Origin: Dolomitihabitans soli
GTDB lineage: Bacteria > Actinomycetota > Actinomycetes > Streptosporangiales > Streptosporangiaceae
Reading direction: 5' to 3'
DNA length: 64,000 nt
NCBI RefSeq assembly: GCF_022213955.1
Contig: NZ_JAKNTW010000001.1
Coordinates: 124,001-188,000 of the forward strand
Below the pieces are notes generated by a model, which saw only the letters and a program-made list of their open reading frames with translations, was not told the DNA's origin and ran no database searches. Below are positions 1-64,000 of this stretch, piece by piece (within the stretch, counting starts at the first letter, position 1; each line of letters starts with the position of its first letter). The position numbers were made by a program, and so were the translations under genes.

Positions 1-2
1 TC

Positions 3-122
3 TCCGCCTCCGCCGCGAACTGCGGCGAGGTGCTGGAGGGGTGCGAGCGCCTGGTGGCTTACCGCCCGGATATCGAGTTGCTGTCCGCCAAGCGGCGGCT
101 CTACAACGAAGACGAGGATTGA
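3..122 (+). CDS. DUF503 family protein, C-terminal end only (5' part outside window)
   Basis: The first 120 bases read open in one frame and end at TGA 120-122, giving 39 residues. The tail has an ERLVAYRPDIELLSAKRRLY segment, which resembles the C-terminus of the small DUF503 proteins that sit between infB and rbfA in actinobacteria. Its position 63 bases ahead of rbfA on the same strand fits that order. The start lies outside the window. The function of DUF503 is not established. The call rests on a short match and on context. Confidence 0.7.
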   Translation, partial: SASAANCGEVLEGCERLVAYRPDIELLSAKRRLYNEDED

Positions 123-185
123 CGCCAGACGACCGGCCGGAGCCGCCCTCCGCGCCGGTCGTCTTCGCCAGGAGGGGGAGCGAAT

Positions 186-662
186 ATGGACGCCGCACGC
201 GCGCGTAAGCTGGCCGATCGGATCCAGCAGGTGGTGGCGGAGATGCTCGAGCGCAGGATCAAGGATCCCCGGCTGGGGTTCGTGACGGTCACCGACGCAC
301 GCATCACCGCCGACCTGCGGGACGCCACGGTCTTCTACACCGTGTTCGGTTCCGACGCGGAACGCGCCGACAGCGCCGCCGCACTGGAGAGCGCCACCGG
401 CGTCATCCGTTCGGAGGTCGGCAGGCAGACCGGGCTGCGCCACACCCCTACGCTGACCTTCACGCACGACCCGCTGCCCGACAGCGCCAAGCACATCGAC
501 GGCCTGCTGGCCGAGGCCAAGGCCAGGGACGACGAGATCGCCAAGCGGGCCGAGGGCGCGGTGCACGCCGGCGAGGCCGACCCGTATCGCAAGCCCGGTG
601 AGCCGGAATCCGAGGAAATCGGCGACGAGCCGTCTGACCACGCGGGATACTCCGCAACGTGA
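186..662 (+). CDS. rbfA: Ribosome-binding factor A
   Basis: RbfA is a KH-fold protein that binds the 30S subunit and assists late 16S rRNA 5'-end maturation and cold adaptation. The 158-residue product begins with the family-typical [20 protein letters not shown] stretch and contains the [15 protein letters not shown] segment. An acidic C-terminal extension follows, as often seen in actinobacteria. The ATG at 186 is preceded by an AGGAGG-type ribosome site at about 170-178. The gene overlaps the next reading frame by four bases (GTGA), which implies translational coupling to nrnA. It lies in the conserved infB-rbfA-truB locus. Confidence 0.96.
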
Positions 663-1702
663 CGGGAGACGACCGGCTCCACGGCGCCGGCTGCCGGGTG
701 CCGGAGCAAGATTGGGCCAGGGCCATCGAGCTGATCTCCTCGGCGCCCGAGGTCGCTCTCGCCTGCCACGTGTCGCCCGACGGTGACGCGCTGGGCTCGA
801 TGCTCGCCACCGGGATGGCGCTGCGCGTCCTCGGCAAGAACGTGGTGGCCTCCTTCGGCGACCAGCGCTTCGCGGTGCCCCGGCTGCTCCGCTTCATGCC
901 CGGCCAGGAGTTGCTGGTCGAGCCCGCCGCCTACCCGGAGTCGCCGGCCCTGATGGTCACGTTCGACGCCTCCACCGTCGACCGGCTCGGCCTGCTGGGC
1001 GACAGCGCCGTGAAGGCGAGGGAGCTGGTCGTGCTGGACCACCACCCCTCGAACACGGGGTTCGGCACGATGGGGCTGATCGATCCCGCCGCCGCGGCGA
1101 CCGCGGTGGTCGCCGAGGAGCTGATCCACCGGCTCGGTGTGGCCGTCGATCGCGACATGGCCGTCTGCCTGTACACCGGCCTGGTGACCGACACCGGTTC
1201 GTTCAGACACGCCTCCACCACGCCCGCCGCGCACGCGATGGCGGGCCGGTTGATCGCGACCGGTCTGCGCACCGACGAGATCGCGCGCGAGCTGTGGGAC
1301 CGTTCCCCGTTCGGCTACCTCAAGGTCCTCGGCGCGGCGCTCGACCGGGTCGTGCTCGAACGGGAGTCGGCCGGCGGCCTCGGCCTGGTGTGGACCTACG
1401 TCCCCCGGCTCGACCGGGCGTCGTACGGCCTGCCGTACGACGAGGTGGAGGGGATGATCGACGTCATCCGGCGGACCGACGAGGCCGAGGTCGCCGTGGT
1501 CGTCAAGGAGGACGACGAGGGCGCCTTGCAGGTGTCGACCAGGTCCAAGGGCGCGGTCGACGTCGCCCGTGCCTGTTCGGCGCTGGGCGGCGGTGGCCAC
1601 AGCCGGGCGGCCGGCTTCACGTCGCACCTTCCCGTCGAGGAGACCATGGCCGCGCTGCGTGGCCTGCTCTCCGCCACTCCTGAGGACGTTCGAGATGAGT
1701 AG
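659..1702 (+). CDS. nrnA: DHH-family nanoRNase / pAp phosphatase
   Basis: This is a cytoplasmic NrnA-type phosphoesterase that degrades short RNA oligomers and, in many family members, dephosphorylates 3'-phosphoadenosine 5'-phosphate. The 347-residue product shows the DHH-family motifs in order: PDGDALGS near residue 40, an FDAS segment, DHH near residues 127-129, DTGSF, and the C-terminal DHHA1 signature GGGHSRAAG near 310-318. The GTG start at 659 overlaps the rbfA stop and its own stop overlaps truB, so the three genes are probably one operon. The balance between RNase and phosphatase activity cannot be read from sequence. Confidence 0.93.
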
Positions 1703-2594
1703 GGCACGTGCCGACAGGGTTCCGCCGCCCAGCGGGCTGATCATCGTGGACAAGCCGTCCGAGTGGACCTCGCACGACGTGGTCGGCAAGCTGCGGGGCT
1801 TGGCGGGCACCAGGAAGGTCGGCCACGCCGGCACGCTGGACCCGATGGCCACCGGTGTGCTCGTGGTCGGCGTGGAGAAGGCGACCCGGCTGCTCGGCCA
1901 CCTCGCGCTCACCGAGAAGGGCTACGACGCGACGATCCGCCTGGGCCAGTCCACCAACACCGACGACGCCGAGGGCGAGATCATCGCCACGGCCGACGCG
2001 GCGGGAGTGGCGGAGGACGACATCGTGGCCGGCGTGGCCAAGCTGACCGGACACATCATGCAGGTCCCCCCGCAGGTCAGCGCGATCAAGGTGAACGGCG
2101 AGCGGTCCTACAAACGCGCCAGGGCGGGGGAGTCCTTCGAGCTGCCCGCCAGGCCGGTCACCGTCTCCGGTTTCGAGATCGTCTCGATCCGCAGGACCGG
2201 GCACACCGTCGACGTCGACGTTTCGGTGACCTGTTCGAGCGGCACCTACATCCGCTCTCTCGCCCGTGACCTCGGCGACGGTCTGGGCGTCGGTGGCCAC
2301 CTGACCTACCTGCGCCGTACCCGGGTCGGTCCCTACGATCTCTCCCAGGCCCGCACGATCGACCAGCTCGCGACCGAGTGCGTGATCATGCCCATCGCCG
2401 AGGCGGTGGACGCGGCCTTCCCGCGCCGGGACCTGACCGCCGAGGAGGCCGCGTCGGTCTCGCACGGCGGGCGGCCCGCCGCGACCGGTCTGGGCTCCGG
2501 CCCCATCGGCGCCTTCGCCCCCGACGGCACGCTGATCGCCCTGCTGGAGGAACACGGCAAGATCGCCAAGCCGCTGGTCGTCTTCGTGGCCTGA
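1695..2594 (+). CDS. truB: tRNA pseudouridine(55) synthase
   Basis: TruB isomerises U55 to pseudouridine in the T-loop of tRNAs. The 299-residue product carries the catalytic motif HAGTLDPMATGVL, with the nucleophilic aspartate at residue 49. It also has the GLIIVDKP start, the SYKRAR segment and SGTYIRSLARDLG, followed by a C-terminal PUA-like tail. The ATG at 1695 was chosen because it overlaps the nrnA stop (TAG 1700-1702) and gives the standard N-terminus. The frame stays open upstream to 1569, but that stretch would lie inside nrnA and has no family match. Confidence 0.96.
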   Translation: MSRARADRVPPPSGLIIVDKPSEWTSHDVVGKLRGLAGTRKVGHAGTLDPMATGVLVVGVEKATRLLGHLALTEKGYDATIRLGQSTNTDDAEGEIIATADAAGVAEDDIVAGVAKLTGHIMQVPPQVSAIKVNGERSYKRARAGESFELPARPVTVSGFEIVSIRRTGHTVDVDVSVTCSSGTYIRSLARDLGDGLGVGGHLTYLRRTRVGPYDLSQARTIDQLATECVIMPIAEAVDAAFPRRDLTAEEAASVSHGGRPAATGLGSGPIGAFAPDGTLIALLEEHGKIAKPLVVFVA

Positions 2595-2622
2595 GCCTCG
2601 GACGCCTCGGGCGGGTCGGTTT

Positions 2623-2654
2623 GATCGGGCGGTGGCAGGTGGCCGGGCCCGATC
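2623..2654. terminator. Hairpin between convergent truB and the TRM11-like gene
   Basis: GATCGGGC (2623-2630) and GCCCGATC (2647-2654) form a perfect 8-bp stem around a 16-base loop in the 99-bp gap between two convergent genes. There is no U-tract, so a role as a bidirectional terminator is inferred from its place and symmetry. Confidence 0.4.
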
Positions 2655-2693
2655 CGCTGTCCGGCGGACCGGCCCGCCTCGCAAGGCCGAGCT

Positions 2694-3731
2694 TCAGGCG
2701 GGTACGCGGGCGATCAGGATGTCGCGGGTGATGGCCTGGTCGACCCGATGCTCGAAGGCGCGGTAGTCGGCCGAGTCGAGCACGTCGAGCCCGCTCGCTT
2801 CCATGATCTTCGCCAGCTCGTCACGGCGGGCGACATAGGTGTTCCAGGAGATGCCCATCGCGCCACCGGGCCGGAGCAGATCGCGCCAGAGCGGGATGGC
2901 CGCCTGCAGGAGCTGGAGCGGACTGCGCGACAGGGCGGACCCCGCGCCCCGGCTGCCGTGCTGCACGCCGTACGGGGCGTCGGTCACCAGCAGGTCGAAG
3001 GAGTGGGCCTTGAGCAGTTCGCGGCTTCGGAGGGTGTCCGCGTTGATCATGGTGACCTGGTCGACCCGGCCGGCCTTGTAGAGCTCCTTGGTGCGGCCGA
3101 GGGTGACGTGCAGGCGTCTGCCGAGCTGGGTGCGGTCGCGCCTGATCGGGGTGATCTCGGCGGAGTGCTTGAGCCGCCGGTTCTTGAGCCAGGTGCGCAG
3201 GAAGGTGGCGTAGGCGTCGAAGTCCTTGCCGTCGAGGTCGATCCCGGTGGCGTCGTAGCCGTACATCAGCGCCTGGTTCAGCGTGGTGCCGCGGCCGCAC
3301 ATCGGGTCCAGCACCGACAGCTTTCGGTCCAGCAGGCCGGACGGCCGGTCGGTGGACAGTGCGGTGATGTTCAGCAGCAACCTGGTGAAGTGCTCGTTCG
3401 TCTTGCCCGCGTACTTCTGGATGGTGATCAGATCGCTGGCGAACTTGTCGAGCGGATGTACGGCGAGCGGTCTGAGCAGCTCGCCCTCCATCGCGAACAG
3501 CGCGTACATCGACGAGAGGTTGGACAGGAACGCGATGTCGGACGCGTCCAGCTCCGACGCCTCGAAGGTGACATAGGGGACACCGCCGATCATGGTCTCC
3601 GCGATGTCGCCCGCCTTCCCGCCGAGGGCCGTGCCGTTGAAGACGGCCAGCTCGCTCCTCGTCAGCCGGACGGCGCTTTCGCCGTAAACCCGGTTGAAGG
3701 CGGGTAGAATCAGAATCGCGTATCTGGCCAT
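2694..3731 (-). CDS. TRM11-family SAM-dependent RNA methyltransferase-like protein
   Basis: This 345-residue protein resembles TRM11/UPF0020 class-I methyltransferases, which methylate the amino group of guanine in tRNA. The SAM-binding motif is DPMCGRGTTLNQAL near the middle. The catalytic N-methyltransferase motif appears as TDAPYG, a variant of (N/D)PP(Y/F). The N-terminal 130 residues are family-typical and may stand in for a THUMP-like RNA-binding part. The gene is transcribed against its neighbours truB and ribF, with its start facing the ribF promoter region, so it is independent of the rbfA-truB operon. The actual RNA target is unknown. Confidence 0.8.
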   Translation of the reverse strand: MARYAILILPAFNRVYGESAVRLTRSELAVFNGTALGGKAGDIAETMIGGVPYVTFEASELDASDIAFLSNLSSMYALFAMEGELLRPLAVHPLDKFASDLITIQKYAGKTNEHFTRLLLNITALSTDRPSGLLDRKLSVLDPMCGRGTTLNQALMYGYDATGIDLDGKDFDAYATFLRTWLKNRRLKHSAEITPIRRDRTQLGRRLHVTLGRTKELYKAGRVDQVTMINADTLRSRELLKAHSFDLLVTDAPYGVQHGSRGAGSALSRSPLQLLQAAIPLWRDLLRPGGAMGISWNTYVARRDELAKIMEASGLDVLDSADYRAFEHRVDQAITRDILIARVPA

Positions 3732-3870
3732 GGACCTGTTATTCGAGTGGGCGACGGGGTTGGCGGCCCGATTATAACGGGCTAGACGCTCCTACCCCGG
3801 TGCGGCGCGATGCGTGCGAGCATGGCAGTCTTATGCCGGGAAATCCGTCCACCGGAGGATCGAGGTCAAC

Positions 3871-4824
3871 GTGCGGAGCTGGCACGGACTCGGCGATGTG
3901 CCCGCAGGCTGGGGCAGGTCCGTCGTCACGATCGGGGTGTTCGACGGTGTGCACCGCGGGCATCGGCTGATGGCGGAGCGCGCGGTCGCGATGGCGCGGG
4001 AGATGGGCGTGCCCTCGGTGGCCGTCACCTTCGACCCGCATCCGGGCGAGGTGGTCAGGCCCGGCACCCATCCACCCCGGCTGACCTCACCCCGGCACCG
4101 CATCGAGCTGCTGGCCGCCCTGGGCGTCGACGAGGTGTGCGTGCTGCCCTTCACCCTGGAGTTCTCCCAGATGACTCCGGACGAGTTCGTGCAGACGGTG
4201 CTGGTCGACCGGCTGCACGCGGCGGGCGTCGTGGTGGGCGAGAACTTCAGGTTCGGTCACCAGGCGGCCGGCGACGTCGAGACACTGCACACCCTGGGCG
4301 ACAAATACGATTTCGTGGCGGAGGCGGTTCCCCTGGTCAGCAACGGCGAGGCGATCTCCTCCAGCCTGGTGCGCGAGCGCCTGGTCGTCGGCGACGTGGC
4401 GGGCGCGGCCGACGCGCTCGGCCGCTCGCACCGCGTCGAGGGCGTCGTGGTCCGGGGCTACCAGCGCGGGCGGCAGCTCGGCTTCCCCACCGCCAACGTC
4501 GAGTCGCCGCAGTTCACCGCGATCCCCGCCGACGGCGTCTACGCCGGTTGGCTGCAGTGCGTGCCGGTGGGCAACATCCCCGCGCCCTACGCGGGCGAGC
4601 GCTGGCCGGCCGCCATCTCGGTCGGCACCAACCCGACTTTCGAGGGCGTGCCCCGCACCGTCGAGGCCCACGCGATCAACCGCGACGACCTCGACCTGTA
4701 CGGCGCGCACGTCGCCGTCGACTTCGACGCCCGGCTTCGCGACAACCTGAAATTCGACTCCATCGAGGCGCTCGTCGCCCAGATCCACCGTGATGTCAGC
4801 GAGGTCGGCCGCCTCACCTCCTGA
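3871..4824 (+). CDS. ribF: Bifunctional riboflavin kinase / FAD synthetase
   Basis: RibF phosphorylates riboflavin to FMN and adenylylates FMN to FAD. The N-terminal nucleotidyltransferase part has the GVFDGVHRGH motif (HxGH-like), and the C-terminal riboflavin-kinase part has GFPTANV. The product is 317 residues, a normal length. The GTG at 3871 is preferred because GAGG lies five bases upstream and the product then starts a few residues before the conserved VVTIGVFDG strand. An in-frame GTG at 3814 would add 19 unmatched residues. The gene starts divergently from the TRM11-like gene and precedes rpsO, as in other actinobacteria. Confidence 0.95.
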   Translation: MRSWHGLGDVPAGWGRSVVTIGVFDGVHRGHRLMAERAVAMAREMGVPSVAVTFDPHPGEVVRPGTHPPRLTSPRHRIELLAALGVDEVCVLPFTLEFSQMTPDEFVQTVLVDRLHAAGVVVGENFRFGHQAAGDVETLHTLGDKYDFVAEAVPLVSNGEAISSSLVRERLVVGDVAGAADALGRSHRVEGVVVRGYQRGRQLGFPTANVESPQFTAIPADGVYAGWLQCVPVGNIPAPYAGERWPAAISVGTNPTFEGVPRTVEAHAINRDDLDLYGAHVAVDFDARLRDNLKFDSIEALVAQIHRDVSEVGRLTS

Positions 4825-4988
4825 TGGTCTCCGGCTGCGATGCGTGATGGTAGCCTTACATGTCGGCTACACATCGGCGGCGATTGACGCTGCCCGTCTG
4901 ATGCCACTCGCCACGGCGACTGTAGGTACGCACGGTCGTTCGGGCTATCCCATTTGCGCGTGCCCCTGGAAATAGACAGAGGAGAGCT

Positions 4989-5258
4989 GTGTCCCTCGAC
5001 ACTGCCGCCAAGAAGACGATCATCGCTGAGTATGCCACCGCTGACGGCGACACCGGGTCTCCGGAGGTCCAGATCGCGCTGCTCAGCAAGCGGATCTCTG
5101 AGCTCACCGAGCACATGAAGACCCACAAGCACGACTTCCACAGCCAGCGCGGCCTGCTGCTGCTCGTCGGCCGCCGCCGCCGTCTGCTGAAGTATCTGCA
5201 GAACAAGGAAATCGCACGTTACCGTTCGCTCATCGAGCGGCTGGGCCTGCGCCGATAG
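4989..5258 (+). CDS. rpsO: 30S ribosomal protein S15
   Basis: S15 binds the central domain of 16S rRNA early in 30S assembly. The 89-residue product matches the family end to end, including [34 protein letters not shown] and the LGLRR end. It starts with GTG at 4989, preceded by a GAGGAGAG ribosome site at 4979-4986. A 164-base leader separates it from ribF. It lies directly upstream of pnp, the widely conserved rpsO-pnp pair, with a strong hairpin just after its stop. Confidence 0.98.
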
Positions 5259-5263
5259 TGTGA

Positions 5264-5293
5264 AAGGGGAGCGGCGCTCGCGCCGCTCCCCTT
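5264..5293 (+). terminator. Strong hairpin after rpsO
   Basis: The arms 5264-5276 and 5281-5293 are perfectly complementary over 13 bp and enclose the loop CTCG. The stem starts five bases after the rpsO stop. Only a weak T-containing run follows (CTACT), so this could be a partial terminator or an mRNA-stabilising or processing hairpin between rpsO and pnp. Confidence 0.8.
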
Positions 5294-5362
5294 CTACTGT
5301 CCCGCGGTGGAGATCCGCCGGGGACCCCGGATTCCGGATTTGGGGATCCGGATAGGGAAAGG

Positions 5363-5391
5363 CCCGGCGCGTCGCCAGTGGCGGCGCCGGG
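5363..5391 (+). promoter_or_regulatory. Hairpin in the pnp leader
   Basis: In the 304-base gap between the rpsO hairpin and pnp, CCCGGCGC (5363-5370) pairs with GCGCCGGG (5384-5391). Nested inside, CGCC (5373-5376) pairs with GGCG (5380-5383), leaving a two-base bulge. In E. coli and Streptomyces the rpsO-pnp spacer hairpin is cut by RNase III and takes part in pnp control. Extending that role to this stem is an inference. Nothing else was recognised in this gap. Confidence 0.5.
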
Positions 5392-5597
5392 TCGCTCAGC
5401 AAACTGAATAGCCGAGAAAGCCCCCGCGTCCGCACAGCAAGCGCGCCCCGTGGCGTCGGAGGGCCGGTCCTCGGTAGTGGCTTCCGGTGGTGAAGAACGA
5501 ATGAACCGGGCGCTTCGATCGAAGACCGGCGCTGCACCTGACGGGGAGCCGGCACAATCTGGACGCGGGAGAGACCGACCCGAAGAGGAGGTCCCCC

Positions 5598-7922
5598 GTG
5601 GAGGGTGTCCACAGCACGGAAGCCGTGATAGACAACGGCTCTTTCGGCACGCGAACGATCCGGTTCGAGACCGGGCGCCTCGCGCGCCAGGCGGCGGGTT
5701 CGTCCGTCGTCTACCTTGACGACGAGACGATGGTTCTGTCCGCCACCACCGCCTCCAAGAATCCGAGGGAGAACCTCGACTTCTTCCCGCTCACCGTGGA
5801 CGTCGAGGAGCGGATGTACGCCGCGGGCCGGATCCCCGGCTCGTTCTTCCGGCGGGAGGGCCGTCCCTCCGAGGACGCGATCCTCACCTGCCGCCTGATC
5901 GACCGGCCGCTGCGCCCGTCCTTCGTCAAGGGCCTGCGCAACGAGATCCAGGTCGTGGCGACCGTCATGGCGCTGCACCCCGACCACCTGTACGACGTGG
6001 TGGCCATCAACGCGGCGTCCCTGTCCACGCAGCTGGCCGGGCTGCCGTTCTCCGGCCCGATCGGCGGCGTCCGCGTCGCCCTGATCGACGGCCAGTGGGT
6101 CGGCTTCCCGACCCATCCGGAGCTTGAGCGGGCCACCTTCGACATGGTGGTCGCCGGTCGCGTCCTCGAAGACGGCGACGTCGCGATCATGATGGTCGAG
6201 GCCGAGTCCACCCGCGACACGCTCAAGCTGGTCGCGGAGGGCGCGGTCGCGCCGACCGAGGAGACCGTCGCCCAGGGCCTCGACGCGGCGAAGCCGTTCA
6301 TCAAGGTCCTGTGCGAGGCGCAGGCCAAGGTCGCTCAGGTCGCCGCCAAGGAGACCGCCGAGTACCCGATCTTCCTCGACTACCAGGCCGACGCGTACGA
6401 CGCGGTGGCCGGCGCGATCACCAGCGAGCTGACCTCGGCGCTGACCATCGCCGGCAAGCAGGAGCGCGAGGCGGAGCTCGACCGGGTCAAGGCCCTGGCC
6501 GCGGAGAAGCTGATCGGCGACTTCGAGGGCCGCGAGAAGGAGCTCAGCGCCGCCTACCGGTCGCTGACCAAGAAGCTCATGCGCGAGCGGGTCATCTCTG
6601 AGGGCGTCCGCATCGACGGCCGCGGGGTGAAGGACATCCGCCAGCTCGGCGCCGAGGTGCACGTGGTGCCCCGGGTGCACGGCTCGGCGCTGTTCGAGCG
6701 CGGCGAGACCCAGATCATGGGCATCACCACGCTGAACATGCTGCGCATGGAGCAGATGATCGACACGCTCAACCCTGAGCGGACCAAGCGCTACATGCAC
6801 AACTACAACTTCCCGCCGTATTCCACCGGGGAGACCGGCCGCGTGGGTTCGCCCAAGCGCCGCGAGATCGGCCACGGCGCGCTCGCCGAGCGGGCGCTGA
6901 TGCCCGTGCTGCCCACGCGTGAGGAGTTCCCCTACGCGATCAGGCAGGTGTCGGAGGCGCTCGGCTCCAACGGCTCGACCTCGATGGGCTCGGTCTGCGC
7001 CTCCACCATGGCGCTGCTCGACGCCGGTGTGCCGCTGAAGAAGATGGTCGCCGGCATCGCGATGGGCCTCATCCACGAGGGCGGCGACTACGTCACGCTG
7101 ACCGACATCCTCGGTGCCGAGGACGCCATGGGCGACATGGACTTCAAGGTCGCCGGCACCGACGAGGTCATCACCGCGCTCCAGCTCGACACCAAGCTCG
7201 ACGGCATTCCCGCCACCGTGCTCGGCGCCGCGCTGAAGCAGGCCAAGGCCGCCCGTCTGGCGATCCTCGACGTGATGCAGGAGGCGATCGACTCTCCGGC
7301 GGAGATGAACCCGACCGCGCCGCGCATCATCACGATCAAGGTTCCGGTCGACAAGATCGGCGAGGTCATCGGCCCCAAGGGCAAGATGATCAACCAGATC
7401 CAGGACGACACCGGCGCCGAGATCACCATCGAGGACGACGGCACCATCTACATCGGTGCCACGGACGGTCCCTCCGCCGAGGCCGCCCGCAGCTCGATCA
7501 ACGCGATCGCCAACCCGCACATGCCCGAGGTCGGCGAGCGCTACCTCGGCACCGTCGTCAAGATCGCCGCGTTCGGGGCGTTCGTGTCGTTGCTGCCGGG
7601 CAAGGACGGCCTGCTGCACGTCTCGCAGATCCGCAAGCTGCACGGCGGCAAGCGCATCGAGAACGTCGAGGACGTCATGAGCGTCGGCGAGAAGGTCCAG
7701 GTGGAGATCGCCGAGATCGACTCGCGTGGCAAGCTCTCCCTGGTCCCGGTCGAGGTCATCGACCAGGAGAGCAGCGAGGTCAGCCAGGACGACGGCGACA
7801 GCCGTACCGAGCAGGCCCCGCGGGAGCCCCGCGAGGAGCGTGGCGGCGAGCGGGCCTCCGGGTCCGGCGACCGTCCCAGGCGGACCCGCACCCGAAGCGG
7901 GCGTGACGACCGCAACTCGTGA
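5598..7922 (+). CDS. pnp: Polyribonucleotide nucleotidyltransferase (PNPase)
   Basis: PNPase is a trimeric 3'-to-5' phosphorolytic exoribonuclease; in actinomycetes it also synthesises RNA 3' tails. The 774-residue product has two RNase PH cores (the second marked by [12 protein letters not shown]-like residues and [12 protein letters not shown]), a KH domain near 575-635 ([15 protein letters not shown]) and an S1 domain near 645-715. A basic, disordered tail rich in R, E and D follows, as is common in actinobacteria. The GTG start at 5598 is preceded by GAGGAGG at 5585-5591. The gene follows rpsO and its processing-type hairpins. Confidence 0.97.
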
Positions 7923-7943
7923 CATCCGAGCAGTAACGACGTA

Positions 7944-7971
7944 GCGGGCGGCCCGGGAGCGGGCCGTCCGC
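7944..7971 (+). terminator. Hairpin after pnp
   Basis: The arms 7944-7955 and 7960-7971 pair over 12 positions, with one G-U in RNA and a GGAG loop. The stem lies in the 68-bp gap between pnp and the peptidase gene. It lacks a U-run, so it is either a GC-rich terminator or an attenuator. Confidence 0.55.
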
Positions 7972-7990
7972 GGAAAGCGTTGAACAGGTT

Positions 7991-9301
7991 TTGAACACAA
8001 TCACTCTGCACCCCGGCAAGGACGGCGCCGGGGTCGTGCGGCGCACCGTCCTCCCCGGTGGCCTCCGGGTGGTGACCGAGACCATGCCGACCGTGCGATC
8101 CGTCGCGATCGGCATGTGGGTCGGCATCGGCTCCCGCGACGAGGCCCCCGAGCACATGGGAGCCACCCACTTCCTCGAGCACCTGCTCTTCAAGGGCACC
8201 CCCAAGCGTGACGCGCTGGAGATCTCCGCGGCCATCGAGGGGATCGGCGGTGAGATCAACGCCTTCACCGCCAAGGAGTACACCTGCTACTACGCGCGGG
8301 TGCTCGACGAAGACCTTCCGCTGGCCATCGACGTGCTCGCCGACGTGGTCACCTCCTCCCTGATCACCGAGGAGGACGTCGAGTCGGAGCGCGGCGTGAT
8401 CCTCGAAGAGATCGCCATGCACGACGACGACCCGTCGGACGTCGTGCACGAGCAGTTCTCCGGCGAGCTGTACGGCGACACGCCGGTCGGCCGGCCCATC
8501 CTCGGCACCGTCGAGTCGATCGGCTCGCTGACCAGGGACCGGATCCTGGAGTACTACCACCGTTACTACCTTCCGCCGCACACCGTCGTGTCGGTGGCGG
8601 GCAACGTCACCCACGAGGCCGTGGTGGAGCTGGTCGCCACCGCGTACGAGCGGGCGGGGGCGCTGGGCGGCGACGCCGAGCCGGCCCCGCCGCGCCTGTC
8701 AGGTCCCGGCGTCGACTCCAACTCGGGCGTCCGCGTGGTGGACCGGCCCACCGAGCAGGCCAACCTGGTGCTCGGCACCACCGGCATCTCCCGGACCGAC
8801 GACCGGCGTTTCGCCCTCGGCGTGTTCAACGCGGCGCTGGGCGGCGGCATGTCCTCTCGCCTGTTCCAGGAGATCAGGGAGAAGCGCGGGCTGGCGTACT
8901 CGGCTTACAGCTACACCTCCCAGTACGCCGACACCGGGCAGTTCGGCATCTACGTGGGGTGCCTCCCCTCGAAGATCGACGAGGTGCTGAAGATCTGCAA
9001 GGAGGAGATCGCCCGGCTGCTCGCCCGCGGGATCACCGACGAGGAGATCGCCAGGGGCAAGGGGCAGATGCGCGGCGGGCTCGTACTGGGCCTGGAGGAC
9101 ACGGGTTCCCGGATGTCGCGGATCGGCAAGAGCGAGCTCGTCTACGACCGGCTCATGCCGATCGACGAGGTGCTCGGACGGATCGAGGCGGTCACCCCCG
9201 AGGAGATCGTCGAGGTGAGCCACGACGTGCTGCGACGCCCGTTGACGCTCGCCGTGATCGGACCCTACGCGGGCAAGGACTTCTCCTCGGCGATCGGCTG
9301 A
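7991..9301 (+). CDS. M16-family zinc metallopeptidase
   Basis: This 436-residue protein belongs to the pitrilysin/processing-peptidase-like M16B family. The inverted zinc motif HFLEH (H60, E63, H64) is present, with the downstream ligand in the ERGVILEEI segment near residue 140. The second half carries the GGGMSSRLFQEIREKRGLAYS substrate-clamp signature. It begins with TTG at 7991, preceded by no good ribosome site, but homologues begin at about the same place ahead of VVRRTVLPGGLRVVTE. It lies between pnp and dapB as in Streptomyces. Its substrate is not known. Confidence 0.9.
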   Translation: MNTITLHPGKDGAGVVRRTVLPGGLRVVTETMPTVRSVAIGMWVGIGSRDEAPEHMGATHFLEHLLFKGTPKRDALEISAAIEGIGGEINAFTAKEYTCYYARVLDEDLPLAIDVLADVVTSSLITEEDVESERGVILEEIAMHDDDPSDVVHEQFSGELYGDTPVGRPILGTVESIGSLTRDRILEYYHRYYLPPHTVVSVAGNVTHEAVVELVATAYERAGALGGDAEPAPPRLSGPGVDSNSGVRVVDRPTEQANLVLGTTGISRTDDRRFALGVFNAALGGGMSSRLFQEIREKRGLAYSAYSYTSQYADTGQFGIYVGCLPSKIDEVLKICKEEIARLLARGITDEEIARGKGQMRGGLVLGLEDTGSRMSRIGKSELVYDRLMPIDEVLGRIEAVTPEEIVEVSHDVLRRPLTLAVIGPYAGKDFSSAIG

Positions 9302-9315
9302 CCCGCAGACGATAG

Positions 9316-10062
<747 letters not shown>

Positions 10063-10331
10063 CACCTGGTCCCTGACCACACCACGGCCTCACCTGGCGC
10101 AGCCGCGGATCGGTCGCGGCGGCGATGGCGCTTGCATGTCCGGGACGCCGCACATATCTGGCTCCGCGAGACCGCCGCACGGGCGGGCGGCATGGCGTGC
10201 CCGTGATCGACGCTTCCCGCTGGTAGGAGCCCCGAGCGCGCCCGGCGGCGTGCCGGAGATGTTTCCGCCTCGTCACGCCGCCATTACCTTGCCTTAACGC
10301 CCCGCTGGCTCTAGGGTCGCATCTAATATAT
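10063..10331. other. Non-coding gap upstream of the FCD regulator
   Basis: No gene is supported between dapB and the FCD regulator. The open frames here are short, cross strands and lack any family match. The last 30 bases become AT-rich and hold the promoter and operator candidate of the next gene. Confidence 0.5.
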
Positions 10332-10344
10332 CGCATATGATGCG
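10332..10344. promoter_or_regulatory. Candidate operator of the FCD-type regulator
   Basis: CGCAT-ATG-ATGCG is a perfect inverted repeat with 5-bp arms. It lies in an AT-rich patch about 20 bases upstream of the GntR/FCD gene, just before its GAGGAGT ribosome site. FCD regulators often bind such short palindromes near their own start. Autoregulation is inferred. Confidence 0.45.
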
Positions 10345-10362
10345 CCATCCGAGGAGTCTTCA

Positions 10363-11019
10363 GTGGCGATGCCAGTCTTCAGTCCCGGTGCGTTGCCGTC
10401 TCGTACGGCGCACGTGCTCGAGAGCATCAAGGCGGCGATACTCAACGGCCGGTTCAAGCCGGGCACCTCGCTGGTCGAGACTGATCTGGCCAGCCAGTTC
10501 GGCGTCTCGAAGACACCGGTGCGCGAGGCGCTGAAGGCACTCGAGAGCACCGGGCTCGTCGTCATCCGTCCCTACAGCGGCACCACAGTGCGCCAGCTGA
10601 GCGACGAGGACGCGATCGGCGTCTATGACATGCGTCTGCTCCTCGAACCGGAGGCCGTACGGCGCAGCGTCGCCGCCGCTGCCGACTTCTCAGAGGTGGT
10701 GCGGGCACTCGACCGGGCGTCGCACGCGGCGGACGCGTCGACGCGCAGCACCGCCAACCGCGACTTCCACCGAGGTCTCTACGCGGGCTGCGGAAACCCG
10801 CTGCTCATCCGCACCCTCGACGGGCTACGCGACCAGACCGCGCTCGTGTCGGTCTCCTCGTGGTCGCGTACCCCGACGTGGCAGGAGGAGGCCGAGGAGC
10901 ACGCCGCGATCCTGGCCAAGGCTCGCGACGGCGACGGCGACGGCGCGGCCGTACTCCTCCGCCGGCACATCGAAGGCTTCGTGGCCAGACATCTGGGGAG
11001 GGAAGCCCTCACCCGATGA
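10363..11019 (+). CDS. GntR-family transcriptional regulator, FCD subfamily
   Basis: The 218-residue protein has an N-terminal winged helix-turn-helix (about residues 14-80, with GVSKTPVREALKALESTGLV) and a C-terminal all-helical FCD effector domain (about 87-212, with YDMRLLLEPEAVR and FHRGLY). FCD regulators commonly sense sugar acids through a metal site made of Asp/His residues. It starts at GTG 10363, with ATG 10369 as an alternative, behind GAGGAGT. It is the first gene of a run with the MFS carrier, aldolase and dehydratase on the same strand, so it probably controls them. Confidence 0.9.
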   Translation: MAMPVFSPGALPSRTAHVLESIKAAILNGRFKPGTSLVETDLASQFGVSKTPVREALKALESTGLVVIRPYSGTTVRQLSDEDAIGVYDMRLLLEPEAVRRSVAAAADFSEVVRALDRASHAADASTRSTANRDFHRGLYAGCGNPLLIRTLDGLRDQTALVSVSSWSRTPTWQEEAEEHAAILAKARDGDGDGAAVLLRRHIEGFVARHLGREALTR

Positions 11020-11123
11020 ACAGCAAGATGCGGCCCGTTCTCCGCCAAGATCCCGAGCCGCATCTCTGAACACCCACGCTTCCCGTAGGGAGCGTCTCTG
11101 TCACCCCCGTCAGAGGAGCAACA

Positions 11124-12476
11124 ATGCCTGATTCTACGCCTGCCAGCGCGCCGTCGGCCCGCCGGCGCAGCCACATGCGATGGACGATCGTCGGATTCTC
11201 GTCCCTCGGTCTGACGATCGCCTACCTCGATCGCGCGGCGCTCAGCGTCGCGATGCCGTTCATGTCCGAAGAGTTCGAGATCAGCCCTGCCATCCAGGGA
11301 ATCCTGCTCTCCTCGTTCTTCTGGACCTACGCCCTGTTCCAGATCCCGTCCGGTTGGCTGCTGGACCGGTTCGGCCCGAGAGTGATCTACCCGCTCGCGG
11401 TCGGCTGGTGGTCGATCTGGACGGTCTTGATGGCCGCCACGCAGAGTCTCAGCTGGGTCATCGTGTCGCGCCTCGGTCTGGGCATCGGGGAGGCGCCCGT
11501 ACAGCCGGCGAACGTCAAGGTCGTCTCGCTGTGGTTCCCCCGCAAGGAGCGTGCGTTCGCCTCCAGCCTGTTCGACATGGGCCAGCAGATCGGCGCCGCG
11601 CTCTCCGTCCCGGTGGTGACGGCCCTGGCCGTTCTCGGCAACTGGCGCCTGGCCTTCCTGGTGATCGGAGCCCTCGGCTTCCCCTGGCTCATCGGCTGGT
11701 TCCTGGTCTACCGGCATCCCGCGCAGCACAAGCGGGTCTCGGCTGCCGAGCTGGCCCACATCCGCTCCGACCAGGGCGAGTCGGTGTCCGCCGAAGCGGC
11801 CGGTGACAAGGTCGTCTGGGGACGGCTGCTGCGCGACAACCAAGTGTGGGCGCTGACGACCGGGTACGTTTTCCGTTCGCTCGCCGGGGCCTTCTTCCTC
11901 ACCTGGTACCCCAGCTACCTGCTCAATGACCGCGGGTTCAGCGAGGAGGACTTCGGCATGGTGGGCGCGATTCCGGCGCTCATCGCCATCGGTTCCACCG
12001 TGCTCGGCGGCATCGTGTCGGACCGCATGCTGGCCTCGGGCATGTCGACGAACCTGGCCAGGAAGATTCCGATCGTCTCCGGGCTCGGCCTGAGCGCCTG
12101 CATCGGCTTCGCCCCGTTCATCGAGAGCAACGTCATGCTGATGGTCGTGCTCACCGTCAGCAGCGCCGCTCACTCGTTCGCGGGAGCCGCGATTCTGAGT
12201 CTCCCCGCGGAGGTCGCCTCGTCCCCGGCGAGTGTCGGGTCCGTCGCCGGGTTCCAGAACTTCGGCTCGCAACTGGGTAACCTGACCAGCCCGATCGTGA
12301 TCGGCCTGTTCCTGACCGCCGGCAACGGTTCCTACCTCGGCCCGCTGGTCGGCGCCGCGGCCTGCTGCCTCATCAGCGCGTCCATCTATCTGTTCTGGGT
12401 GCGCATCAAGCCCGTCACACGGCCGCAGGACCCGGGGCAGACGACGCCCGCAACCCATGAAAGGACCACTCCGTGA
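11124..12476 (+). CDS. MFS transporter, anion:cation symporter (sugar-acid) type
   Basis: The 450-residue protein has about 12 hydrophobic helices. Its first helix carries IAYLDRAALSVAMPFM, resembling the YxDRxxLSVA pattern of the ACS family, which includes galactonate, glucarate and other hexonate permeases. RLGLGIGEAPVQPANVKVVS matches the conserved loop of that family. A GAGGAGC ribosome site precedes ATG 11124. It lies 104 bases after the FCD regulator and overlaps the aldolase start by four bases (GTGA). The substrate is inferred to be an aldonate or similar acid from the linked enzymes. Confidence 0.87.
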   Translation: MPDSTPASAPSARRRSHMRWTIVGFSSLGLTIAYLDRAALSVAMPFMSEEFEISPAIQGILLSSFFWTYALFQIPSGWLLDRFGPRVIYPLAVGWWSIWTVLMAATQSLSWVIVSRLGLGIGEAPVQPANVKVVSLWFPRKERAFASSLFDMGQQIGAALSVPVVTALAVLGNWRLAFLVIGALGFPWLIGWFLVYRHPAQHKRVSAAELAHIRSDQGESVSAEAAGDKVVWGRLLRDNQVWALTTGYVFRSLAGAFFLTWYPSYLLNDRGFSEEDFGMVGAIPALIAIGSTVLGGIVSDRMLASGMSTNLARKIPIVSGLGLSACIGFAPFIESNVMLMVVLTVSSAAHSFAGAAILSLPAEVASSPASVGSVAGFQNFGSQLGNLTSPIVIGLFLTAGNGSYLGPLVGAAACCLISASIYLFWVRIKPVTRPQDPGQTTPATHERTTP

Positions 12477-13417
12477 GCACCACTCCGAACTCCGGGGACC
12501 TCAGAGAGAGGCTCAGTACCGTCATCGGCATCCCCGTGGTGCCCTATGCCGCCGGTGGCGAGATCGACCACGACCGGACCGTGGTGCTGACCCGGCGCCT
12601 GATCGACAACGGGATCTCCGCGCTGACCCCCAACGGAAACACCGGAGAGTTCTACGCGCTGTCCCCGGCCGAACGCCGGGCCGTTCTGACGAGCGTCATC
12701 TCCGCGCGCGGCGCCATGACGACGATCGTCGCGGGAGTCGGGCTGGACGCGCAGACCGCGATCGCGGACGCCCGATTCGCCAGGGACGCCGGCGCGGACG
12801 CCATCATGATCCACCAGCCCGTGCTGCCGTACCTGTCGGCGCAGGGATGGGTCGAGTACAACGCCTCGATCGCCGCGGCCGTGCCGGACATCGGAGTGTT
12901 GCCGTACCTCAGCACCCCCGCGGTGTCCGGCGCCCACATCGCCCGGCTGGCGGACCGAGCACCGAACGTCATCGGGCTGAAGTACTCGGTGCCGGATCCG
13001 GTCGTGTTCGCCACGACCAAGGCGCAGGCGGGTGACGGCCTGCTGTGGGTCGCCGGTCTGGCGGAGTCGTACGCCCCCGCCTACTGGCAGGCCGGGGCGC
13101 GCGCGTTCACGTCCGGGCTGGTCAACATCGCCCCGGCGGTGTCCCTGGAACTGCTCGTGGCGCTGCGCGACGGCGACTACGACACGGCGGCGTCGGTCTG
13201 GCGGCGCATCCGGCACTTCGAAGAGCTGCGCGCCCGCGACCGGGCGGCCGACAACGTCTCCGTGGTCAAGGAGGCGATGCACCAACTCGGCCTGTGCCGG
13301 CGCGAGGTACGCCCGCCCAGCCATCCGGTGCCCGCGGCGCTGGCGGCGGAGGTGACCGAGTCGATCAAGCCGTGGCGCTCGGCCGTGCCCGCACTCCAGA
13401 CGGAGCAGCAGGCGTGA
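12473..13417 (+). CDS. DHDPS/NAL-family aldolase or dehydratase (2-keto-3-deoxy-acid type)
   Basis: The 314-residue TIM-barrel protein belongs to the dihydrodipicolinate synthase/N-acetylneuraminate lyase superfamily. The Schiff-base lysine is K170 in NVIGLKYS, the catalytic tyrosine is Y145 in LPYLSTP, and the carboxylate-binding motif is GNTGEF (55-60). It is not dapA, which is separate at 36.4 kb. Between a sugar-acid carrier and an acid-sugar dehydratase it most likely cleaves a 2-keto-3-deoxy acid, or dehydrates a 5-keto-4-deoxyglucarate. The sequence does not settle which. Confidence 0.8.
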   Translation: MSTTPNSGDLRERLSTVIGIPVVPYAAGGEIDHDRTVVLTRRLIDNGISALTPNGNTGEFYALSPAERRAVLTSVISARGAMTTIVAGVGLDAQTAIADARFARDAGADAIMIHQPVLPYLSAQGWVEYNASIAAAVPDIGVLPYLSTPAVSGAHIARLADRAPNVIGLKYSVPDPVVFATTKAQAGDGLLWVAGLAESYAPAYWQAGARAFTSGLVNIAPAVSLELLVALRDGDYDTAASVWRRIRHFEELRARDRAADNVSVVKEAMHQLGLCRREVRPPSHPVPAALAAEVTESIKPWRSAVPALQTEQQA

Positions 13418-14550
13418 GAATTGCGTCATTGCAGACCTTCCGCCAACGGGTGGGCGACCGCCCCCGCGTCCTGGTGAAGATCACGACCGACGACGGGACG
13501 ACGGGCTGGTCCGAGGTTTACAATCACGGCCCCGACCTGGCCTACCCGCCGCTGCTCGACTACCTCTTCGAGCAGATCAAGGGCATGGACGCCCGCAGCC
13601 CGAACCGGATCAACCAGTTCCTGCTGCAGTCCGCCCGCTTTCCGCAGGGGGCCCTCGGGCTGGCCGCGATCGCCGCGATCGACCTCGCGTTGTGGGACAT
13701 CGCCGGCAAGGCGCTGGGCGTACCGGTGTACCAGTTGCTGGGCGGCGCCGTACGCGACCGGGTGCGGGTCTACGCCGGCCTGTACTCCGCGCCTGACCTC
13801 GCCGAACTTCAGGACAGGACCGCGGCGCTGCATCAGCGCTTCGGGTTCACCGCGTTCAAGCTGAGCCCGTACCGCCGGGACCCGCACCGGACGCGGTTCG
13901 GGCTGGTGGCCGACGAACTCGGTGAGTACTTCGGCCAGGTACGCGGGGGGCATCCGGCGGAGTGGGAGTTCGCCTTCGACGCGCACGCCTGCATCTGGCA
14001 GCCGCACCAGGCCGTCGAACTCGGTGCCGCCCTAGCCCCCTACCAGCCGCTCTTCCTCGAGGAACCCATCCGGCCCGAACACCTCCCGGCGTGGGGGCGG
14101 ATCCGTTCGGAGCTGGCCGTGCCGCTGGCGACGGGGGAGTCGCTGTACTCCCCGCACGAGTTCCTCGCGTTGCTGACCGCGCAAGGAGCCGACATCGTGC
14201 AGCCCGATATCTGTGTGGTCGGCGGGCTGACCCAGATGCTGAAGATCGCCACCATCGCCGACGCGCACTACGTCCCCGTCGCGCCGCACAACCCGCTCGG
14301 CCCGCTCGCCACCGCGGCGAACGTGCATTTCGCCGCGGTGACCACCAACTTCAGCATTCTCGAATTCAAACCCGACGAGGTGTCCTGGTGCCCCGATCCC
14401 TACCTGCCGGTTGACGGGCATCTCGAACTACGGCCGGAACGGCCCGGCTGGGGCATCGAGATCGACGAGACCGCCCTCCAGGTCGACGATTGGGTCCACT
14501 GGGAACGCAAGGTGCCGACCCGCCCCGACGGGTCCACGGCGTGGATGTGA
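13414..14550 (+). CDS. Enolase-superfamily sugar-acid dehydratase, galactonate-dehydratase-like
   Basis: The 378-residue protein is a mandelate racemase/muconate lactonizing enzyme family member. Metal and catalytic residues fit the mannonate/galactonate dehydratase layout: D189 and H191 in FAFDAHACIW, E216/E217 in FLEEPI, E242 in TGES, and H292 in APHNPLGP. It therefore probably dehydrates an aldonic acid to a 2-keto-3-deoxy acid for the preceding aldolase. GTG 13414 overlaps the aldolase stop by four bases and gives the expected MRIASLQTF start. The open frame extends upstream to 13045, but that part is out-of-frame aldolase sequence. Confidence 0.85.
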   Translation: MRIASLQTFRQRVGDRPRVLVKITTDDGTTGWSEVYNHGPDLAYPPLLDYLFEQIKGMDARSPNRINQFLLQSARFPQGALGLAAIAAIDLALWDIAGKALGVPVYQLLGGAVRDRVRVYAGLYSAPDLAELQDRTAALHQRFGFTAFKLSPYRRDPHRTRFGLVADELGEYFGQVRGGHPAEWEFAFDAHACIWQPHQAVELGAALAPYQPLFLEEPIRPEHLPAWGRIRSELAVPLATGESLYSPHEFLALLTAQGADIVQPDICVVGGLTQMLKIATIADAHYVPVAPHNPLGPLATAANVHFAAVTTNFSILEFKPDEVSWCPDPYLPVDGHLELRPERPGWGIEIDETALQVDDWVHWERKVPTRPDGSTAWM

Positions 14551-14866
14551 TGAGGGGGATGGCCGCCGGCGAAATCAAGCCCCGACGGCGGCCTGTCCTG
14601 AGCGGGGATCGCACGTCGGCGGCCGGGCCGACGGAGGAGAGCAGAACGACCTGGAGGTGAACGCCGACCCGGCGGTCGACCGGATGCGGTCGTAGCAGGA
14701 ATCGTTGTAGGGGCGCCGTCGTCGGCCATGGTGGTGACAACGCGGACCAGCGATCTTCTTCAGAGCTTCGCACGAGGGCGCTCATGGCGGCTCTGGCCTG
14801 AACCAGCCCGGTTCAGGTTCAGGTTCCGGCTCCATGGGTGCCCTTGGTCCGCGGGCGCCGAGCCGC
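14551..14866. other. Convergent intergenic region with a hairpin
   Basis: No gene is supported in this 316-bp gap between the dehydratase and menA, which point toward each other. Near its end CTGAACC (14798-14804) and GGTTCAG (14810-14816) form a 7-bp stem around AGCCC. The downstream arm is followed by two further GGTTC copies. The stem is a plausible shared terminator. Confidence 0.45.
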
Positions 14867-15751
14867 TCAGACGGCCAGCCCGATCGTGAACAGCAGGCCG
14901 TACACGAGTTGCAGGCGGCCCGTCTGCTGCAGGCAGGTGATCAGCGCGGGCCCCGCCGCGCCCTGCCGTACGGCCCGCACGGGAGGGAGGGCCAGCGGGA
15001 GCGCCAGCAGGGTCAGCGCGGCGAACGGGCGCACCGGGACCAGGAGAAGCGCCACGGCGAAGGGCAGGATCAGGCACCCGGCGTAGAGCAGGCGGGTGCG
15101 GGCGTCGCCCAGGACGACGGCCATCGTGCGCTTGCCCGACTCCGCGTCGGTGCCGAGGTCACGGAGGTTGTTGACGACCAGCATCGCGCACGCCAGCAAC
15201 CCGACCGGGACCGACGCCGCCACCGCGAGCCAGGGCAGCCCCTCGACCTGGACGAAGGTCGTGCCGACCACGGCGACCAGGCCGAAGAAGACGAACACCG
15301 AGACCTCGCCGAGCGCGCGGTAGCCGTACGGCCGGGAGCCTCCGGTGTAGAACCACGCCGCGGCGATCGAGGCCGCGCCGACGGCCAGCAACCACCACGC
15401 GGCGGTCGCCAGCACCAGCACCAGTCCCGCGACCGCGGCGGCGAGGAAGCAGCCCAGCGCGGCGCGCAGCACCGCACGCGGCGCGGCGACCCCCGAGCCG
15501 ACCAGGCGCATCGGCCCGACCCGCGCGTCGTCGGTGCCGCGCACGCCGTCGCTGTAGTCGTTGGCGTAGTTGACGCCGATCTGGAGCAGCAGCGCCACCA
15601 CGAGCGCGAGCAGCGCCCGCCACCACACGGCGCCGCCCGCGGAGAACGCCACGCCGGTGCCCACCGCGACGGGGACCACCGCCGCGGGAAGGGTGCGCGG
15701 CCGGGCGCCCGCCAGCCACTGTCCCGGTGTCGCCGAGGTCGTCTCGCTCAT
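14867..15751 (-). CDS. menA: 1,4-dihydroxy-2-naphthoate polyprenyltransferase
   Basis: MenA is an integral membrane UbiA-superfamily enzyme that attaches the polyprenyl chain to dihydroxynaphthoate in menaquinone synthesis. The 294-residue product has about eight to nine hydrophobic helices. The first Asp-rich motif is NDYSDGVRGTDDAR (near residues 64-77) and the second is NNLRDLGTDAESGKRT. The start PGQWLAGARPRTLPA is characteristic. ATG 15751 was chosen because it overlaps the GNAT stop (ATGA). The extra upstream frame has no match. Other men genes are not in the window. Confidence 0.93.
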   Translation of the reverse strand: MSETTSATPGQWLAGARPRTLPAAVVPVAVGTGVAFSAGGAVWWRALLALVVALLLQIGVNYANDYSDGVRGTDDARVGPMRLVGSGVAAPRAVLRAALGCFLAAAVAGLVLVLATAAWWLLAVGAASIAAAWFYTGGSRPYGYRALGEVSVFVFFGLVAVVGTTFVQVEGLPWLAVAASVPVGLLACAMLVVNNLRDLGTDAESGKRTMAVVLGDARTRLLYAGCLILPFAVALLLVPVRPFAALTLLALPLALPPVRAVRQGAAGPALITCLQQTGRLQLVYGLLFTIGLAV

Positions 15752-16359
15752 CGGCGAATGTCGGTGACCATCCGGACCATCCGGACGGGTCGCCCCATGT
15801 CGAGCACGCGGTCCGCGCCGTCCTCGCCCCAACCGGCCGACTCCAGGAAGGCGAGCATGGCGTGGTTGTCGGCGAACACCCAGGTGATCACGGAGACGAA
15901 CTGGTCATCGAGAAGATGGTCGACCGTGGCGTTGAGCAGCCTGCTGCCGTGCCCGCGGCGGATGTGGTCGGGGTCGACCAGCAGGGCCAGCAACTCGGCG
16001 GTGACGGTCGGGTCGGTGTCCGGGTCCTCGGCCGGAGCGTGCGAGGCCAGGCCCACCACGCGCTCGGGCCCCACCGTCGCCGCGGCCGCGGCGATCCCGC
16101 CGGGCCCCAGAGCCGGGAACGCGTCGGTGTCGAGGATCCGCTCGATCGCCACCAGTAACCGGTGACGAGGGGTCGGCGGTGCGATGACCGCGTCTTCCCA
16201 CTGGCGTTGCCACAACTCCTCGGCCGCCGGGCCGGTCATCTGTTCCAACGGCCCCTCGGGCAGGAACTCGCGATATCCGTGCTTCCACGCGCGGATCTGG
16301 GTCCTGGTTACCGCCGTTACATCGTCGCGCCGGGCTGCCCGCACGCCTACGTCTGCCAT
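15748..16359 (-). CDS. GNAT-family N-acetyltransferase
   Basis: The 203-residue protein has the GNAT acetyl-CoA motif VDPDHIRRGHGSRLL (R-R-G-H-G-S near residues 131-137), followed by a typical N-terminal-to-C-terminal strand order ending in AFLESAGWGEDG. ATG 16359 follows an AAGGAGC ribosome site, so the longer upstream frame was not used. It overlaps menA by four bases, suggesting cotranscription, but nothing links its substrate to menaquinone. The acceptor is unknown. Confidence 0.82.
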   Translation of the reverse strand: MADVGVRAARRDDVTAVTRTQIRAWKHGYREFLPEGPLEQMTGPAAEELWQRQWEDAVIAPPTPRHRLLVAIERILDTDAFPALGPGGIAAAAATVGPERVVGLASHAPAEDPDTDPTVTAELLALLVDPDHIRRGHGSRLLNATVDHLLDDQFVSVITWVFADNHAMLAFLESAGWGEDGADRVLDMGRPVRMVRMVTDIRR

Positions 16360-16485
16360 TTCGGCCCGCTCCTTCGCACTGCCGTCATTCCTGTCACCGA
16401 GGACCTCGTCCGGCGGGCGTCGCACGAGTGTGAACCGTGGGGGATCCGCGGTGCCAGGCACTCCCACCGTATCGGGGAATCACGG

Positions 16486-17046
16486 TCATGAACGACGTGT
16501 ACGGCTCTCGCCCGCCCGTCTTGCCCGGTAAGCGCGGGTTTTAGTCCGATTACCGCAAACCTTCATCGAGCACCACGCCCGCGAACGGTTCTTCGAGGAG
16601 TCGATGAACGCCCACAGGCACGTCCCCTCCGCGCACACCTTCAGCCGCCCCCACGTCCCGTCGGCGCGGGTCCCCATCACCGCCACCGCGATCCCGGCCA
16701 GCGCACCCCGCGTCCCGCCCGCGACCGGCCGTAACACCGGGCCCTCCCGGCCCATGGAGAGCCGCAGCGGCAACTCCTCCAGCACCGCGTCCAGCACCGC
16801 GTCCCGAACCGGATGGTCATCGTCGTGCAGCAACGCCCCGCGCAGCCCTTCACGCAGCCCCACCGCGAGCGCCAGATCATCATCGCCGGCGCGGTCACAG
16901 GGCCCAGCCAGATCCCGCTCGCGCAGCCACACGACCAGCTCGCCGGGAGAGGCCAGTTCGTCGTCGTCGTTCTCGACGTCGTACGTGTTCACGAAGTCGC
17001 GCACCAGCTCCGCCGGACCCAATTCCACCGCCTCCCCGGTAACCAT
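16486..17046 (-). CDS. CGNR zinc-finger protein (ABATE domain)
   Basis: The 186-residue protein has an N-terminal ABATE-like region beginning near ELVRDFVNTYDVE and a C-terminal CGNR zinc finger. The four cysteines C138, C143, C159 and C164 sit in the signature IDSSKNRSRAWCSMKVCGNR. Members are thought to be transcription regulators, and their ligands are mostly unknown. The ATG at 17046 has no clear ribosome site upstream, so the mRNA may be leaderless. It is separated from the GNAT gene by 126 bases on the same strand. Confidence 0.85.
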   Translation of the reverse strand: MVTGEAVELGPAELVRDFVNTYDVENDDDELASPGELVVWLRERDLAGPCDRAGDDDLALAVGLREGLRGALLHDDDHPVRDAVLDAVLEELPLRLSMGREGPVLRPVAGGTRGALAGIAVAVMGTRADGTWGRLKVCAEGTCLWAFIDSSKNRSRAWCSMKVCGNRTKTRAYRARRAGESRTRRS

Positions 17047-17124
17047 CGTATGTCAGTTGGGGGTTGTGTCCGGGATGTCGGCACGGGTGTGCCACGCCGA
17101 CATCCCGAGCCCCGGTGCGGGTCG

Positions 17125-17772
17125 TCAGCCGGTCGCGCGCATCTTTGCGGCGGCGCGCCGCGCGATGGCGGTCAGGGTGCCCGCGTCCGGAGCCTCGTAT
17201 CCGAGCTGGCTGAGAATCATGATCTTATTCTTGTGCCGCGCCAGGACCAGCACGTTGGTCAGCACCAGCGACCCTTCGGCGACCGCGATCCCCGCCGCCC
17301 ACGTCTGGGTGGCCACGGCGGGGAAGCGCACCCCGCGGACGCTGACGGCGACGGTCCTGCGGGGCTTGGGCCTGGTGTAGGTCTGCTCGAAGTCACGGCA
17401 CTTCCTGAGCTTGGCGACCGCTTGGTCGAACGCCTTCTTCGCCGAGCCGGATCGGTAGCTCCGTAAGGTCTCCATGACCCAGGGGCCGGTCTCTCCCTTG
17501 GCGTAGGCGACGGTGGCGTACTGGACGCCGCGCCGCCTGGGCTTGCTGAACTCGAGACCGTCAAGGGTCGACGAGCAGGTCGGGGCGGTGCTGGACTGGT
17601 ACTTCTGGTAGCTGGGCGTGAAACGTGAGTATCCCGCGGGCAGGTCCGCCCTGGTCAGCAGGCCGCTGCTGAGAGGTGCGGCCGATCCCGCGGGAGCGGC
17701 GACGGCGGGCTGGGCGGTCGCCAGCAGGGTGAGGGCCACGGCGGCCGTGACCAGGGTGCGACGGTGGGACAT
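17125..17772 (-). CDS. Secreted protein with a sensor-like domain, function unknown
   Basis: The 215-residue product begins with a clear signal peptide (MSHRRT, a hydrophobic core AAVALTLLATA, and an AVAAP cleavage area near residue 26). The mature part has exactly two cysteines, C66 and C125, probably a disulfide. Its fold pattern (GLLTRADLPAGY start, RSYRSGSAKKAFDQAVAKLRKC middle) loosely recalls extracellular PknH-like sensor domains. ATG 17772 is preceded by GGAGGA, which lies inside the end of the M48 gene four bases upstream. It is therefore very likely cotranslated with the peptidase. Its function is unknown. Confidence 0.7.
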   Translation of the reverse strand: MSHRRTLVTAAVALTLLATAQPAVAAPAGSAAPLSSGLLTRADLPAGYSRFTPSYQKYQSSTAPTCSSTLDGLEFSKPRRRGVQYATVAYAKGETGPWVMETLRSYRSGSAKKAFDQAVAKLRKCRDFEQTYTRPKPRRTVAVSVRGVRFPAVATQTWAAGIAVAEGSLVLTNVLVLARHKNKIMILSQLGYEAPDAGTLTAIARRAAAKMRATG

Positions 17773-17776
17773 GTGA

Positions 17777-20176
17777 TCATTCCTCCAGGAACGGGAACGG
17801 AACCTTGACCTCTGGTGCCCGCGGCGTCGGCGGCGGATAGCGGAGCAGATGGTCGCAGCGCCGTACGAAAGCCCGCCACGCCCTCCTCGCCATGTCGCCG
17901 GACCGCTCGCGAGAGCTGCGCACGAACAACGCGCCCGCCTGCCGGAGCAGGGCGTCCTCAAGCCCGGAGAGCTCGTTTCCGAGCCTCAACCGGGCCCCGT
18001 GATCACGATCACCGCCCAGCGCGCGAACACCGGCCGTGCGCAGCCACAGGCACCCCGCCACCGGCTGGGAACTCGGCGGGAACGGATCCGGGGCACTGGG
18101 AACGGCCGAACCCCACCCCGCCACCACGACCGCCGGTACGGCGAGCAGCACGGCGAGCACGCCACCGGCCGCGAGGGAGAAGATCCGCGCCCCGGGCCCT
18201 CGGTCGAAGCGGGCCGTTCCCTGGTCGGCGGTTCCTCGGTTGAAGCGGGCCGGTCTCTGGTCGGTGGTTCTTCGGTTGACGCGGGCCGTTCCCTCGCCAG
18301 GGGAAGCCGCTCCTTGGTCGAGGCGGGTTGGCCTCCGGCCGGGGCGGGCTGTCCCCTGACCGAGGCAGACGGCCACCCAGCAGGCGACGGGTGCTGCCGC
18401 CAGTCCGTAGCCCGCCTCCGTGGACAGGACTTGGGCGGCCAGGGCTCCGGGGCGCCACGTTTCGGCGGCCGCCAGCCGCGCCGCCAGAAACCACGTGCCG
18501 ACCGGGATCGCGGACACGACCGCCGCCACGGGGACGGCGAACCGCCAGGAGCCGGCTCCCCAGCGCCGCAGCCACGACTTGGCCAGGACGGCGAGCCACC
18601 ACACGATCAGGGCCGTGGTCAGGGGCAGGGAGAGGGCGAGCGCGACCGCCGTGGCCGGCGCGGCGTCGAGGATGTTCAACGTCGCCGCGCGCTCCGACGC
18701 GGCGGGGGAGACCACGTTCCACTGCGCCGCCGCGCGAGGAGCGGCAAGGGCGCCCGCCACCAGGCCCACTCCCAACGCCAGACCGGGCCCAAGGAACCCG
18801 TCCGGCGGTCTGCGCAAACGACCCGCACGGCCCGCACGGCCCGCACTGGGTGAACCTGGTGAACCTGGCCAAATGGGTGAACTGGGTGAACTGGGTGAAC
18901 TGGGTGAACCGCCGGTGGTGGTGTGACCGGGTTCGGTGGTGTCCGTTGCGCCCGCGTTGTTCGCGTTGTTGATCGCGTTGCCTTCAGCTTCCGATCTGGC
19001 CGTCGCCCGCCATACCGCCAGGCCCACGATCCCCGTCATGGTCACGGTGATCGGCAGGGCCGCGAGCCAGTAGGCGAGGACCGGTTCGATCGGCAGTGCC
19101 GTCTCCGCGAGCACCGAGAGCTCAAGGATCACCACGCCGGCGGCGAGCCCGGTGCCGAACGACTCGGCCACCGATGCGCGCATGGTGAGACCGGGACGTT
19201 CGAGCACCTTCCGGCGCTCCTCGATGGTGGGATGCAGCCGGATCCACCAGGAGCGTTCGGCACTTGCGGCCTTGACGACACGCGTCACCTCTGCGCCCAT
19301 GGCTCGTCGAGCCCACAGGTCGGCGTCGTGTTCGCGGGCCCTGAGAACGGCGACGAACGTCGCACCGGTCAGCACGGTCAGGACCGCGAGCCGCCAGCAC
19401 AGCGACCAGTCGAACGCCTCGTTCCAGGCCGACGCGGCGACCACGACCGGCGCCGCCACCACCGGCACGAAGAGGAGTACGGAGAAGACGGCGAGGTAGG
19501 AGCGATCGACGTCACGATTCCTGAGATGTCCCAGCTCGTGCAGGAGCGAAACCGCCGAGGCGGCGGATCCTTTGGCCATGCGCAGCGGGAACGCGGTCGG
19601 GAGCATGATCCGATGGGCACGAGCCCTGCCGTACGCCAGAGGGGAGGCGCGTCGGGCGCGTGTGGAGATCATGAGGGTCGGCGTCCTGGGCAGGTCGGCG
19701 GCTGTCACGATGCTGGTGACCTCGGGTGGCGGGTCGGCCCATCGCCAGGCGTGCTCGCGCCGTTCGAGGAGGCGGGGGGCCGCCAGGTAGGCGACGACGG
19801 TGAGCAGGGCGACCAGGGCGGGCCCGGCCATGGGGACCAGCGACTGCTGGAGGTGAAGGCGGTCCGTGCAGTCCAGCAGCGCCGTGATCCCGTCCGTCGC
19901 GACCTGCGACGCTTCGGCGCACACCCGGTTCGCGGCAGGCCAGCTCTCCCGGCCGAGGACGAGGAACACGTAGCCGCCGAACGTCGATCCCGCGACCACG
20001 GTGAGGAACAGCAGTCGCAGGCGCACCAAACTGGGAGGCGGCAGCACGAACGGATCCACGTCGGGCGTCGGGTCCGTGTCGGTTGCCGTGTCGGTTGTCG
20101 TGTCGGTTGGTGGATCCGTGTCGGCCGTGGGGTCCGTGGCGGCCGTCGGGTCAGGCGCTTCCGGGGGTCGCGTCAT
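17777..20176 (-). CDS. Membrane-embedded M48-type metallopeptidase, large
   Basis: The 799-residue protein has an acidic/Thr-rich cytoplasmic start, paired hydrophobic helices near residues 52-75 and 115-133, the zinc motif HELGH at 213-217 and the third-ligand motif EHDAD at 282-286. It therefore keeps the complete active site of Ste24/HtpX-like peptidases. After more membrane helices comes a low-complexity linker of Ser-Pro repeats (about residue 445), then a second group of hydrophobic helices, a Gln/Asn/Arg-rich repeat stretch and a last membrane segment. ATG 20176 overlaps the end of the upstream small gene by 26 bases. It is about twice the usual family length, and the C-terminal half is unassigned. 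Confidence 0.78.
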   Translation of the reverse strand: MTRPPEAPDPTAATDPTADTDPPTDTTTDTATDTDPTPDVDPFVLPPPSLVRLRLLFLTVVAGSTFGGYVFLVLGRESWPAANRVCAEASQVATDGITALLDCTDRLHLQQSLVPMAGPALVALLTVVAYLAAPRLLERREHAWRWADPPPEVTSIVTAADLPRTPTLMISTRARRASPLAYGRARAHRIMLPTAFPLRMAKGSAASAVSLLHELGHLRNRDVDRSYLAVFSVLLFVPVVAAPVVVAASAWNEAFDWSLCWRLAVLTVLTGATFVAVLRAREHDADLWARRAMGAEVTRVVKAASAERSWWIRLHPTIEERRKVLERPGLTMRASVAESFGTGLAAGVVILELSVLAETALPIEPVLAYWLAALPITVTMTGIVGLAVWRATARSEAEGNAINNANNAGATDTTEPGHTTTGGSPSSPSSPSSPIWPGSPGSPSAGRAGRAGRLRRPPDGFLGPGLALGVGLVAGALAAPRAAAQWNVVSPAASERAATLNILDAAPATAVALALSLPLTTALIVWWLAVLAKSWLRRWGAGSWRFAVPVAAVVSAIPVGTWFLAARLAAAETWRPGALAAQVLSTEAGYGLAAAPVACWVAVCLGQGTARPGRRPTRLDQGAASPGEGTARVNRRTTDQRPARFNRGTADQGTARFDRGPGARIFSLAAGGVLAVLLAVPAVVVAGWGSAVPSAPDPFPPSSQPVAGCLWLRTAGVRALGGDRDHGARLRLGNELSGLEDALLRQAGALFVRSSRERSGDMARRAWRAFVRRCDHLLRYPPPTPRAPEVKVPFPFLEE
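18846..18909. repeat. 9-bp tandem repeat inside the M48 gene
   Basis: About seven copies of a 9-bp unit (TGGGTGAAC and the variant CTGGTGAAC) run through the M48 gene. On the coding strand they translate to repeated Ser-Pro-Ser and Gly-Ser-Pro units of the linker. The unit is a multiple of three, so copy-number change would alter linker length without a frameshift. Confidence 0.85.
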
Positions 20177-20672
20177 CGGAACCGTCCGGCGCGGTCTTGT
20201 ACTCCTGGGCCCTGAGCAGTTCACCGAGCACCGCGTCCGAGAGCAGTACGGCCCGCTCCGGATCGTTCCAGATGGTCAGCGCTTTGACGCGAACCGTTTC
20301 GGCGAGCCGGGTGCACGTCTCGGGATCCATGACCGGAACCGGAGCCTCCTGGAGCGCCTGAACGGCTTTCTTGCCCGCTCTGCGGCGTCCGATCAAGGTG
20401 AAGAGGGGCTTCATCCGGCCGCGTACCTGCTCGTTGAGTTCATCTTTCACCGCGTCGAGCAGGATCCCGCCGAGAAGGGTGACGACGACGGTCGCCCATT
20501 CGACTATCTGCGGCTCCAGCCCGGAACCGAGCATGCTTTCCCGGGCGCGCCGCTGATTGTCGGGAGTATGGATATAGGTCACCCATATCTCCCCCAAATA
20601 GGGCAATTCCTCGCTGTCGAGGCGGGCAACGACGGCCTCGACGACCTGGTAGGAGGTGGGACGATTCCCCAC
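20151..20672 (-). CDS. Small single-pass membrane protein upstream of the M48 peptidase
   Basis: The 173-residue product has one central hydrophobic segment (IVEWATVVVTLLGGILLDAV) followed by a basic, helical region (GRMKPLFTLIGRRRAGKKAV) and an acidic tail. GTG 20672 is preferred because GAGAGG precedes it; GTG 20714 is an alternative that adds 14 residues. Its stop lies 26 bases inside the M48 gene, so the two are tightly linked and probably cotranslated. I do not recognise a family. It may be a partner or regulator of the peptidase. Confidence 0.62.
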   Translation of the reverse strand: MGNRPTSYQVVEAVVARLDSEELPYLGEIWVTYIHTPDNQRRARESMLGSGLEPQIVEWATVVVTLLGGILLDAVKDELNEQVRGRMKPLFTLIGRRRAGKKAVQALQEAPVPVMDPETCTRLAETVRVKALTIWNDPERAVLLSDAVLGELLRAQEYKTAPDGSDDATPGSA

Positions 20673-20714
20673 GTTATCCCTCTCGCACGTTGCGAGTGCG
20701 GCTCCCCGCGACAC

Positions 20715-21253
20715 TCATCCAGATGGCCCTCCCGATGTTATCCCGGCAGCTACGATAAATAACCGACTGATGCAAAGATGACTACCAATAGAAAGATAGC
20801 CTGACATAGCGGCAAATGATCTCAGTGCTCTGGCGTCGACTCTCCGCGATCTTGTGTCATGGTCATTCAATTCCAACATCACGTTTGCGGACGGGCGGAA
20901 AGCGATTTCCAACTGCCGGTCTCTCCGTCGAATAGGCAGGCGGCGCTTACCGGTCGATGATCAGGGCATGCGGGCCGTGGCTCCGGTTTCCCTCCCCGGT
21001 TTCCCTTCCCGCACGGCTTCCAGGCGCACTGCACACCTGCCCCGGCTACGCCGACGATCCCGATGCCGTCCTGACCTTCGCCGATGCCACGACCCTCGCC
21101 GAGATCGGGCGCGACCCCGCCGCGTCACTCACCGCCGTCTCCACTGGCCGCCTCCACGTGCGAGGAAAGCCCGACGCTCGTCCCAGCGGCATCCGCCGAG
21201 CCCGCTTGGAGCCTGTCGCCGGGCGCTTCCGTCAACCGGGACGCGTCAGCCGC
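20715..21253. other. Non-coding or decayed stretch upstream of the M48 unit
   Basis: This 539-bp gap holds no intact gene that I can support. The part near 20740-20890 is relatively AT-rich and probably contains the promoter of the M48 unit. The motif GGGATAAC occurs twice on the minus strand (about 20674-20681 and 20738-20745), each a few bases before a candidate start. A possible protein remnant at 21038-21179 is listed separately. Confidence 0.45.
21038..21179 (+). pseudogene. Possible remnant of an SCP2-like domain
   Basis: One plus-strand frame reads about 45 residues (DDPDAVLTF ... STGRLHVRGKPD) that resemble the sterol-carrier-protein-2 pattern: an Asp-rich strand, a Leu-rich helix, then a GRLxVxG strand. 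There is no credible start, ribosome site or flanking domain, so it would be a decayed fragment. The match is short and could be chance. Confidence 0.25.
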
Positions 21254-22657
21254 CTATCCGCGCCGGCCGGGCAGCGCCGTGGCCAGGCGGCGGACGCCTT
21301 CGGTCAGTTCGGCGTGATGGGTGGCCGCGACGTGGGTGACGCGGATGCGCGGGCCCGGTGGTTCGGCCGGATAGTAGAGCCGGCCGGGGCTGACGAGGAC
21401 ACCCGCCCGTTGCGCCCGGTCCACCAGGGCCGTCTCGTCGACCTCCGGCGGTAGCCGTACCCACAGGTGCAGGCCGCCTGGGGGAATGAGGTGGATCTCG
21501 GCTTCGGGGAGGTGCGTGTTGAGCGCGGTCGCCAGTGTGTGGCGTCGTGTCGCGAGCTCGGCGGACAGGGCTTTCAGGTGACGTGGCCACGCGGGGGAGC
21601 CGACCAGCTCGACCGCCGTCTCCTGGAGTGGCCGGGCGACGAACAGCGACGCCACGAGATGGCTCGCGCGCAGCCGATGGGCGGCGGGGCCGCGCGCCAC
21701 CACGCCGGCGATCCGCAGGCTCGGGGCCAGGACCTTGCTGAGCGAGTTGATGTGCACGACCGTGCCATGCGTGTCGAGGGCCACCAACGGCGGTGGCACG
21801 GAGTCCGTCGTCAGATAGTGCGCGTAGTCGTCCTCCACGATGAACGCCCCGGCCGCCCGCGCCACGGCGAGTACCTGCTCGCGCCGTTCCAGCGGCAGGA
21901 CCGCGCCCGTGGGATTGTGCAACGTCGGCTGGCAGTAGAAGACCCGCGCTCCGGTGACCGCGAACGCCTCGGCGAGCAGGTCGGGCCGTACCCCGTCCCG
22001 GTCGATGGGCACGGCGATCGCCCGTAGTCCCGCGGCCCGCACCGCCGCCAGCGCCCCCGGATAGCTCGGCGTCTCGACGAGCACCGGGGCGCCGGGCGCC
22101 GCGAGCGCGCGCATCGCATGCGTCAGCGCCGCCTGCCCGCCACAGACGACCAGGACCTCGGACGGCGTCACGTCGCCCCCCGCTTCCGCCGCGAACCACC
22201 GGCGAAGCTCGCTGATCCCCGACAACGGCGGCATCTCCCAGACCTCCGCCCGCCGTACGGCCCGCGCCGCCGAGGACGCCAGCGCCTTCGACGGCCGCAT
22301 CACCGGATTGAGGTAACCGACCGTCAGCGGGATGACTCCGTCGGACGGCGGCGCGAGCAGGGCGGTGAGGTCGGAGTCGTCCACCACCCGGTCGCCCAGC
22401 GCCACCGTCTGCCACGACACGTCGACGCCATCCGGTCTCGGTTCGGTCCGGTGTGCCACGAACGTACCCGTGCCCGGCCGTGTGACCACCCGGCCCTCCG
22501 CCGCGAGCCGGCCGAGTGCCCGTGACACCGTCACCGGACTGACCCCGTGCTGCCGCACCAACTCCCTGCTGGATGTCAGCCGATCCCCCGGCCGCGCCCG
22601 CCTGACCTCTTCCCGCAGCACCGAGGCGAGCTTGTCGATACTGCTATCGTCATTCAT
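21254..22657 (-). CDS. MocR/PdxR-type regulator: GntR wHTH fused to a PLP aminotransferase-like domain
   Basis: The 467-residue protein has an N-terminal GntR winged helix (about residues 5-72, HGVSPVTVSRALGRLAAEGRVV) and a C-terminal fold-type-I aminotransferase domain. The PLP lysine lies in NSLSKVLAPSLRIAG. MocR proteins act as regulators rather than enzymes and often control vitamin B6, GABA or nearby transport genes. ATG 22657 is used because homologues start just before the wHTH. The gene is divergent from the EamA carrier, which is its likely target. Three GATAGC boxes lie between the two starts. Confidence 0.9.
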   Translation of the reverse strand: MNDDSSIDKLASVLREEVRRARPGDRLTSSRELVRQHGVSPVTVSRALGRLAAEGRVVTRPGTGTFVAHRTEPRPDGVDVSWQTVALGDRVVDDSDLTALLAPPSDGVIPLTVGYLNPVMRPSKALASSAARAVRRAEVWEMPPLSGISELRRWFAAEAGGDVTPSEVLVVCGGQAALTHAMRALAAPGAPVLVETPSYPGALAAVRAAGLRAIAVPIDRDGVRPDLLAEAFAVTGARVFYCQPTLHNPTGAVLPLERREQVLAVARAAGAFIVEDDYAHYLTTDSVPPPLVALDTHGTVVHINSLSKVLAPSLRIAGVVARGPAAHRLRASHLVASLFVARPLQETAVELVGSPAWPRHLKALSAELATRRHTLATALNTHLPEAEIHLIPPGGLHLWVRLPPEVDETALVDRAQRAGVLVSPGRLYYPAEPPGPRIRVTHVAATHHAELTEGVRRLATALPGRRG

Positions 22658-22697
22658 GAGAGATAAGGATAGCGCTACTGAATCCACCTCGATAGCG
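22643..22697. promoter_or_regulatory. Candidate MocR operator boxes
   Basis: GCTATC (22643-22648) faces GATAGC (22668-22673) as an inverted pair. A direct copy GATAGC occurs at 22692-22697 or one base earlier, about 23 bases further on. MocR dimers typically bind two or three spaced half-sites, some direct and some inverted, in divergent promoters. The boxes overlap the MocR start and lie upstream of the exporter's preferred start at 22761. Confidence 0.5.
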
Positions 22698-22760
22698 CCT
22701 CGCCTCGTTCCGGCCCACGTCGCCCAGGACGCCGAACGGAATCGCAGGCAGGAGCGGCGC

Positions 22761-23822
22761 GTGTCCCTTTCGGGTGACGGGTCCCTTGCGGGCGACGGCG
22801 TCGATGAGGGTCATGCCGCCGGCGGGGCCCGCAGCTCAGCAGTGCTGGCGCGGGACGGCGGAGTCGCGGCGGACACCGAGCTGGACACCGGGCGCCGCAG
22901 TGCCGAGCGTGCCCCGCACGACGGCGCTTCCCCTGGGGCCGGCGCCGGCGGCTCCCGGCAGGCCCGGCGTGGCACGCTCCTCGCGTTTCTCGGAGTGCTG
23001 GCGTTCTCCGGATCGTTTCCGGGCACATTGTTCGCGATGCGGGGGTTCGACCCGTACCTCGTCGGTGTGGGCAGGGCGGTGATCGCCGGGGCCGTGGCGG
23101 TCGTCTGCCTGGTCGCCATGCGGGTGCCCCTGCTGCCGCCCCGCCGACATCTGGGCTCCTACGTGGCGATCTCGTTCGGGGTCGTCCTCGGTTTCCCCGT
23201 CTTCAGCGGCCTCGCGCTGGACACGGGGGCGAGCGCCTCGCACGCCGCGGTCGTCACCGGGCTCCTTCCCGCGGTGACCGCCGTGTGCGCGGTGCTGCGG
23301 GCGGGGGAGCGGCCCAGGGTCCTGTTCTGGATCGCGTGCGCGGCCGGCGCGGTGGCCATCACGGTATTCACCCTCGGCCGTGGCGGCGGTCACTTCACGG
23401 TCGCCGACCTGTTGCTGGCCGGCGCGCTGTTGTCGGCCGCGGTGGGCTACACGGAGGGCGGCCGGCTCGCCAGGGAGACCCCCGGCTGGCGGGTCATCTC
23501 CTACGCCCTGGTCATCTCGCTCCCGGTCACCGTACCGGTGACGGTCATGCTGGCCGTGACCACCGACGTACGGCCGAGCGCCCCCGCACTGGCCGGATTC
23601 GCCTACGTCGGGCTGATCTCCATGTTCCTCGGCTTCGTCCCCTGGTACGCCGGCCTCGCGATCGGCGGCATCGCCCGGGCGGGGCAGATCCAGCTCGCCC
23701 AGCCGCTGCTCACCCTGGTGTGGGCGTGGCTGCTGCTCAGCGAGCCGATCGGGATCACCGCAGTCGCCGGAGCGGTCGCCGTACTCGCGTGTGTGGCCGT
23801 CACGCAACGGGCACGCTCTTGA
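22761..23822 (+). CDS. EamA/DMT-family transporter
   Basis: The 353-residue product starts with about 75 polar residues, then has about ten hydrophobic helices arranged as two EamA repeats (LLAFLGVLAFSGSFPGTLFAM opens the first). Such proteins export metabolites or amino acids. GTG 22761 is chosen because AGGAG lies six bases upstream. An in-frame ATG at 22656 would add 35 residues and overlap the MocR start codon. It is divergent from the MocR gene and probably controlled by it. The substrate is unknown. Confidence 0.82.
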   Translation: MSLSGDGSLAGDGVDEGHAAGGARSSAVLARDGGVAADTELDTGRRSAERAPHDGASPGAGAGGSRQARRGTLLAFLGVLAFSGSFPGTLFAMRGFDPYLVGVGRAVIAGAVAVVCLVAMRVPLLPPRRHLGSYVAISFGVVLGFPVFSGLALDTGASASHAAVVTGLLPAVTAVCAVLRAGERPRVLFWIACAAGAVAITVFTLGRGGGHFTVADLLLAGALLSAAVGYTEGGRLARETPGWRVISYALVISLPVTVPVTVMLAVTTDVRPSAPALAGFAYVGLISMFLGFVPWYAGLAIGGIARAGQIQLAQPLLTLVWAWLLLSEPIGITAVAGAVAVLACVAVTQRARS

Positions 23823-23830
23823 AAGATGTG

Positions 23831-23849
23831 ACATCCGGCCGCAGGATGT
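23831..23849. promoter_or_regulatory. Inverted repeat upstream of the di-iron protein gene
   Basis: ACATCC (23831-23836) and GGATGT (23844-23849) form perfect 6-bp arms around seven bases. A third GGATGT follows at 23857-23862. The motifs lie in the 69-bp gap after the EamA gene and may be an operator for the next gene. No known factor is assigned. Confidence 0.4.
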
Positions 23850-23891
23850 GGGAAACGGATGTAATAAGTCGGCGGATCCAGGGGTGAGAGC

Positions 23892-24914
23892 ATGGCGGAT
23901 CTCGTGATTCCGGAGGGCGGATTCTGGCCCGCGCCGGAGATTCCCCAGCCGAACATCTACCCGATGGAGTGGCGGGTGGAGACGGAGAAGCTCGCGGCCA
24001 TCTACGAGAAGTCCAAGCGGACCCTCTGGAACCCGGCCGACCTGCCGTGGGACTCGCTCGATCCGGCCGATTTCAGCCGCGACCAACGGCTGGGGATCAT
24101 GTACTGGTTCTCCGTGCTGGCCAACTTCGACGCCAGCGGGCCGGCCGTGTTCGCCCGTGCCACGATCCAGGCGTTCGAGAAGCACGAGGAAGATCCGGTG
24201 CGCAAGTGCTTCTTCTCGATCACCCGTGACGAGATGAACCACGAGGAGTGCTGCCAGCGGACCATCGCCAAGCTCTGGCCGGGCGGCCCGCTGGACTGGA
24301 GCCCGGCCTCCGACCTGGAGAAGGCCGCGCACAACAACATCGGCTGGCTCTACCACAACGGCGGCCGCTACTGGACCGGCTACAGTTCGGCGGTCGGCAA
24401 GTATTCGCTGCCGGTGCTGTTCACCAGCTTCATGATGGGGGAGATGGCGGCGTCCACCCTGTTCCGTGGCATGTCGTCAGGCACGACCCATCCCGTCTTC
24501 GGGGACATGTTCCGGCGGATCGGTCGCGACGAATCACGACATCTCCAGATTTGTATGACGATCCTGGAGAACGAGTGGCCCGGCCTGACCGACGACGTCA
24601 AGTCCACGATCACCCGGCAGCTCCGGGCGGGCTTCGTGTTCCTCTCGATGATCCTCTGGGAGCCGCCCGAGGGCTTCTGGGAGCTGCCGCCGTACTTCAT
24701 GACCAACCATCGCGTGCTGATGGACCACGCGCGGGACGGCGGTCTGGGCGTCCTGTCGTATGAGGAGCAGGCGGAGAACTGGCGGATCGCCATGGCCAGG
24801 ATCCGCACGATCGTGGAACGCTGGGGCATCGAGTTCCCGGCCATCCCCGAACTGGACATCTCAGGGGTGGAGGTCAACTTCATCGACCCCGAAGAGATCA
24901 TCCCGGTCTTCTAG
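23892..24914 (+). CDS. Ferritin-like di-iron oxidase/oxygenase-type protein
   Basis: The 340-residue protein contains two ExxH motifs, E114-H117 in ITRDEMNHEECC and E214-H217 in GRDESRHLQI, with E184 between them in SFMMGEMAAS. An acidic residue in the first helix is supplied by D80 (LANFDASG). This is the ligand set of a four-helix di-iron carboxylate site such as in R2-like or AurF-like enzymes. Length and spacing do not match ribonucleotide reductase, and no radical tyrosine can be assigned. It starts with ATG 23892 just after a GTGAGAG site. Its substrate is unknown and its neighbours give no pathway. Confidence 0.7.
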   Translation: MADLVIPEGGFWPAPEIPQPNIYPMEWRVETEKLAAIYEKSKRTLWNPADLPWDSLDPADFSRDQRLGIMYWFSVLANFDASGPAVFARATIQAFEKHEEDPVRKCFFSITRDEMNHEECCQRTIAKLWPGGPLDWSPASDLEKAAHNNIGWLYHNGGRYWTGYSSAVGKYSLPVLFTSFMMGEMAASTLFRGMSSGTTHPVFGDMFRRIGRDESRHLQICMTILENEWPGLTDDVKSTITRQLRAGFVFLSMILWEPPEGFWELPPYFMTNHRVLMDHARDGGLGVLSYEEQAENWRIAMARIRTIVERWGIEFPAIPELDISGVEVNFIDPEEIIPVF

Positions 24915-24922
24915 ACGCGCAC

Positions 24923-25063
24923 TACCTCTCGGCCACCTTCACGGATCGCCACCGGCAGAGGGGTACCTGGGCACCTCGGTCGCCTTCACGGATCGTGGTC
25001 GGCCGAGGAGCAGCTTGGCACCTCGGTCGCCTTCACGGATCGTCGTCGGCCGAGGAGCAGCGC
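24923..25063. repeat. 47-bp tandem repeat, three copies
   Basis: Two nearly identical 47-bp units occupy 24970-25016 and 25017-25063, differing at a few bases (for example ATCGTGGTC versus ATCGTCGTC). A diverged third copy precedes them in exact 47-bp register, with the CCTTCACGGATCG core at 24936. The array fills most of the 335-bp non-coding gap after the di-iron gene. The rest of the gap, to 25249, holds nothing recognised. Confidence 0.85.
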
Positions 25064-25249
25064 GACATCTCCGTCGTCGGCCGGCCCTGGGGACCGGTGC
25101 CCGCTCCCGATGACCCGCGCCAGTCGGTTCCCAGTTTCAGCAGGCGGGCCCTTCGGCAGTGCCGCCGTCGGGCCCGGTCCCCAGCAGCGCGTTCTAATGC
25201 TCAACCGGATTCGATGTGACCGGGCGGGTGGGGGCAGCCGAAGGCCGGA

Positions 25250-25549
25250 TCACCGTGCTGCTCCCGTAAGTAGTGCCTGCCACAGGTCCTCCGTCTGCCG
25301 GGACGGCAGCCACGGCGACTCCCACACGCTGATCATCCCCTCGCGCCGGTCCGTCCGCCGGATGAACTTCAGCCCACCCGCCTGGCAGAGCTCATAGAAG
25401 GTGGGCCTGCAATCACACGTATGCGCCCTGACCCGCACCCGTGCGGCCCTCGGCTGTTCCGGTCGCCAAGGTATCGGCACATAGATCCGCCCGAGAGATG
25501 CCACGTGGATCGACTTGAATCGTCCCGTCCATTTCGGCCAACCGTTCAT
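25250..25549 (-). CDS. Small conserved-type protein of 99 residues, function unknown
   Basis: The product contains a compact core, VASLGRIYVPIPWRPEQP and HTCDCRPTFYELCQAGGL, with three cysteines (two as CDC). It has no signal peptide or membrane segment. Recalled similarity to small actinobacterial proteins found beside GntR genes is an impression that a search should test. ATG 25549 is used. The gene is divergent from the first double-GntR gene across a short AT-rich region. The sequence gives no enzymatic hint. Confidence 0.6.
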   Translation of the reverse strand: MNGWPKWTGRFKSIHVASLGRIYVPIPWRPEQPRAARVRVRAHTCDCRPTFYELCQAGGLKFIRRTDRREGMISVWESPWLPSRQTEDLWQALLTGAAR

Positions 25550-25656
25550 GCGGTAACGCTAACCCAGTACATATATATAGGTCTAGCTCCCGTACATACA
25601 TGTTGCCTAGGTGTCTATTTTGTAGGTATACGTTCTGTTCCGTCTATCATGCGGAT
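25550..25656. promoter_or_regulatory. AT-rich divergent promoter region of the GntR genes
   Basis: This 107-bp stretch is much more AT-rich than its surroundings. It holds two GTACATA copies (25567-25573 and 25592-25598), 25 bases apart, and a GTATAC palindrome (25626-25631). Such YtrA/KorA-like sites are plausible operators for GntR dimers. The first GntR start at 25657 lacks a good ribosome site, so a leaderless mRNA is possible. Confidence 0.5.
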
Positions 25657-26163
25657 GTGCTTGACAGGGACGGACCTATACCGGTCTATAAGCAGATCGC
25701 GGGGATGATTCGGGAGCGCATCCTCAAAGGCCACTTGGAGCCGGGCGAGGCGGTTCCAAGCGAATCGGAACTCGAGGTCGAGTACGGCATCGCACGGGCG
25801 ACGGCTCGGCGGGTGGCGCGCGAACTCCGCGAGCAGGGCCTCGCCTACACGGTGCAGGGCGAGGGCACGTTCGTTGGTGAACCGGGCACTCCCCGCCCCG
25901 CCGACCGCATCCCGGTGTACCAGCAGATCGCGGCCGACATAAGCCGGCGGATCAGGCAAGGGGAGTTGTTGCCGAACCGGTCGATTCCCAGCGAGAAGAA
26001 GCTGATGCAGCAGCATGGCGTCGCCAAGGCCACCGTCCGGCAGGCGGTCGACCATCTCCGCGAGCAAGGATGGGTCTTCACCGTCGCGTACCGGGGAACG
26101 TACGTGACTGATCCGGAGAAATGGCCGCAAGAGTCGACCTCAAGCCCTGCTCCGGACGCCTAG
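25657..26163 (+). CDS. GntR regulator built of two tandem winged helix-turn-helix domains (copy 1)
   Basis: The 168-residue protein has two complete GntR wHTH domains and no effector domain. Domain A spans about residues 7-73 (PSESELEVEYGIARATARR, ending GEGTFVG). Domain B spans about 84-150 (PSEKKLMQQHGVAKATVRQA, ending YRGTYV). GTG 25657 is chosen because it gives an MLDRDG start that matches the MLDHDG start of the next gene. Classical GntR proteins have one wHTH plus a ligand domain. Here the second domain may act as a dimerisation partner or bind a second half-site. Confidence 0.85.
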   Translation: MLDRDGPIPVYKQIAGMIRERILKGHLEPGEAVPSESELEVEYGIARATARRVARELREQGLAYTVQGEGTFVGEPGTPRPADRIPVYQQIAADISRRIRQGELLPNRSIPSEKKLMQQHGVAKATVRQAVDHLREQGWVFTVAYRGTYVTDPEKWPQESTSSPAPDA

Positions 26164-26205
26164 AAAGCGCATCCGCGTAGCGTCACCGTCCGTTATCTTT
26201 CGTGC

Positions 26206-26685
26206 GTGCTAGACCATGACGGCGACACTCACCTCTACCTTCAAGTAGCCCGAATTCTCCGGCAGCGGATCATGGCAGGCGAACTCCTTCCTGGAGACGC
26301 CGTTCCCAGTGAGGCGAGGATCCAGCGCGAGTTCGGCATCGCCAGGACGACGGCGCGTCAGGCGGTGCGAGTGCTCAGCGATGAGGGACTGGTGCATGCA
26401 GTACAAGGCCGTGGCACCTTCGTCGGTCCTTCGGGAACGGCATGCGAACCAGCGCGTGGGCATGCGTACATGAAGGTCGCGAACGAGATCGCCGCCCAGA
26501 TCCGGGCGGGAACGATCAAGCCTCGCCGGCCGGTGCCCAGCGAGACGCGCCTCGTCCAGCAGTACGGCGTGGCCAGGGAGACCGTACGGCACGCCATGGC
26601 GTATCTCCGTGAGCAGGGCTGGATCTATACGGTGCCGCAGCGTGGCAGCTACGCCGGTCCGCCGGAGGGGTGGCCGCCGGGGTGA
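26206..26685 (+). CDS. GntR regulator built of two tandem winged helix-turn-helix domains (copy 2)
   Basis: The 159-residue protein is a paralogue of the gene 42 bases upstream. Domain A is at about residues 8-74 (PSEARIQREFGIARTTARQA) and domain B at about 85-149 (PSETRLVQQYGVARETVRHA). The tail PPEGWP echoes DPEKWP in copy 1. The shared domain order and start (GTG-CTN-GAC) point to duplication of an already doubled gene. The 3' end overlaps the convergent GlxA gene by 37 bases. No effector domain is present, so any signal sensed is unknown. Confidence 0.85.
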   Translation: MLDHDGDTHLYLQVARILRQRIMAGELLPGDAVPSEARIQREFGIARTTARQAVRVLSDEGLVHAVQGRGTFVGPSGTACEPARGHAYMKVANEIAAQIRAGTIKPRRPVPSETRLVQQYGVARETVRHAMAYLREQGWIYTVPQRGSYAGPPEGWPPG

Positions 26686-27584
26686 TCGCGGCGGGAGCGG
26701 AGGCGGCGGAGCATGCGGGCGTCCTGGAAGCCGACGGCGCGGGCGGCGGAGTCGATCGTGACCCCTTGGCCGATGAGATGTTCCGCCCGTTCGAGGCGGA
26801 GGACGGTCTGGTAGCGGAGCGGGGTCATGCCGGTGGCCTGGCCGAAGAGGCGGGTGAGGGTACGCTCGCTGACGCCTGAGGCGGTGGCGAGATCTGTCAG
26901 GAGCAGGCGGTCGGCGAAACGGGAGTCGATGAGATCCTGGGTGCGGTGGACGGCGTCGCTGAGATGCGAACGGTGCCGCAGCATGGCGCTGGCCTGCTGC
27001 TCGTCGCCGTTGCGGCGGGCGTAGACGACCATCTCGCGGGCGATCCTGGCCGCGGTGCCGGGCCCGTGGCGGGTGGCGACGATGTGCAGGGCGAGGTCGA
27101 TGCCGCTGGCGATGCCGGCGGAGGTCATCACCCTGTCGTCCGCGACATAGAGGACATCCCGTACTACGGTCGCCCTCGGGTACCGCACCGCGAGTTCCTC
27201 CTGGAGGCCGTGGTGGGTGGTGCAGCGCCGGCCGTTCAGGAGCCCGGCCTGGCCCAGTGCCTCGGCGCCGGCGCAGACGCTGGTCACCGTACCCCCGGCG
27301 GCGTGGTGGTCTGACAACCGCTGGAGGGTCGGCTCCCGGATCGCGCCGTAGTCGCGCAGCGTCACCGCACGCCAGCCCGGCACCAGCACGATGTCGCCCG
27401 GCTCCATGCGCGGCCAGACCGTGTCCGCGCGAAGTGAGACGCTCTGGGCGGTCGGGACGTCCTCCTGCTCTCCCACGTAACACAGCTCATACCCGAGATC
27501 CGCCGCGGTGGAGAAGACCTGGGCGGGACCCGCGAGGTCGAGGAGGTGCAGCCGCGGGAGAAGCAGGAAGACGACCTTGGTCAC
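26649..27584 (-). CDS. GlxA-family regulator: DJ-1/PfpI domain plus AraC-type HTH
   Basis: The 311-residue protein has an N-terminal class-I glutamine amidotransferase-like domain with the nucleophile-elbow type motif SVCAGAEALGQAGLL and a C-terminal AraC/XylS double HTH (ATASGVSERTLTRLFGQATGMTPLRYQ). Such proteins are transcription factors that control nearby catabolic or stress genes. It starts with GTG 27584, which shares its first base with the TAG of the preceding isochorismatase-like gene, so the two are one operon. The C-terminus lacks the usual last residues of AraC proteins and ends in a short basic tail, GGHPSGGPA. Confidence 0.88.
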   Translation of the reverse strand: MTKVVFLLLPRLHLLDLAGPAQVFSTAADLGYELCYVGEQEDVPTAQSVSLRADTVWPRMEPGDIVLVPGWRAVTLRDYGAIREPTLQRLSDHHAAGGTVTSVCAGAEALGQAGLLNGRRCTTHHGLQEELAVRYPRATVVRDVLYVADDRVMTSAGIASGIDLALHIVATRHGPGTAARIAREMVVYARRNGDEQQASAMLRHRSHLSDAVHRTQDLIDSRFADRLLLTDLATASGVSERTLTRLFGQATGMTPLRYQTVLRLERAEHLIGQGVTIDSAARAVGFQDARMLRRLRSRRDHPGGHPSGGPA

Positions 27585-28192
27585 TATCCGGTCACCGCCG
27601 CGCGAGTCGGCGGGCCAGTGACCTCGGCCAGCGTCCTGATCGTCGCGAACCGGCCGGCCAGCGCATACTCGGTCCGGGTGGTGATGTCCTCGGTGGACAG
27701 CGTCAGGGGATCCGCCAGAATCTCGGCCACCGTACGGCCGGCGGGCGCGTCACGGTGCTCGATGGGGAAAGTCGCCGTGGCCTCGGTCACGAACGTCACC
27801 TCGAAGCCCAGATCGGCGGCCACACGGGTGGTCGTCTCACAGCACTGCTCGGTCTGGATGCCGCAGACGACCAGCTCTCTGATGCCACGCGTGGTGAGAA
27901 GCTGCTGAAGATTGGTGGTGGTGAACGCGTTGATCGAGGTCTTGGTGACCATCGGCTCCCCTTCGCCCTGGACCAGCTCCGACACCAGGCGGACATACCC
28001 GGACGCCGGATCGAAGACGGTGCCGGACCCCGGTGCGGAGTGCAGCACCCATACGACGAGGTCGCCGGCCCTACGAGCCGCCTGCACCAGCTGGTCGACC
28101 CGCTCCACGATGTCGGGGCGGGACACGGCCTGCCAGATGGGCCGCTGCTTGAAGGATTCTTGGACGTCGATGACGATCAGCGCTTTGCTCAT
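27584..28192 (-). CDS. Isochorismatase-like cysteine hydrolase
   Basis: The 202-residue protein has the cysteine-hydrolase triad: Asp in VIDVQESF, Lys in VTKTSINAF, and Cys in CGIQTEQCCETTTR. The cis-peptide pattern lies just before the Cys. Family members hydrolyse nicotinamide-like amides, N-carbamoyl compounds or isochorismate, and the substrate here is not known. It starts at ATG 28192 and is coupled to the GlxA regulator at its stop. Pairing of a GlxA regulator with a hydrolase suggests response to an amide or related small molecule. Confidence 0.88.
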   Translation of the reverse strand: MSKALIVIDVQESFKQRPIWQAVSRPDIVERVDQLVQAARRAGDLVVWVLHSAPGSGTVFDPASGYVRLVSELVQGEGEPMVTKTSINAFTTTNLQQLLTTRGIRELVVCGIQTEQCCETTTRVAADLGFEVTFVTEATATFPIEHRDAPAGRTVAEILADPLTLSTEDITTRTEYALAGRFATIRTLAEVTGPPTRAAVTG

Positions 28193-28344
28193 ACGTCGAT
28201 CATGGCGGTCGAACGGATAACGACATAAGACATTATCGCGCCTCTATGCGGAACGATCCGGTCATGGCTAGGGCTGGCGGTTCGGCTTGATTTACTGCAG
28301 TCCCCTCTTCCCTGGTGGCCAGGCTCGGCGGGCGGGTGCGTTCT

Positions 28345-28436
28345 GAAAGCTGGGCTCGAAAGCTGGGCTCGAAAGCTGGCGCCCGAAAGCTGGGGTCCGG
28401 AAGTTGGACCTGAAAGCTTGGCTCGTGAGCTTGGCC
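28345..28436. repeat. Degenerate 13-15-bp tandem repeat
   Basis: The unit GAAAGCTGGGCTC occurs exactly at 28345-28357 and 28358-28370, then decays over four or so more copies (GAAAGCTGGCGCC, GAAAGCTGGGGTC, GAAGTTGGACCT, GAAAGCTTGGCTC). It occupies the 297-bp gap between the isochorismatase start and the GNAT stop. No gene is seen in that gap. Confidence 0.75.
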
Positions 28437-28489
28437 CGCGTGAGCTCAGCCTGGCATCTTGGCCAGCGCCGGACAGTCGGGAGCGGTCG

Positions 28490-29029
28490 TCAGCCGGGCA
28501 GGTTCGTTGCGAAGATCCAATCGAAGCCGTCGTAACCGGTTTCGTCGAGGTGTTCCGCTCGGGTCAGGCCGGTGCGGATCGCCACACGTTGGGATGCGAT
28601 GTTGTCCGGCCGGACTCGGGCGATCAACGGAAGATCGGGAAGTCGCTGGGATGCCCAGGTGACCACTTCGGTCGCGGCTTCGCTGGCCAGGCCATGGCCC
28701 CAGGTCGAGGTGGCGAAGCGGTAGAAGAGGTTGAGGACCCGCATGCCGTTCAGTTCCATGGTTTTGAGTCCGCAGAACCCCAGCTGGAGGGGAGAATCGC
28801 GGCGTCGGACGACCCAGTACCCGTATCCCCAGCGTTGCCAATGGTCGTTCCAGCGTTGATGGAGCACCTGGGCCTCTACGCGCTCGGTGAGCGCGTCGGA
28901 GGGATTGTGGAGACAGGTTCCGGGGTCGTTGTGGATCGCGAAGATCGCGTCGATGTCTGCTTCGGTCGGGCGCCGCAACGACAGGCGGACGGTCTGCAGT
29001 TCCTCGTGGGCGAGGCTCCGATCATTCAC
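28490..29029 (-). CDS. RimJ/RimL-type GNAT acetyltransferase
   Basis: The 179-residue protein begins with the RimL-like strand TVRLSLRRPTEADIDAIFAIHNDP. It has the acetyl-CoA region TSTWGHGLASEAATEVVTWA and the VRPDNIASQRVAIRTGLTRA segment with Asn and Ser typical of this subfamily. Such enzymes acetylate N-terminal or other amino groups of proteins or small molecules. GTG 29029 is the start. No partner gene is evident and the substrate is unknown. Confidence 0.85.
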   Translation of the reverse strand: MNDRSLAHEELQTVRLSLRRPTEADIDAIFAIHNDPGTCLHNPSDALTERVEAQVLHQRWNDHWQRWGYGYWVVRRRDSPLQLGFCGLKTMELNGMRVLNLFYRFATSTWGHGLASEAATEVVTWASQRLPDLPLIARVRPDNIASQRVAIRTGLTRAEHLDETGYDGFDWIFATNLPG

Positions 29030-29386
29030 ACAGGGATCGTAGAAGGAGGTCAGGAAGCCTGCATGGCTGTGTCACCGCCGCCGTCGTCGCAGCTGTCATC
29101 GCCGCTGTAGCCCGACGTCCGCTTCGGTTGCATCCTGGCCGACTCCCTGGTCTGGGACGCAGTCGGAACGGCGGCGACGCCCACCTTCCGCCCGTGCCCA
29201 GCGATCGCCAGTGAAACATCCGAATCCCGACACGGAGGCGGTTGCTGATGTTCGGAGTTGTCGACACTTAGGAACTGTCCGGCGGATCTTTCAGGCCGTG
29301 CCGGCGCAAGGCGGTGGTTGCACGCTTGCCTGCGCGGCTTCTAAATCACGCGACACCGCCTCAGAGCTATGGGAGCCTGACCCGCG
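29030..29386. other. Non-coding gap
   Basis: This 357-bp stretch separates the divergent GNAT and DinB genes. The only open frame of note (minus strand, 29022-29267) has low-complexity Thr/Ala and Arg composition and no family match. No repeat or RNA gene is seen. The promoters of both flanking genes should lie here. Confidence 0.5.
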
Positions 29387-29902
29387 ATGACACAACGAAC
29401 CGATACACCCCCCACGTGGGACGAACGTACGCAGCTGGCCACCTTTCTGGATTACGCCCGTGACACCGCGCGAGCCAAGTGTGAGGGCGTGTCCGAGGAA
29501 GATGCCCGCAAGGCACCGCTCCCGAATTCACCGTTGATGACGATGTGCGGGCTGATCAGCCACCTTCGATGGGTCGAGCATCACTGGGTCCAGGTGATGT
29601 TTCTCGGTGAGGAGCCCGAGGGGCCGCTCACGGGGGCGACCGACGACGACCCCGACCCCGAGATGCGGACGGCGGTCGACGTCCCGTTGCCCCAGCTTCT
29701 CGCCGAGTACGAGGAACAGAGCGCCCGCTATCGCCGCCTGGTGGCCGACCGCGACCTGAACTCAACGGCCGAGCGTCCTATCGGCGACGGCCGCCACGTG
29801 GACCTGCGCTGGGTGGTCCTCCACCTCATCGAAGAGATTTCCCGCCACAACGGTCACCTTGATGTCGTGCGTGAACTCGTCGACGGACAGACCGGCGTCT
29901 AG
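29387..29902 (+). CDS. DinB-superfamily protein
   Basis: The 171-residue protein matches the DinB/DUF664 four-helix fold. Potential metal ligands are H59 and H65/H66 in LISHLRWVEHHW and H154/H157 in EEISRHNGHLD, the usual positions. Related actinobacterial proteins include mycothiol-dependent transferases, and most are uncharacterised. It starts at ATG 29387. It stands alone, with the broken tetR gene downstream on the opposite strand. Confidence 0.87.
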   Translation: MTQRTDTPPTWDERTQLATFLDYARDTARAKCEGVSEEDARKAPLPNSPLMTMCGLISHLRWVEHHWVQVMFLGEEPEGPLTGATDDDPDPEMRTAVDVPLPQLLAEYEEQSARYRRLVADRDLNSTAERPIGDGRHVDLRWVVLHLIEEISRHNGHLDVVRELVDGQTGV

Positions 29903-29904
29903 CT

Positions 29905-30345
29905 TCTGCCTGGCATTCATGGGCGGAGCCAGAGTCTGATCGAGGCGAGGGTGACGGTGCCGTGGAAGATGGGGATCCGGTGCGCCGCCGGCTGCGGACA
30001 GCAGTTCGCCGCAGGATCGCGCCGAGCGGGGAACCCAGTGGCGGTTCGCCCCGCGTAGCAGTTCGAGGACGTCGCCGCGCAAGCTGCCGGTGTCGGGAAG
30101 CTGGACGGTCGCGGCCAGTTGCCGATTGGCGGCGATGCCGAGCGCGAGGCGGCTCGCCCAGCGGCGGTAGATCGCGTTCTTGTTGGTACCGGGACGTTCG
30201 GTGACCCGGTCCATGGCCAGCCCGGTCCATGGCCAGCCCGGTGTATCCCGGAGCGAGTGAGTTCGTCGACCGCGGCGCGCCGGATCGCCTCCTGCAGAGC
30301 AGAGCAGAGCCGCCGTGTCTGTCCGGCAGCCGGTTGCTTCATCAG
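29905..30345 (-). pseudogene. Broken TetR-family regulator gene
   Basis: On the minus strand an ATG at 30342 opens a TetR-like N-terminus (LQEAIRRAAVDELTRSG). The continuation GLAMDRVTERPGTNKNAIYRRW is found only in another frame. The break coincides with a 16-bp tandem duplication at 30209-30240 and an extra G near 30247. Downstream the homology (LPDTGSLRGDVLELLRG) again changes frame and the ligand-binding half is not recoverable. It is therefore a decayed gene. A sequencing error could explain one lesion but hardly all of them. Confidence 0.65.
30209..30240. repeat. 16-bp tandem duplication in the tetR pseudogene
   Basis: GGTCCATGGCCAGCCC occurs twice without a gap (30209-30224 and 30225-30240). 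Sixteen is not a multiple of three, so the duplication shifts the reading frame. Confidence 0.9.
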
Positions 30346-30667
30346 ATCGTCTACCCTGGCCTCTTCCCGTAACCGGTACCAGCCGTCCCTGCCGACATTT
30401 GATTGACCCTCGATCCATGAAGAGCATTAGGCACAGCAAGTACCTAATGGTCTTTGTCGGCGAGATGCGACGCATGCGCGCCAAGGCATCACCATCTACA
30501 GCGATCAGCGGCAAGATCACCTAAGCCGCCGTGCCGCTGGCCCGCGATGACTGAACGCCATTCGACATTGTGTCCCTGGATCTCTACCGATCGGCCTCGG
30601 CGTCACGGTGGACGCACGGGGAACCGGCCGCGCCGTCGGCGGGCGGCCCAGAGGTAGTCCTTCAGAC

Positions 30668-30720
30668 CAACAAGTCACGGGGTGGAGGGGCAGAGCAACA
30701 AGTCACGGGGTGGAGGGGCA
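30668..30720. repeat. 25-bp direct repeat downstream of the HNH gene
   Basis: Two identical 25-bp copies lie at 30668-30692 and 30696-30720 (period 28), ending six bases before the stop of the DUF222-HNH gene. The rest of the 380-bp gap (30346-30667) shows no gene. Confidence 0.8.
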
Positions 30721-30725
30721 ACCGA

Positions 30726-32612
30726 TCATTCTGGTGTGGGTGGCTTCGTTGTGGTGTGCGGCCGGGTGTAGGCGGCGATGTAGGTGTATGCCCAGCGGTC
30801 GGTGCCGGTGCGGCGGCGTTGGTAGCGCTCGGGGTGGCGGTAGCGGTCGCGGTTGTGGAACTGGCATGCGGGGCCGAGGTTGGTCAGGTCGGTAGGTCCG
30901 TTGTCGATCCAACCGTCTGCGTGGTCGATCTGACACAGAGGTGTGGGGAGTGGGCAGCCGTCCACCCAACATGTGGCGTAGCGGGCTTGGACGGCGCGTC
31001 GCTGCGCGGGTGTGGCCAGGCGAACTTCCCGGCCCATGTCCAGGACCTGGCTGTCGGCGTCGATGACGATCCGTACCAAGGTGGAAGTACGGGCCAGGCG
31101 GTGGACGTCGGAGACCGGAAGCAGATGACCGGTGGGGAGTAACAAGCCGGGCAGGTTTCTGTTGGGCACGTGTCCGCATCGCCCACATGCCCCCTCAGCA
31201 GCGATGTCCGACGTCAACGGACGCTTGGCCGCATCTGGCACATGACGGTTGCGGGTGCGGTCCTTACCGAGGCGTGAGTGTGGCGTGCATAGACGGCAGC
31301 TCTCACCAGTCGGCGCGCAATGTCGGCCGTGTTCCGAGGCATTGGCATCGAACCCGCCTCGTACGAATGTCATTTCGTCCTTATCGGCGCCGCTTGTATG
31401 TGAACCGAGGTGGACACTGGCCGCCCCATCGCGGCTGTCATCTCTGGGGTCCAGATTGCCGGAGTGGCCAGACACAAGCGTGTGGGTATCTCCCCGGCCG
31501 GCGACGATCTCCGTCCACTTCGCCCTCGGGTCGGGAGGGTCTGGATCAGGACGAGCTGCATCAGGGAGAGAGGTGTCAGAGAGAGGGGTGCCGGCGGTTG
31601 CTGTGGGTTCGAGGTGAAGCTTGTTACTGGCGAAGTGGTGCGGGACCGGAGAGGGCTCGACACCGCAGGCGGTGCTGGGGACGCAGGGTGTGATCTGGTG
31701 GGGAACTGTGTGGCAGGTTGGTCGTCGGGCGGATCGGCGGTTGTTGGGCTGTTGGGCGGCACGCAGGTCAGACCGGTGGAGGTCGGTGGTTTGCGGTTCG
31801 GCGTCCGGATCGGCGGGGCCTGGTTCGGTACGGAGGTTGCGGACATCGGTTGGTTGCCGGTTCTCGGTAGGGGTGGGGTTGTCGGGAAGGGACTCCGCGT
31901 TGACCATGATGAGGAGTTCGGTGCTGACCTGACGTTCCAGCAGGGCGATGAAGGCGTCGGCGTTGCGGGTGCGTAGGGGGCGGTCATCACTGTGGGCCCG
32001 GGGTTTGGCATAGGCGTTCAGGAGTGCCCGCAGGCGGGCCGCGGGCTCTGGTGGGAGCCGGAAGTCGCCCTCGATACCACCTGACTCGGTGGCGCGGACG
32101 ACAAGGTAACGCTGGTCGTAATCGGTATTCGCGTGCGGTGACTCCCCGTCGGGGCTCAGCGCAGCCTGCAGGTAGCGGCCGGCGGCGGCGATCTGAGCCG
32201 GACCGGCGCGTTGGGCAAGCTCCAGCAGAATCGGTTCGGCGAGACGGGCCTGTTCGTCGGTCAGCGGGGCGGTCGCGGAACAGATGGCTGTGACCAGCCC
32301 CTGTGTCAAGCGTCCATCGGAGAAACGCAGACGGAGATCGGAAAGCCTTGCGAGCTCCGTCGCGCGGCTGACCGTTTGGGCGGCCGCGCGGGCGCTCATC
32401 CCACCGGCCATGCGCAGCCAGGTCGCGGTGGAAGCATGGCCGAGCGTGCGAGCCTGACCCGTGGCGTGTACTCGGGCGACCCTCGCGGAGATCGCGGCGG
32501 ACAAACGATCCTGAGCGGCCATCAACTCCTCCGCCTCGGCCGAGCACTGAGCAACTGATTCCGGCGACGGAGCCAGAGCCAGCTGCCGCGCACGCTCACC
32601 GATGGAGCTCAC
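30726..32612 (-). CDS. DUF222 protein with C-terminal HNH endonuclease domain
   Basis: The 628-residue protein has the DUF222 region at about residues 20-230 (HASTATWLRMAGGMSARAAA; FSDGRLTQGLVTAI). A low-complexity, strain-variable linker of about 250 residues follows. The C-terminal HNH motif reads CQIDHADGWIDNGPTDLTNL ... CQFHNRDR, preceded by a CWVDGC zinc-like pair. This is the 13E12-repeat family layout of mycobacteria, whose members are widespread and multicopy in actinobacteria. Nuclease activity is likely, but its biological role is unknown. GTG 32612 is used. It overlaps the stop of an upstream low-complexity frame by four bases, and a hexamer array lies just 5' of it. Confidence 0.85.
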   Translation of the reverse strand: MSSIGERARQLALAPSPESVAQCSAEAEELMAAQDRLSAAISARVARVHATGQARTLGHASTATWLRMAGGMSARAAAQTVSRATELARLSDLRLRFSDGRLTQGLVTAICSATAPLTDEQARLAEPILLELAQRAGPAQIAAAGRYLQAALSPDGESPHANTDYDQRYLVVRATESGGIEGDFRLPPEPAARLRALLNAYAKPRAHSDDRPLRTRNADAFIALLERQVSTELLIMVNAESLPDNPTPTENRQPTDVRNLRTEPGPADPDAEPQTTDLHRSDLRAAQQPNNRRSARRPTCHTVPHQITPCVPSTACGVEPSPVPHHFASNKLHLEPTATAGTPLSDTSLPDAARPDPDPPDPRAKWTEIVAGRGDTHTLVSGHSGNLDPRDDSRDGAASVHLGSHTSGADKDEMTFVRGGFDANASEHGRHCAPTGESCRLCTPHSRLGKDRTRNRHVPDAAKRPLTSDIAAEGACGRCGHVPNRNLPGLLLPTGHLLPVSDVHRLARTSTLVRIVIDADSQVLDMGREVRLATPAQRRAVQARYATCWVDGCPLPTPLCQIDHADGWIDNGPTDLTNLGPACQFHNRDRYRHPERYQRRRTGTDRWAYTYIAAYTRPHTTTKPPTPE

Positions 32613-32628
32613 CAGAGTGTGGGAATCT

Positions 32629-32689
<61 letters not shown>

Positions 32690-32901
32690 CCTCCTGGACT
32701 GCTTCGTCGAAGTGATCTTCGAAACGATCGGAGGACTCCCGGCGAATTCGTCCGCCTTGGGAGTCGTGACCAAGCGGTGTCGTACCGGCATCGTCTGAGC
32801 TACCGCGCTGGTTACGTGAACCGTCAGGCTGATCGGAGCCGTTTGGTTCGTCTGTGTGGGTGTGAGCGTTCTGAGGGCGGGGTGCGTCTTGGGCGGTTGG
32901 A

Positions 32902-32965
32902 TCGGTGTCGGTGTCGGTGTCGGTGTTGCGGTCGGGGTCGATGTCCGTGTCGATGTCAGTGTCGT
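32902..32965. repeat. TCGGTG hexamer array and degenerate continuation
   Basis: Four perfect TCGGTG units (32902-32925) are followed by about six degenerate relatives (TCGATG, TCCGTG and similar) to about 32965. Confidence 0.8.
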
Positions 32966-33144
32966 TCGAGCCTGGGGCTGGTCGCGCGGGTTGTCGGGCT
33001 GATGGGAGTCGTTTGGTTTGTCTGCGGAGGTGGGAGTGTGATGAGGGCGAGGTGCGCCTTGGGCAGCCGGATCGCTGGAGGCGCCGCCGTCGGCGTCGTC
33101 TGAGACGGCGAGATGTGCGAGTCGGTCCGTGCGTTGAGTGCCTT

Positions 33145-33185
33145 CAGTGCGTTCAGTGCGTTCAGTGCGTTCAGTGCGTTCAGTG
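33145..33185. repeat. CAGTGCGTT 9-bp array, four and a half copies
   Basis: Perfect 9-bp units start at 33145, 33154, 33163 and 33172, with a partial fifth (CAGTG) to 33185. Two imperfect units precede them. Confidence 0.9.
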
Positions 33186-33910
33186 ATCGAATGGGTGAAC
33201 CATGGGTGTTGGCTGCCGTGGATGGTAGGGACATGGATGCCGATGGACGTCGAGCCTGTCCGACGGGACTTGCTCGGAAAGGTGAGGGAAGAAGAGGGAC
33301 CGAGACCGCCCGTGGCTGCCGGTTGGTGGCTAGTGACGGCTTCGGTCAGCGGCGGTGAGGAGCCGGAAACGTCCTCTGTTGTGTTGGGCGGTCCCTCGCC
33401 ATGAGTTGCCTCGCCATGAGATGTGTTGCGCGTGGGTCCGCCAGGGGGCATGTCGGACGTTGCGCCGCCACGAGTGTCGAGCCTTGCGCCATGGGTGGCG
33501 AGCCTTGCATCGCGCAGAGGCTGGCTGGGGGCGGGGTGGTCGGAGGGCAAAGAGGGCCGCGGGTCGGCACGGGGACAGACGGGCTGTTTCGGCATTACAG
33601 GGGCTCCTCGCGCCAGGGGGCAGTGCACGCGCAGTCCACAACGACTGCTCCTTGACGCCCGAAGACGTGAAGGTCTGCATCCTGGCGTCTGGCCACTCTT
33701 AGTTGGCCCGCCTCTACGTTCTGTTGCCTCTTGAAGAGAGTAATCGCTCGTACATTCGAGTGCAACCTTGGGTTGCGGCGGCTGAAGGGACACTTCGGCG
33801 GTAGGAACGGGGCGCGTGATCGGACGCCGGTGCGGTGCGAGCGAGCGGAGTGTGATGGCCTCTCGGTGCGTGTCTAGGGGCCGGGGGATCATGGTGGTCG
33901 TCGAACACGG

Positions 33911-33952
33911 CAGTGGTTCAGAACGAGTGGTTCAGAACGGCAGTGGTTCAGA
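33911..33952. repeat. Short repeats at the end of radC
   Basis: The motif AGTGGTTCAGA occurs three times between 33911 and 33952, the last copy running into the radC stop codon at 33948. No stem is formed. It may be remnant minisatellite. Confidence 0.6.
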
Positions 33953-34604
33953 TGGGAATGCGGCGCCAGGCCTGGTCGGTGATTATGACGTGGTCGAGAA
34001 AGCGCAGGCCGACGGTTTGGGCGGCCTGATGGAGCCGGTCGGTGACGTCGAGATCGGCAGGGCTGGGGTCGAGGCAGCCGCTGGGGTGGTTGTGTGCCAG
34101 ACCGAAGGCGGAGCCGCCCGAGGTGAGGACCGTGGCGACGATCTCGCGAACGGGGGCGGGGCTGTGGTCACTGCCGCCTTTGCTGACGACGGTGGTGCGG
34201 AGTATTCGGCCGCCGTGGTCACAGATGACCGCGACGACCTGTTCGTGGGGGAGGCCGCGGAGGAGCGGGGCGGTGACGGCGGCCAGGTCGCCTGAGCCGG
34301 TGATCCGGCCACGTCGGGGGGCGGCCTGCGCCCGCCGTACGAGATCGAAGGCGGCGGCGATCCGGGCGGCCTTGGCAGGGCCGATGCCGGGTACGGCGAG
34401 CAGGCGGTGAGCCTCCGAGCGGCTGAGAGCTTCGAGGTCGCCGCAGTGGGCGATGAGGAGAGAGGCGAGTTCGACGGCGTTGGTGCCTCTGCTGCCCGAA
34501 CCCAGGAGGAGGGCAACAAGCTCGCGGTCGGCCAGGGCTCCCGCGCCGTCGGCCAGGAGTCGCTCGCGGGGTTGGTCGGACGTGGGCATGTCCTTGACGC
34601 GCAT
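33948..34604 (-). CDS. radC: RadC/MPN-domain family protein
   Basis: The 218-residue protein has a helix-hairpin-helix (VPGIGPAKAARI, about residues 71-82) and a JAB/MPN metalloprotease-like domain with the motif HNHPSG (H171, H173) and D184. Despite the old name, RadC is not a proven repair protein. It is often found in accessory regions and with mobile elements, and its metal site suggests a hydrolase. ATG 34604 is chosen because it gives the conserved RVKDMPTSDQPRERLL start. The frame stays open upstream only through the heptamer repeat. Confidence 0.88.
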   Translation of the reverse strand: MRVKDMPTSDQPRERLLADGAGALADRELVALLLGSGSRGTNAVELASLLIAHCGDLEALSRSEAHRLLAVPGIGPAKAARIAAAFDLVRRAQAAPRRGRITGSGDLAAVTAPLLRGLPHEQVVAVICDHGGRILRTTVVSKGGSDHSPAPVREIVATVLTSGGSAFGLAHNHPSGCLDPSPADLDVTDRLHQAAQTVGLRFLDHVIITDQAWRRIPI

Positions 34605-35365
34605 CGACACCTCCGGGTCGGGGAACCCTAGATGGTCTATCAGGCGTGACCGACAGTTAGCGGAGCGTGTGCGTCGTGGGGAGGGCGGGATCCTCTGAAG
34701 TGCTTTGGGCTGTGCGACGCGGGGTGAACCGTATCTACGATCACGACGCTGCTGACCTGGGCGTACGCCGCTGAGGCGAGCGGGATGATTCGCCTTGGTG
34801 CGGGGTGCGGGGTGCGGGGTGCGGGGTGCGGGGTGCGGGGTGCGGGGTGCGGGGTGCGGGGTGCGGGGTGCGGGGTGCGGGGTGCGGGGTGCGGGGTGCG
34901 GGGTGCGGGGTGGCCGGGAGTGCTCCTGGTGGGGAGTGAGCGGAGCGGGTCTGTTCCGCGTTCGGCCGGTGGGATCGGTGGTGGGCAACGGATTTCCCGT
35001 GGCAGGCGTTGGTGGGCCGCTGGCTCGTCCGCCTTGATCTCGGCCGGCACGAGCGGCTCGTGCCGTACCGGCTCACGGTGACCGTCATGGTGGTGGCGAT
35101 GAGCCAAGCCGGCGCGGGTGGGAGTAGGCGGCGGGGCGAGCCGGGTCCAGACGGGTGGCATGTTCGAGGGTGCTGAGACGGGGAGCGGGAGCGGGAGCAG
35201 GTGGGGGTGCGGGGCGTAGTCCAGTGCGGATCTGGTTGCGGGAGCCTGGTCAGCGATGGCATCAGCGACGCGCTCGCAGGGTGCGGGGCGTGGTTCAGTT
35301 CGGATCTGGTCGCAGGGGTGAGTGTGCGGGCCTGTCCGGGGGCGACGGGATGGGGGTGTCGAGGG
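34605..35365. other. 761-bp non-coding gap with minisatellites
   Basis: No gene is supported. The region contains the heptamer array listed separately. It also has a 36-bp imperfect direct repeat at 35207-35242 and 35281-35316 (period 74). Translated frames across the array are simple repeats and are not believed to be genes. Confidence 0.5.
34797..34913. repeat. GGTGCGG heptamer array, about 16 copies
   Basis: Sixteen perfect GGTGCGG units run from 34797 to 34908, followed by GGTGG. Because seven is not a multiple of three, all frames on both strands stay open with period 21, which creates artefactual repeat proteins. The G-runs on one strand are regularly spaced and could form G-quadruplexes. 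Confidence 0.95.
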
Positions 35366-36100
35366 TCAGGGGCGGAGGGTGTAGACGAGGTGGAAGGCAT
35401 CGCCGGGGACGACCGTGTCGCTGGTCTCCAGGGGGCGGCTGCCGGCGTGGTGGGTGCGTTCGAGGTGCAGAATGTGGACGCCTGCGCAGAGGTCGAGAGC
35501 GTCGATCTCGGCGGGTTCTGGGACCCGGGTGCGGACGGTCTCGACGATGTCGGTGACGTTGAGACCGACGGCGGCCATCCGGGCGACGACGCTCTTGCGG
35601 CTGTCGGTGCCTTCGGCGGGGACGGGTTGACCCTCTGCCAGTTCGGCCGGTTCGTAGGACCAGGTGAGCTGGACGGGTTTGCCGTTGCTTCGGTAGATGT
35701 GGCGGGTGCGGACGATGGGCGCGTACTCGGGCAGGCGCAGGCGATCAGCGAGTTCGGGGGTCGCCCGGACGCGCTCGACGCGCCAGACCCAGGAGACTCG
35801 TCGGCCCTGGGAATGGAGGTCGGCGGCAAGCGGGGCGTGGTGGTCGTGGAATCGGGACCGGTGCAGAGGGACCAGGGTGGCCCTTTCGCGGACGTAGTGT
35901 CCCGATCCGACCCGCCCGAAAATCAGGCCCTCGGTGGTGAGCACGCGCAGCGCGTGGCGGGCGGCCGTCTCTCCCACGCCGTATCTGCGGGTGAGCTGGG
36001 CGCGAGAGGGGACAACGGCGCCCGGCGCGAGGGATCCGTTGACGATCTGGCGACGAAGGTCGTCGACGACGCGCAGGTAGACCGGATCCGAACTTGCCAC
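35366..36100 (-). CDS. GntR-family regulator with UTRA effector domain
   Basis: The 244-residue protein has a wHTH at about residues 4-70 (SRAQLTRRYGVGETAARHAL) and a UTRA (HutC-type) ligand domain at about 90-240, ending in HILHLERTHHAG ... FHLVYTLRP. UTRA domains bind small molecules such as histidine derivatives or sugar phosphates. GTG 36100 is used because the product then begins directly with the family-typical DPVYLRVVDDLR. The very long frame extending further upstream is antisense to dapA and rnj and is not real. The target is unknown. It is divergent from dapA. Confidence 0.88.
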   Translation of the reverse strand: MASSDPVYLRVVDDLRRQIVNGSLAPGAVVPSRAQLTRRYGVGETAARHALRVLTTEGLIFGRVGSGHYVRERATLVPLHRSRFHDHHAPLAADLHSQGRRVSWVWRVERVRATPELADRLRLPEYAPIVRTRHIYRSNGKPVQLTWSYEPAELAEGQPVPAEGTDSRKSVVARMAAVGLNVTDIVETVRTRVPEPAEIDALDLCAGVHILHLERTHHAGSRPLETSDTVVPGDAFHLVYTLRP

Positions 36101-36376
36101 GTGTCCATCCCTGGGTAAGGCGAGGCTCAATCTTGTCTTACCAGCCGGGAGACGCATGATGACGGGCGCAAGTTGGAGCTCCAACTTTGACCCAGGGAAA
36201 GCTCGGGGAAAATATCCCAGGAACTCTGTAACGTCCGGGTAAGGACTACCGATTCTCCGGTAGAGGTCGTCGATGTGTGTACCCCCGAGCACATATCGGC
36301 GGCCTCTTTCACTTCCCAGTGCCCGGTCAAGGGGCCGGGGGTCCACTGCCATCCGGTATCCGGGTACCGTTCCTCT

Positions 36377-37300
36377 ATGGCATCGCCTACTGGAACCGCA
36401 GACGCTCCCTTCGGACGCATGCTGACCGCCATGGTCACACCGTTCGCCGAGGACGGCTCGGTCGACTACGACGGACTGCAGAGCCTGGCCACCTATCTGG
36501 TGGACGAGCAGCGTAACGACGGCCTGGTCGTGAGTGGTACGACTGGAGAGTCGCCGACCACCTCCGACGAGGAGAAAGATCGCATCCTGCGGGCTGTGGT
36601 CGAGGCCGTCGGCGACCGTGCCACCGTCGTGGCCGGTGCCGGGAGCAACGACACCCACCACAGCGTGGAGTTGGCCCGCGCCGCCGAGCGCGCCGGGGCC
36701 CACGGCCTGCTGCTGGTGACGCCGTACTACAACAAGCCGCCGCAGGAGGGGATCCGCCGCCACTTCACCACGATCGCGGACGCCACCGGGCTTCCTGTCA
36801 TGCTTTATGACATCCCCGGCCGTACCGGTGTGGCGATCGAGCCGGAGACTTTGTGCCGGCTGGCCGAGCATCCGCGGATCACCGCCGTGAAGGACGCCAA
36901 GGGCGACCTGTTCGCCGGCTCCCAGGTGATGGCCGCGACCGGCCTGGCGTACTACTCGGGTGACGACGCGTTCACCCTGCCCTGGCTGTCCGTGGGCGCC
37001 GTCGGTGTGGTCAGCGTGATCGGGCACGTGTCCGGGGCCGACGTCGCCACCATGATCGACCTGTACCGCGCCGGTGATGTGGCGGGCGCGACGGAGGTGC
37101 ATCGGAGGCTGCTGCCGGTGGTGACCGGCATCATGACGCGCACCCAAGGTGCGATCATGACGAAGGCGGCGCTGACCCTCGTGGGACGGCGAGGCGGCGT
37201 GACGCGGCCTCCGCTGGTGGACGCGACGGAAGAGCAGGTCGCCCTGCTTCGTGAAGATCTGATCGCCGGCGGCGTGAAGCTTGCCGACGGAGTTGTATGA
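36377..37300 (+). CDS. dapA: 4-hydroxy-tetrahydrodipicolinate synthase
   Basis: DapA condenses pyruvate and aspartate semialdehyde in the lysine/diaminopimelate pathway. The 307-residue product has GTTGES (54-59), the catalytic Tyr144 in MLYDIPGRTG and the Schiff-base Lys172 in ITAVKDAKGD. The Arg-dipole pattern YYNKPPQEG is also present. ATG 36377 is the start, and the upstream frame is unmatched. It stands directly before rnj, the normal actinobacterial order. Confidence 0.95.
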   Translation: MASPTGTADAPFGRMLTAMVTPFAEDGSVDYDGLQSLATYLVDEQRNDGLVVSGTTGESPTTSDEEKDRILRAVVEAVGDRATVVAGAGSNDTHHSVELARAAERAGAHGLLLVTPYYNKPPQEGIRRHFTTIADATGLPVMLYDIPGRTGVAIEPETLCRLAEHPRITAVKDAKGDLFAGSQVMAATGLAYYSGDDAFTLPWLSVGAVGVVSVIGHVSGADVATMIDLYRAGDVAGATEVHRRLLPVVTGIMTRTQGAIMTKAALTLVGRRGGVTRPPLVDATEEQVALLREDLIAGGVKLADGVV

Positions 37301-37357
37301 ACGAAAGTGACGGGGAGGAAACGAGAGCTTGAGAGCTAGACACGCAGGGGGTACGGC

Positions 37358-39043
37358 ATGAGCCACCCCCATCCTGACCTGGGTCCGCCGCCGCCGTTGC
37401 CGGTCAACGGGCTGCGGATCGTCGCGCTCGGCGGGCTCGGTGAGATCGGCCGCAACATGGCCGTCTTCGAGTTCGACGGCCGGTTGCTGATCGTCGACTG
37501 TGGAGTGCTCTTTCCCGAGCCCGACCAGCCGGGCGTCGACCTGATTCTGCCCGATTTCGACTACATCCGCGATCGCCTCGACGACATCGAGGCGGTCGTG
37601 CTGACCCACGCCCACGAGGATCACATCGGCGCTGTGCCGTACCTCCTGCGCGAGCGGGCCGATCTCCCGCTCGTGGGGTCGAAGCTGACCCTGGCGCTGA
37701 TCGAGAGCAAGCTCACCGAGCACCGCATCCAGCCGGTGAAGCGGGAGGTCGTCGAGGGAGAGCGGCACAGGTTCGGGCCGTTCGAGTGCGAGTTCTTCGC
37801 GGTCAACCACTCGATCCCCGACGCTCTGGCAGTGGCCATCAGGACCGCGGCCGGCATCGTGCTGCACACCGGTGACTTCAAGATGGACCAGTTGCCGATG
37901 GACGGGCGGCTGACCGACCTCGGTGGGTTCGCCAGGCTTGGCACCGAGGGTGTCGACCTGCTGATGTCCGACTCCACCAACTCCGAGGTGCCGGGCTTCG
38001 TCACCAGTGAGCGGGACATCGCCCCGGTCATCGACGAGGTCTACCGGAACGCGGACAAGCGGGTCATCGTCGCCTGCTTCGCCTCGCACGTCCATCGCGT
38101 TCAGCAGGCACTCGACGCGGCGGAGAAGCACGGCCGCAAGGTCGCGCTGATGGGCCGTTCGATGGTCAGGAACATGGGGGTCGCCCGGGATCTGGGCTAC
38201 CTGCGGGTTCCGCCAGGCCTGATGGTCGACTCCAGGGAGATCGAGGAATGGCCGCCGGAGGACGTGGTGCTGATCTGCACCGGGTCCCAGGGCGAGCCGA
38301 TGGCGGCGCTGTCGAGGATGGCGAACCGTGATCACCAGATCCGGATCGCCGAGGGCGACACGGTGCTGTTGGCGTCCTCGCTGGTCCCAGGCAACGAGAC
38401 GGCCGTGAACAAGGTCATCAACGGCCTCACGCGCTGGGGCGCCCGAGTGATCCACAAGGGCAACGCCCGGGTCCACGTCTCCGGGCACGCCGCGGCGGGT
38501 GAGCTGCTTTACGTGCTCAACCTGACCAGGCCGTCCAACTTCATGCCGGTGCACGGCGAGTGGCGGCACCTGCGGGCGCACGCCAAGCTGGCCGCACTGA
38601 CCGGAGTCCCCGACGACCACATCGTGATCGCCGAGGACGGCGTGGTGGTCGACCTGCTCGACGGCCGGGCGAAGATCGTCGGTGCGGTGCAGGCCGGCTA
38701 CGTCTATGTGGACGGCACGTCGGTGGGAGGCGTGACCGACGTCGCGCTGAAGGACCGGCGCATCCTCGGCGACGAGGGGTTCATCTCGATCGTGCTCGTC
38801 GTCGACTCGACCACGGGCAAGCTCACCGGCGGGCCCGAGGTGCACGCCCGGGGCTCCGGCATAGATCTGGACGCCTTCGAGGAGGTCATCCCGCTGCTGG
38901 AGAAGTCCCTGCAGGAGGCCGCGCTCGACGGTGTGGCCGATGTCCAGCAGATGCGCCGGCTGGTCCGGCGTACGGTCGGCCGCTGGGTGAGCGACACCTA
39001 CCGCCGCCGCCCAATGATCATCCCGGTGGTCGTCGAGGTCTGA
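37358..39043 (+). CDS. rnj: Ribonuclease J
   Basis: RNase J is a metallo-beta-lactamase/beta-CASP nuclease with endo- and 5'-exonuclease activity in rRNA and mRNA processing. The 561-residue product has the zinc motif HAHEDH (H84, H86, D88, H89) and the beta-CASP segment SLVPGNETAVNKVINGLTR. SGHAAAGELLYVLNLTRPSN and MPVHGEWRHL precede a C-terminal domain. ATG 37358 follows dapA by 57 bases, so the two may share a transcript. A GC-rich hairpin follows the stop. Confidence 0.96.
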   Translation: MSHPHPDLGPPPPLPVNGLRIVALGGLGEIGRNMAVFEFDGRLLIVDCGVLFPEPDQPGVDLILPDFDYIRDRLDDIEAVVLTHAHEDHIGAVPYLLRERADLPLVGSKLTLALIESKLTEHRIQPVKREVVEGERHRFGPFECEFFAVNHSIPDALAVAIRTAAGIVLHTGDFKMDQLPMDGRLTDLGGFARLGTEGVDLLMSDSTNSEVPGFVTSERDIAPVIDEVYRNADKRVIVACFASHVHRVQQALDAAEKHGRKVALMGRSMVRNMGVARDLGYLRVPPGLMVDSREIEEWPPEDVVLICTGSQGEPMAALSRMANRDHQIRIAEGDTVLLASSLVPGNETAVNKVINGLTRWGARVIHKGNARVHVSGHAAAGELLYVLNLTRPSNFMPVHGEWRHLRAHAKLAALTGVPDDHIVIAEDGVVVDLLDGRAKIVGAVQAGYVYVDGTSVGGVTDVALKDRRILGDEGFISIVLVVDSTTGKLTGGPEVHARGSGIDLDAFEEVIPLLEKSLQEAALDGVADVQQMRRLVRRTVGRWVSDTYRRRPMIIPVVVEV

Positions 39044-39052
39044 GACCACGTA

Positions 39053-39080
39053 GCGCCCCGCCGCGAGTACGGCGGGGCGC
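39053..39080 (+). terminator. Terminator-like hairpin after rnj
   Basis: GCGCCCCGCCG (39053-39063) and CGGCGGGGCGC (39070-39080) form a perfect 11-bp stem with a six-base loop, nine bases after the rnj stop. It lacks a U-tract, as is common in high-GC actinobacteria. Confidence 0.8.
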
Positions 39081-39126
39081 TGACTCGGGCGTTCACCCGG
39101 GCCGTTCACCCGGGCCTCCCTGCGGG

Positions 39127-39377
39127 GTGTTCGTTCTGCGGGGTGTTCGTTCTGCGGGGTGTTCGTTCTGCGGGGTGTTCGTTCTGCGGGGTGTTCGTTC
39201 TGCGGGGTGTTCGTTCTGCGGGGTGTTCGTTCTGCGGGGTGTTCGTTCTGCGGGGTGCTCGTTCAGCGGGGTGCTCGTTCAGCGGGGTGCTCGTTCAGCG
39301 GGGTGCTCGTTCAGCGAGGTGCTCGTTCAGCGGGGTGCTCGTTCAGCGAGGTGCTCGTTCAGCGAGGTGCTCGTTCA
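39127..39377. repeat. 16-bp minisatellite, fifteen full copies in two blocks
   Basis: Eight copies of GTGTTCGTTCTGCGGG (39127-39254) are followed by seven copies of GTGCTCGTTCAGCGGG or its GAG-ending variant (39255-39366) and one partial copy. The two sub-types stay in separate blocks, indicating independent homogenisation. The array fills the 410-bp gap between the rnj hairpin and the IclR gene. All three frames are open because 16 is coprime with three. Confidence 0.95.
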
Positions 39378-39391
39378 TGGGCGTGGAATTT

Positions 39392-39407
39392 GTTCAGAGT
39401 TGTGAAC
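39392..39407. promoter_or_regulatory. Candidate IclR operator
   Basis: GTTCA (39392-39396) and TGAAC (39403-39407) form an inverted repeat with six-base spacing, 46 bases upstream of the IclR start. IclR proteins often bind such palindromes to control themselves. Function is inferred. Confidence 0.35.
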
Positions 39408-39453
39408 GTTGATGCGTCTTGGCAGAATCGCGGGGTAGAGCCAAGGAGCGTGG

Positions 39454-40230
39454 ATGGTGACGGCGGAAGCGATTACGCCCAGGTCGCCGGTCAAATCGGC
39501 CGACCGGACGGTCGAGCTGCTCGAAGTCCTGGCGCGGGCCGAGCGCGGGCTGAGCCTGGCCGAGCTGCACCGCGAGCTGGGCTATCCGAAGTCCAGCCTG
39601 TACATGCTGCTGCGCACCCTGGCCGGACGGGGCTGGGTCGAGACCGATCAGGCAGGCGTCAGGTACGGCATCGGCGTGCGGGCACTGCTCGTCGGCACCT
39701 CCTATCTGGACCGCGATCCGGTGGTCCGGGCGGCCGCCGGTGTGCTCGACGAGATCAAGGCCGAGGTGAACGAGACCGTGCACCTCGCCAGGCTCGACGG
39801 CGCCGACGTGGTCTACCTCGCCAGCCGTGAGTCCCAGCACCACATGCGTCCGACCTCGCGGGTCGGGCGCAGGCAGCCGGCCCATGCCACCGCGCTGGGC
39901 AGGGCGATACTGGCGGCCAGGCCCGACGCCGAGGCGTTGCTGCCCGCGGAGCTCGCCGCGCTGACCCCGCATACCGTCGTCGATCGCGAGCGCCTGCTCG
40001 ACGACATCGCGACCGCCCGGTCGAACGGCTACGCCTGGGAACACGAGCAGAACGTCGTCGGCCTGGGCTGCCTCGCCGTGGTCCTGCCGTACTCGTCGCC
40101 GGTGACCGACGCGCTCAGCGTGTCGGTGCCGCTGGTCCGCCTCGACGACGCGCACCGCGAGTTGATCCTGGCCACGCTCGTCCGGGCCGCCGAGCGCGTC
40201 ACCGCACTCCTGCGCAGTCGCGCTATCTGA
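39454..40230 (+). CDS. IclR-family transcriptional regulator
   Basis: The 258-residue protein has an N-terminal wHTH (about residues 14-75, GLSLAELHRELGYPKSSLYMLL) and a C-terminal IclR effector domain (YGIGVRALLVG, HATALGRAILA, GYAWEHEQNVVGLGCLAV). Such regulators sense small carboxylates or sugar-acid products. ATG 39454 follows an AAGGAGC site. It lies 43 bases upstream of the aldehyde dehydrogenase gene on the same strand and probably controls it. Confidence 0.9.
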   Translation: MVTAEAITPRSPVKSADRTVELLEVLARAERGLSLAELHRELGYPKSSLYMLLRTLAGRGWVETDQAGVRYGIGVRALLVGTSYLDRDPVVRAAAGVLDEIKAEVNETVHLARLDGADVVYLASRESQHHMRPTSRVGRRQPAHATALGRAILAARPDAEALLPAELAALTPHTVVDRERLLDDIATARSNGYAWEHEQNVVGLGCLAVVLPYSSPVTDALSVSVPLVRLDDAHRELILATLVRAAERVTALLRSRAI

Positions 40231-40273
40231 GATCCGACGCACGCGAACGAACCATGTTGAAAGGTGATTTCTG

Positions 40274-41758
40274 ATGATCCAGGGTTATGACCCGCGTACC
40301 GGTGAGCCGGTCGGTGAGCCGCTGGAGACGGCCACCGAGGCACAGGTGGACGAGACCGTTCGGGCCGCGCTCGCGGCGGGCGAGGTGTGGCGTGCGACGC
40401 CGGCGGCCGAGCGTGCCGTGACCCTGGACGCCGTGGCCGACGCGCTCGCCGCGCGCGTGGAGGAGTTGTGGGCGGCGGCCGACGCCGAGACCGCGCTGGG
40501 GGAGACCCGGCTTCGCGGCGAGGTGGGGCGCGCAGCGGGACAGTTCCGGCTGTTCGCCCAGGTGCTGCGCGACGGCGCGCACGTCTCGGCGGTGGTCGAC
40601 CACGGCGACCCCGGTGCCACGCCGCCGCGTCCCGACGTGCGCAAGATGAATCACCCGCTGCCGGGCGTCGTCGGGGTCTTCGCGGCCAGCAACTTCCCCT
40701 TCGCGTTCTCCGTGGCCGGTGGCGACACCGCGTCCGCGCTGGCCGCCGGGTGCCCGGTCGTGGTCAAGGCACATCCGGGCCACCCGCGTACGTCCGAAAT
40801 TTCGGCGTCGGTGATCCGGGAGGCCCTGCCCGACCCGGCGTTGCTCGGCCTGATCCACGGGATGGAGGCCGGCGCGTGGCTGGCGCGGCATCCGTCGGTG
40901 GCGGCGGTCGGGTTCACCGGCTCCGTCCCCGGGGGGAAGGCGATCCAGGCGTTGATCGGGGAGCGGCCCGACCCGATCCCGTTCTACGGTGAGCTGGGCA
41001 GCGTCAACCCGGTGGTCGTACTGCCCTCCGCGCTCAAGGGCGGGCCCGGCGCGCTGGCGAGCGGGTTCGCCGCCTCGCTGACGATGGGCGTCGGGCAGTT
41101 CTGCACCAATCCCGGTCTCGTCTTCGTCCCCGAAGACGAAGGTCTTCGCGGGGCGATCGGGGAGGCGGTCGGCGCGACCACGGGCGGGCCGATGCTGAAC
41201 GGCCGGATCAGCGAGGGCTACCAGCAGGGCATCGGGCGGCTGGCCGAGCTGCAGACGCTGGGCGAGGGCACCGCGGGCGCCGGACCGTGGGCGGCCACTC
41301 CCCGAGTCTTCACCATCGACCTGGCCTCGTTCGAGGGCGGCCTGCCCGACATCGCTGAGGAGTGCTTCGGCCCCGCCGCGATCGTGGTGACCTACCGTGA
41401 CGCCGCCGACCTGCCCGGGGTGCTCTCCCGGCTGCCCGGCTCGCTCACCGCCACCGTGCACGCGACCGACCCCACCGAGGCCGAGGAGATCGTGGGGGTG
41501 CTCGGCCGTACGGCGGGGCGGCTCGTCTGGAACGGCTGGCCCACGGGTGTGGCGGTCAACTGGGCCATACACCATGGAGGTCCCTGGCCGTCGTCCACAT
41601 CGGCCGCCCACACCTCCGTCGGCGCGTCCGCGATCCACCGCTGGCTGGCTCCCGTCGCCTACCAGGACTGGCCTGGGGAACTGCTGCCCGCCGAGCTTCG
41701 CGACGACAACCCTCTCGGGCTGCCCCGCCGGGTGGACGGGCACCTCGAACTCCCCTGA
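40274..41758 (+). CDS. NADP-type aldehyde dehydrogenase, probable 2-oxoglutarate-semialdehyde dehydrogenase
   Basis: The 494-residue protein has the catalytic Cys277 in GVGQFCTNPG and Glu240 in FYGELGS. GFTGSVPGG takes the place of the usual GFTGS coenzyme motif. The overall pattern (ATASNFPFAFSVAGGDTASALAAG-like core, FCTNPG) matches the 2,5-dioxopentanoate dehydrogenase subgroup that oxidises the last intermediate of oxidative pentose, uronate and hydroxyproline routes. It sits behind an IclR gene. With the pectin/uronate operon in the same window, it is a natural candidate for the final step. Confidence 0.8.
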   Translation: MIQGYDPRTGEPVGEPLETATEAQVDETVRAALAAGEVWRATPAAERAVTLDAVADALAARVEELWAAADAETALGETRLRGEVGRAAGQFRLFAQVLRDGAHVSAVVDHGDPGATPPRPDVRKMNHPLPGVVGVFAASNFPFAFSVAGGDTASALAAGCPVVVKAHPGHPRTSEISASVIREALPDPALLGLIHGMEAGAWLARHPSVAAVGFTGSVPGGKAIQALIGERPDPIPFYGELGSVNPVVVLPSALKGGPGALASGFAASLTMGVGQFCTNPGLVFVPEDEGLRGAIGEAVGATTGGPMLNGRISEGYQQGIGRLAELQTLGEGTAGAGPWAATPRVFTIDLASFEGGLPDIAEECFGPAAIVVTYRDAADLPGVLSRLPGSLTATVHATDPTEAEEIVGVLGRTAGRLVWNGWPTGVAVNWAIHHGGPWPSSTSAAHTSVGASAIHRWLAPVAYQDWPGELLPAELRDDNPLGLPRRVDGHLELP

Positions 41759-42180
41759 GGCTTCCTGAGCCACCCCTGAGGCTCCGCTGTCGCGGGACTG
41801 TGAACCGCTCAGGTTCATGGTCCCGTGAGGCGGGTCACCAGCGGCCGCTGGCGCGCGTTCACCGGGGGCGGATGAAGTGTGCGCGCGGTGCGGCCGGGAG
41901 TTCGTGGGTGCGTGTCGCCGGTGGCCGGAGGGTGTTGCCGCGCTTCATGCTGGGGGCCCGGGTGAGGTGCGCTGGGTCCGGTCAGGCTTCACCGTCCCGT
42001 TGAGCGGCCGCTCGTTATGCGTGGCCGCCTATCGTGCGTGTCTCCCCATCGTGCCTGGCTCCCCATCGTGCCTGGCTCCCCGTCGTGCCTGGCTCCCCGT
42101 CGTGCGTGGCCTCAGAGGCTGCCGTTGTGCGCTTCGCGTCGGCCGGTGAAGCGGGCTCGGCCGCACGGGTTCTGTCAAGC
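41759..42180. other. Non-coding gap between the aldehyde dehydrogenase and a convergent exoenzyme gene
   Basis: No gene is supported here. Short open frames have no match. The region includes a 17-bp repeat array and leads into two hairpin-forming 60-bp repeats. Confidence 0.5.
42033..42112. repeat. 17-bp tandem repeat, about five copies
   Basis: Units of CGTGCCTGGCTCCCC plus AT or GT occur at 42033, 42050, 42067 and 42084, with a degenerate fifth (CGTGCGTGGCCTC) at 42101. Confidence 0.85.
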
Positions 42181-42300
42181 GAGTCGCTCGCCGTGCCTGT
42201 CGCCGATCGGTGCCGTTGTGGTCCGCCACCGATCGGCGCCGGGTCGCTCGCCGTACCTGTCACCGATCGGTGCTGTTGCGGTCCGCCACCGATCGGCGCC
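42181..42300. repeat. Two 60-bp repeats, each carrying a long inverted repeat
   Basis: Copies at 42181-42240 and 42241-42300 differ at only a few positions. In copy 1, CGCCGATCGGTG (42201-42212) and CACCGATCGGCG (42227-42238) are a perfect 12-bp inverted repeat. Copy 2 keeps it with one G-U pair. A third partial copy trails to about 42327. They lie between convergent genes, so they may act as a tandem bidirectional terminator. Confidence 0.9.
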
Positions 42301-42336
42301 GATGTGGTCCGGCGCCGATCAGTGGGGCGTGGTCGG

Positions 42337-45300
42337 TCAGGTGATCTTGGTGGTGGCCTCCTTGGTGACGCCGCTGACCGTGACGGAGATGGTCACCGTT
42401 CCTCGCCCGCGGGCGGTCAGGGTGCCCGTCGCCGGGTCGAGCGACGCGATGTGGTGGCCGCGGGCCTTGCCCGGGTCGCCTATGTGCAGGTTGCCGCTGC
42501 CCTTCCAGACGGTGCTGACCGGGTAGGCGGCCGGGATCTCGCGGGCGCCCTGGGTGAGCGTGGCGGTGACCTTGGCCGAGGTGCCGCGTGGCAGGTCTGC
42601 GGGCGCGGTCAGCGCGAGTTCGTCCACGTGCGGCCTGATCTGGGCGGTTAGCCAGGTGGGCCCGCCGGCGAACGGCAGCAGCCGTGCGGCGGCCTGTTCC
42701 ACCCGGGAGACCGGGTCCACGCCGAGCATGGTCCAGCCGGTGAAGCCGCCCTCACCAGGGGAGGTGGCCGGAGTCTTGCCGGAGTTGCCGTTGATCAGGT
42801 ACGGCACGCCGTCCACCCGGGAAGCGTGGAAGGTGCCCACGTGCCCGCCGACGAACGCTGCGCCCTTGCCGGTTCGGTGCTGGAAGTCGGCGAGCCATTT
42901 CTCGACCAGCGCCGCCTCCTTCCGGTCACCGAGCTGGCTGCCCTTGCCGGGGGTCGGGTCGCGCGGCGGGTGGTGCTCGACGAGGACGAGCGAGCCGACG
43001 CCGTCGTCCTCGGCGGCTTCGTCGAGAGCGGTGCGGAGCCGTTCGATCTGGTCGAAACCGCCGCCCCTGATGGTGCCGAGCGAGGTGTCCAGGGTGACGA
43101 ACCGGGTGCCCTTGTGGTCGAAGGTCCGGTTGGTGTCCCCGAATCGGGCGCGGAAGTTCGCGATGCTCGCCCCCATCACCTCGTGGTTGCCGGGCACGTA
43201 GTAGTAGGGCAGCTCTCCCGCCAGCTCCTCGTCGAGGATGCGCTTGGCGAGCAGGAAGTCGGCCTCCGACGCCTCGTCCACCAGGTCGCCCGCGATCAGC
43301 AGGAACTCGGGCCGGGCCGCCTTGATCTCCCTGAGCGTACGGCGCGCGGCCACGACCAGCGGCGAATCGGGGACACGGGCGACGAACTGGGCATCCGACA
43401 TGACGGCGAACCGCCAGTCATCGCGGTCCAGGTCGCCGCCGACCAGCCGATCCTCGACCCGCTTCTCGGGAGGCGCGTCGATCGAGGGCGCCACCTGGGC
43501 GTACAGCTCGTCGATCAGCACCTCCCCGGTGTACTGCCGCTCGGCCTTGAGCTCGATCGTGTAGAAGCGGCTGACCGACACCGGCTGCGGCAGTCCGGCG
43601 GGCACCGGGATCTCGATCTCCTTCCAGCCCTCCCAGGTGACGTAGGGCCCGTAGACCGAGGTGGCCTTCCCGGCGGCGTCGACGACGGTGAACGCGGTCC
43701 ATTCGCCCTGGCCGTGGCCGTAGACCGAGATGCCGAACGCGCGCGTCTGGCCGGGCAGCCCCAGCGGCGCGGGCGGGATGGCGTACGCGGTCCGGGTGGC
43801 GGTGGCCTGGCTGAAGTCGTAGGACAGCTTCAGCCCGGCCCCCTCGCGCCCGCCGGCGACCGGTTCGACGGTGGCGGTGCCGCGGGCCGAGCCCGCCGTC
43901 CACTTGGCCCCGTCGTCGAAGTTCGCCAGCACGCGCCGTTCGACCCCGACGGTGACGGCCACGGTGGCGGTCAGCCCGCCGACCTTGACGGTGACCAGCC
44001 CGGCGCCGGACGGCTTCTTCGCGGTGACCCGGTAACCGCCCGCTCCGTCGGGGGCGACGTCCAGGAGCGCGGTGTCGTAGCCGGTGGTGGCGTCGGCGGG
44101 TTCGATCGGCGCGGAGTTGCCGTGCTTGTCGTAGCCGACCACGCCGAAGGTCGCGCTGCCGGCTGCGATGTTCACCGACGGATGGGTGACGCCCAGCCTG
44201 GCGACGGGCCCGAGGACCTCCAGCGGGACGGTGCCCCGGACGCGGCCCGACTGGGCGGTGACCGTGGCCTTGCCGGGCAGCCCGGCGCGGAAGACGCCCT
44301 TGGCGGCGGTGCCGTGGGTGGCCCGCCAGCTGACGTCGCCGCCGGCGGCGGGGCCGTACACCTCGTCGTGGCCGGTGGCGTTCAGCGCGCGGGTGAGCCC
44401 GGCGAAGACGCGGTCGGGGCGTCCGCCGGCCACCGGTCCGGTGCCGGGCGCGACCGCCGGATCGATGGCGGGCCGCACCCACAGGCCGCTCAGCTTGCCG
44501 CTGCCCTCGGGGCGGTGGACGGCCAGGCCGTTCGGGACCAGCCGCTCGCCGCCGTCGTTGGGCTCGTTCTCGATCCGCACGCGGTCGCCGCCCGGTGTGC
44601 GGGTGGCCATCGTGGCGGAGCCGCCGCCGTCGATCTCCAGCCCGGTGTGCGCGCCGAGCTTGACCAGCCGGTCGGCCATCTCCTTCAGCGTCGCGCCCCG
44701 GCTGTTGATCGTACGGTTGCCGTCGACGGTGACCAGGAACATCTTCCTGCCGTCGGCGCTGAATCCGAGGGCCATCCTGGCGGCGGCGGTGGTGTCGTTC
44801 AGGTTCTGGGCCGTGCCGTCCTTGACCAGCAGGCTCCGGCCGCCGATCGCGGTGACCAGTTCGGCGTCCCCGGCGGCCTTGAGCCGGTAGGAGATCTCGA
44901 CCGCGTCGCCCGCCTTGAGCTGCGCCAGCCGCAGCGCTCCCGCCTCGCGGCCGAGGAGCACGGTGGCCCCTGCGGGGATGTCGCCCTCACCGGCGCCGGT
45001 GGTCACCCGCTCGACCTTGCCGCCGGTGACCAGTACCTCGGTCACCTGGGCGACGTCCGGTACGGCCCGGGCGCGGGTGTGCGCGCCCCAGCGGGAGTCG
45101 TAGGCGCCGATGCCGCCCGCGGGCAGGTCGGTGGCGTTGAGACGGGCGAGCGGTACGGCCTCGCCGCCTCCCGGCAGGGTGAGGGCGCCTTCGACCAGGA
45201 CGTCCAGGATGCGGCCGACACCGGCGGCGTCGATGGCGGCGGCCCGGTTCCAGTCGGCGGAGGGGGACTTGATGAGCTTGCCGCCGGAGATGGCCACGCC

Positions 45301-45768
45301 GAGCGGCGCTCCGGAGTTGTTGATGTCGAAGAAGTCGCCGTTGACGGCCGCGACGGCACCCGACTTGTCGGCCATCTCGGTGATCTTGCCGGTGGCCGCG
45401 ATCTTGCCGGTGTCGAGGTAGCCGATCCTCGCGCCCCCGGCCAGGTCGATGGTGAGGGCGTCGGAGCGCTGCCATCCGCGCGGGTCGAGGCTGTCGAGCG
45501 AGTCGATGGTCACGCCCGGCGCCACCGGGCGGTCGCTGTGGTAGGTCTCGACGGGCGAACCGGGGCCGGCCGCGCGGGTCGCCGGGCTGCTCGCGAACAG
45601 CGGGGTCGCCGCGGGCGGGTAGGACGATGAGCGAAGTGCTTCGAGCGCGGTGTCCGCCACGGGGTCGGCAGGCGCCGCCTTTGCCGTCGCGGAGCTGCCG
45701 AGAAGCCCGAGGACGAGGGCCGCCACGAGGGTGACGGCACGTCCCCGGGCCGAGTGATGCCTGGACAG
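42337..45768 (-). CDS. Secreted phosphodiester glycosidase-like / metallophosphoesterase fusion
   Basis: The protein of about 1143 residues has, in order, a signal peptide (ending near GSSATAKA), a phosphodiester-glycosidase (NAGPA-like) domain near 110-430 (VNGDFF near 141, DGGGSAT near 381, VPNGLAV), and Ig/beta-rich regions near 460-760. A calcineurin-like phosphoesterase follows (MSDAQ near 790, GDLVD, PGNHE near 861, EHHPP, GGHVGTFH near 976), then a C-terminal Big_2-like domain. CTG 45768 is the preferred start because GGAGG lies five to six bases upstream and the signal peptide begins there. GTG 45834 is the only other in-frame choice. The likely role is extracellular phosphodiester or phosphate scavenging. 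Confidence 0.82.
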   Translation of the reverse strand: MSRHHSARGRAVTLVAALVLGLLGSSATAKAAPADPVADTALEALRSSSYPPAATPLFASSPATRAAGPGSPVETYHSDRPVAPGVTIDSLDSLDPRGWQRSDALTIDLAGGARIGYLDTGKIAATGKITEMADKSGAVAAVNGDFFDINNSGAPLGVAISGGKLIKSPSADWNRAAAIDAAGVGRILDVLVEGALTLPGGGEAVPLARLNATDLPAGGIGAYDSRWGAHTRARAVPDVAQVTEVLVTGGKVERVTTGAGEGDIPAGATVLLGREAGALRLAQLKAGDAVEISYRLKAAGDAELVTAIGGRSLLVKDGTAQNLNDTTAAARMALGFSADGRKMFLVTVDGNRTINSRGATLKEMADRLVKLGAHTGLEIDGGGSATMATRTPGGDRVRIENEPNDGGERLVPNGLAVHRPEGSGKLSGLWVRPAIDPAVAPGTGPVAGGRPDRVFAGLTRALNATGHDEVYGPAAGGDVSWRATHGTAAKGVFRAGLPGKATVTAQSGRVRGTVPLEVLGPVARLGVTHPSVNIAAGSATFGVVGYDKHGNSAPIEPADATTGYDTALLDVAPDGAGGYRVTAKKPSGAGLVTVKVGGLTATVAVTVGVERRVLANFDDGAKWTAGSARGTATVEPVAGGREGAGLKLSYDFSQATATRTAYAIPPAPLGLPGQTRAFGISVYGHGQGEWTAFTVVDAAGKATSVYGPYVTWEGWKEIEIPVPAGLPQPVSVSRFYTIELKAERQYTGEVLIDELYAQVAPSIDAPPEKRVEDRLVGGDLDRDDWRFAVMSDAQFVARVPDSPLVVAARRTLREIKAARPEFLLIAGDLVDEASEADFLLAKRILDEELAGELPYYYVPGNHEVMGASIANFRARFGDTNRTFDHKGTRFVTLDTSLGTIRGGGFDQIERLRTALDEAAEDDGVGSLVLVEHHPPRDPTPGKGSQLGDRKEAALVEKWLADFQHRTGKGAAFVGGHVGTFHASRVDGVPYLINGNSGKTPATSPGEGGFTGWTMLGVDPVSRVEQAAARLLPFAGGPTWLTAQIRPHVDELALTAPADLPRGTSAKVTATLTQGAREIPAAYPVSTVWKGSGNLHIGDPGKARGHHIASLDPATGTLTARGRGTVTISVTVSGVTKEATTKIT

Positions 45769-46149
45769 GGGGGACCTCCGGTGGGAGTGAGTTGGGCACC
45801 GGAAGTCAACTAGATCACAAACCTTGCGATCCACCCATAGGCGGTGAACGTCTGTTGACGAGATCTCAGCCCCACGACCGGCACCACGGTCGGCCGGGGC
45901 CGGGTCGGGTGGGATTGCGGGTCAGGACGGCCAAGGTGGGCGGTGGCCGGTCCGCGGGGCCGCTGCCCAGGCGGCCGGTCCGCTGGGATCCGAGCCCACG
46001 GGCCAGGTGGGGTGGCGGGTCATGCGGGGCCGGTCGGGTGGGGTTGCGATCACGCGGGTGAGGGCGGCCAAGGTTGCGGTGGGCGATGGCAGGGTCGGGC
46101 GGGTTGCGATCATGGCGGGGTCAGGTGGGTTACAGGTGGGTCAGGTGGG
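45769..46149. other. Non-coding G-rich gap
   Basis: No gene is supported in these 381 bp. Near the end GGGTCAGGTG-like decamers repeat (about 46119-46160), running up to the stop of the ABC permease. The first 60 bases carry the promoter and ribosome site of the secreted phosphoesterase. Confidence 0.45.
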
Positions 46150-47349
46150 TCAGGTGGTGGACAGGGCTACGGTCGGTGGTAGCCGGGCCGCGCGCATCGC
46201 CGGGTAGAGTCCCGCGATCACGCCGACGACCAGGGTCGCGGCCAGTGCGCCGCCGAGTGCCCAGAGCGGTACCACCGGGGGCCACGACTGGGCCCTGGCG
46301 TAGGCCACGGTGGCCACCGACCCGAGGACCAGCCCCGCCGTACCGCCCAGCGCCGACAGCAGCAGCGACTCCGACAGGAACTGGACGCGGATCTGCCCGC
46401 GGGTGCCGCCCAGCGCCCGCCGCAGCCCGATCTCCCTGCGGCGTTCCAGCACCGAGATCACCATCGTGTTGGCGACTCCCACCCCGCCGACGAGCAGCGC
46501 CACCGCCCCGAGGCCCAGCATCAGGCTGGTCAGGGTGCCGGTCGCGGCGGCGCGGGCGGCGAGCGCGTCGGACGGCCGGGAGACGTCGACCTCCTGCGGG
46601 TTCTCCGGGTTAACGGTCCGGGCGAGCACGTCGCGCACCGCGATCACCGACTCCTCCGCCGAGCGCTGGTAGATCGTCGTCGGGTGCCCGTCGAACCCCA
46701 GATGCCGTGCCGCCGAGGGGAATCCGACGAGCGCCGAACGTTCGATCTCCGGAGCCAGCGGCAGCGCGTCCAGGATTCCGACCACGGTGAACCACCGGTT
46801 CCCCAGCCACACCTGCACGCCGGCCCGGCTCACCCCGAGCCGTCCGGCCGCCACCCCGCCGAGCACGACGGCGGGGTGCCGCGCGGTCGCCTCGTTGAGC
46901 CACACGCCGGACGCCGTCCGTCCCTTCAGGGTGCCGAGCAGTTCCAGGTCGGCGGCGGCCACGGTGATCCCGCCGGTGATCTCCGCGGGGATCAGGTCGG
47001 TCCGCCGGACGGTGGCCCGCACCGACCCGGTGGCCGCGGCGGAGGTGACCGGGCCGATCCGCCTGACCATGCCCACCGCGTTCACCGGCAGCTTCGACTC
47101 CTCCCCGAACAGCGTCCTGCCCGGCTCCGCCCGCAGCAGGTTGGTGCCGAGCGTGTCGAGCTGCCGGAGCAACTGCTCCCTGCTGGAGGAGGAGACGCCG
47201 ATGACGGCCACCATGGTCGCGATGCCGATCGCGATCCCCAGTGCCGAGAGCAGCACCCTCGCCGGGCGCGTGCGCAGCCCCGACATGCCCACCCTGACGA
47301 CATCGCGCGGGCTCAGCCTGGCCGGTATCAGCGTGTTCGGCGTGTTCAC
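46150..47349 (-). CDS. MacB/FtsX-type ABC transporter permease
   Basis: The 399-residue protein has one N-terminal membrane helix ([20 protein letters not shown]), a large extracellular MacB-type domain and three C-terminal helices, with the FtsX signature [18 protein letters not shown]. Such permeases work as mechanotransmitters for peptide, antibiotic or lipoprotein export rather than as channels. GTG 47349 overlaps the ATPase stop by four bases. It ends an operon with the ATPase, an adaptor and a lipoprotein. Confidence 0.9.
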
Positions 47350-48053
47350 CGCGCCTCCCTGACCAGCGCCTGCACGGTACGGCCCGGCCCGCCCTCGTCG
47401 GCGGCGATCCGGCCGTCGCGCATCCGGACACGACGCGGGCACCATTCGGCGATCTCCGGGTCGTGCGTGATGATCACTACGGTGGTGCCGCCGGCGTGCA
47501 GCGAGCGCAGCACGTCGAGGACGGCGTCGCCGGCGGCGGAGTCGAGGTTGCCGGTGGGCTCGTCGGCGAGCAGCAGCGGGGGCGCGCCCACGACCGCGCG
47601 GGCGATGGCCACCCGCTGCCGTTCGCCGCCGGACAGCCGGCCCGGCCGATGGTCCAGCCGGTGGCCGAGCCCGACGCGTTCCAGCGCCTCCACCGCGCGT
47701 GCCCGCCGTACCTTCAGGGGGTGGCCGGCGTACAGCAGGCCGTCGGCCACGTTGTCGCGGGCGCTCAGCCCGCCGTCGAGGTGGAACTGCTGGAAGACGA
47801 AGCCGATGTAGCCGCCGCGCAGGGCCGAGAGCCGCCGGTCCGTCAGGGCGGCCACGTCGTGGCCCGCGATGCGGACGGTGCCCGCGGAGGGCAGATCGAG
47901 GGTGCCGATGAGGTTCAGCAAGGTGGACTTGCCTGAGCCGGAGGGGCCGACGATGGCCAGCAGTTCGCCCTCCCGTACGGCGAGGCTCACCCCGCGCAGA
48001 GCCTGGACCTGGCCGTTGTAGGTCTTGGTGACCCCGGACACGTCGATGATCAT
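47346..48053 (-). CDS. MacB/LolD-type ABC transporter ATP-binding protein
   Basis: The 235-residue protein has Walker [10 protein letters not shown], signature [14 protein letters not shown], Walker [14 protein letters not shown] and the H-loop histidine in VIITHD. It belongs to the MacB/LolD subgroup, which energises FtsX-type permeases such as the one overlapping its 3' end. Its ATG at 48053 overlaps the adaptor stop by four bases. Confidence 0.93.
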
Positions 48054-49090
48054 TCGAACGGCACCCCGACCTTCATCCCCGCGGCCAGTCCCTCGCCGGA
48101 GATCTCGACCCGGCCGCCGCCGTAGGCACCGGTCCGCACCGCCGCGATCCTCCTGCCGCCGTCCGCCACGACCTCTACGCCGAAGCCGCCCTCGCGCAGC
48201 GCCAGCAGCGCCTCGACGGGCACCGACAGCACCTTCCTCACCCGCTCGCTCTCCAGCCGTACGGTCACCGGAGCCTGGTCCAGCCGTCCCACCTGTTTGA
48301 GCGAGGACAGGGTGACGTCCACCTCGATGGTGCTCGTGCCGTCCTCGGCCTTGACGGCGACCGTCCCGACCCGCGTGATCTTTCCCTTGGCCCGCCTGCC
48401 GCCCGGCAGTTCCACGGCCACCTCGGCGTTCTTCCTGGCCAGGTCCTGATCGTCGGCGGGGAGATCGACCCGGACCATTTTCCGGGTCCCGGTCAGGGCC
48501 AGCACGCGCCGGCCCGGCGCTACGCGGTCGCCGAGGGCCACTCCGGTGCCCGCGACGCGCACCCTCGCGGGCAGGAAGACCACCTGGTCGGCGGTCACGG
48601 CACCGGTCTCCGGCAGACCCCGATCGTCCTGCCAGTCGCGTACGGCCCGCGTGGTCGCCCAGGAGAAGTGGTCGTCCACGGTCAGGCCGGCACCGTGGCC
48701 GAGCGCCCGGAGATTGCGTTCGAGCTGCTCGACATCCGGGCCGTCACTCACTCCCTGCTGGAGGGTGCGGTAGAGGGGGAGCCTGCCGTACATCAGGATG
48801 ATCGGGTCGCGGTCCACGCCGTACAGCGCCCGGCCGCGGCCGACCACCGCACCCTTGGCGGGGACATGGGTGACCGTCCCGGCGCGGGTCGCGTCGATGG
48901 TCCGTTCCCCGTCGTAGGCCAGCCGCCCGTCCACCGCCTTCGTGTCGACCAGGTCGCCCCGCATGATCTCGGCCGTCGCCGTGGCGGCCTTCTCCGGCGG
49001 GGCGGGGGCCTCGTCGTCGTTCGACATGACGAGGTAGGTCCCGGCCAGGGCGACGACGACGCCGCCCGCGGCCAGCCAGCCGATCCTCAC
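48050..49090 (-). CDS. Membrane-fusion adaptor with peptidoglycan-binding domain
   Basis: The 346-residue protein starts with a membrane anchor ([20 protein letters not shown]). After a hairpin region it has a PG_binding_1-like stretch near 115-165 ([20 protein letters not shown]). The remainder is beta-rich with the adaptor pattern [20 protein letters not shown] near the end. Actinobacterial adaptors of this type link MacB-like exporters to the cell wall. GTG 49090 overlaps the lipoprotein stop by four bases. Confidence 0.85.
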
Positions 49091-49611
49091 CCCTGCCCAC
49101 CGCCCGGAAGGTGCTGGTTGCAGGCCTGCATCGCCTTCTTGAACTTCGGGTCGTCAGGGTCGCCGGGCATCGCCTGGGTGAGCATGTCCATGCCGGTGGG
49201 CGGGTCCGGCATGTCGAACCCGTTCTTCCGCATGCACGAGACGAACTTCAGCAGGGCGTCGGCGACCTTGGGATCGTTGGGGTTGATCTTGGCGTTTCCG
49301 ACCTGGATGTACTTCTCGCACGCCTTCATGGCCTTCTGCAGCTTGTCCTTGGGAATGTTCCTGGCGTCGATGCCCATGCCGCCGGCCGTCCCCGGGTCGG
49401 ACACCTCCACCCCGTTGTCGCGCATGCACTGGGCGAACTTGAGCTGGGCGTCCTCAGGGCTCATCGAGGCGGGCGCCGAGGATCGGGGGGCCGCGGAGGC
49501 CGTGCCCTCGCCCGCGGTGGCGACGTTGTCGCCCGCCGGCTCGACCATCGCGCAGGCGGAGGTGGCCAGCAGCAGTGCGGGGACCGTGAGCAGGGCTGAT
49601 CGGATCTTCAT
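49087..49611 (-). CDS. Lipoprotein with duplicated CMRxNG motif
   Basis: The 174-residue product has a lipobox ATSAC with C20. The mature domain contains the motif FAQCMRDNGVEVSDP and again FVSCMRKNGFDMPDP. Each is followed by a helix with another cysteine (MKACEKY, MQACNQH), so it is a two-repeat protein with four conserved cysteines. Similar lipoproteins accompany adaptor/MacB operons in actinobacteria, but their function is not established. ATG 49611 is 13 bases after the stop of the ABC-2 permease gene. The operon may thus continue from the upstream exporter genes. Confidence 0.8.
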   Translation of the reverse strand: MKIRSALLTVPALLLATSACAMVEPAGDNVATAGEGTASAAPRSSAPASMSPEDAQLKFAQCMRDNGVEVSDPGTAGGMGIDARNIPKDKLQKAMKACEKYIQVGNAKINPNDPKVADALLKFVSCMRKNGFDMPDPPTGMDMLTQAMPGDPDDPKFKKAMQACNQHLPGGGQG

Positions 49612-49624
49612 CGGGGTGGCTCCT

Positions 49625-50404
49625 TCAGACGTCTCGTTTGATGATCAGTAGGGTCCCGGCGGCCAACGGGACGGCGGCGTAGAGCGCCATGGCGACGAGC
49701 GCGCCCGCCGGGGAGAGGGCGCCGTCGCCGAGCCGGAAGGACATGTCCTCGCCCGCGATCTGGCTCACCAGGTTGCTCAGCATCACCGAGGACACCCAGG
49801 TGTTCCACGGCGCGGGCAGGAGGCCGGTGACCGGCGGCAACACGAACAACAGCGCCACCACGCTGACGAGCGCCCCCGCCGTGGACCGTACGGCGGCGCC
49901 GAGCCCGAGCCCGACCAGCGCGATCACCATCACCGACAGGCCGGAGGCGAACAGCCGGGGAAGCTCGCCCGCGACGGGCGCGACGTTGAACCCCATCGTG
50001 CGGTCTCCCGCGACCAGCCGTCCGGCGAAGAACGACGCGAATACCACGCCCTGACCGGCGGCCAGGGAGAAGGCGCCCACGACGGCCGCCTTGGCCGCGA
50101 TCACGGCGGGGCGTCTTGGCACCGCCACGAGGGTGGCGCGGATCAGTCCGGTGGCGTACTCCGAGGTGATCGCCAGGACGCCGAGCACGCCGAGGGCGAC
50201 CTGCACGATCGGCAGGAAGCCCTCCTCCGGTGACGCGGCGCGGAAGACGGCCTGGCGTTCGGGCGTGGCGTCGTCCCACACGCTGCCCGCGTAGAACACC
50301 CAGACGATGCCCACGACGAAGGCCCCGATCACGGCGCCGACGACGTGCTGGGTGGAGGCGACCGAGCGGATCTTCAGCCATTCGGCGGCGAGTATCCCGG
50401 TCAT
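49625..50404 (-). CDS. ABC-2 type transporter permease
   Basis: The 259-residue protein has six predicted membrane helices and the ABC-2 pattern ILAAEWLKIRSVAST at its start and TSEYATGLIRATLVAVPRR in the first loop. ATG 50404 overlaps the ATPase stop (ATGA). Together with the upstream ATPase it forms a two-component exporter, frequently linked in actinobacteria to antibiotic or peptide resistance. The longer upstream frame is antisense to nothing real and is out of frame with the ATPase, so it is not used. Confidence 0.88.
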   Translation of the reverse strand: MTGILAAEWLKIRSVASTQHVVGAVIGAFVVGIVWVFYAGSVWDDATPERQAVFRAASPEEGFLPIVQVALGVLGVLAITSEYATGLIRATLVAVPRRPAVIAAKAAVVGAFSLAAGQGVVFASFFAGRLVAGDRTMGFNVAPVAGELPRLFASGLSVMVIALVGLGLGAAVRSTAGALVSVVALLFVLPPVTGLLPAPWNTWVSSVMLSNLVSQIAGEDMSFRLGDGALSPAGALVAMALYAAVPLAAGTLLIIKRDV

Positions 50405-51306
50405 CGGACTCCCGCCCGATAGTCGAGGCTGCCCGCGGTGAGCTCCATGTACGCCTCCTCCAGGGAGGCGGTGCGCGGCGTCGCCTCGTGGATCGGGATG
50501 CCGTGCCGCGCGGCGAGGTCGCCGATCGCGGCGACCTCCATGCCCTTGACGGAGAGCGCGCCGTCCGGCTCGGCGGTGACGCTCGCGCCGGCCCGTTCCA
50601 GCAGCCCGGTGAGTTCCGCGGCCCTGGGGGAGCGCACCAGCACGCCGCGCTGGTAGCGGTCGGTGAGGGCGCGCACCGAGGTGTCGGCGATCAACCGGCC
50701 ACGGCCGATGATCACCAGATGGTCGGCCGTCAGTGCCATCTCGCTCATCAGGTGGCTGGAGAGCAGCACCGTCCTGCCCTCGCCGGCCAGTCGCCGCATC
50801 AGCTCCCGGATCCACCGGATCCCGTCGGGGTCCAGCCCGTTGACCGGCTCGTCGAACAGCAGGACGCCGGGGTCGCCGAGCAGCGCCGCCGCGATGCCGA
50901 GCCGCTGCCGCATCCCCAGTGAGAACGCGCCGACCGGCTTGCGCGCCACGCCGGCCAGCCCGACCTCCTCCAGCACGGCCGCCACCCTGTCCGAGCCGAT
51001 GCCGTTGGTCAGGGCCAGGCAGCGCAGGTGGTTCAGCGCGCTGCGCCCACCGTGTGCCGCGCCCGCGTCGAGCAGCGCGCCCACCTGGTGCATCGGGTGG
51101 CGGATGTCGGCGTAGCGCATGCCGTTGACCAGCGCCTCACCGGAGGTGGGGGCGTCCAGGCCGAGTACGGCCCGCATGGTGGTCGACTTTCCCGCGCCGT
51201 TCGGGCCGAGGAAGCCGGTCACGTGTCCCGGCTTCACCTGGAACGTCAGGGCGTCGACGGCGACCGTCTCCCCGTAGCGCTTGCTGAGTTCGTGTACTTC
51301 GATCAT
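50401..51306 (-). CDS. ABC-2 exporter ATP-binding protein
   Basis: The 301-residue protein has Walker A GPNGAGKST, signature FSLGMRQRLGIAAAL, Walker B VLLFDEPVNGLDP and the H-loop in LLSSHLM. The subgroup (BcrA/DrrA-like) exports drugs or lantibiotic-type peptides. ATG 51306 is used because the protein then begins with the family-typical MIEVHELSKRYG. It is divergent from the kinase/regulator pair 170 bases away, which makes regulation of the exporter by that pair likely. Confidence 0.92.
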   Translation of the reverse strand: MIEVHELSKRYGETVAVDALTFQVKPGHVTGFLGPNGAGKSTTMRAVLGLDAPTSGEALVNGMRYADIRHPMHQVGALLDAGAAHGGRSALNHLRCLALTNGIGSDRVAAVLEEVGLAGVARKPVGAFSLGMRQRLGIAAALLGDPGVLLFDEPVNGLDPDGIRWIRELMRRLAGEGRTVLLSSHLMSEMALTADHLVIIGRGRLIADTSVRALTDRYQRGVLVRSPRAAELTGLLERAGASVTAEPDGALSVKGMEVAAIGDLAARHGIPIHEATPRTASLEEAYMELTAGSLDYRAGVR

Positions 51307-51475
51307 GGCTGCAACGCTCCCGCACGCCCGGGTGGCGGCACATCCGGCCGTGGTCTCGACTCCGGGCTCCGCCCGCACGGCGATGGATCCGGCCGATCAA
51401 CCCTCCCCGTCGGACCTGGGGATGACGTCCCGGGGTCGGAGGCGGGATCCGGCCAGGCCGGATACGGTACGGAGA

Positions 51476-52642
51476 ATGCACCAACCGGATTCGCGGCCCC
51501 CTTTCGCCCGGCGGCTGCGCCGGGGCGAGCTGATCGCGTTCGACTGCCTGGCCGCCCTGGCGTTCGTCACGGTGCTGTCCGCGCTGCCGTTGCTGCCCGC
51601 GCCGCCGGTGTCCTCCGTGCCCGGATGGGCCCAGACACTGGTGACGGCCGGGATGGCGATCCCGCTCGCCGTGCGGAGGCTCTGGCCGCGCCCGGTGTGC
51701 TGCGTCGTGCTGGCGTTCTCGGTGGCGGCTTTCCTCCTCGGCGTGATGAGCAACCCGTTCGTCGCCGCCGCCTTCGCGCTGTACACCGTGGCGCTCACCG
51801 AGCCCCGGCGGTCCTGGGAGCCCACGTCCGCGATCGCTGTGGTCAGCGCGCTCGGCGTGTTCCTGCTGACCGTGGCGGGCATGCCCGTCGGCCTGGTCAA
51901 CGGAAACGTCCCGCAGATCCTGTTCGGGCTGGCGATCATGGGCGGCACCTGGACGGTCGGCCGGGCCGTACGGGAGCGCAGGGCGCACGCCGGGCGGGAG
52001 GCGGAGCGGGCCGTCACCGAGGAGCGCCTGCGGATCGCCCGTGAGCTGCACGACGTGGTGGCGCACAGCATGAGCCTGATCGCGGTCAAGGCGGGCATCG
52101 CCAACCACGTCGCCGAGGCCAGGCCGGAGGAGGCGCGGGACGCGCTGCGCGTCATCGAGACCACCAGCCGGGCGGCGCTGACCGAGATGCGCCACATGCT
52201 GGGCGTGCTGCGCTCCGAGAACGACCCCGGCGGCGGCCTCGACCTGGGCCCGGCTCCCGGGCTCAGCGGCCTGCCCGAGCTGGCCGAGCGCGCGGCGATG
52301 GCGGGGGTCCGGGTCGAGACACAGGTCAGGGGCGCGGAGCGGCTACCGGAGGGCGTCGGGTTGTCGGCCTACCGGATCGTGCAGGAGTCGATCACCAACG
52401 TGGTCAAGCACGCCGCGCCCGCGAACTGCCGGGTCGTGGTGGAGGTGGCGGGGGAACAGGTGCGCATCCAGGTGAGCGACGACGGCCCCGGCCACCGGGT
52501 CCTCCCCGGGGCGACCGGCGGGCACGGCCTGATCGGGATGCGCGAACGCGTCACGATGTACGGCGGAGCCTTCGCGGCGGGACCGCTGCCGCACGGCGGT
52601 TTCCAGGTCAGGGCGTCGCTGCCGATGAAGGGGGTCTCGTGA
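51476..52642 (+). CDS. NarL-type sensor histidine kinase
   Basis: The 388-residue protein has four to five membrane helices (about residues 20-165), a HisKA_3 dimerisation helix with the phospho-acceptor H192 in RIARELHDVVAHSMSL, and a HATPase domain (VVKHAAPANC; DDGPGHRV; GGHGLIGMRERV). ATG 51476 is adopted because GGAGA directly precedes it and the product is a normal length. The stop overlaps the response regulator start (GTGA). It faces the ABC exporter operon and probably senses a cell-envelope stress or drug. Confidence 0.9.
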   Translation: MHQPDSRPPFARRLRRGELIAFDCLAALAFVTVLSALPLLPAPPVSSVPGWAQTLVTAGMAIPLAVRRLWPRPVCCVVLAFSVAAFLLGVMSNPFVAAAFALYTVALTEPRRSWEPTSAIAVVSALGVFLLTVAGMPVGLVNGNVPQILFGLAIMGGTWTVGRAVRERRAHAGREAERAVTEERLRIARELHDVVAHSMSLIAVKAGIANHVAEARPEEARDALRVIETTSRAALTEMRHMLGVLRSENDPGGGLDLGPAPGLSGLPELAERAAMAGVRVETQVRGAERLPEGVGLSAYRIVQESITNVVKHAAPANCRVVVEVAGEQVRIQVSDDGPGHRVLPGATGGHGLIGMRERVTMYGGAFAAGPLPHGGFQVRASLPMKGVS

Positions 52643-53304
52643 GCGTCCGGGTGCTCGTGGCCGACGATCAGGCGCTGGTACGGGGCAGCTTCCGGATCCT
52701 GGTGGAGACCGCCCCCGGACTGAGCGTGGTGGGCGAGGCGGGCACCGGGGCCGAGGCCGTGGAGCTGGCCAGGCGGATGAGCCCCGACGTGGTGCTGATG
52801 GACGTCCGGATGCCCGACATGGACGGCATCCAGGCCACCAGGGTGATCTGCGGCTCGCCGGAGACCGAGGGCGTGCGGGTGCTCATGCTGACCACCTTCG
52901 ACCTCGACGCCTACGTGTACTCCGCGCTGCGCGCCGGGGCCAGCGGTTTCCTGCTCAAGGACACCCCGCCCGCCGACCTGCTGGCCGCGATCAGGGTCAT
53001 CGCCTTGGGGGAGGGGCTGCTCGCCCCCAGCGTGACACGGCGGCTCATCGCCGAGTTCAGTCGCAGGCCCGAGCCGGGACAGCAGGTCGCCAGGCAGCTG
53101 GACGGGGTGACCGAGCGGGAACGTGAGGTGCTCCTGCTCATCGCGCGCGGCCTGTCCAACACCGAGATCGCCGAACATCTGCACCTCAGCTCCGGCACCG
53201 TCAAGACGCACATCGGCCGGCTGCTGGCCAAGCTGCGGGCGCGCGACCGCGCCCAGCTCGTCATCTCCGCCTATGAGTCCGGGCTGGTCACGGCCGCGCG
53301 CTGA
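52639..53304 (+). CDS. NarL/LuxR-type response regulator
   Basis: The 221-residue protein has a receiver domain with the acidic pair D9/D10, the phosphorylation site D55 in DVVLMDVRMPD and a conserved Lys in LLKDTPP. The LuxR HTH domain lies near 155-215 (TEREREVLLLIARGLSNTEIAEHLHLSSGTVKTHI). It is translationally coupled to the kinase. The likely targets are the divergent ABC operon and its own genes. Confidence 0.93.
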   Translation: MSVRVLVADDQALVRGSFRILVETAPGLSVVGEAGTGAEAVELARRMSPDVVLMDVRMPDMDGIQATRVICGSPETEGVRVLMLTTFDLDAYVYSALRAGASGFLLKDTPPADLLAAIRVIALGEGLLAPSVTRRLIAEFSRRPEPGQQVARQLDGVTEREREVLLLIARGLSNTEIAEHLHLSSGTVKTHIGRLLAKLRARDRAQLVISAYESGLVTAAR

Positions 53305-53310
53305 GCACCG

Positions 53311-54633
53311 CTAACGCACTTCGCCCACTCCCGCGTGCTGCGAGACGGACAGCCGCACCGAGGCGGCGGGGTCGATCCCGGTGTGCAGCGCCGGGGTCCA
53401 GCCCGCGTCGGGGGAGAGGTCGGGGTCCTCGGCGGCGTTGTAGACGGCGACCAGGTCGATCGGCTTGACCGTGCCGCCGACGCGCAGCACGTCATTCCTG
53501 GTGGTGATCGCCGTGCCGCCCCAGTCGTAGAGCAGCTTGGCGGGGTCGACGGCGCGGCTCAGGCGGTAGAAGTTGCTCTCGGAGAAGATCTGCGATCCCA
53601 CGCCGACGCCGAGCGCGTAGACGAAGCTCGCCGCGTCGGGCACCTCGTAGTAGTTGTTGTAGACGTGCACCTTGCCGAACCGCACCCGGGGCAGGCGCTG
53701 CAACGCGTTCTCGAAGTGGTTGTGGTGCACGGTGACGTTCAGCTTGCCCGTGTCGGTGGCCGGGTTGTTGGTGGACCCGATCAGCATGGTCTTGTCATGC
53801 CCGGTGAACCTGTTCCAGGACGCGGTGACGAGGTCCGAGCCGCTGGTGATGTCCAGCTGCCCGTCGTGGACCTGGTACGGCCGGCCGAAGTGCACCGGCT
53901 GGGCCGAGTCCGGGTTGTCACCGTCGGTGAAGGTGTTGTGGTCGGCCCAGACGTGGGTGGAGCCGGTCACCGAGACGTTGTCGTAGAGGGAGTTCCAGTT
54001 GCCCTCGTCGCCGTCGGTCGGGTCCCACTGGGGGAAGCAGTCGGCGCTGTCCTCGAAGCGGATGTTCCTGATGATGACGTTGTCGACCTTGTCGACGTGC
54101 AGGTTCAGGCCCTTGAGCACGGCGTTCCGGCCGATCCCGACGATGGTGGTGCCGCCCGGGACCTTCAGTTTGATCTGGGCGGTCTGCCGGGCGGCGGACG
54201 CGGCCCTGGCGTCCTCCAGCGGGCCGGACGGCTCGGTGTCGCGCCCCCAGACCGCCGGGTCGTAGGCGGCGAGATAGGCGGCCAGGGTGTAGCCGTTCGC
54301 GGCGTAGTCGGCGCACTCCAGTTTCGCGCCGGCGGCGTCGGTGTTGCCGTCGATCGTGCCGCGCACCTGGATGATGCGCGGACCGGGCGCGGCGAAGGCC
54401 GCGACGAGTTGCGCGCGGGTGGACACGGTGTGCACGTTCGACGCCGGCGCGGCCGAGCCGCCGGTCGTGCCGGTGCCCGCCGAGGCCCAGCCGTCACCGG
54501 CCGGGAGCGTCTGGCGGGCCAGCGGCGGATGCGGCGGGTGCGCGGCGGCGGACGCGGATGGCGTGGCGACGGACAGTGTGGCAACCGACAGGGCCGCCGC
54601 CAGGCTCGCGGCCGCTCCCGTAGAGAGCTTCAT
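53311..54633 (-). CDS. Secreted pectate lyase, PL1 family
   Basis: The 440-residue protein has a Sec signal peptide (residues 1 to about 30, ASAAA) and a right-handed beta-helix pectate-lyase domain. The conserved calcium and substrate motifs are present: VWADH at 228-232, D261 in GQLDIT, and the catalytic RLPRVR at 313-318 followed by FGKVHVYNNYY. It cleaves polygalacturonate by beta-elimination outside the cell. ATG 54633 follows a strong GGAGG site. It is the last gene of the operon that begins at 62765, and it ends six bases from the response-regulator stop on the other strand. Confidence 0.93.
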   Translation of the reverse strand: MKLSTGAAASLAAALSVATLSVATPSASAAAHPPHPPLARQTLPAGDGWASAGTGTTGGSAAPASNVHTVSTRAQLVAAFAAPGPRIIQVRGTIDGNTDAAGAKLECADYAANGYTLAAYLAAYDPAVWGRDTEPSGPLEDARAASAARQTAQIKLKVPGGTTIVGIGRNAVLKGLNLHVDKVDNVIIRNIRFEDSADCFPQWDPTDGDEGNWNSLYDNVSVTGSTHVWADHNTFTDGDNPDSAQPVHFGRPYQVHDGQLDITSGSDLVTASWNRFTGHDKTMLIGSTNNPATDTGKLNVTVHHNHFENALQRLPRVRFGKVHVYNNYYEVPDAASFVYALGVGVGSQIFSESNFYRLSRAVDPAKLLYDWGGTAITTRNDVLRVGGTVKPIDLVAVYNAAEDPDLSPDAGWTPALHTGIDPAASVRLSVSQHAGVGEVR

Positions 54634-54716
54634 TTTACTTCCTCCGCAGGTCAGGTGCGTGGGGGAAAGGAAGGAGGGCGCCCCGGCGGACAGGGCCGGG
54701 GCGCCCGGAACCGGGG

Positions 54717-56042
54717 TCAGCCGCCGTTGCGCTGCTTGTAGCCGGCCTGCGCCTCGGTCAGCTTCGCGGCCATCGTGTCCAGGAACTCCTTGGCCGTCAT
54801 GTCGCCGAGCAGGACCTTCTGGAACAGCGGCTCGGTGTCGGTCTTGGTGATCGCGTTGAACTCGGGCAGATAGTAGGGAAGCTGCACGACCTTCGTGCTC
54901 GGGTCGTTGAGCACCTTGCTGGCCACCGTGAGGTGCTGCAGCTTGGTCAGCCAGGGCTCGTCGTTGACCTCGGTGTTGGCCGGGAGCACGCCGGTCTTCT
55001 CCGACCAGTAGCTGTTCATCGCCTTGGAGGCGGCGAACTCGGCGAACTTGTACGCGGCGTCCTTCTTCTCGCCGGCGGCGAAGACGCCGATGCCGGAGAC
55101 CGGGTTGGACATGACCACCTGGGTGCCGTCGTCGGACTTCGGCACGGCCATCGCCGCCACCTTGTCCGCACCCAGAGCCTTGATGTGGTCGTTGAAGGAC
55201 CCGAGGTTGTGCTGCATGACGGCGATGTTGCCGCCGTCGAACTGGGCGACCATCTTGACGTAGTCGTTGTTCACGTCGGCCTCGGGAGTCACCTTCTTGT
55301 ACATCCCGGCCAGTTTCGTCAGGGCCTCCACGTTCTTCGGGTCGTTCACCGTGGACTTGCCGGTGGCGTCGAAGATCTCCGTCACGCCCGACTGGCCGTA
55401 CACGATCTCCAGCATCTGCGCGATCGAGCCCGCGCCGCCGCGGATGGTGAAGCCGTAGCGGTTCTCGCCCGCCTTGGTGAGCTTCTCGGCGGCGGTGAAG
55501 AACTCGCTCCAGTTCGCCGGGGCCTCCAGCCCCGCCTCCTTGAACCAGTCCGTCCGGTACCAGAAGACGCCCATGTTCGTGGACATCGGCATCATGTAGG
55601 TCTTGCCGTCCGGCACGGTCGCCTTGACCGAATCGCCGACCTGGGTGTTCAGTTTGCCGTTCAGCGGGCCGGCGGTGATCTTGTCGTCCAGTGGGTCGAG
55701 CGCCTTCTGCGCGACCAGGTTGGCGAGCATCGCGGTGGAGACGCCGCCCACGTCGGGCACTCCGCCGCCGGCGATCGCGGTGTCGTACTTCTGCTGGGCC
55801 TGTGCGATCGGAATGCCGACGTACTTGACCTTGATCTTCGGATTCGCCTTCTGGAACTCCGTGATGATGTGCTGCCACACCGGAGTGCGCGCGGGGCCGC
55901 CGTTGTCGTCCCAGAACGTGATCTCCGTGGTGCCGTCGGCCGCGGGCCCGGAGTCGGAGCCGCACCCGGTCAGGACCAGGGAGCCTCCCACCACGAGAGC
56001 GGACGCGATCGTCAGCAGGCGCCTTGATGGGCGTCCAAGCAT
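54717..56042 (-). CDS. Sugar ABC transporter substrate-binding lipoprotein
   Basis: The 441-residue protein has a lipobox VLTGC with C27 and an extracellular solute-binding family-1 fold (ITFWDDNGG; GVFWYRTDWFKEAG; the KFAEFAASKAMNSYWSE hinge area). With the two permeases at 60.97-62.77 kb it forms an oligosaccharide importer, here probably for pectin-derived oligogalacturonides. ATG 56042 follows a GGAGG site. No ABC ATPase is encoded nearby. Actinomycetes often share one MsiK-type ATPase among such importers. Confidence 0.92.
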   Translation of the reverse strand: MLGRPSRRLLTIASALVVGGSLVLTGCGSDSGPAADGTTEITFWDDNGGPARTPVWQHIITEFQKANPKIKVKYVGIPIAQAQQKYDTAIAGGGVPDVGGVSTAMLANLVAQKALDPLDDKITAGPLNGKLNTQVGDSVKATVPDGKTYMMPMSTNMGVFWYRTDWFKEAGLEAPANWSEFFTAAEKLTKAGENRYGFTIRGGAGSIAQMLEIVYGQSGVTEIFDATGKSTVNDPKNVEALTKLAGMYKKVTPEADVNNDYVKMVAQFDGGNIAVMQHNLGSFNDHIKALGADKVAAMAVPKSDDGTQVVMSNPVSGIGVFAAGEKKDAAYKFAEFAASKAMNSYWSEKTGVLPANTEVNDEPWLTKLQHLTVASKVLNDPSTKVVQLPYYLPEFNAITKTDTEPLFQKVLLGDMTAKEFLDTMAAKLTEAQAGYKQRNGG

Positions 56043-56139
56043 TGCCCTCCACCTTTCCTTTGTTGGCCCCCGAATGTGTTCATCAGCGGCGAGACCCGCC
56101 GGAACCCGGCAGGCCTCGCCGGGTTCCGGCGGGATCCGC

Positions 56140-58098
56140 TCACGACAGCGCCTCCGCGGCGAGCCCGGCGGCTCGCGCACGGGTCAGCCTGCCGTCCGCG
56201 ATCACCGTCACGATGCGCCTGGCCAGGGTGTCCTCGACGACCAGCGCCCGTTCCCAGGCCAGCGCGACCCCCACTCCCGGGTAGTCGGAGATCCGCACGA
56301 ACCACGGCTCGGGCGTCTCCTCGGCCTGGACGAAGACCAGGCTCCAGGCCGCCTCGCCGTCGTCGCGGGGAGTGGCGGCGGTCAGGGCGAGCCAGGGATC
56401 CGTGACGCCGTGCGTGCCGGCCTCGCCCTGCGCGGTGGCGGTGAAGACGTCGCGGCCGGTGGCGCACCCGGGGGCTCGCCAGAAGAAGCCGCCGTAGCCC
56501 GCGCCGGGACGACCCTTGACGGCCGAACTGCTGATCTTCAGCGGCCGTCCGGTCGTGTTGGTCAGCGTGAAGGCGAAGTCGAGGGCCCAGCAGCCGGGGA
56601 GCGGCCTGGCGGACACCGTTCGCTCCTCCCGCATGATCACCGTGCCGTCGGGCCCGGCCCAGGAGAGGGTCTCGGTGAAGCCGCCGTCCCCGCGTGCGGT
56701 GAACCGCTCGTGCAACTGGGCCCCGTGGTCGTCGAGCCAGGCGGGCCCCCGTCCGGGCACGTAGGTCCTGCCGCCCCAGAAGTTCCGCCCGGACACGTCG
56801 GCGATCGCCACCCCCGCGCCCAGATGGTGGACATGGTCGGCCGGGCGGACCTCGGTGACCTCTGTGCCCGCCAGGGTGCGCACCGGGTGCAGGTGCGGCC
56901 GGGGCGAGAGCGTGACGGGCAGGTCGGGCCGCCACGCGTACCGCGCCACCGTACGGCCCGCCACCCGCAACGCCACTCCCGGCGTCGACCAGGGAACCCC
57001 CAGCTCGGAGAAGAGCGCGAGGCGCTCGGCGCTCGCCTCGGTCAGCGCGGCGATCCCCGGCAGCACCCGCCGCTCCACCAGGCCGGCCGCATCGTGGTCG
57101 ATCTCCTGGAACTCGTCGGGAATGGGCAGCGGATCGGGGGCGCGGCGGATCTCGTCGAGCACCCCCATGAAGCCGGCGCTGCGGTGCAGGGGAACCAGCA
57201 GCTCGGCGCCGTCGCGGACGTGCGCGACGAGGTTCTCCAGGAGGTCGGTACGCGGATACCGGACCGGCGGGCCGTCGTCGAGGGTGACCTCGTCGAGGGT
57301 GTAGGTCAGGCGGATCCGGCCGGTCTCGCCGTGCACGAGGAGGTACGGCTCGTGGCGGCGGGGGGCGCACAGGGAGACGGCGAGGGTGACGACGGTGCCG
57401 TCGGTGAGGTGCAGCCTGACGGCGGAGGTGTCGTCGGCCTCGATCGGGTTGGCGTGGTAGAGCTCGATCTCGGTGGTGGCGACCGGGGCGTCGGTGAGGG
57501 CGAGCGCGGTGGCGACGGCGTGCGCGAACGGGTTGGTCAGCGCGCCGTCGACCACCTCGACCCCGTCGATCCTGCGGCGTCCCGACCAGGCGGCGCGGGT
57601 GTAGTAGGTGGCGGGCCGTTCCCAGGCGCCCGCGACGCCGATGCCGCGAACCGCGCCGATCGCCCCGTCGGCGATCATCTTGCGCACCGCGGGCACGGCC
57701 TGCGACCCCAGGCTCTGGAATCCCACCTGACAGGCGCGCCCGCTCCGGGCGGCGGCCATGGCGATCCGCTCGAAGTCGGCGAGGGTCGCCGCGGGCGGCT
57801 TCTCCAGAAGCAGATGGGAACCGGCCGCCAGGGCCTGCACGGCGAGGTCGGCGTGCGTCTGGATCGGGGTCACCACGATGGTGATCTCCGCGCCGGTCCG
57901 TTCGACCAGCTCACCCAGGTCGGCGGACTGCTCGGGCCGGCCGAGCCCGGCCAGCCGCTCGGGCGGGACCGGCCGGACGTCGCACACCCCGGCCAGCGTC
58001 ACCGCTCCCGCGTCCTGCAACCGGCGCAGGTTCGTAAGATGCGCGCCACCGTGGCCGTGCGCGCCGGCCAGTACCACGCGGACGGGCGCGGCCATCAT
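56140..58098 (-). CDS. Gfo/Idh/MocA oxidoreductase fused to a PmoA-like domain
   Basis: The 652-residue protein has an N-terminal Rossmann oxidoreductase (VVLAGAHGHGGAHL; EKPPAATLADF; roughly residues 1-345). A second domain, about 370-645, has a PmoA-like, beta-rich character (HVHHLGAGVAIADVSGRNFWGG; PWFVRISDYPGVGVAL). The two are normally separate proteins. The fusion suggests that a sugar derivative is oxidised or epimerised and the other domain binds or modifies a related sugar. ATG 58098 or the next codon (58095) is the start. It sits in the pectin operon between the enolase-type enzyme and the binding protein. Confidence 0.75.
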   Translation of the reverse strand: MMAAPVRVVLAGAHGHGGAHLTNLRRLQDAGAVTLAGVCDVRPVPPERLAGLGRPEQSADLGELVERTGAEITIVVTPIQTHADLAVQALAAGSHLLLEKPPAATLADFERIAMAAARSGRACQVGFQSLGSQAVPAVRKMIADGAIGAVRGIGVAGAWERPATYYTRAAWSGRRRIDGVEVVDGALTNPFAHAVATALALTDAPVATTEIELYHANPIEADDTSAVRLHLTDGTVVTLAVSLCAPRRHEPYLLVHGETGRIRLTYTLDEVTLDDGPPVRYPRTDLLENLVAHVRDGAELLVPLHRSAGFMGVLDEIRRAPDPLPIPDEFQEIDHDAAGLVERRVLPGIAALTEASAERLALFSELGVPWSTPGVALRVAGRTVARYAWRPDLPVTLSPRPHLHPVRTLAGTEVTEVRPADHVHHLGAGVAIADVSGRNFWGGRTYVPGRGPAWLDDHGAQLHERFTARGDGGFTETLSWAGPDGTVIMREERTVSARPLPGCWALDFAFTLTNTTGRPLKISSSAVKGRPGAGYGGFFWRAPGCATGRDVFTATAQGEAGTHGVTDPWLALTAATPRDDGEAAWSLVFVQAEETPEPWFVRISDYPGVGVALAWERALVVEDTLARRIVTVIADGRLTRARAAGLAAEALS

Positions 58099-59183
58099 GC
58101 ACCTTCTGGGTCGGGAGCGAAGAGAAGCCCGTGACCGGCGTGACCGCCCGCCTCAAGAACACCGTTCTTGATCGTGACCGGGTACGGCTCGGCGAGCAGG
58201 CCGAGGGCGGCGAAGGAGGCGTCCTCCACGTCCTCGACCATCGCGGGGAACGGCAGCGCGAGGGCGAGCTGCCCGGAGACGTCCGGCAGCAGGTGCGGGT
58301 AGACGGGCACCCCGAACGTCCTGGCCAGCTCGGTGACACGGAGGAACGGGGTGATCCCGCCCACCCGCACCACGTTCGGCTGCACGACGTCGCACGCCCC
58401 CGCCACCAGCAGGTCGCGGAACCCGTACGTCGTGTGGACGCTCTCGCCGAGCGCGATCGGCACGTCGACGGCCTGGCGCAGCCGTACGTGGGAGGTGATG
58501 TCGTCGGCGGGGAGAGGCTCCTCGACCCAGTGCAGGCCGTACGGCTGGAGGGCGGTGATCGCGGTGCGTGCCCGCAGCAGGTCCCAGCGCTGGTTGGCGT
58601 CGATCATCAGCAGCGTGTCGGGGCCGATCACCTCGCGGACCGCGGCTATCCGGGCCACGTCCTCGCGCAGGTCGTCCTTGCCCACCTTCACCTTGACCGC
58701 CTGGTAGCCGGCCTGTGCCCACCGCCCGGCCTGGGCGACCAGTTCCTCCAGCGAGTAGTGCAGGTTGACGCCGCTGCCGTAGACGGGGACGGTGTCGCGC
58801 CGCCTGCCGAGCGTGTCGGCGAGGCCCCGGCCGTCGCAGCGCAGGTCCCACAGGGCGAGGTCGATCGCGGCCAGCGCGATCGTCGGGATCCCCCCGGCGC
58901 CGGCCTCGCGCAGATGCCGCCACAACAGGTCCCACACCACCTCGGGGTGCGCGGGCAGGCCGAGCGCCGCGTCGCGGACCTCGGTCTCCAGCAGCGAGCG
59001 TACGGCTCCCGCGCCGATCTGCGGCGTCCACCCGAAACCGGTGCCCCGCCGCCCGTCGTCCAGCGTCACCTCGCAGATGATCACATGGTTGGCCGGCACG
59101 TCGGAGCCCCACGGCCGGGCCAGCGGCACGGTGCGCGACCACACCGTCACCTCGGCGATCCTGGCGTCTTCCCGGGGGCGCAT
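58095..59183 (-). CDS. Enolase-superfamily acid-sugar dehydratase (MR/MLE type)
   Basis: The 362-residue protein has the KxK motif (K164, K166 in AVKVKVGKDD), metal ligands D195 (DANQRW), E221/E222 (WVEEPL) and E247 (GESVHT), and H297 in VYPHLLPD. This is the mandelate-racemase-like layout of galactarate, glucarate and related dehydratases. In the same operon as a uronate-dehydrogenase-like SDR and a keto-deoxyglucarate-dehydratase-like protein, it most probably dehydrates galactarate (from galacturonate) or its lactone. Its ATG overlaps the stop of the upstream gene by one base. Confidence 0.83.
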   Translation of the reverse strand: MRPREDARIAEVTVWSRTVPLARPWGSDVPANHVIICEVTLDDGRRGTGFGWTPQIGAGAVRSLLETEVRDAALGLPAHPEVVWDLLWRHLREAGAGGIPTIALAAIDLALWDLRCDGRGLADTLGRRRDTVPVYGSGVNLHYSLEELVAQAGRWAQAGYQAVKVKVGKDDLREDVARIAAVREVIGPDTLLMIDANQRWDLLRARTAITALQPYGLHWVEEPLPADDITSHVRLRQAVDVPIALGESVHTTYGFRDLLVAGACDVVQPNVVRVGGITPFLRVTELARTFGVPVYPHLLPDVSGQLALALPFPAMVEDVEDASFAALGLLAEPYPVTIKNGVLEAGGHAGHGLLFAPDPEGA

Positions 59184-60064
59184 CAGGCGGCTCCCACCAG
59201 TTCGAGGCCGGTCTTGACGATCCTCTCCAGCTCCGCCAGGTGCTCGGCGGTGGGCTCGGTGAGCGGCGGCCGGACCGTGCCCACGTCCAGGCCGCGCAGC
59301 CGTACACCCGCCTTGACCAGCGACACCGCGTAGCCGGGGACCTTGCCGCGGAGCCGTACCAGCGGTGCGTAGAACTCGGTGAGCAGCCGTTCGTCACCGT
59401 TCAGGTAGGCGACGGCGATCTCCGGCGCGAAGCAGAACACCGCGCTGGAGTAGAGCCGGATGCCCAGGCCCCGGTAGGCGGGCATGGTCAGCTCGGCGGT
59501 CGGCAGGCCGTTGAAGAAGGTGAACTCCTCGCCCGCCTCGGCGCGTACGGCGAGCACGATCTGCTGCATGCGGTCGATGTCGCCGAGACCGTCCTTGATC
59601 CCGATCACGCCGGGGACCGCGGCCAGCGCCACCGCCGTCTCCGGGTCGAGCACCAGCGGTCCGCGCTGGTAGACGATCACTGGCAGGCCGACGCCGGCGA
59701 TCTCCCGCACATAGGCGATCAGGCCGCTCGCCGGGCCCTGCGCCAGGTAGGGCGGCATGAGCAGCAGCCCGTCCGCGCCGGCGTCCCTGGCGGCCCGCGC
59801 CTGGCTCAGCGCGGCGCCGAGCGGGCCGCCCGCCCCCGCGATCACCGGCACCGCGCCGCTCGTGGTCTCCACCGCGACCCGTACGGCCCGCGCGTGCTCC
59901 GCCTCCGACAGCGAGGGGAACTCGCCGGTGCCGCAGGCCACGAAGACGCCGCCCGGACCATGGGCGAGTCCTTGCCCGACATGCTCGGCCAGCACGTCAC
60001 CGGCGAGCCCGCCGTTCGCGTCGAACGGGGTGACGGGGAAGAAAAGGACTCCGCTGAGCTGCAT
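59183..60064 (-). CDS. DHDPS-family protein, probable 5-dehydro-4-deoxyglucarate dehydratase
   Basis: The 293-residue TIM-barrel protein has the catalytic Tyr132 in VIVYQR and Lys157 in VIGIKDGLGD. Its substrate motifs FFPVTPF and ACGTGEFPSL match the KdgD subgroup, which converts 5-dehydro-4-deoxyglucarate to 2-oxoglutarate semialdehyde with loss of CO2 and water. It is the third DHDPS-family paralogue in the window. It overlaps the enolase-type gene by one base and abuts the SDR gene (TAG immediately followed by ATG). Confidence 0.83.
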   Translation of the reverse strand: MQLSGVLFFPVTPFDANGGLAGDVLAEHVGQGLAHGPGGVFVACGTGEFPSLSEAEHARAVRVAVETTSGAVPVIAGAGGPLGAALSQARAARDAGADGLLLMPPYLAQGPASGLIAYVREIAGVGLPVIVYQRGPLVLDPETAVALAAVPGVIGIKDGLGDIDRMQQIVLAVRAEAGEEFTFFNGLPTAELTMPAYRGLGIRLYSSAVFCFAPEIAVAYLNGDERLLTEFYAPLVRLRGKVPGYAVSLVKAGVRLRGLDVGTVRPPLTEPTAEHLAELERIVKTGLELVGAA

Positions 60065-60970
60065 CTAGATTTCTCCTATCTCGGTTCGCCAGCTTCGCTT
60101 GGCCTGCCAGCCGAGGAGGCGCTCCGCCTTGGCGGACGAGAACGCCGGAGCGGTCCCGGTGAGTGCGGCGGCGTGGCCCGCCGTGGCGGGGATGATTCTG
60201 GGCAGGACCTCGGCGAGCGGCTCGCGGGCCAGCGCGTCGGCGGCGCCCGCGAAGAACACCTCGCCGTTGTCGAGCTCGGGCAGCCTGTTCAGCAGGGCGA
60301 GGACCAGGTCGGAGGCGTCCCGCGCGTCGAGGTAGTTGAACAGGGAGACGCCCGCGATCTTCGGGTCGTCGAGCCGTTCGCGCACGGTGTGGCCCGACTG
60401 GGTGGGGGCGCCCTCCCACTCCTCGGGGGCGATCACGAAGCAGGGCCGGACCGCGGCGAACCGGGTGCCGGTCGAGGCCCGCGCGAAGGTGGCCACCACC
60501 TGCTCGGCGACCAGCTTGGAGAGACTGTAGGCGTGCCACGGGGCCACCGGGTGCGACTCGTCGATCGGGAGCCGGGCCGGGGTCCAGCCGTGCGGCGCGC
60601 CGTACCCTATGACCGTGGGGCTGCTGGCCACCACGACGCGTTCCACGCCGGTCGCGGACGCGGCCTCGCACACGTTGAAGGCGAGCTGGGTGTTGACCCG
60701 GTAGGTGAGGGCGTCGGTCCGGCTGAACGGGGTGGCGATCGCGGCCAGATGGACCACGGCCGCCGGTCGGAACCTCGTCATCACCTGGTACGCCTCGCCC
60801 AGGTCCGTCAGGTCGGCGGGGAGGGTGGCGGCGCAGCAGGACGGGGTGCCGGGCGCGTTGTCGATGCCGATCAGCTCGTGGCCGGCCTCGGCGAGCGCCC
60901 AGACCAGGCTGCGGCCGAACCGGCCCGCGCTGCCGGTGACCAGGATCCGTGATCCCGCTTCCAGGTTCAT
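60065..60970 (-). CDS. Extended SDR, probable uronate dehydrogenase-like
   Basis: The 301-residue protein has the NAD motif GSAGRFG (13-19), the catalytic Ser in VASSPTVIGYG (near 116) and YSLSK (Y148, K152). The segment around the Ser resembles the SSxxTIGY pattern of bacterial uronate dehydrogenase, and the operon supplies the downstream steps. The protein is longer than characterised uronate dehydrogenases (about 265 residues), and general epimerase/dehydratase SDRs share the same motifs, so this is a hypothesis. ATG 60970 overlaps the permease stop by four bases. Confidence 0.65.
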   Translation of the reverse strand: MNLEAGSRILVTGSAGRFGRSLVWALAEAGHELIGIDNAPGTPSCCAATLPADLTDLGEAYQVMTRFRPAAVVHLAAIATPFSRTDALTYRVNTQLAFNVCEAASATGVERVVVASSPTVIGYGAPHGWTPARLPIDESHPVAPWHAYSLSKLVAEQVVATFARASTGTRFAAVRPCFVIAPEEWEGAPTQSGHTVRERLDDPKIAGVSLFNYLDARDASDLVLALLNRLPELDNGEVFFAGAADALAREPLAEVLPRIIPATAGHAAALTGTAPAFSSAKAERLLGWQAKRSWRTEIGEI

Positions 60971-61851
60971 CCCTTCACCGCCCCGGCGGACATGCCCTGC
61001 ACGAGGTAGCGCTGGATGAAGGCGAAGACGAGGACGACGGGGACCGCGGCGACCACGCCGCCGGCGGCGAGCGCGCCGAAGTCGACGCTGAACTCGCCCA
61101 GGGTGTAGGCCAGCCCGACGGGCACGGTGAACTTCTCCTGGTCGCTGACGAACATCAGCGCGAACAGGAAGTTGTTCCAGCTGTGGATGAAGGCGAAGGA
61201 GCCCACCGCGACCAGCGCCGGCCGCAGCATCGGCAGTACGACCGTGAAGAAGGCGCGCAGCCGGGTGCAGCCGTCCACCCAGGCGGCCTCCTCCAGCTCC
61301 ATCGGGATGTTCTTGATGAAACCGCTGATCAGGATGAGCGAGAGCGGGAGCTGGAAGACGGTCTCCGCGATCACCAGGCTCCACAGGGTGTTGACCAGCC
61401 CGAGTGTGCGGAAGATCTCGAACAGCGGGATCAGCATCATCGCGCCGGGGATGAACTGCGTGCACAGCATCGCGACCATGAACACGTTCCGGCCGCGGAA
61501 CTTGTACCGCGCCAGGGCGTAGCCGCCGGCCAGGGCGACCACGGTGGTGCCCACGAGCGAGGCGACGCCGACCATCAGGCTGTTCTGGAAGAAGATCGCG
61601 AAGCCCAGGTCGGTCCAGACCGTCTCGAAGTTCTCGAAGGTGATCGGCCACGGCAGCAGCGAGCTGGATCCCCTGGGCCGGAAGGCGAAGACCAGCATCC
61701 AGTAGAAGGGGATCAGGGTGAACAGCAGGTACAGGCCCAGCGGGACGTAGATCTGCCAGCGGCTGACCTTGTCGGCCGTCCGCCGCTTGCCCGGCGGGAT
61801 CCTGACCGGGGGCGGGAGACTGCTCCGGCGGGTGGTCGTCTGGGTCGTCAT
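60967..61851 (-). CDS. Sugar ABC transporter permease, MalG type
   Basis: The 294-residue protein has six membrane helices and the EAA loop MELEEAAWVDGCTRLRAFFTVVLP, which contacts the ATPase. The C-terminal PxxLVxAFIQRYLVQGMSAGAVKG-type ending is typical of the MalG family. ATG 61851 shares its first base with the MalF-type stop. It pairs with the neighbouring permease and the binding protein at 54.7 kb. Confidence 0.93.
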   Translation of the reverse strand: MTTQTTTRRSSLPPPVRIPPGKRRTADKVSRWQIYVPLGLYLLFTLIPFYWMLVFAFRPRGSSSLLPWPITFENFETVWTDLGFAIFFQNSLMVGVASLVGTTVVALAGGYALARYKFRGRNVFMVAMLCTQFIPGAMMLIPLFEIFRTLGLVNTLWSLVIAETVFQLPLSLILISGFIKNIPMELEEAAWVDGCTRLRAFFTVVLPMLRPALVAVGSFAFIHSWNNFLFALMFVSDQEKFTVPVGLAYTLGEFSVDFGALAAGGVVAAVPVVLVFAFIQRYLVQGMSAGAVKG

Positions 61852-62765
61852 CAGCGGGCTCCGAACTTGCTCAACCGCAGGTAGGCGACGGAGAAGAAGG
61901 TAAGGATCACGAAGGCGGCGGTGGTGAGGGCCGACCCGTAGCCGAAGTCGTGCGACTGGGCGGCGGTCGTGGCCACGTAGAGCGGCAGTGTGGTCGTCTG
62001 GTGCGCCGGCCCGCCCCCGGTGAGGGTGTAGAGCAGGTCCACGTTGTTGAACTCCCACACCGCGCGCAGCAGCGTGGACAGGATGATCGCGTCCTTCAGG
62101 TGCGGCAGCGTGATGTGGACGAACCTGCGGATCCGGGTGGCTCCGTCGACCGAGGCCGCCTCGTAGAGATCTCCTGAGATGGTCTGCAGGTCGGCGAGGA
62201 GCAGGATGGCGAAGAACGGCACGCCGCGCCACAGCTCCGCCAGCACCGCGGCGGCGAACACCGTATCGGTGTTGGCCAGCGGCGACGCGCCGTAGTCCAT
62301 CAGCCCCAGGTCGGCGAGATAGCGGGGCACCCCGGCCTGGGAGTTGTAGAGCAGCAGCCAGATGCCCGTGGTGAGCACTCCCGAGACCGCCCAGGGCGAG
62401 AAGACCATGGCGCGGGAGAAGGCCCTGCCGATGAAGCTCTCGTTGACGATCAGTGCGAGCGCCAGGCCGAGCAGGAGCTGCAGCACGACCTCGACCACGA
62501 CCCACTTGACGCTGAACCCGAGGCTCTGCCAGAACAGCGGATCCTCGAAGAGCAGCCTGGTGAAGTTGTCGAGCCCGGCGAAGCCGTTCTCCCAGGGCTT
62601 GGTGACGTTGTAGTGCTGCAGGCTGTAGTAGATGACGCTGGCCATCGGATAGACCAGGAACCCGATCATCGCGATTACGGCGGGTGCGATGAGCAGGTAA
62701 GGCGCTCGTGACCGATGGCCAGGGCGGCGTCCGCGCCTTATCCGCGACGCCTGGGCGATTGCCAT
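61851..62765 (-). CDS. Sugar ABC transporter permease, MalF type
   Basis: The 304-residue protein has a basic N-terminus and six membrane helices, with the EAA motif ISGDLYEAASVDGATRIRRFVHITLP. It is the first gene of the pectin/uronate operon. Its ATG at 62765 lies downstream of a LacI-type palindrome, and a GGAGT site precedes it. The imported substrate is inferred to be a pectin oligomer. Confidence 0.93.
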   Translation of the reverse strand: MAIAQASRIRRGRRPGHRSRAPYLLIAPAVIAMIGFLVYPMASVIYYSLQHYNVTKPWENGFAGLDNFTRLLFEDPLFWQSLGFSVKWVVVEVVLQLLLGLALALIVNESFIGRAFSRAMVFSPWAVSGVLTTGIWLLLYNSQAGVPRYLADLGLMDYGASPLANTDTVFAAAVLAELWRGVPFFAILLLADLQTISGDLYEAASVDGATRIRRFVHITLPHLKDAIILSTLLRAVWEFNNVDLLYTLTGGGPAHQTTTLPLYVATTAAQSHDFGYGSALTTAAFVILTFFSVAYLRLSKFGAR

Positions 62766-62803
62766 GGCCGGTGACTCCTTAGCAGACGGACGTTTCAGTG
62801 AGC

Positions 62804-62817
62804 TGCAACCGGTTGCA
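62804..62817. promoter_or_regulatory. LacI-type operator 1
   Basis: TGCAACCGGTTGCA is a perfect 14-bp palindrome with the central CG of LacI/GalR operators. It lies 39 bases upstream of the MalF start codon, where repression of the operon would be expected. Confidence 0.85.
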
Positions 62818-62964
62818 ACGAAGATTGCAGTGGTGTGACCGGAACGTCAAGCCCCAGTTTGGTAAACGCTTCCCCGATTGCGACATTTAGTGAAATATCC
62901 GGAAAGATTGGTCATTTCGGGTGACACAGTCCCACCTGCGGATACAGGTGCTGGTTGACAGGTG

Positions 62965-62978
62965 TGCAACCGGTTGCA
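62965..62978. promoter_or_regulatory. LacI-type operator 2
   Basis: An identical TGCAACCGGTTGCA palindrome lies 38 bases upstream of the lacI GTG. Together with operator 1, 161 bases away, it suggests shared control of both divergent transcripts and possible DNA looping. Confidence 0.85.
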
Positions 62979-63015
62979 TTAATGTGCATGCCAGAACCCC
63001 CTTGGAAGGAGATCG

Positions 63016-63999
63016 GTGGCCGCGACGATCCGGGATGTGGCACAGGCGTCGGGCGTACACGTCTCGACGGTGTCCCGCGCGTTCTCCGCACCGCACCTGG
63101 TCAACGCCGCCACCCGTAACCGGGTGCTGGCCGCCGCCGAGGATCTCGGCTACCGCCCCAACCGGGCGGCGCGCGCCCTCACCACCGGCCGCACCCACAA
63201 CATCGGGCTGATCGTCGCCGACATCTCCAACCCGTTCTTCCCGCCGTTGATCAAGGCGGCGCAGGCCCACGCCAGGCGGCGCGACTACCACGTCTTCGTG
63301 GCCGACACCGACGAGGACCCGTTGGTGGAGGAGGAGCTCATCCAGACCCTCACCAAACAGGTCGACGGCGTGCTCCTGTGCAGTCCCCGGCTGAGCAACC
63401 GGGCCATCGAGCGACTGGGCGCCGACGTACCGTTCGTGGTGGTGAACCGCAAGGTCAGGGGCATGTCCACGGTGCTCATGGACGTCGGCCACGGCGCCCG
63501 CCTCGCGGTCGAGCACCTCGTCTCCCTCGGCCATCGCCGGGTCGCCCTCGTCGCCGGGCCGAGCGGCTCGTGGACCAGCGGGGAGATGCGCGACGCCGCC
63601 ACCGCGACCGCCCGCGAGTCCGGGGTCGAACTGGTCATCCTCGGCCCCAACGCACCCACCGAGCTGGGCGGGCTCGCCGCCGCCGCCGACGTGCTCCAGG
63701 CAGGCGTCACCGGCGTCCTCGCCTACAACGACCTCGTCGCGATCGGCCTGATCGAGGGCCTCTACGAGCGCGGCGTGCGCGTGCCGTCCGACCTGAGCGT
63801 GATAGGTGTGGACGACATAGTGTCGGGCAGGCTGAACAGGCCGAAGCTGACGACGGTCGCCATGCCCACGTCCGCGGCCGGCCGTACCGCCGTCGACCTG
63901 CTCCTCGCGTCGGTGGGCGCGGGAGACGGCGCCACGCCCGCACTGGCGACCCTGGAGACCAACCTGGTGATCAGGGAATCCACGGCTCCACCGACGTGA
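63016..63999 (+). CDS. LacI-family transcriptional regulator of the pectin/uronate operon
   Basis: The 327-residue protein has the LacI HTH and hinge (TIRDVAQASGVHVSTVSRAF; NRVLAAAEDLGYRPNRAARAL) and a periplasmic-binding-protein-like ligand domain (IGLIVADISNPFF; VPSDLSVIGVDD). GTG 63016 follows a GGAAGGAG site. Its HTH and hinge length are consistent with binding the TGCAACCGGTTGCA palindromes upstream. The stop codon ends at 63999, so the protein is complete. The inducer is probably a uronate or pectin breakdown product. Confidence 0.93.
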   Translation: MAATIRDVAQASGVHVSTVSRAFSAPHLVNAATRNRVLAAAEDLGYRPNRAARALTTGRTHNIGLIVADISNPFFPPLIKAAQAHARRRDYHVFVADTDEDPLVEEELIQTLTKQVDGVLLCSPRLSNRAIERLGADVPFVVVNRKVRGMSTVLMDVGHGARLAVEHLVSLGHRRVALVAGPSGSWTSGEMRDAATATARESGVELVILGPNAPTELGGLAAAADVLQAGVTGVLAYNDLVAIGLIEGLYERGVRVPSDLSVIGVDDIVSGRLNRPKLTTVAMPTSAAGRTAVDLLLASVGAGDGATPALATLETNLVIRESTAPPT

Positions 64000-64000
64000 G

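Follow-up and report, generated by a model that had tools for sequence, protein, structure and literature searches.

A small helical protein paired with a membrane M48 metalloprotease: a candidate receptor-type protease module in actinomycetes and other bacteria

A three-gene cluster built around a membrane M48 protease raises the question of whether its genes work together and, if so, in what role. It lies in a 64,000-nucleotide stretch of Dolomitihabitans soli DNA (hereafter, the window; contig NZ_JAKNTW010000001.1, positions 124,001 to 188,000), and an earlier note, made from the sequence alone, proposed that it could be an undescribed membrane-proteolysis or signalling module. The three frames were recovered at the positions proposed there, all on the minus strand, and encode a small protein, a membrane M48 protease, and a secreted two-cysteine protein:

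20151..20672, minus strand: small protein gene (173 aa, GTG start)
17777..20176, minus strand: membrane M48 metalloprotease gene (799 aa, ATG start)
17125..17772, minus strand: secreted two-cysteine protein gene (215 aa including the signal peptide)
17781..17786, minus strand: GGAGGA ribosome-binding site of the secreted gene, within the end of the M48 gene, read from the sequence

The described 26-base overlap of the first two genes (20151-20176) and the 4-base gap before the third (17773-17776) were likewise found. The GTG start codon of the small-protein gene has GAGAGGGA just 5′ of it, and the open frame extends beyond this start, at 20672, to 20714. Scans for sigma-70 promoters and terminators gave none above shuffled controls.

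Conservation of the small protein and its protease

Searches with single sequences matched the small protein in 10 of 297 family genomes and the secreted protein only in its own genome, among 60. As these searches missed most relatives, the cluster seemed an orphan until a profile of the small protein (A6, 20 rows) was searched in the 297 family genomes, where it matched 61 genes in 54 genomes. The same large M48 type is present within the fetched stretch of 58 of these 61 genes, the exceptions being L029, L141, and L153; at both L025 and L029 the protease had seemed absent by BLAST with the window protease, and a profile finds it in L025 but not in L029. Elsewhere in the phylum, all six small genes are paired with an M48 gene, the small gene being found in 5/396 of the phylum sample. 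Starting from the protease, 14 of 16 independently found M48 genes adjoin a small gene, and two do not. The pair also occurs in other actinomycetes, in Anaerolineae, and in Caballeronia, including on megaplasmids of Streptomyces and Caballeronia. Since the four plasmid-borne pairs inspected are annotated as “hypothetical protein” and “M48 family metalloprotease”, the link between the partners is invisible in current annotation. No description of the pair was found in the open-access literature, which is weak evidence of absence, subscription papers and preprints being mostly outside its scope.

Gene order is nearly constant. The M48 gene lies downstream on the same strand for 72 of the 79 small genes, and the L133 pair stands on opposite strands. 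A possible M48 start lies at most 60 nt from the small-gene stop in 61 of the 79, with a −4 overlap in 22, although taking the nearest possible start biases these values toward short gaps. The two partners co-diverge (Mantel r 0.84, n = 73; none of 500 shuffles reached this r), and in a genome that holds four pair loci, the nearest relative is identical for both partners of each pair. L031 and L033 were removed as duplicates of L105 and L106, respectively, and L145, L117, L043, and L037, which are fragments or lack a partner, were left out of the co-divergence, cysteine, and C-terminal analyses.

As a control, 20 stretches of 14.5 kb each were taken arbitrarily from related genomes; the small-protein and secreted-protein profiles gave no match in them and the M48 profile gave one; because these regions are almost free of matches, the arrangement of the cluster is beyond chance. 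Apart from the secreted gene, no protein cluster was found to recur at a constant position next to the pair. STAND-type genes lie near 7 of 79 pairs compared with 0 of 20 control regions, numbers too small to be informative, and with no recurrent neighbour either, a defence-island reading of the neighbourhood was rejected.

The small frame can be regarded as a real gene, because its relatives retain both sequence identity (38–43% in four triad relatives) and an M48 neighbour (58 of the 61 family matches). Conservation of the genes together, which the earlier note had made a condition of its proposal, holds for the pair but not for the triad: the secreted gene in its close form was detected in the window, in four other sampled family genomes, and in Actinomycetospora, and it marks a rare subtype of pair loci. 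The true conserved unit is the small protein with its M48 protease.

Architecture of the protease

The window M48 protein passes the Pfam Peptidase_M48 model (PF01435; 39.7 bits, cut-off 20.3) and has both the HELGH and the EHDAD motifs ascribed to it. Its N-terminal part consists of two membrane helices and a loop that bears cysteines; the gluzincin protease domain comes next, and then a second half with multiple helices:

19868..19921, minus strand: stretch with Cys86 and Cys103 that links membrane helices one and two, both cysteines invariant in a 14-sequence alignment
19526..19540, minus strand: HELGH zinc motif (residues 213-217), with H213, E214, and H217 invariant in 8- and 14-sequence alignments
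19319..19333, minus strand: EHDAD third-ligand motif (residues 282-286), with E282, A285, and D286 invariant in 8- and 14-sequence alignments
about 18845..18914, minus strand: Ser-Pro linker, absent in relatives and encoded by a short tandem repeat that was recognised by eye in the DNA
17843..18067, minus strand: C-terminal helical domain, residues about 704-778, containing a Cys pair and predicted to be extracellular

HExxH is retained in 77 of 78 proteases. The segment linking membrane helices one and two has at least two cysteines in 70 of 74 proteins, and Cys86 and Cys103 probably form a disulphide outside the membrane. The final 130 aa contain at least two cysteines in 57 of 74; in the window protein, the C-terminal domain is about 50% identical to that of triad relatives, with a model confidence of only 50–77. 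Two points in the earlier description of this protease call for correction. Its 799 aa do correspond to the double length claimed, but this is not unusual within the family, where 69 of 75 sized relatives have 600–1,152 aa (some of these starts being over-extended). The Ser-Pro repeat linker is present but is an insertion of the window copy, absent in seven aligned relatives.

The best solved structural match of the protease is BlaR1 (8exq; Z 11.7 over 185 residues at 5.6 Å, residues 48-313), and Ste24 (Z 10.2) and HtpX are also among the matches; the lead of BlaR1 over Ste24 is small, and Z values of this size can arise from no more than the gluzincin core and helices that these proteins share. 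Foldseek by itself gave no match below E 0.2. The window protease fails the BlaR1/MecR1 model of Pfam (PF05569, M56; 17.2 bits, cut-off 31), and no penicillin-binding sensor family of Pfam was detected at E ≤ 0.05 in 74 protease C-terminal halves. A phage origin was rejected after a search with one protease as query gave no phage match.

Adaptor and sensor candidates

The small protein is predicted to be all-helical with one hydrophobic helix (model pLDDT 80), through which it may be inserted in the membrane. The window copy has no Pfam family, and its fold gave no Foldseek match in the PDB below E 0.4; structural comparison reached a best Z of 5.4, which does not establish a new fold, and the sequence profile a best E of 0.044 against solved structures. 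A VMAP-C match in one small protein (E 0.022) was judged to be due to chance. No repressor family was found in the 79 small proteins, the best HTH-type matches having E 0.04, in two of them, and a BlaI-like repressor role was rejected for want of any recognised DNA-binding domain in this set. Pfam includes an EACC1 model, and no EACC1 domain was detected in the 79 proteins at E ≤ 0.1.

Two of the four Anaerolineae pairs have a small protein with a full-length EAD7 domain (83.1 bits in L035 and 83.2 bits in L190/L193; cut-off 32), and none was found in the 78 other small proteins scanned, including the window copy. The two genomes concerned are related and hold eight and six EAD7 copies, compared with none in five genomes with EAD7-free small proteins; as they share orthologous EAD7 proteins, they are not independent cases. 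In the EAD literature, EAD7 is grouped with domains that chiefly recruit effectors. Because the small protein bears EAD7 in some Anaerolineae, the protease there probably connects to proteins of the conflict or cell-death type.

The secreted protein distantly resembles the extracellular domain of PknH (PknH_C, PF14032). The window copy scores 15.1 bits (cut-off 27), three of five triad secreted proteins match weakly (best E 0.0077), and a distant relative, L063, reaches 24.7 bits across the full profile. Among 74 proteases, two, unnamed in the output, also gave a PknH_C match in their C-terminal half (best E 3.3e-5), and a profile of the secreted family, compared by hhalign, points to the proteases L075 (P 1.2e-7) and L039 (P 1.6e-4), the best control ORF having 0.011. 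By these profile comparisons, the fusion of a PknH_C-like domain to the protease C-terminus in L075 and L039 is a remote relationship: a pairwise search with the L075 domain reached the window secreted protein only at E 0.17, and L075 was not listed when 10,133 sequences were searched with the secreted profile under default filters. A profile of the secreted family gave no match to solved structures at E ≤ 1. The secreted protein had been suggested as substrate, chaperone, or sensor; sensor is the one role with evidence, and since a related domain is fused to the C-terminus of two other proteases, the protein is probably an outer sensor subunit.

A proposed receptor-like mechanism and its relation to known systems

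The earlier proposal of an undescribed membrane-proteolysis module thus gains support from a conserved, co-diverging small protein-M48 pair. The module itself is well supported; for its mechanism, we infer a regulated membrane protease that combines a BlaR1-like receptor with a cytosolic adaptor and resembles the EACC1-caspase system with an M48 protease, a reading to which we would give an even chance. The cysteine loop, the C-terminal domain of the M48 protein, and the PknH_C-like protein would sense an external stimulus, the membrane helices would relay the signal, and release of the cytosolic M48 active site would follow, as it does in BlaR1. As the cytosolic partner, the small protein would hold the protease, activate it, or present a substrate to it, and it may be the protease's own cleavage target. 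We judge a role in conflict or stress signalling to be more likely than housekeeping.

Membrane-protein quality control, in which damaged membrane proteins would be degraded as by HtpX, Ste24, or Oma1 with the small protein as a substrate adaptor and no signalling, appears doubtful. The protease does belong to M48, has Ste24 and HtpX among its structural matches, and, in as many as 12 of the 14 members compared, weakly resembles HtpX models, but the window protein lies far under the cut-off of the NCBIfam HtpX equivalog model (14.7 vs 341 bits), and HtpX orthology was rejected on this score. Also at odds with such a role are the patchy occurrence (54/297 in the family, 5/396 in the phylum sample), the nine further M48 matches in the window genome, and the fused or separate sensor-type domains and EAD7, which would be unexpected in housekeeping.

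We also consider it unlikely that the pair acts in the style of a toxin-antitoxin or abortive-infection system, the small protein restraining an M48 effector whose release kills or arrests the cell. The 5′ position and translational coupling of the small gene, the patchy and multi-copy distribution (four loci in one genome), the megaplasmid copies, the conserved active site, and the mainly effector-recruiting nature of EAD7 in the EAD literature would all suit such a function. However, none of the 14 proteases scanned matches a PADLOC family, the single protease query found no phage match, and known toxins do not resemble a large, multi-pass protease that has sensor-type domains on the outside. 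It is highly improbable that the three genes adjoin by chance or share only their transcription, with no common function, as the solitary small genes L029, L141, and L153 and the opposite strands of L133 might suggest. This is already contradicted for the pair, which recurs (58/61 and 14/16) across phyla among otherwise unrelated neighbours, co-diverges, and has an almost empty random-region control.

If the receptor-like reading is true, BlaR1-style receptors of bacteria would come in a second kind, which senses on the outside, cuts on the inside, and has no tie to beta-lactams, and membrane proteolysis would be linked with the adaptor logic that bacterial conflict systems use. Directly testable predictions follow from the pair and from its natural fusions, on the binding partner, the facing side of each part, and the cleaved target. 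More tentatively, and with less confidence than in the mechanism, these proteins could represent a widespread, unnamed class of transmembrane protease receptors, with an M48 protease, interchangeable outer sensors (built-in, fused PknH_C-like, or secreted), and a cytosolic helical adaptor as obligate partner, linked by EADs in some lineages to NLR/TIR/caspase-type immune or cell-death networks.

Among known systems, HtpX, Ste24, and Oma1 share the M48 catalytic domain and motifs, but the module has an obligate small partner and sensor-type additions, and its protease exceeds HtpX two- to threefold in length. JspA-LppA of Sinorhizobium (PMC10659215) likewise has an M48 protease that works together with a small envelope protein in signalling, whereas JspA, a LysM-containing lipoprotein, is predicted to be periplasmic, and no small cytosolic helical partner is described. 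The PknH extracellular domain is resembled by the secreted protein and by the fused domain of L075 and L039, with a conserved Cys pair; here, with the window copy under the family cut-off, it is coupled to a protease rather than to a Ser/Thr kinase.

The EACC1-caspase system, a two-gene membrane-associated conflict system (“System 4” of Kaur et al. 2020, PMC7159879), has a similar order: a 5′ gene whose small product has a single hydrophobic helix and is either standalone or EAD-fused, a 3′ peptidase gene, and a distribution chiefly in actinobacteria with sporadic proteobacteria. It differs in its peptidase (a caspase, compared with a multi-pass M48 here), in its small protein (alpha+beta with a TM helix, compared with all-helical), and in its EADs (EAD1/EAD2, compared with EAD7) (PMC7159879). 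The 3′ gene of the window pair encodes M48 and no caspase or cyclase, and “M48” and “HtpX” are absent from the main text of Kaur et al. 2020 and its 2021 sequel. Compared with BlaR1-BlaI and MecR1-MecI (M56), the protease is M48 by Pfam score, the second membrane half is longer, no penicillin-binding sensor was found, and the partner has no recognised DNA-binding domain. With these systems (PMC9834060), the module shares membrane helices, a partner gene nearby, and, as proposed here, a cytosolic HExxH...ExxxD gluzincin site and an outer C-terminal sensor.

Arrangement and spread of the gene pair

The coordinates that the earlier note assigned to three minus-strand genes proved exact when compared with the window sequence.

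20672-20151, minus strand: small helical protein
20176-17777, minus strand: large membrane M48 protease
17772-17125, minus strand: secreted two-cysteine protein
Inside the M48 gene, minus strand: GGAGGA of the secreted gene

The end of the small-protein gene overlaps the M48 gene by 26 bases, and the M48 stop is followed by a four-base gap and the start of the secreted gene. The window's M48 protein scored above its Pfam cut-off (39.7 versus 20.3 bits), with both zinc motifs intact, and neither the small nor the secreted protein of the window passed any Pfam cut-off.

Used as the sole query, the window's small protein found matches in 10 of the 297 genomes sampled from its family. This family, GTDB Streptosporangiaceae, includes Nonomuraea and Marinitenerispora. 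The complete triad was found in identical order in five genomes (L021-L024 and the window), and further loci contained the small protein and M48 only, with no third gene. A 20-row small-protein profile (A6) detected 61 genes across 54 of the 297 genomes. The surroundings of all 61 were fetched, window included, and a large M48 of the same type lay within the fetched stretch in 58, being absent only from L029, L141, and L153. Counted among the 58 are L133, where the two genes lie on opposite strands, and L145, a single degenerate frame carrying pieces of both proteins; this merged frame (6460-7278, genome G263) is a pair in decay.

In the phylum sample, 5 of 396 genomes matched, counting that of the window, and the other four had an M48 neighbour at all six small-protein matches. 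When the search was begun from the M48 side, the small gene adjoined in 14 of 16 named loci, which came from Actinomycetospora, Nonomuraea, Nocardia, Marinitenerispora, Rhodococcus, Kitasatospora, Streptomyces-type genomes, two Anaerolineae, and Caballeronia. Four plasmid records also carry the pair, as confirmed with the small-protein profile, annotated as 'hypothetical protein' and 'M48 family metalloprotease'.

Orientation was counted over 79 loci with a small gene, two duplicates having been taken out: the M48 gene was downstream on the same strand in 72, upstream in 2, on the opposite strand in 1, in a merged frame in 1, and missing in 3. A possible M48 start was present at most 60 nt from the small gene's stop in 61 of the 72 (an overlap of 4 in 22 of those), the nearest possible start being taken, a choice biased toward short gaps. 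Small-protein and protease distances were correlated (r 0.84 over 73 loci; 0 of 500 shuffles as high), a co-divergence partly fed by shared species history, for which genomes with several pairs help as a check. In the genome with four pairs, both partners had the same nearest relative in every pair, and the partners likewise agreed in G145 and G520, at both pairs of each genome; those of one pair in G668 (L073) disagreed. Of 78 proteases, 77 carried HExxH, which was missing only from the split gene of L037. Among the neighbours of the fetched loci, no protein cluster recurred at a fixed position beside the pair, the secreted gene excepted. These sequence comparisons argue that the small protein and the M48 protease form a functional pair.

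Several copies are irregular. One assembly of Caballeronia grimmiae has its M48 gene broken into two frames (L037, 7504-9800), and an intact copy lies on a plasmid of another strain, adjoining type VI secretion genes (L200, 5983-8280). At L117 and L125, an intact small gene stands beside a short or two-frame M48.

The protease and the secreted protein as a putative receptor

The M48 model (mean pLDDT 71.6, about 90 across most of residues 45-410) shows, in order, a pair of long membrane helices, the M48 core, more hydrophobic helices, and a low-confidence C-terminal helical domain. Foldseek alone gave no match below E 0.2. Among the Foldseek-ranked chains, the top solved match was BlaR1 (8exq; Z 11.7, 185 residues, 5.6 A), limited to M48 residues 48-313 and with a Z of a size possible from the shared core, followed by Ste24 (Z 10.2), a soluble M48 peptidase, BepA, and HtpX. 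Cys86 and Cys103 were invariant in 14 sequences; at least two cysteines were present in their zone, which separates the first membrane helix from the second, in 70 of 74 proteases and in the final 130 residues in 57 of 74. The BlaR1 protease site is cytosolic (PMC9834060), and if the M48 site is placed likewise, both groups of cysteines would lie outside the cell.

A short DNA tandem repeat in the window (18845-18914) encodes the M48 Ser-Pro linker, which is missing from relatives and has the look of a slippage product in a loop that tolerates it. Another basic, repetitive stretch (GTARFDRG/GTADQ-like, about 18190-18330), which most relatives lack, is located in the later linker.

The secreted protein starts with a signal peptide, and its two cysteines are kept in all five triad copies. 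A five-copy profile of its family matched 17 of 297 family genomes, with E 2e-97 or better in the five triad genomes and 5.7e-12 or weaker in the twelve others; a more divergent copy occupies the same place in Actinomycetospora (L030). PknH_C appeared below the Pfam cut-off in three of five members (best E 0.0077), and one distant relative reached 24.7 bits (cut-off 27). The most telling result was a fusion: of 74 proteases, 2 matched Pfam PknH_C in their C-terminal half (best E 3.3e-5), without being named in the output, and the secreted-family profile itself singled out the proteases L075 (E 3.7e-8) and L039 (0.004). With hhalign, P was 1.2e-7 for L075 and 1.6e-4 for L039, against 0.0047 for the next protease and 0.011 for the best control ORF. 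The relation between secreted protein and fused domain is remote, because a pairwise search fell short of significance and L075 went undetected in a filtered profile search. Such fusions would be expected if the third gene encodes a sensor domain that has become separate from this receptor.

In four genomes (L051, L052, L054, L055), proteins related to the secreted one are fused to alpha/beta hydrolases, as checked with Pfam in L051 and L055. At L030, the Actinomycetospora triad is followed (6968-9222) by two proteins, one a zinc-ribbon membrane protein and the other small, both with a 'GNVxNSVxAVG' motif known from EAD-type systems.

The small protein and EAD7

The small protein is modelled as helices throughout (pLDDT 80), and no solved structure matched it clearly. 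A hydrophobic helix is present, the Kyte-Doolittle mean exceeding 1.6 over 19 residues in 64 of 79 members. The small protein of L035 contains a complete EAD7 adaptor domain (83.1 bits, cut-off 32), flanked by this helix on one side and by the C-terminal helices on the other. A small-protein search of its class, Anaerolineae, matched 5 of 346 sampled genomes: L190 has EAD7 in the same place (83.2 bits) and an adjoining M48, L034 and L191 hold the pair without EAD7, and the fifth match, L192, is a 3 kb fragment. The two genomes with EAD7 small proteins hold 8 and 6 EAD7 copies and count as one case, as they have orthologous EAD7 proteins in common; five genomes whose small proteins lack EAD7 had none. 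The other EAD7 proteins, typed by reading translations by eye without a family search, included a TIR-formylglycine-enzyme type (both genomes) and a CHAT/NB-ARC type (one). Kaur et al. (PMC7159879) propose homotypic contacts through which EADs connect effectors with core components.

Both EAD7-rich genomes also encode predicted membrane proteins with N-terminal EAD7 (L157, L194, L162, L195). At L072 (8037-9677), the small-protein frame runs on from an upstream stretch that matches DUF6545 and has an HExxH-like motif; this may be a fusion of genes or a merging of frames.

Comparison with known systems

The M48 protein would be a receptor with its sensing side outside the cell and its cutting site inside, where the small protein would be its partner in the cytosol. 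Serious alternatives to this receptor reading are quality control and an effector role of toxin type. A role in conflict is weakest at the window's own copy because that copy lacks an EAD, and an envelope or stress response driven by the sensor is equally likely there.

Beta-lactamase-type serine hydrolase genes occur less than 5 kb from four pairs (L032, L135, L139, L152), in mixed positions and orientations; this is of interest given the resemblance to BlaR1 but is probably chance. The putative receptor would share the outside-sensing, inside-cutting design of BlaR1 and work like it, yet falls outside that family, since its M56 score is too low and neither a penicillin sensor (74 C-terminal halves) nor a repressor partner (79 small proteins) was found.

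No description of the pair was found in the open PMC literature; the terms 'M48' and 'HtpX' are absent from the main text of Kaur et al. (PMC7159879) and its sequel, and no EACC1 match was seen in the M48 module. The closest published relative in design is the EACC1-caspase two-gene membrane-associated conflict system of Kaur et al. (PMC7159879, 2020), in which the 3' gene encodes a peptidase and the 5' gene a small membrane-associated protein that may or may not bear an EAD; the peptidase here is an M48.
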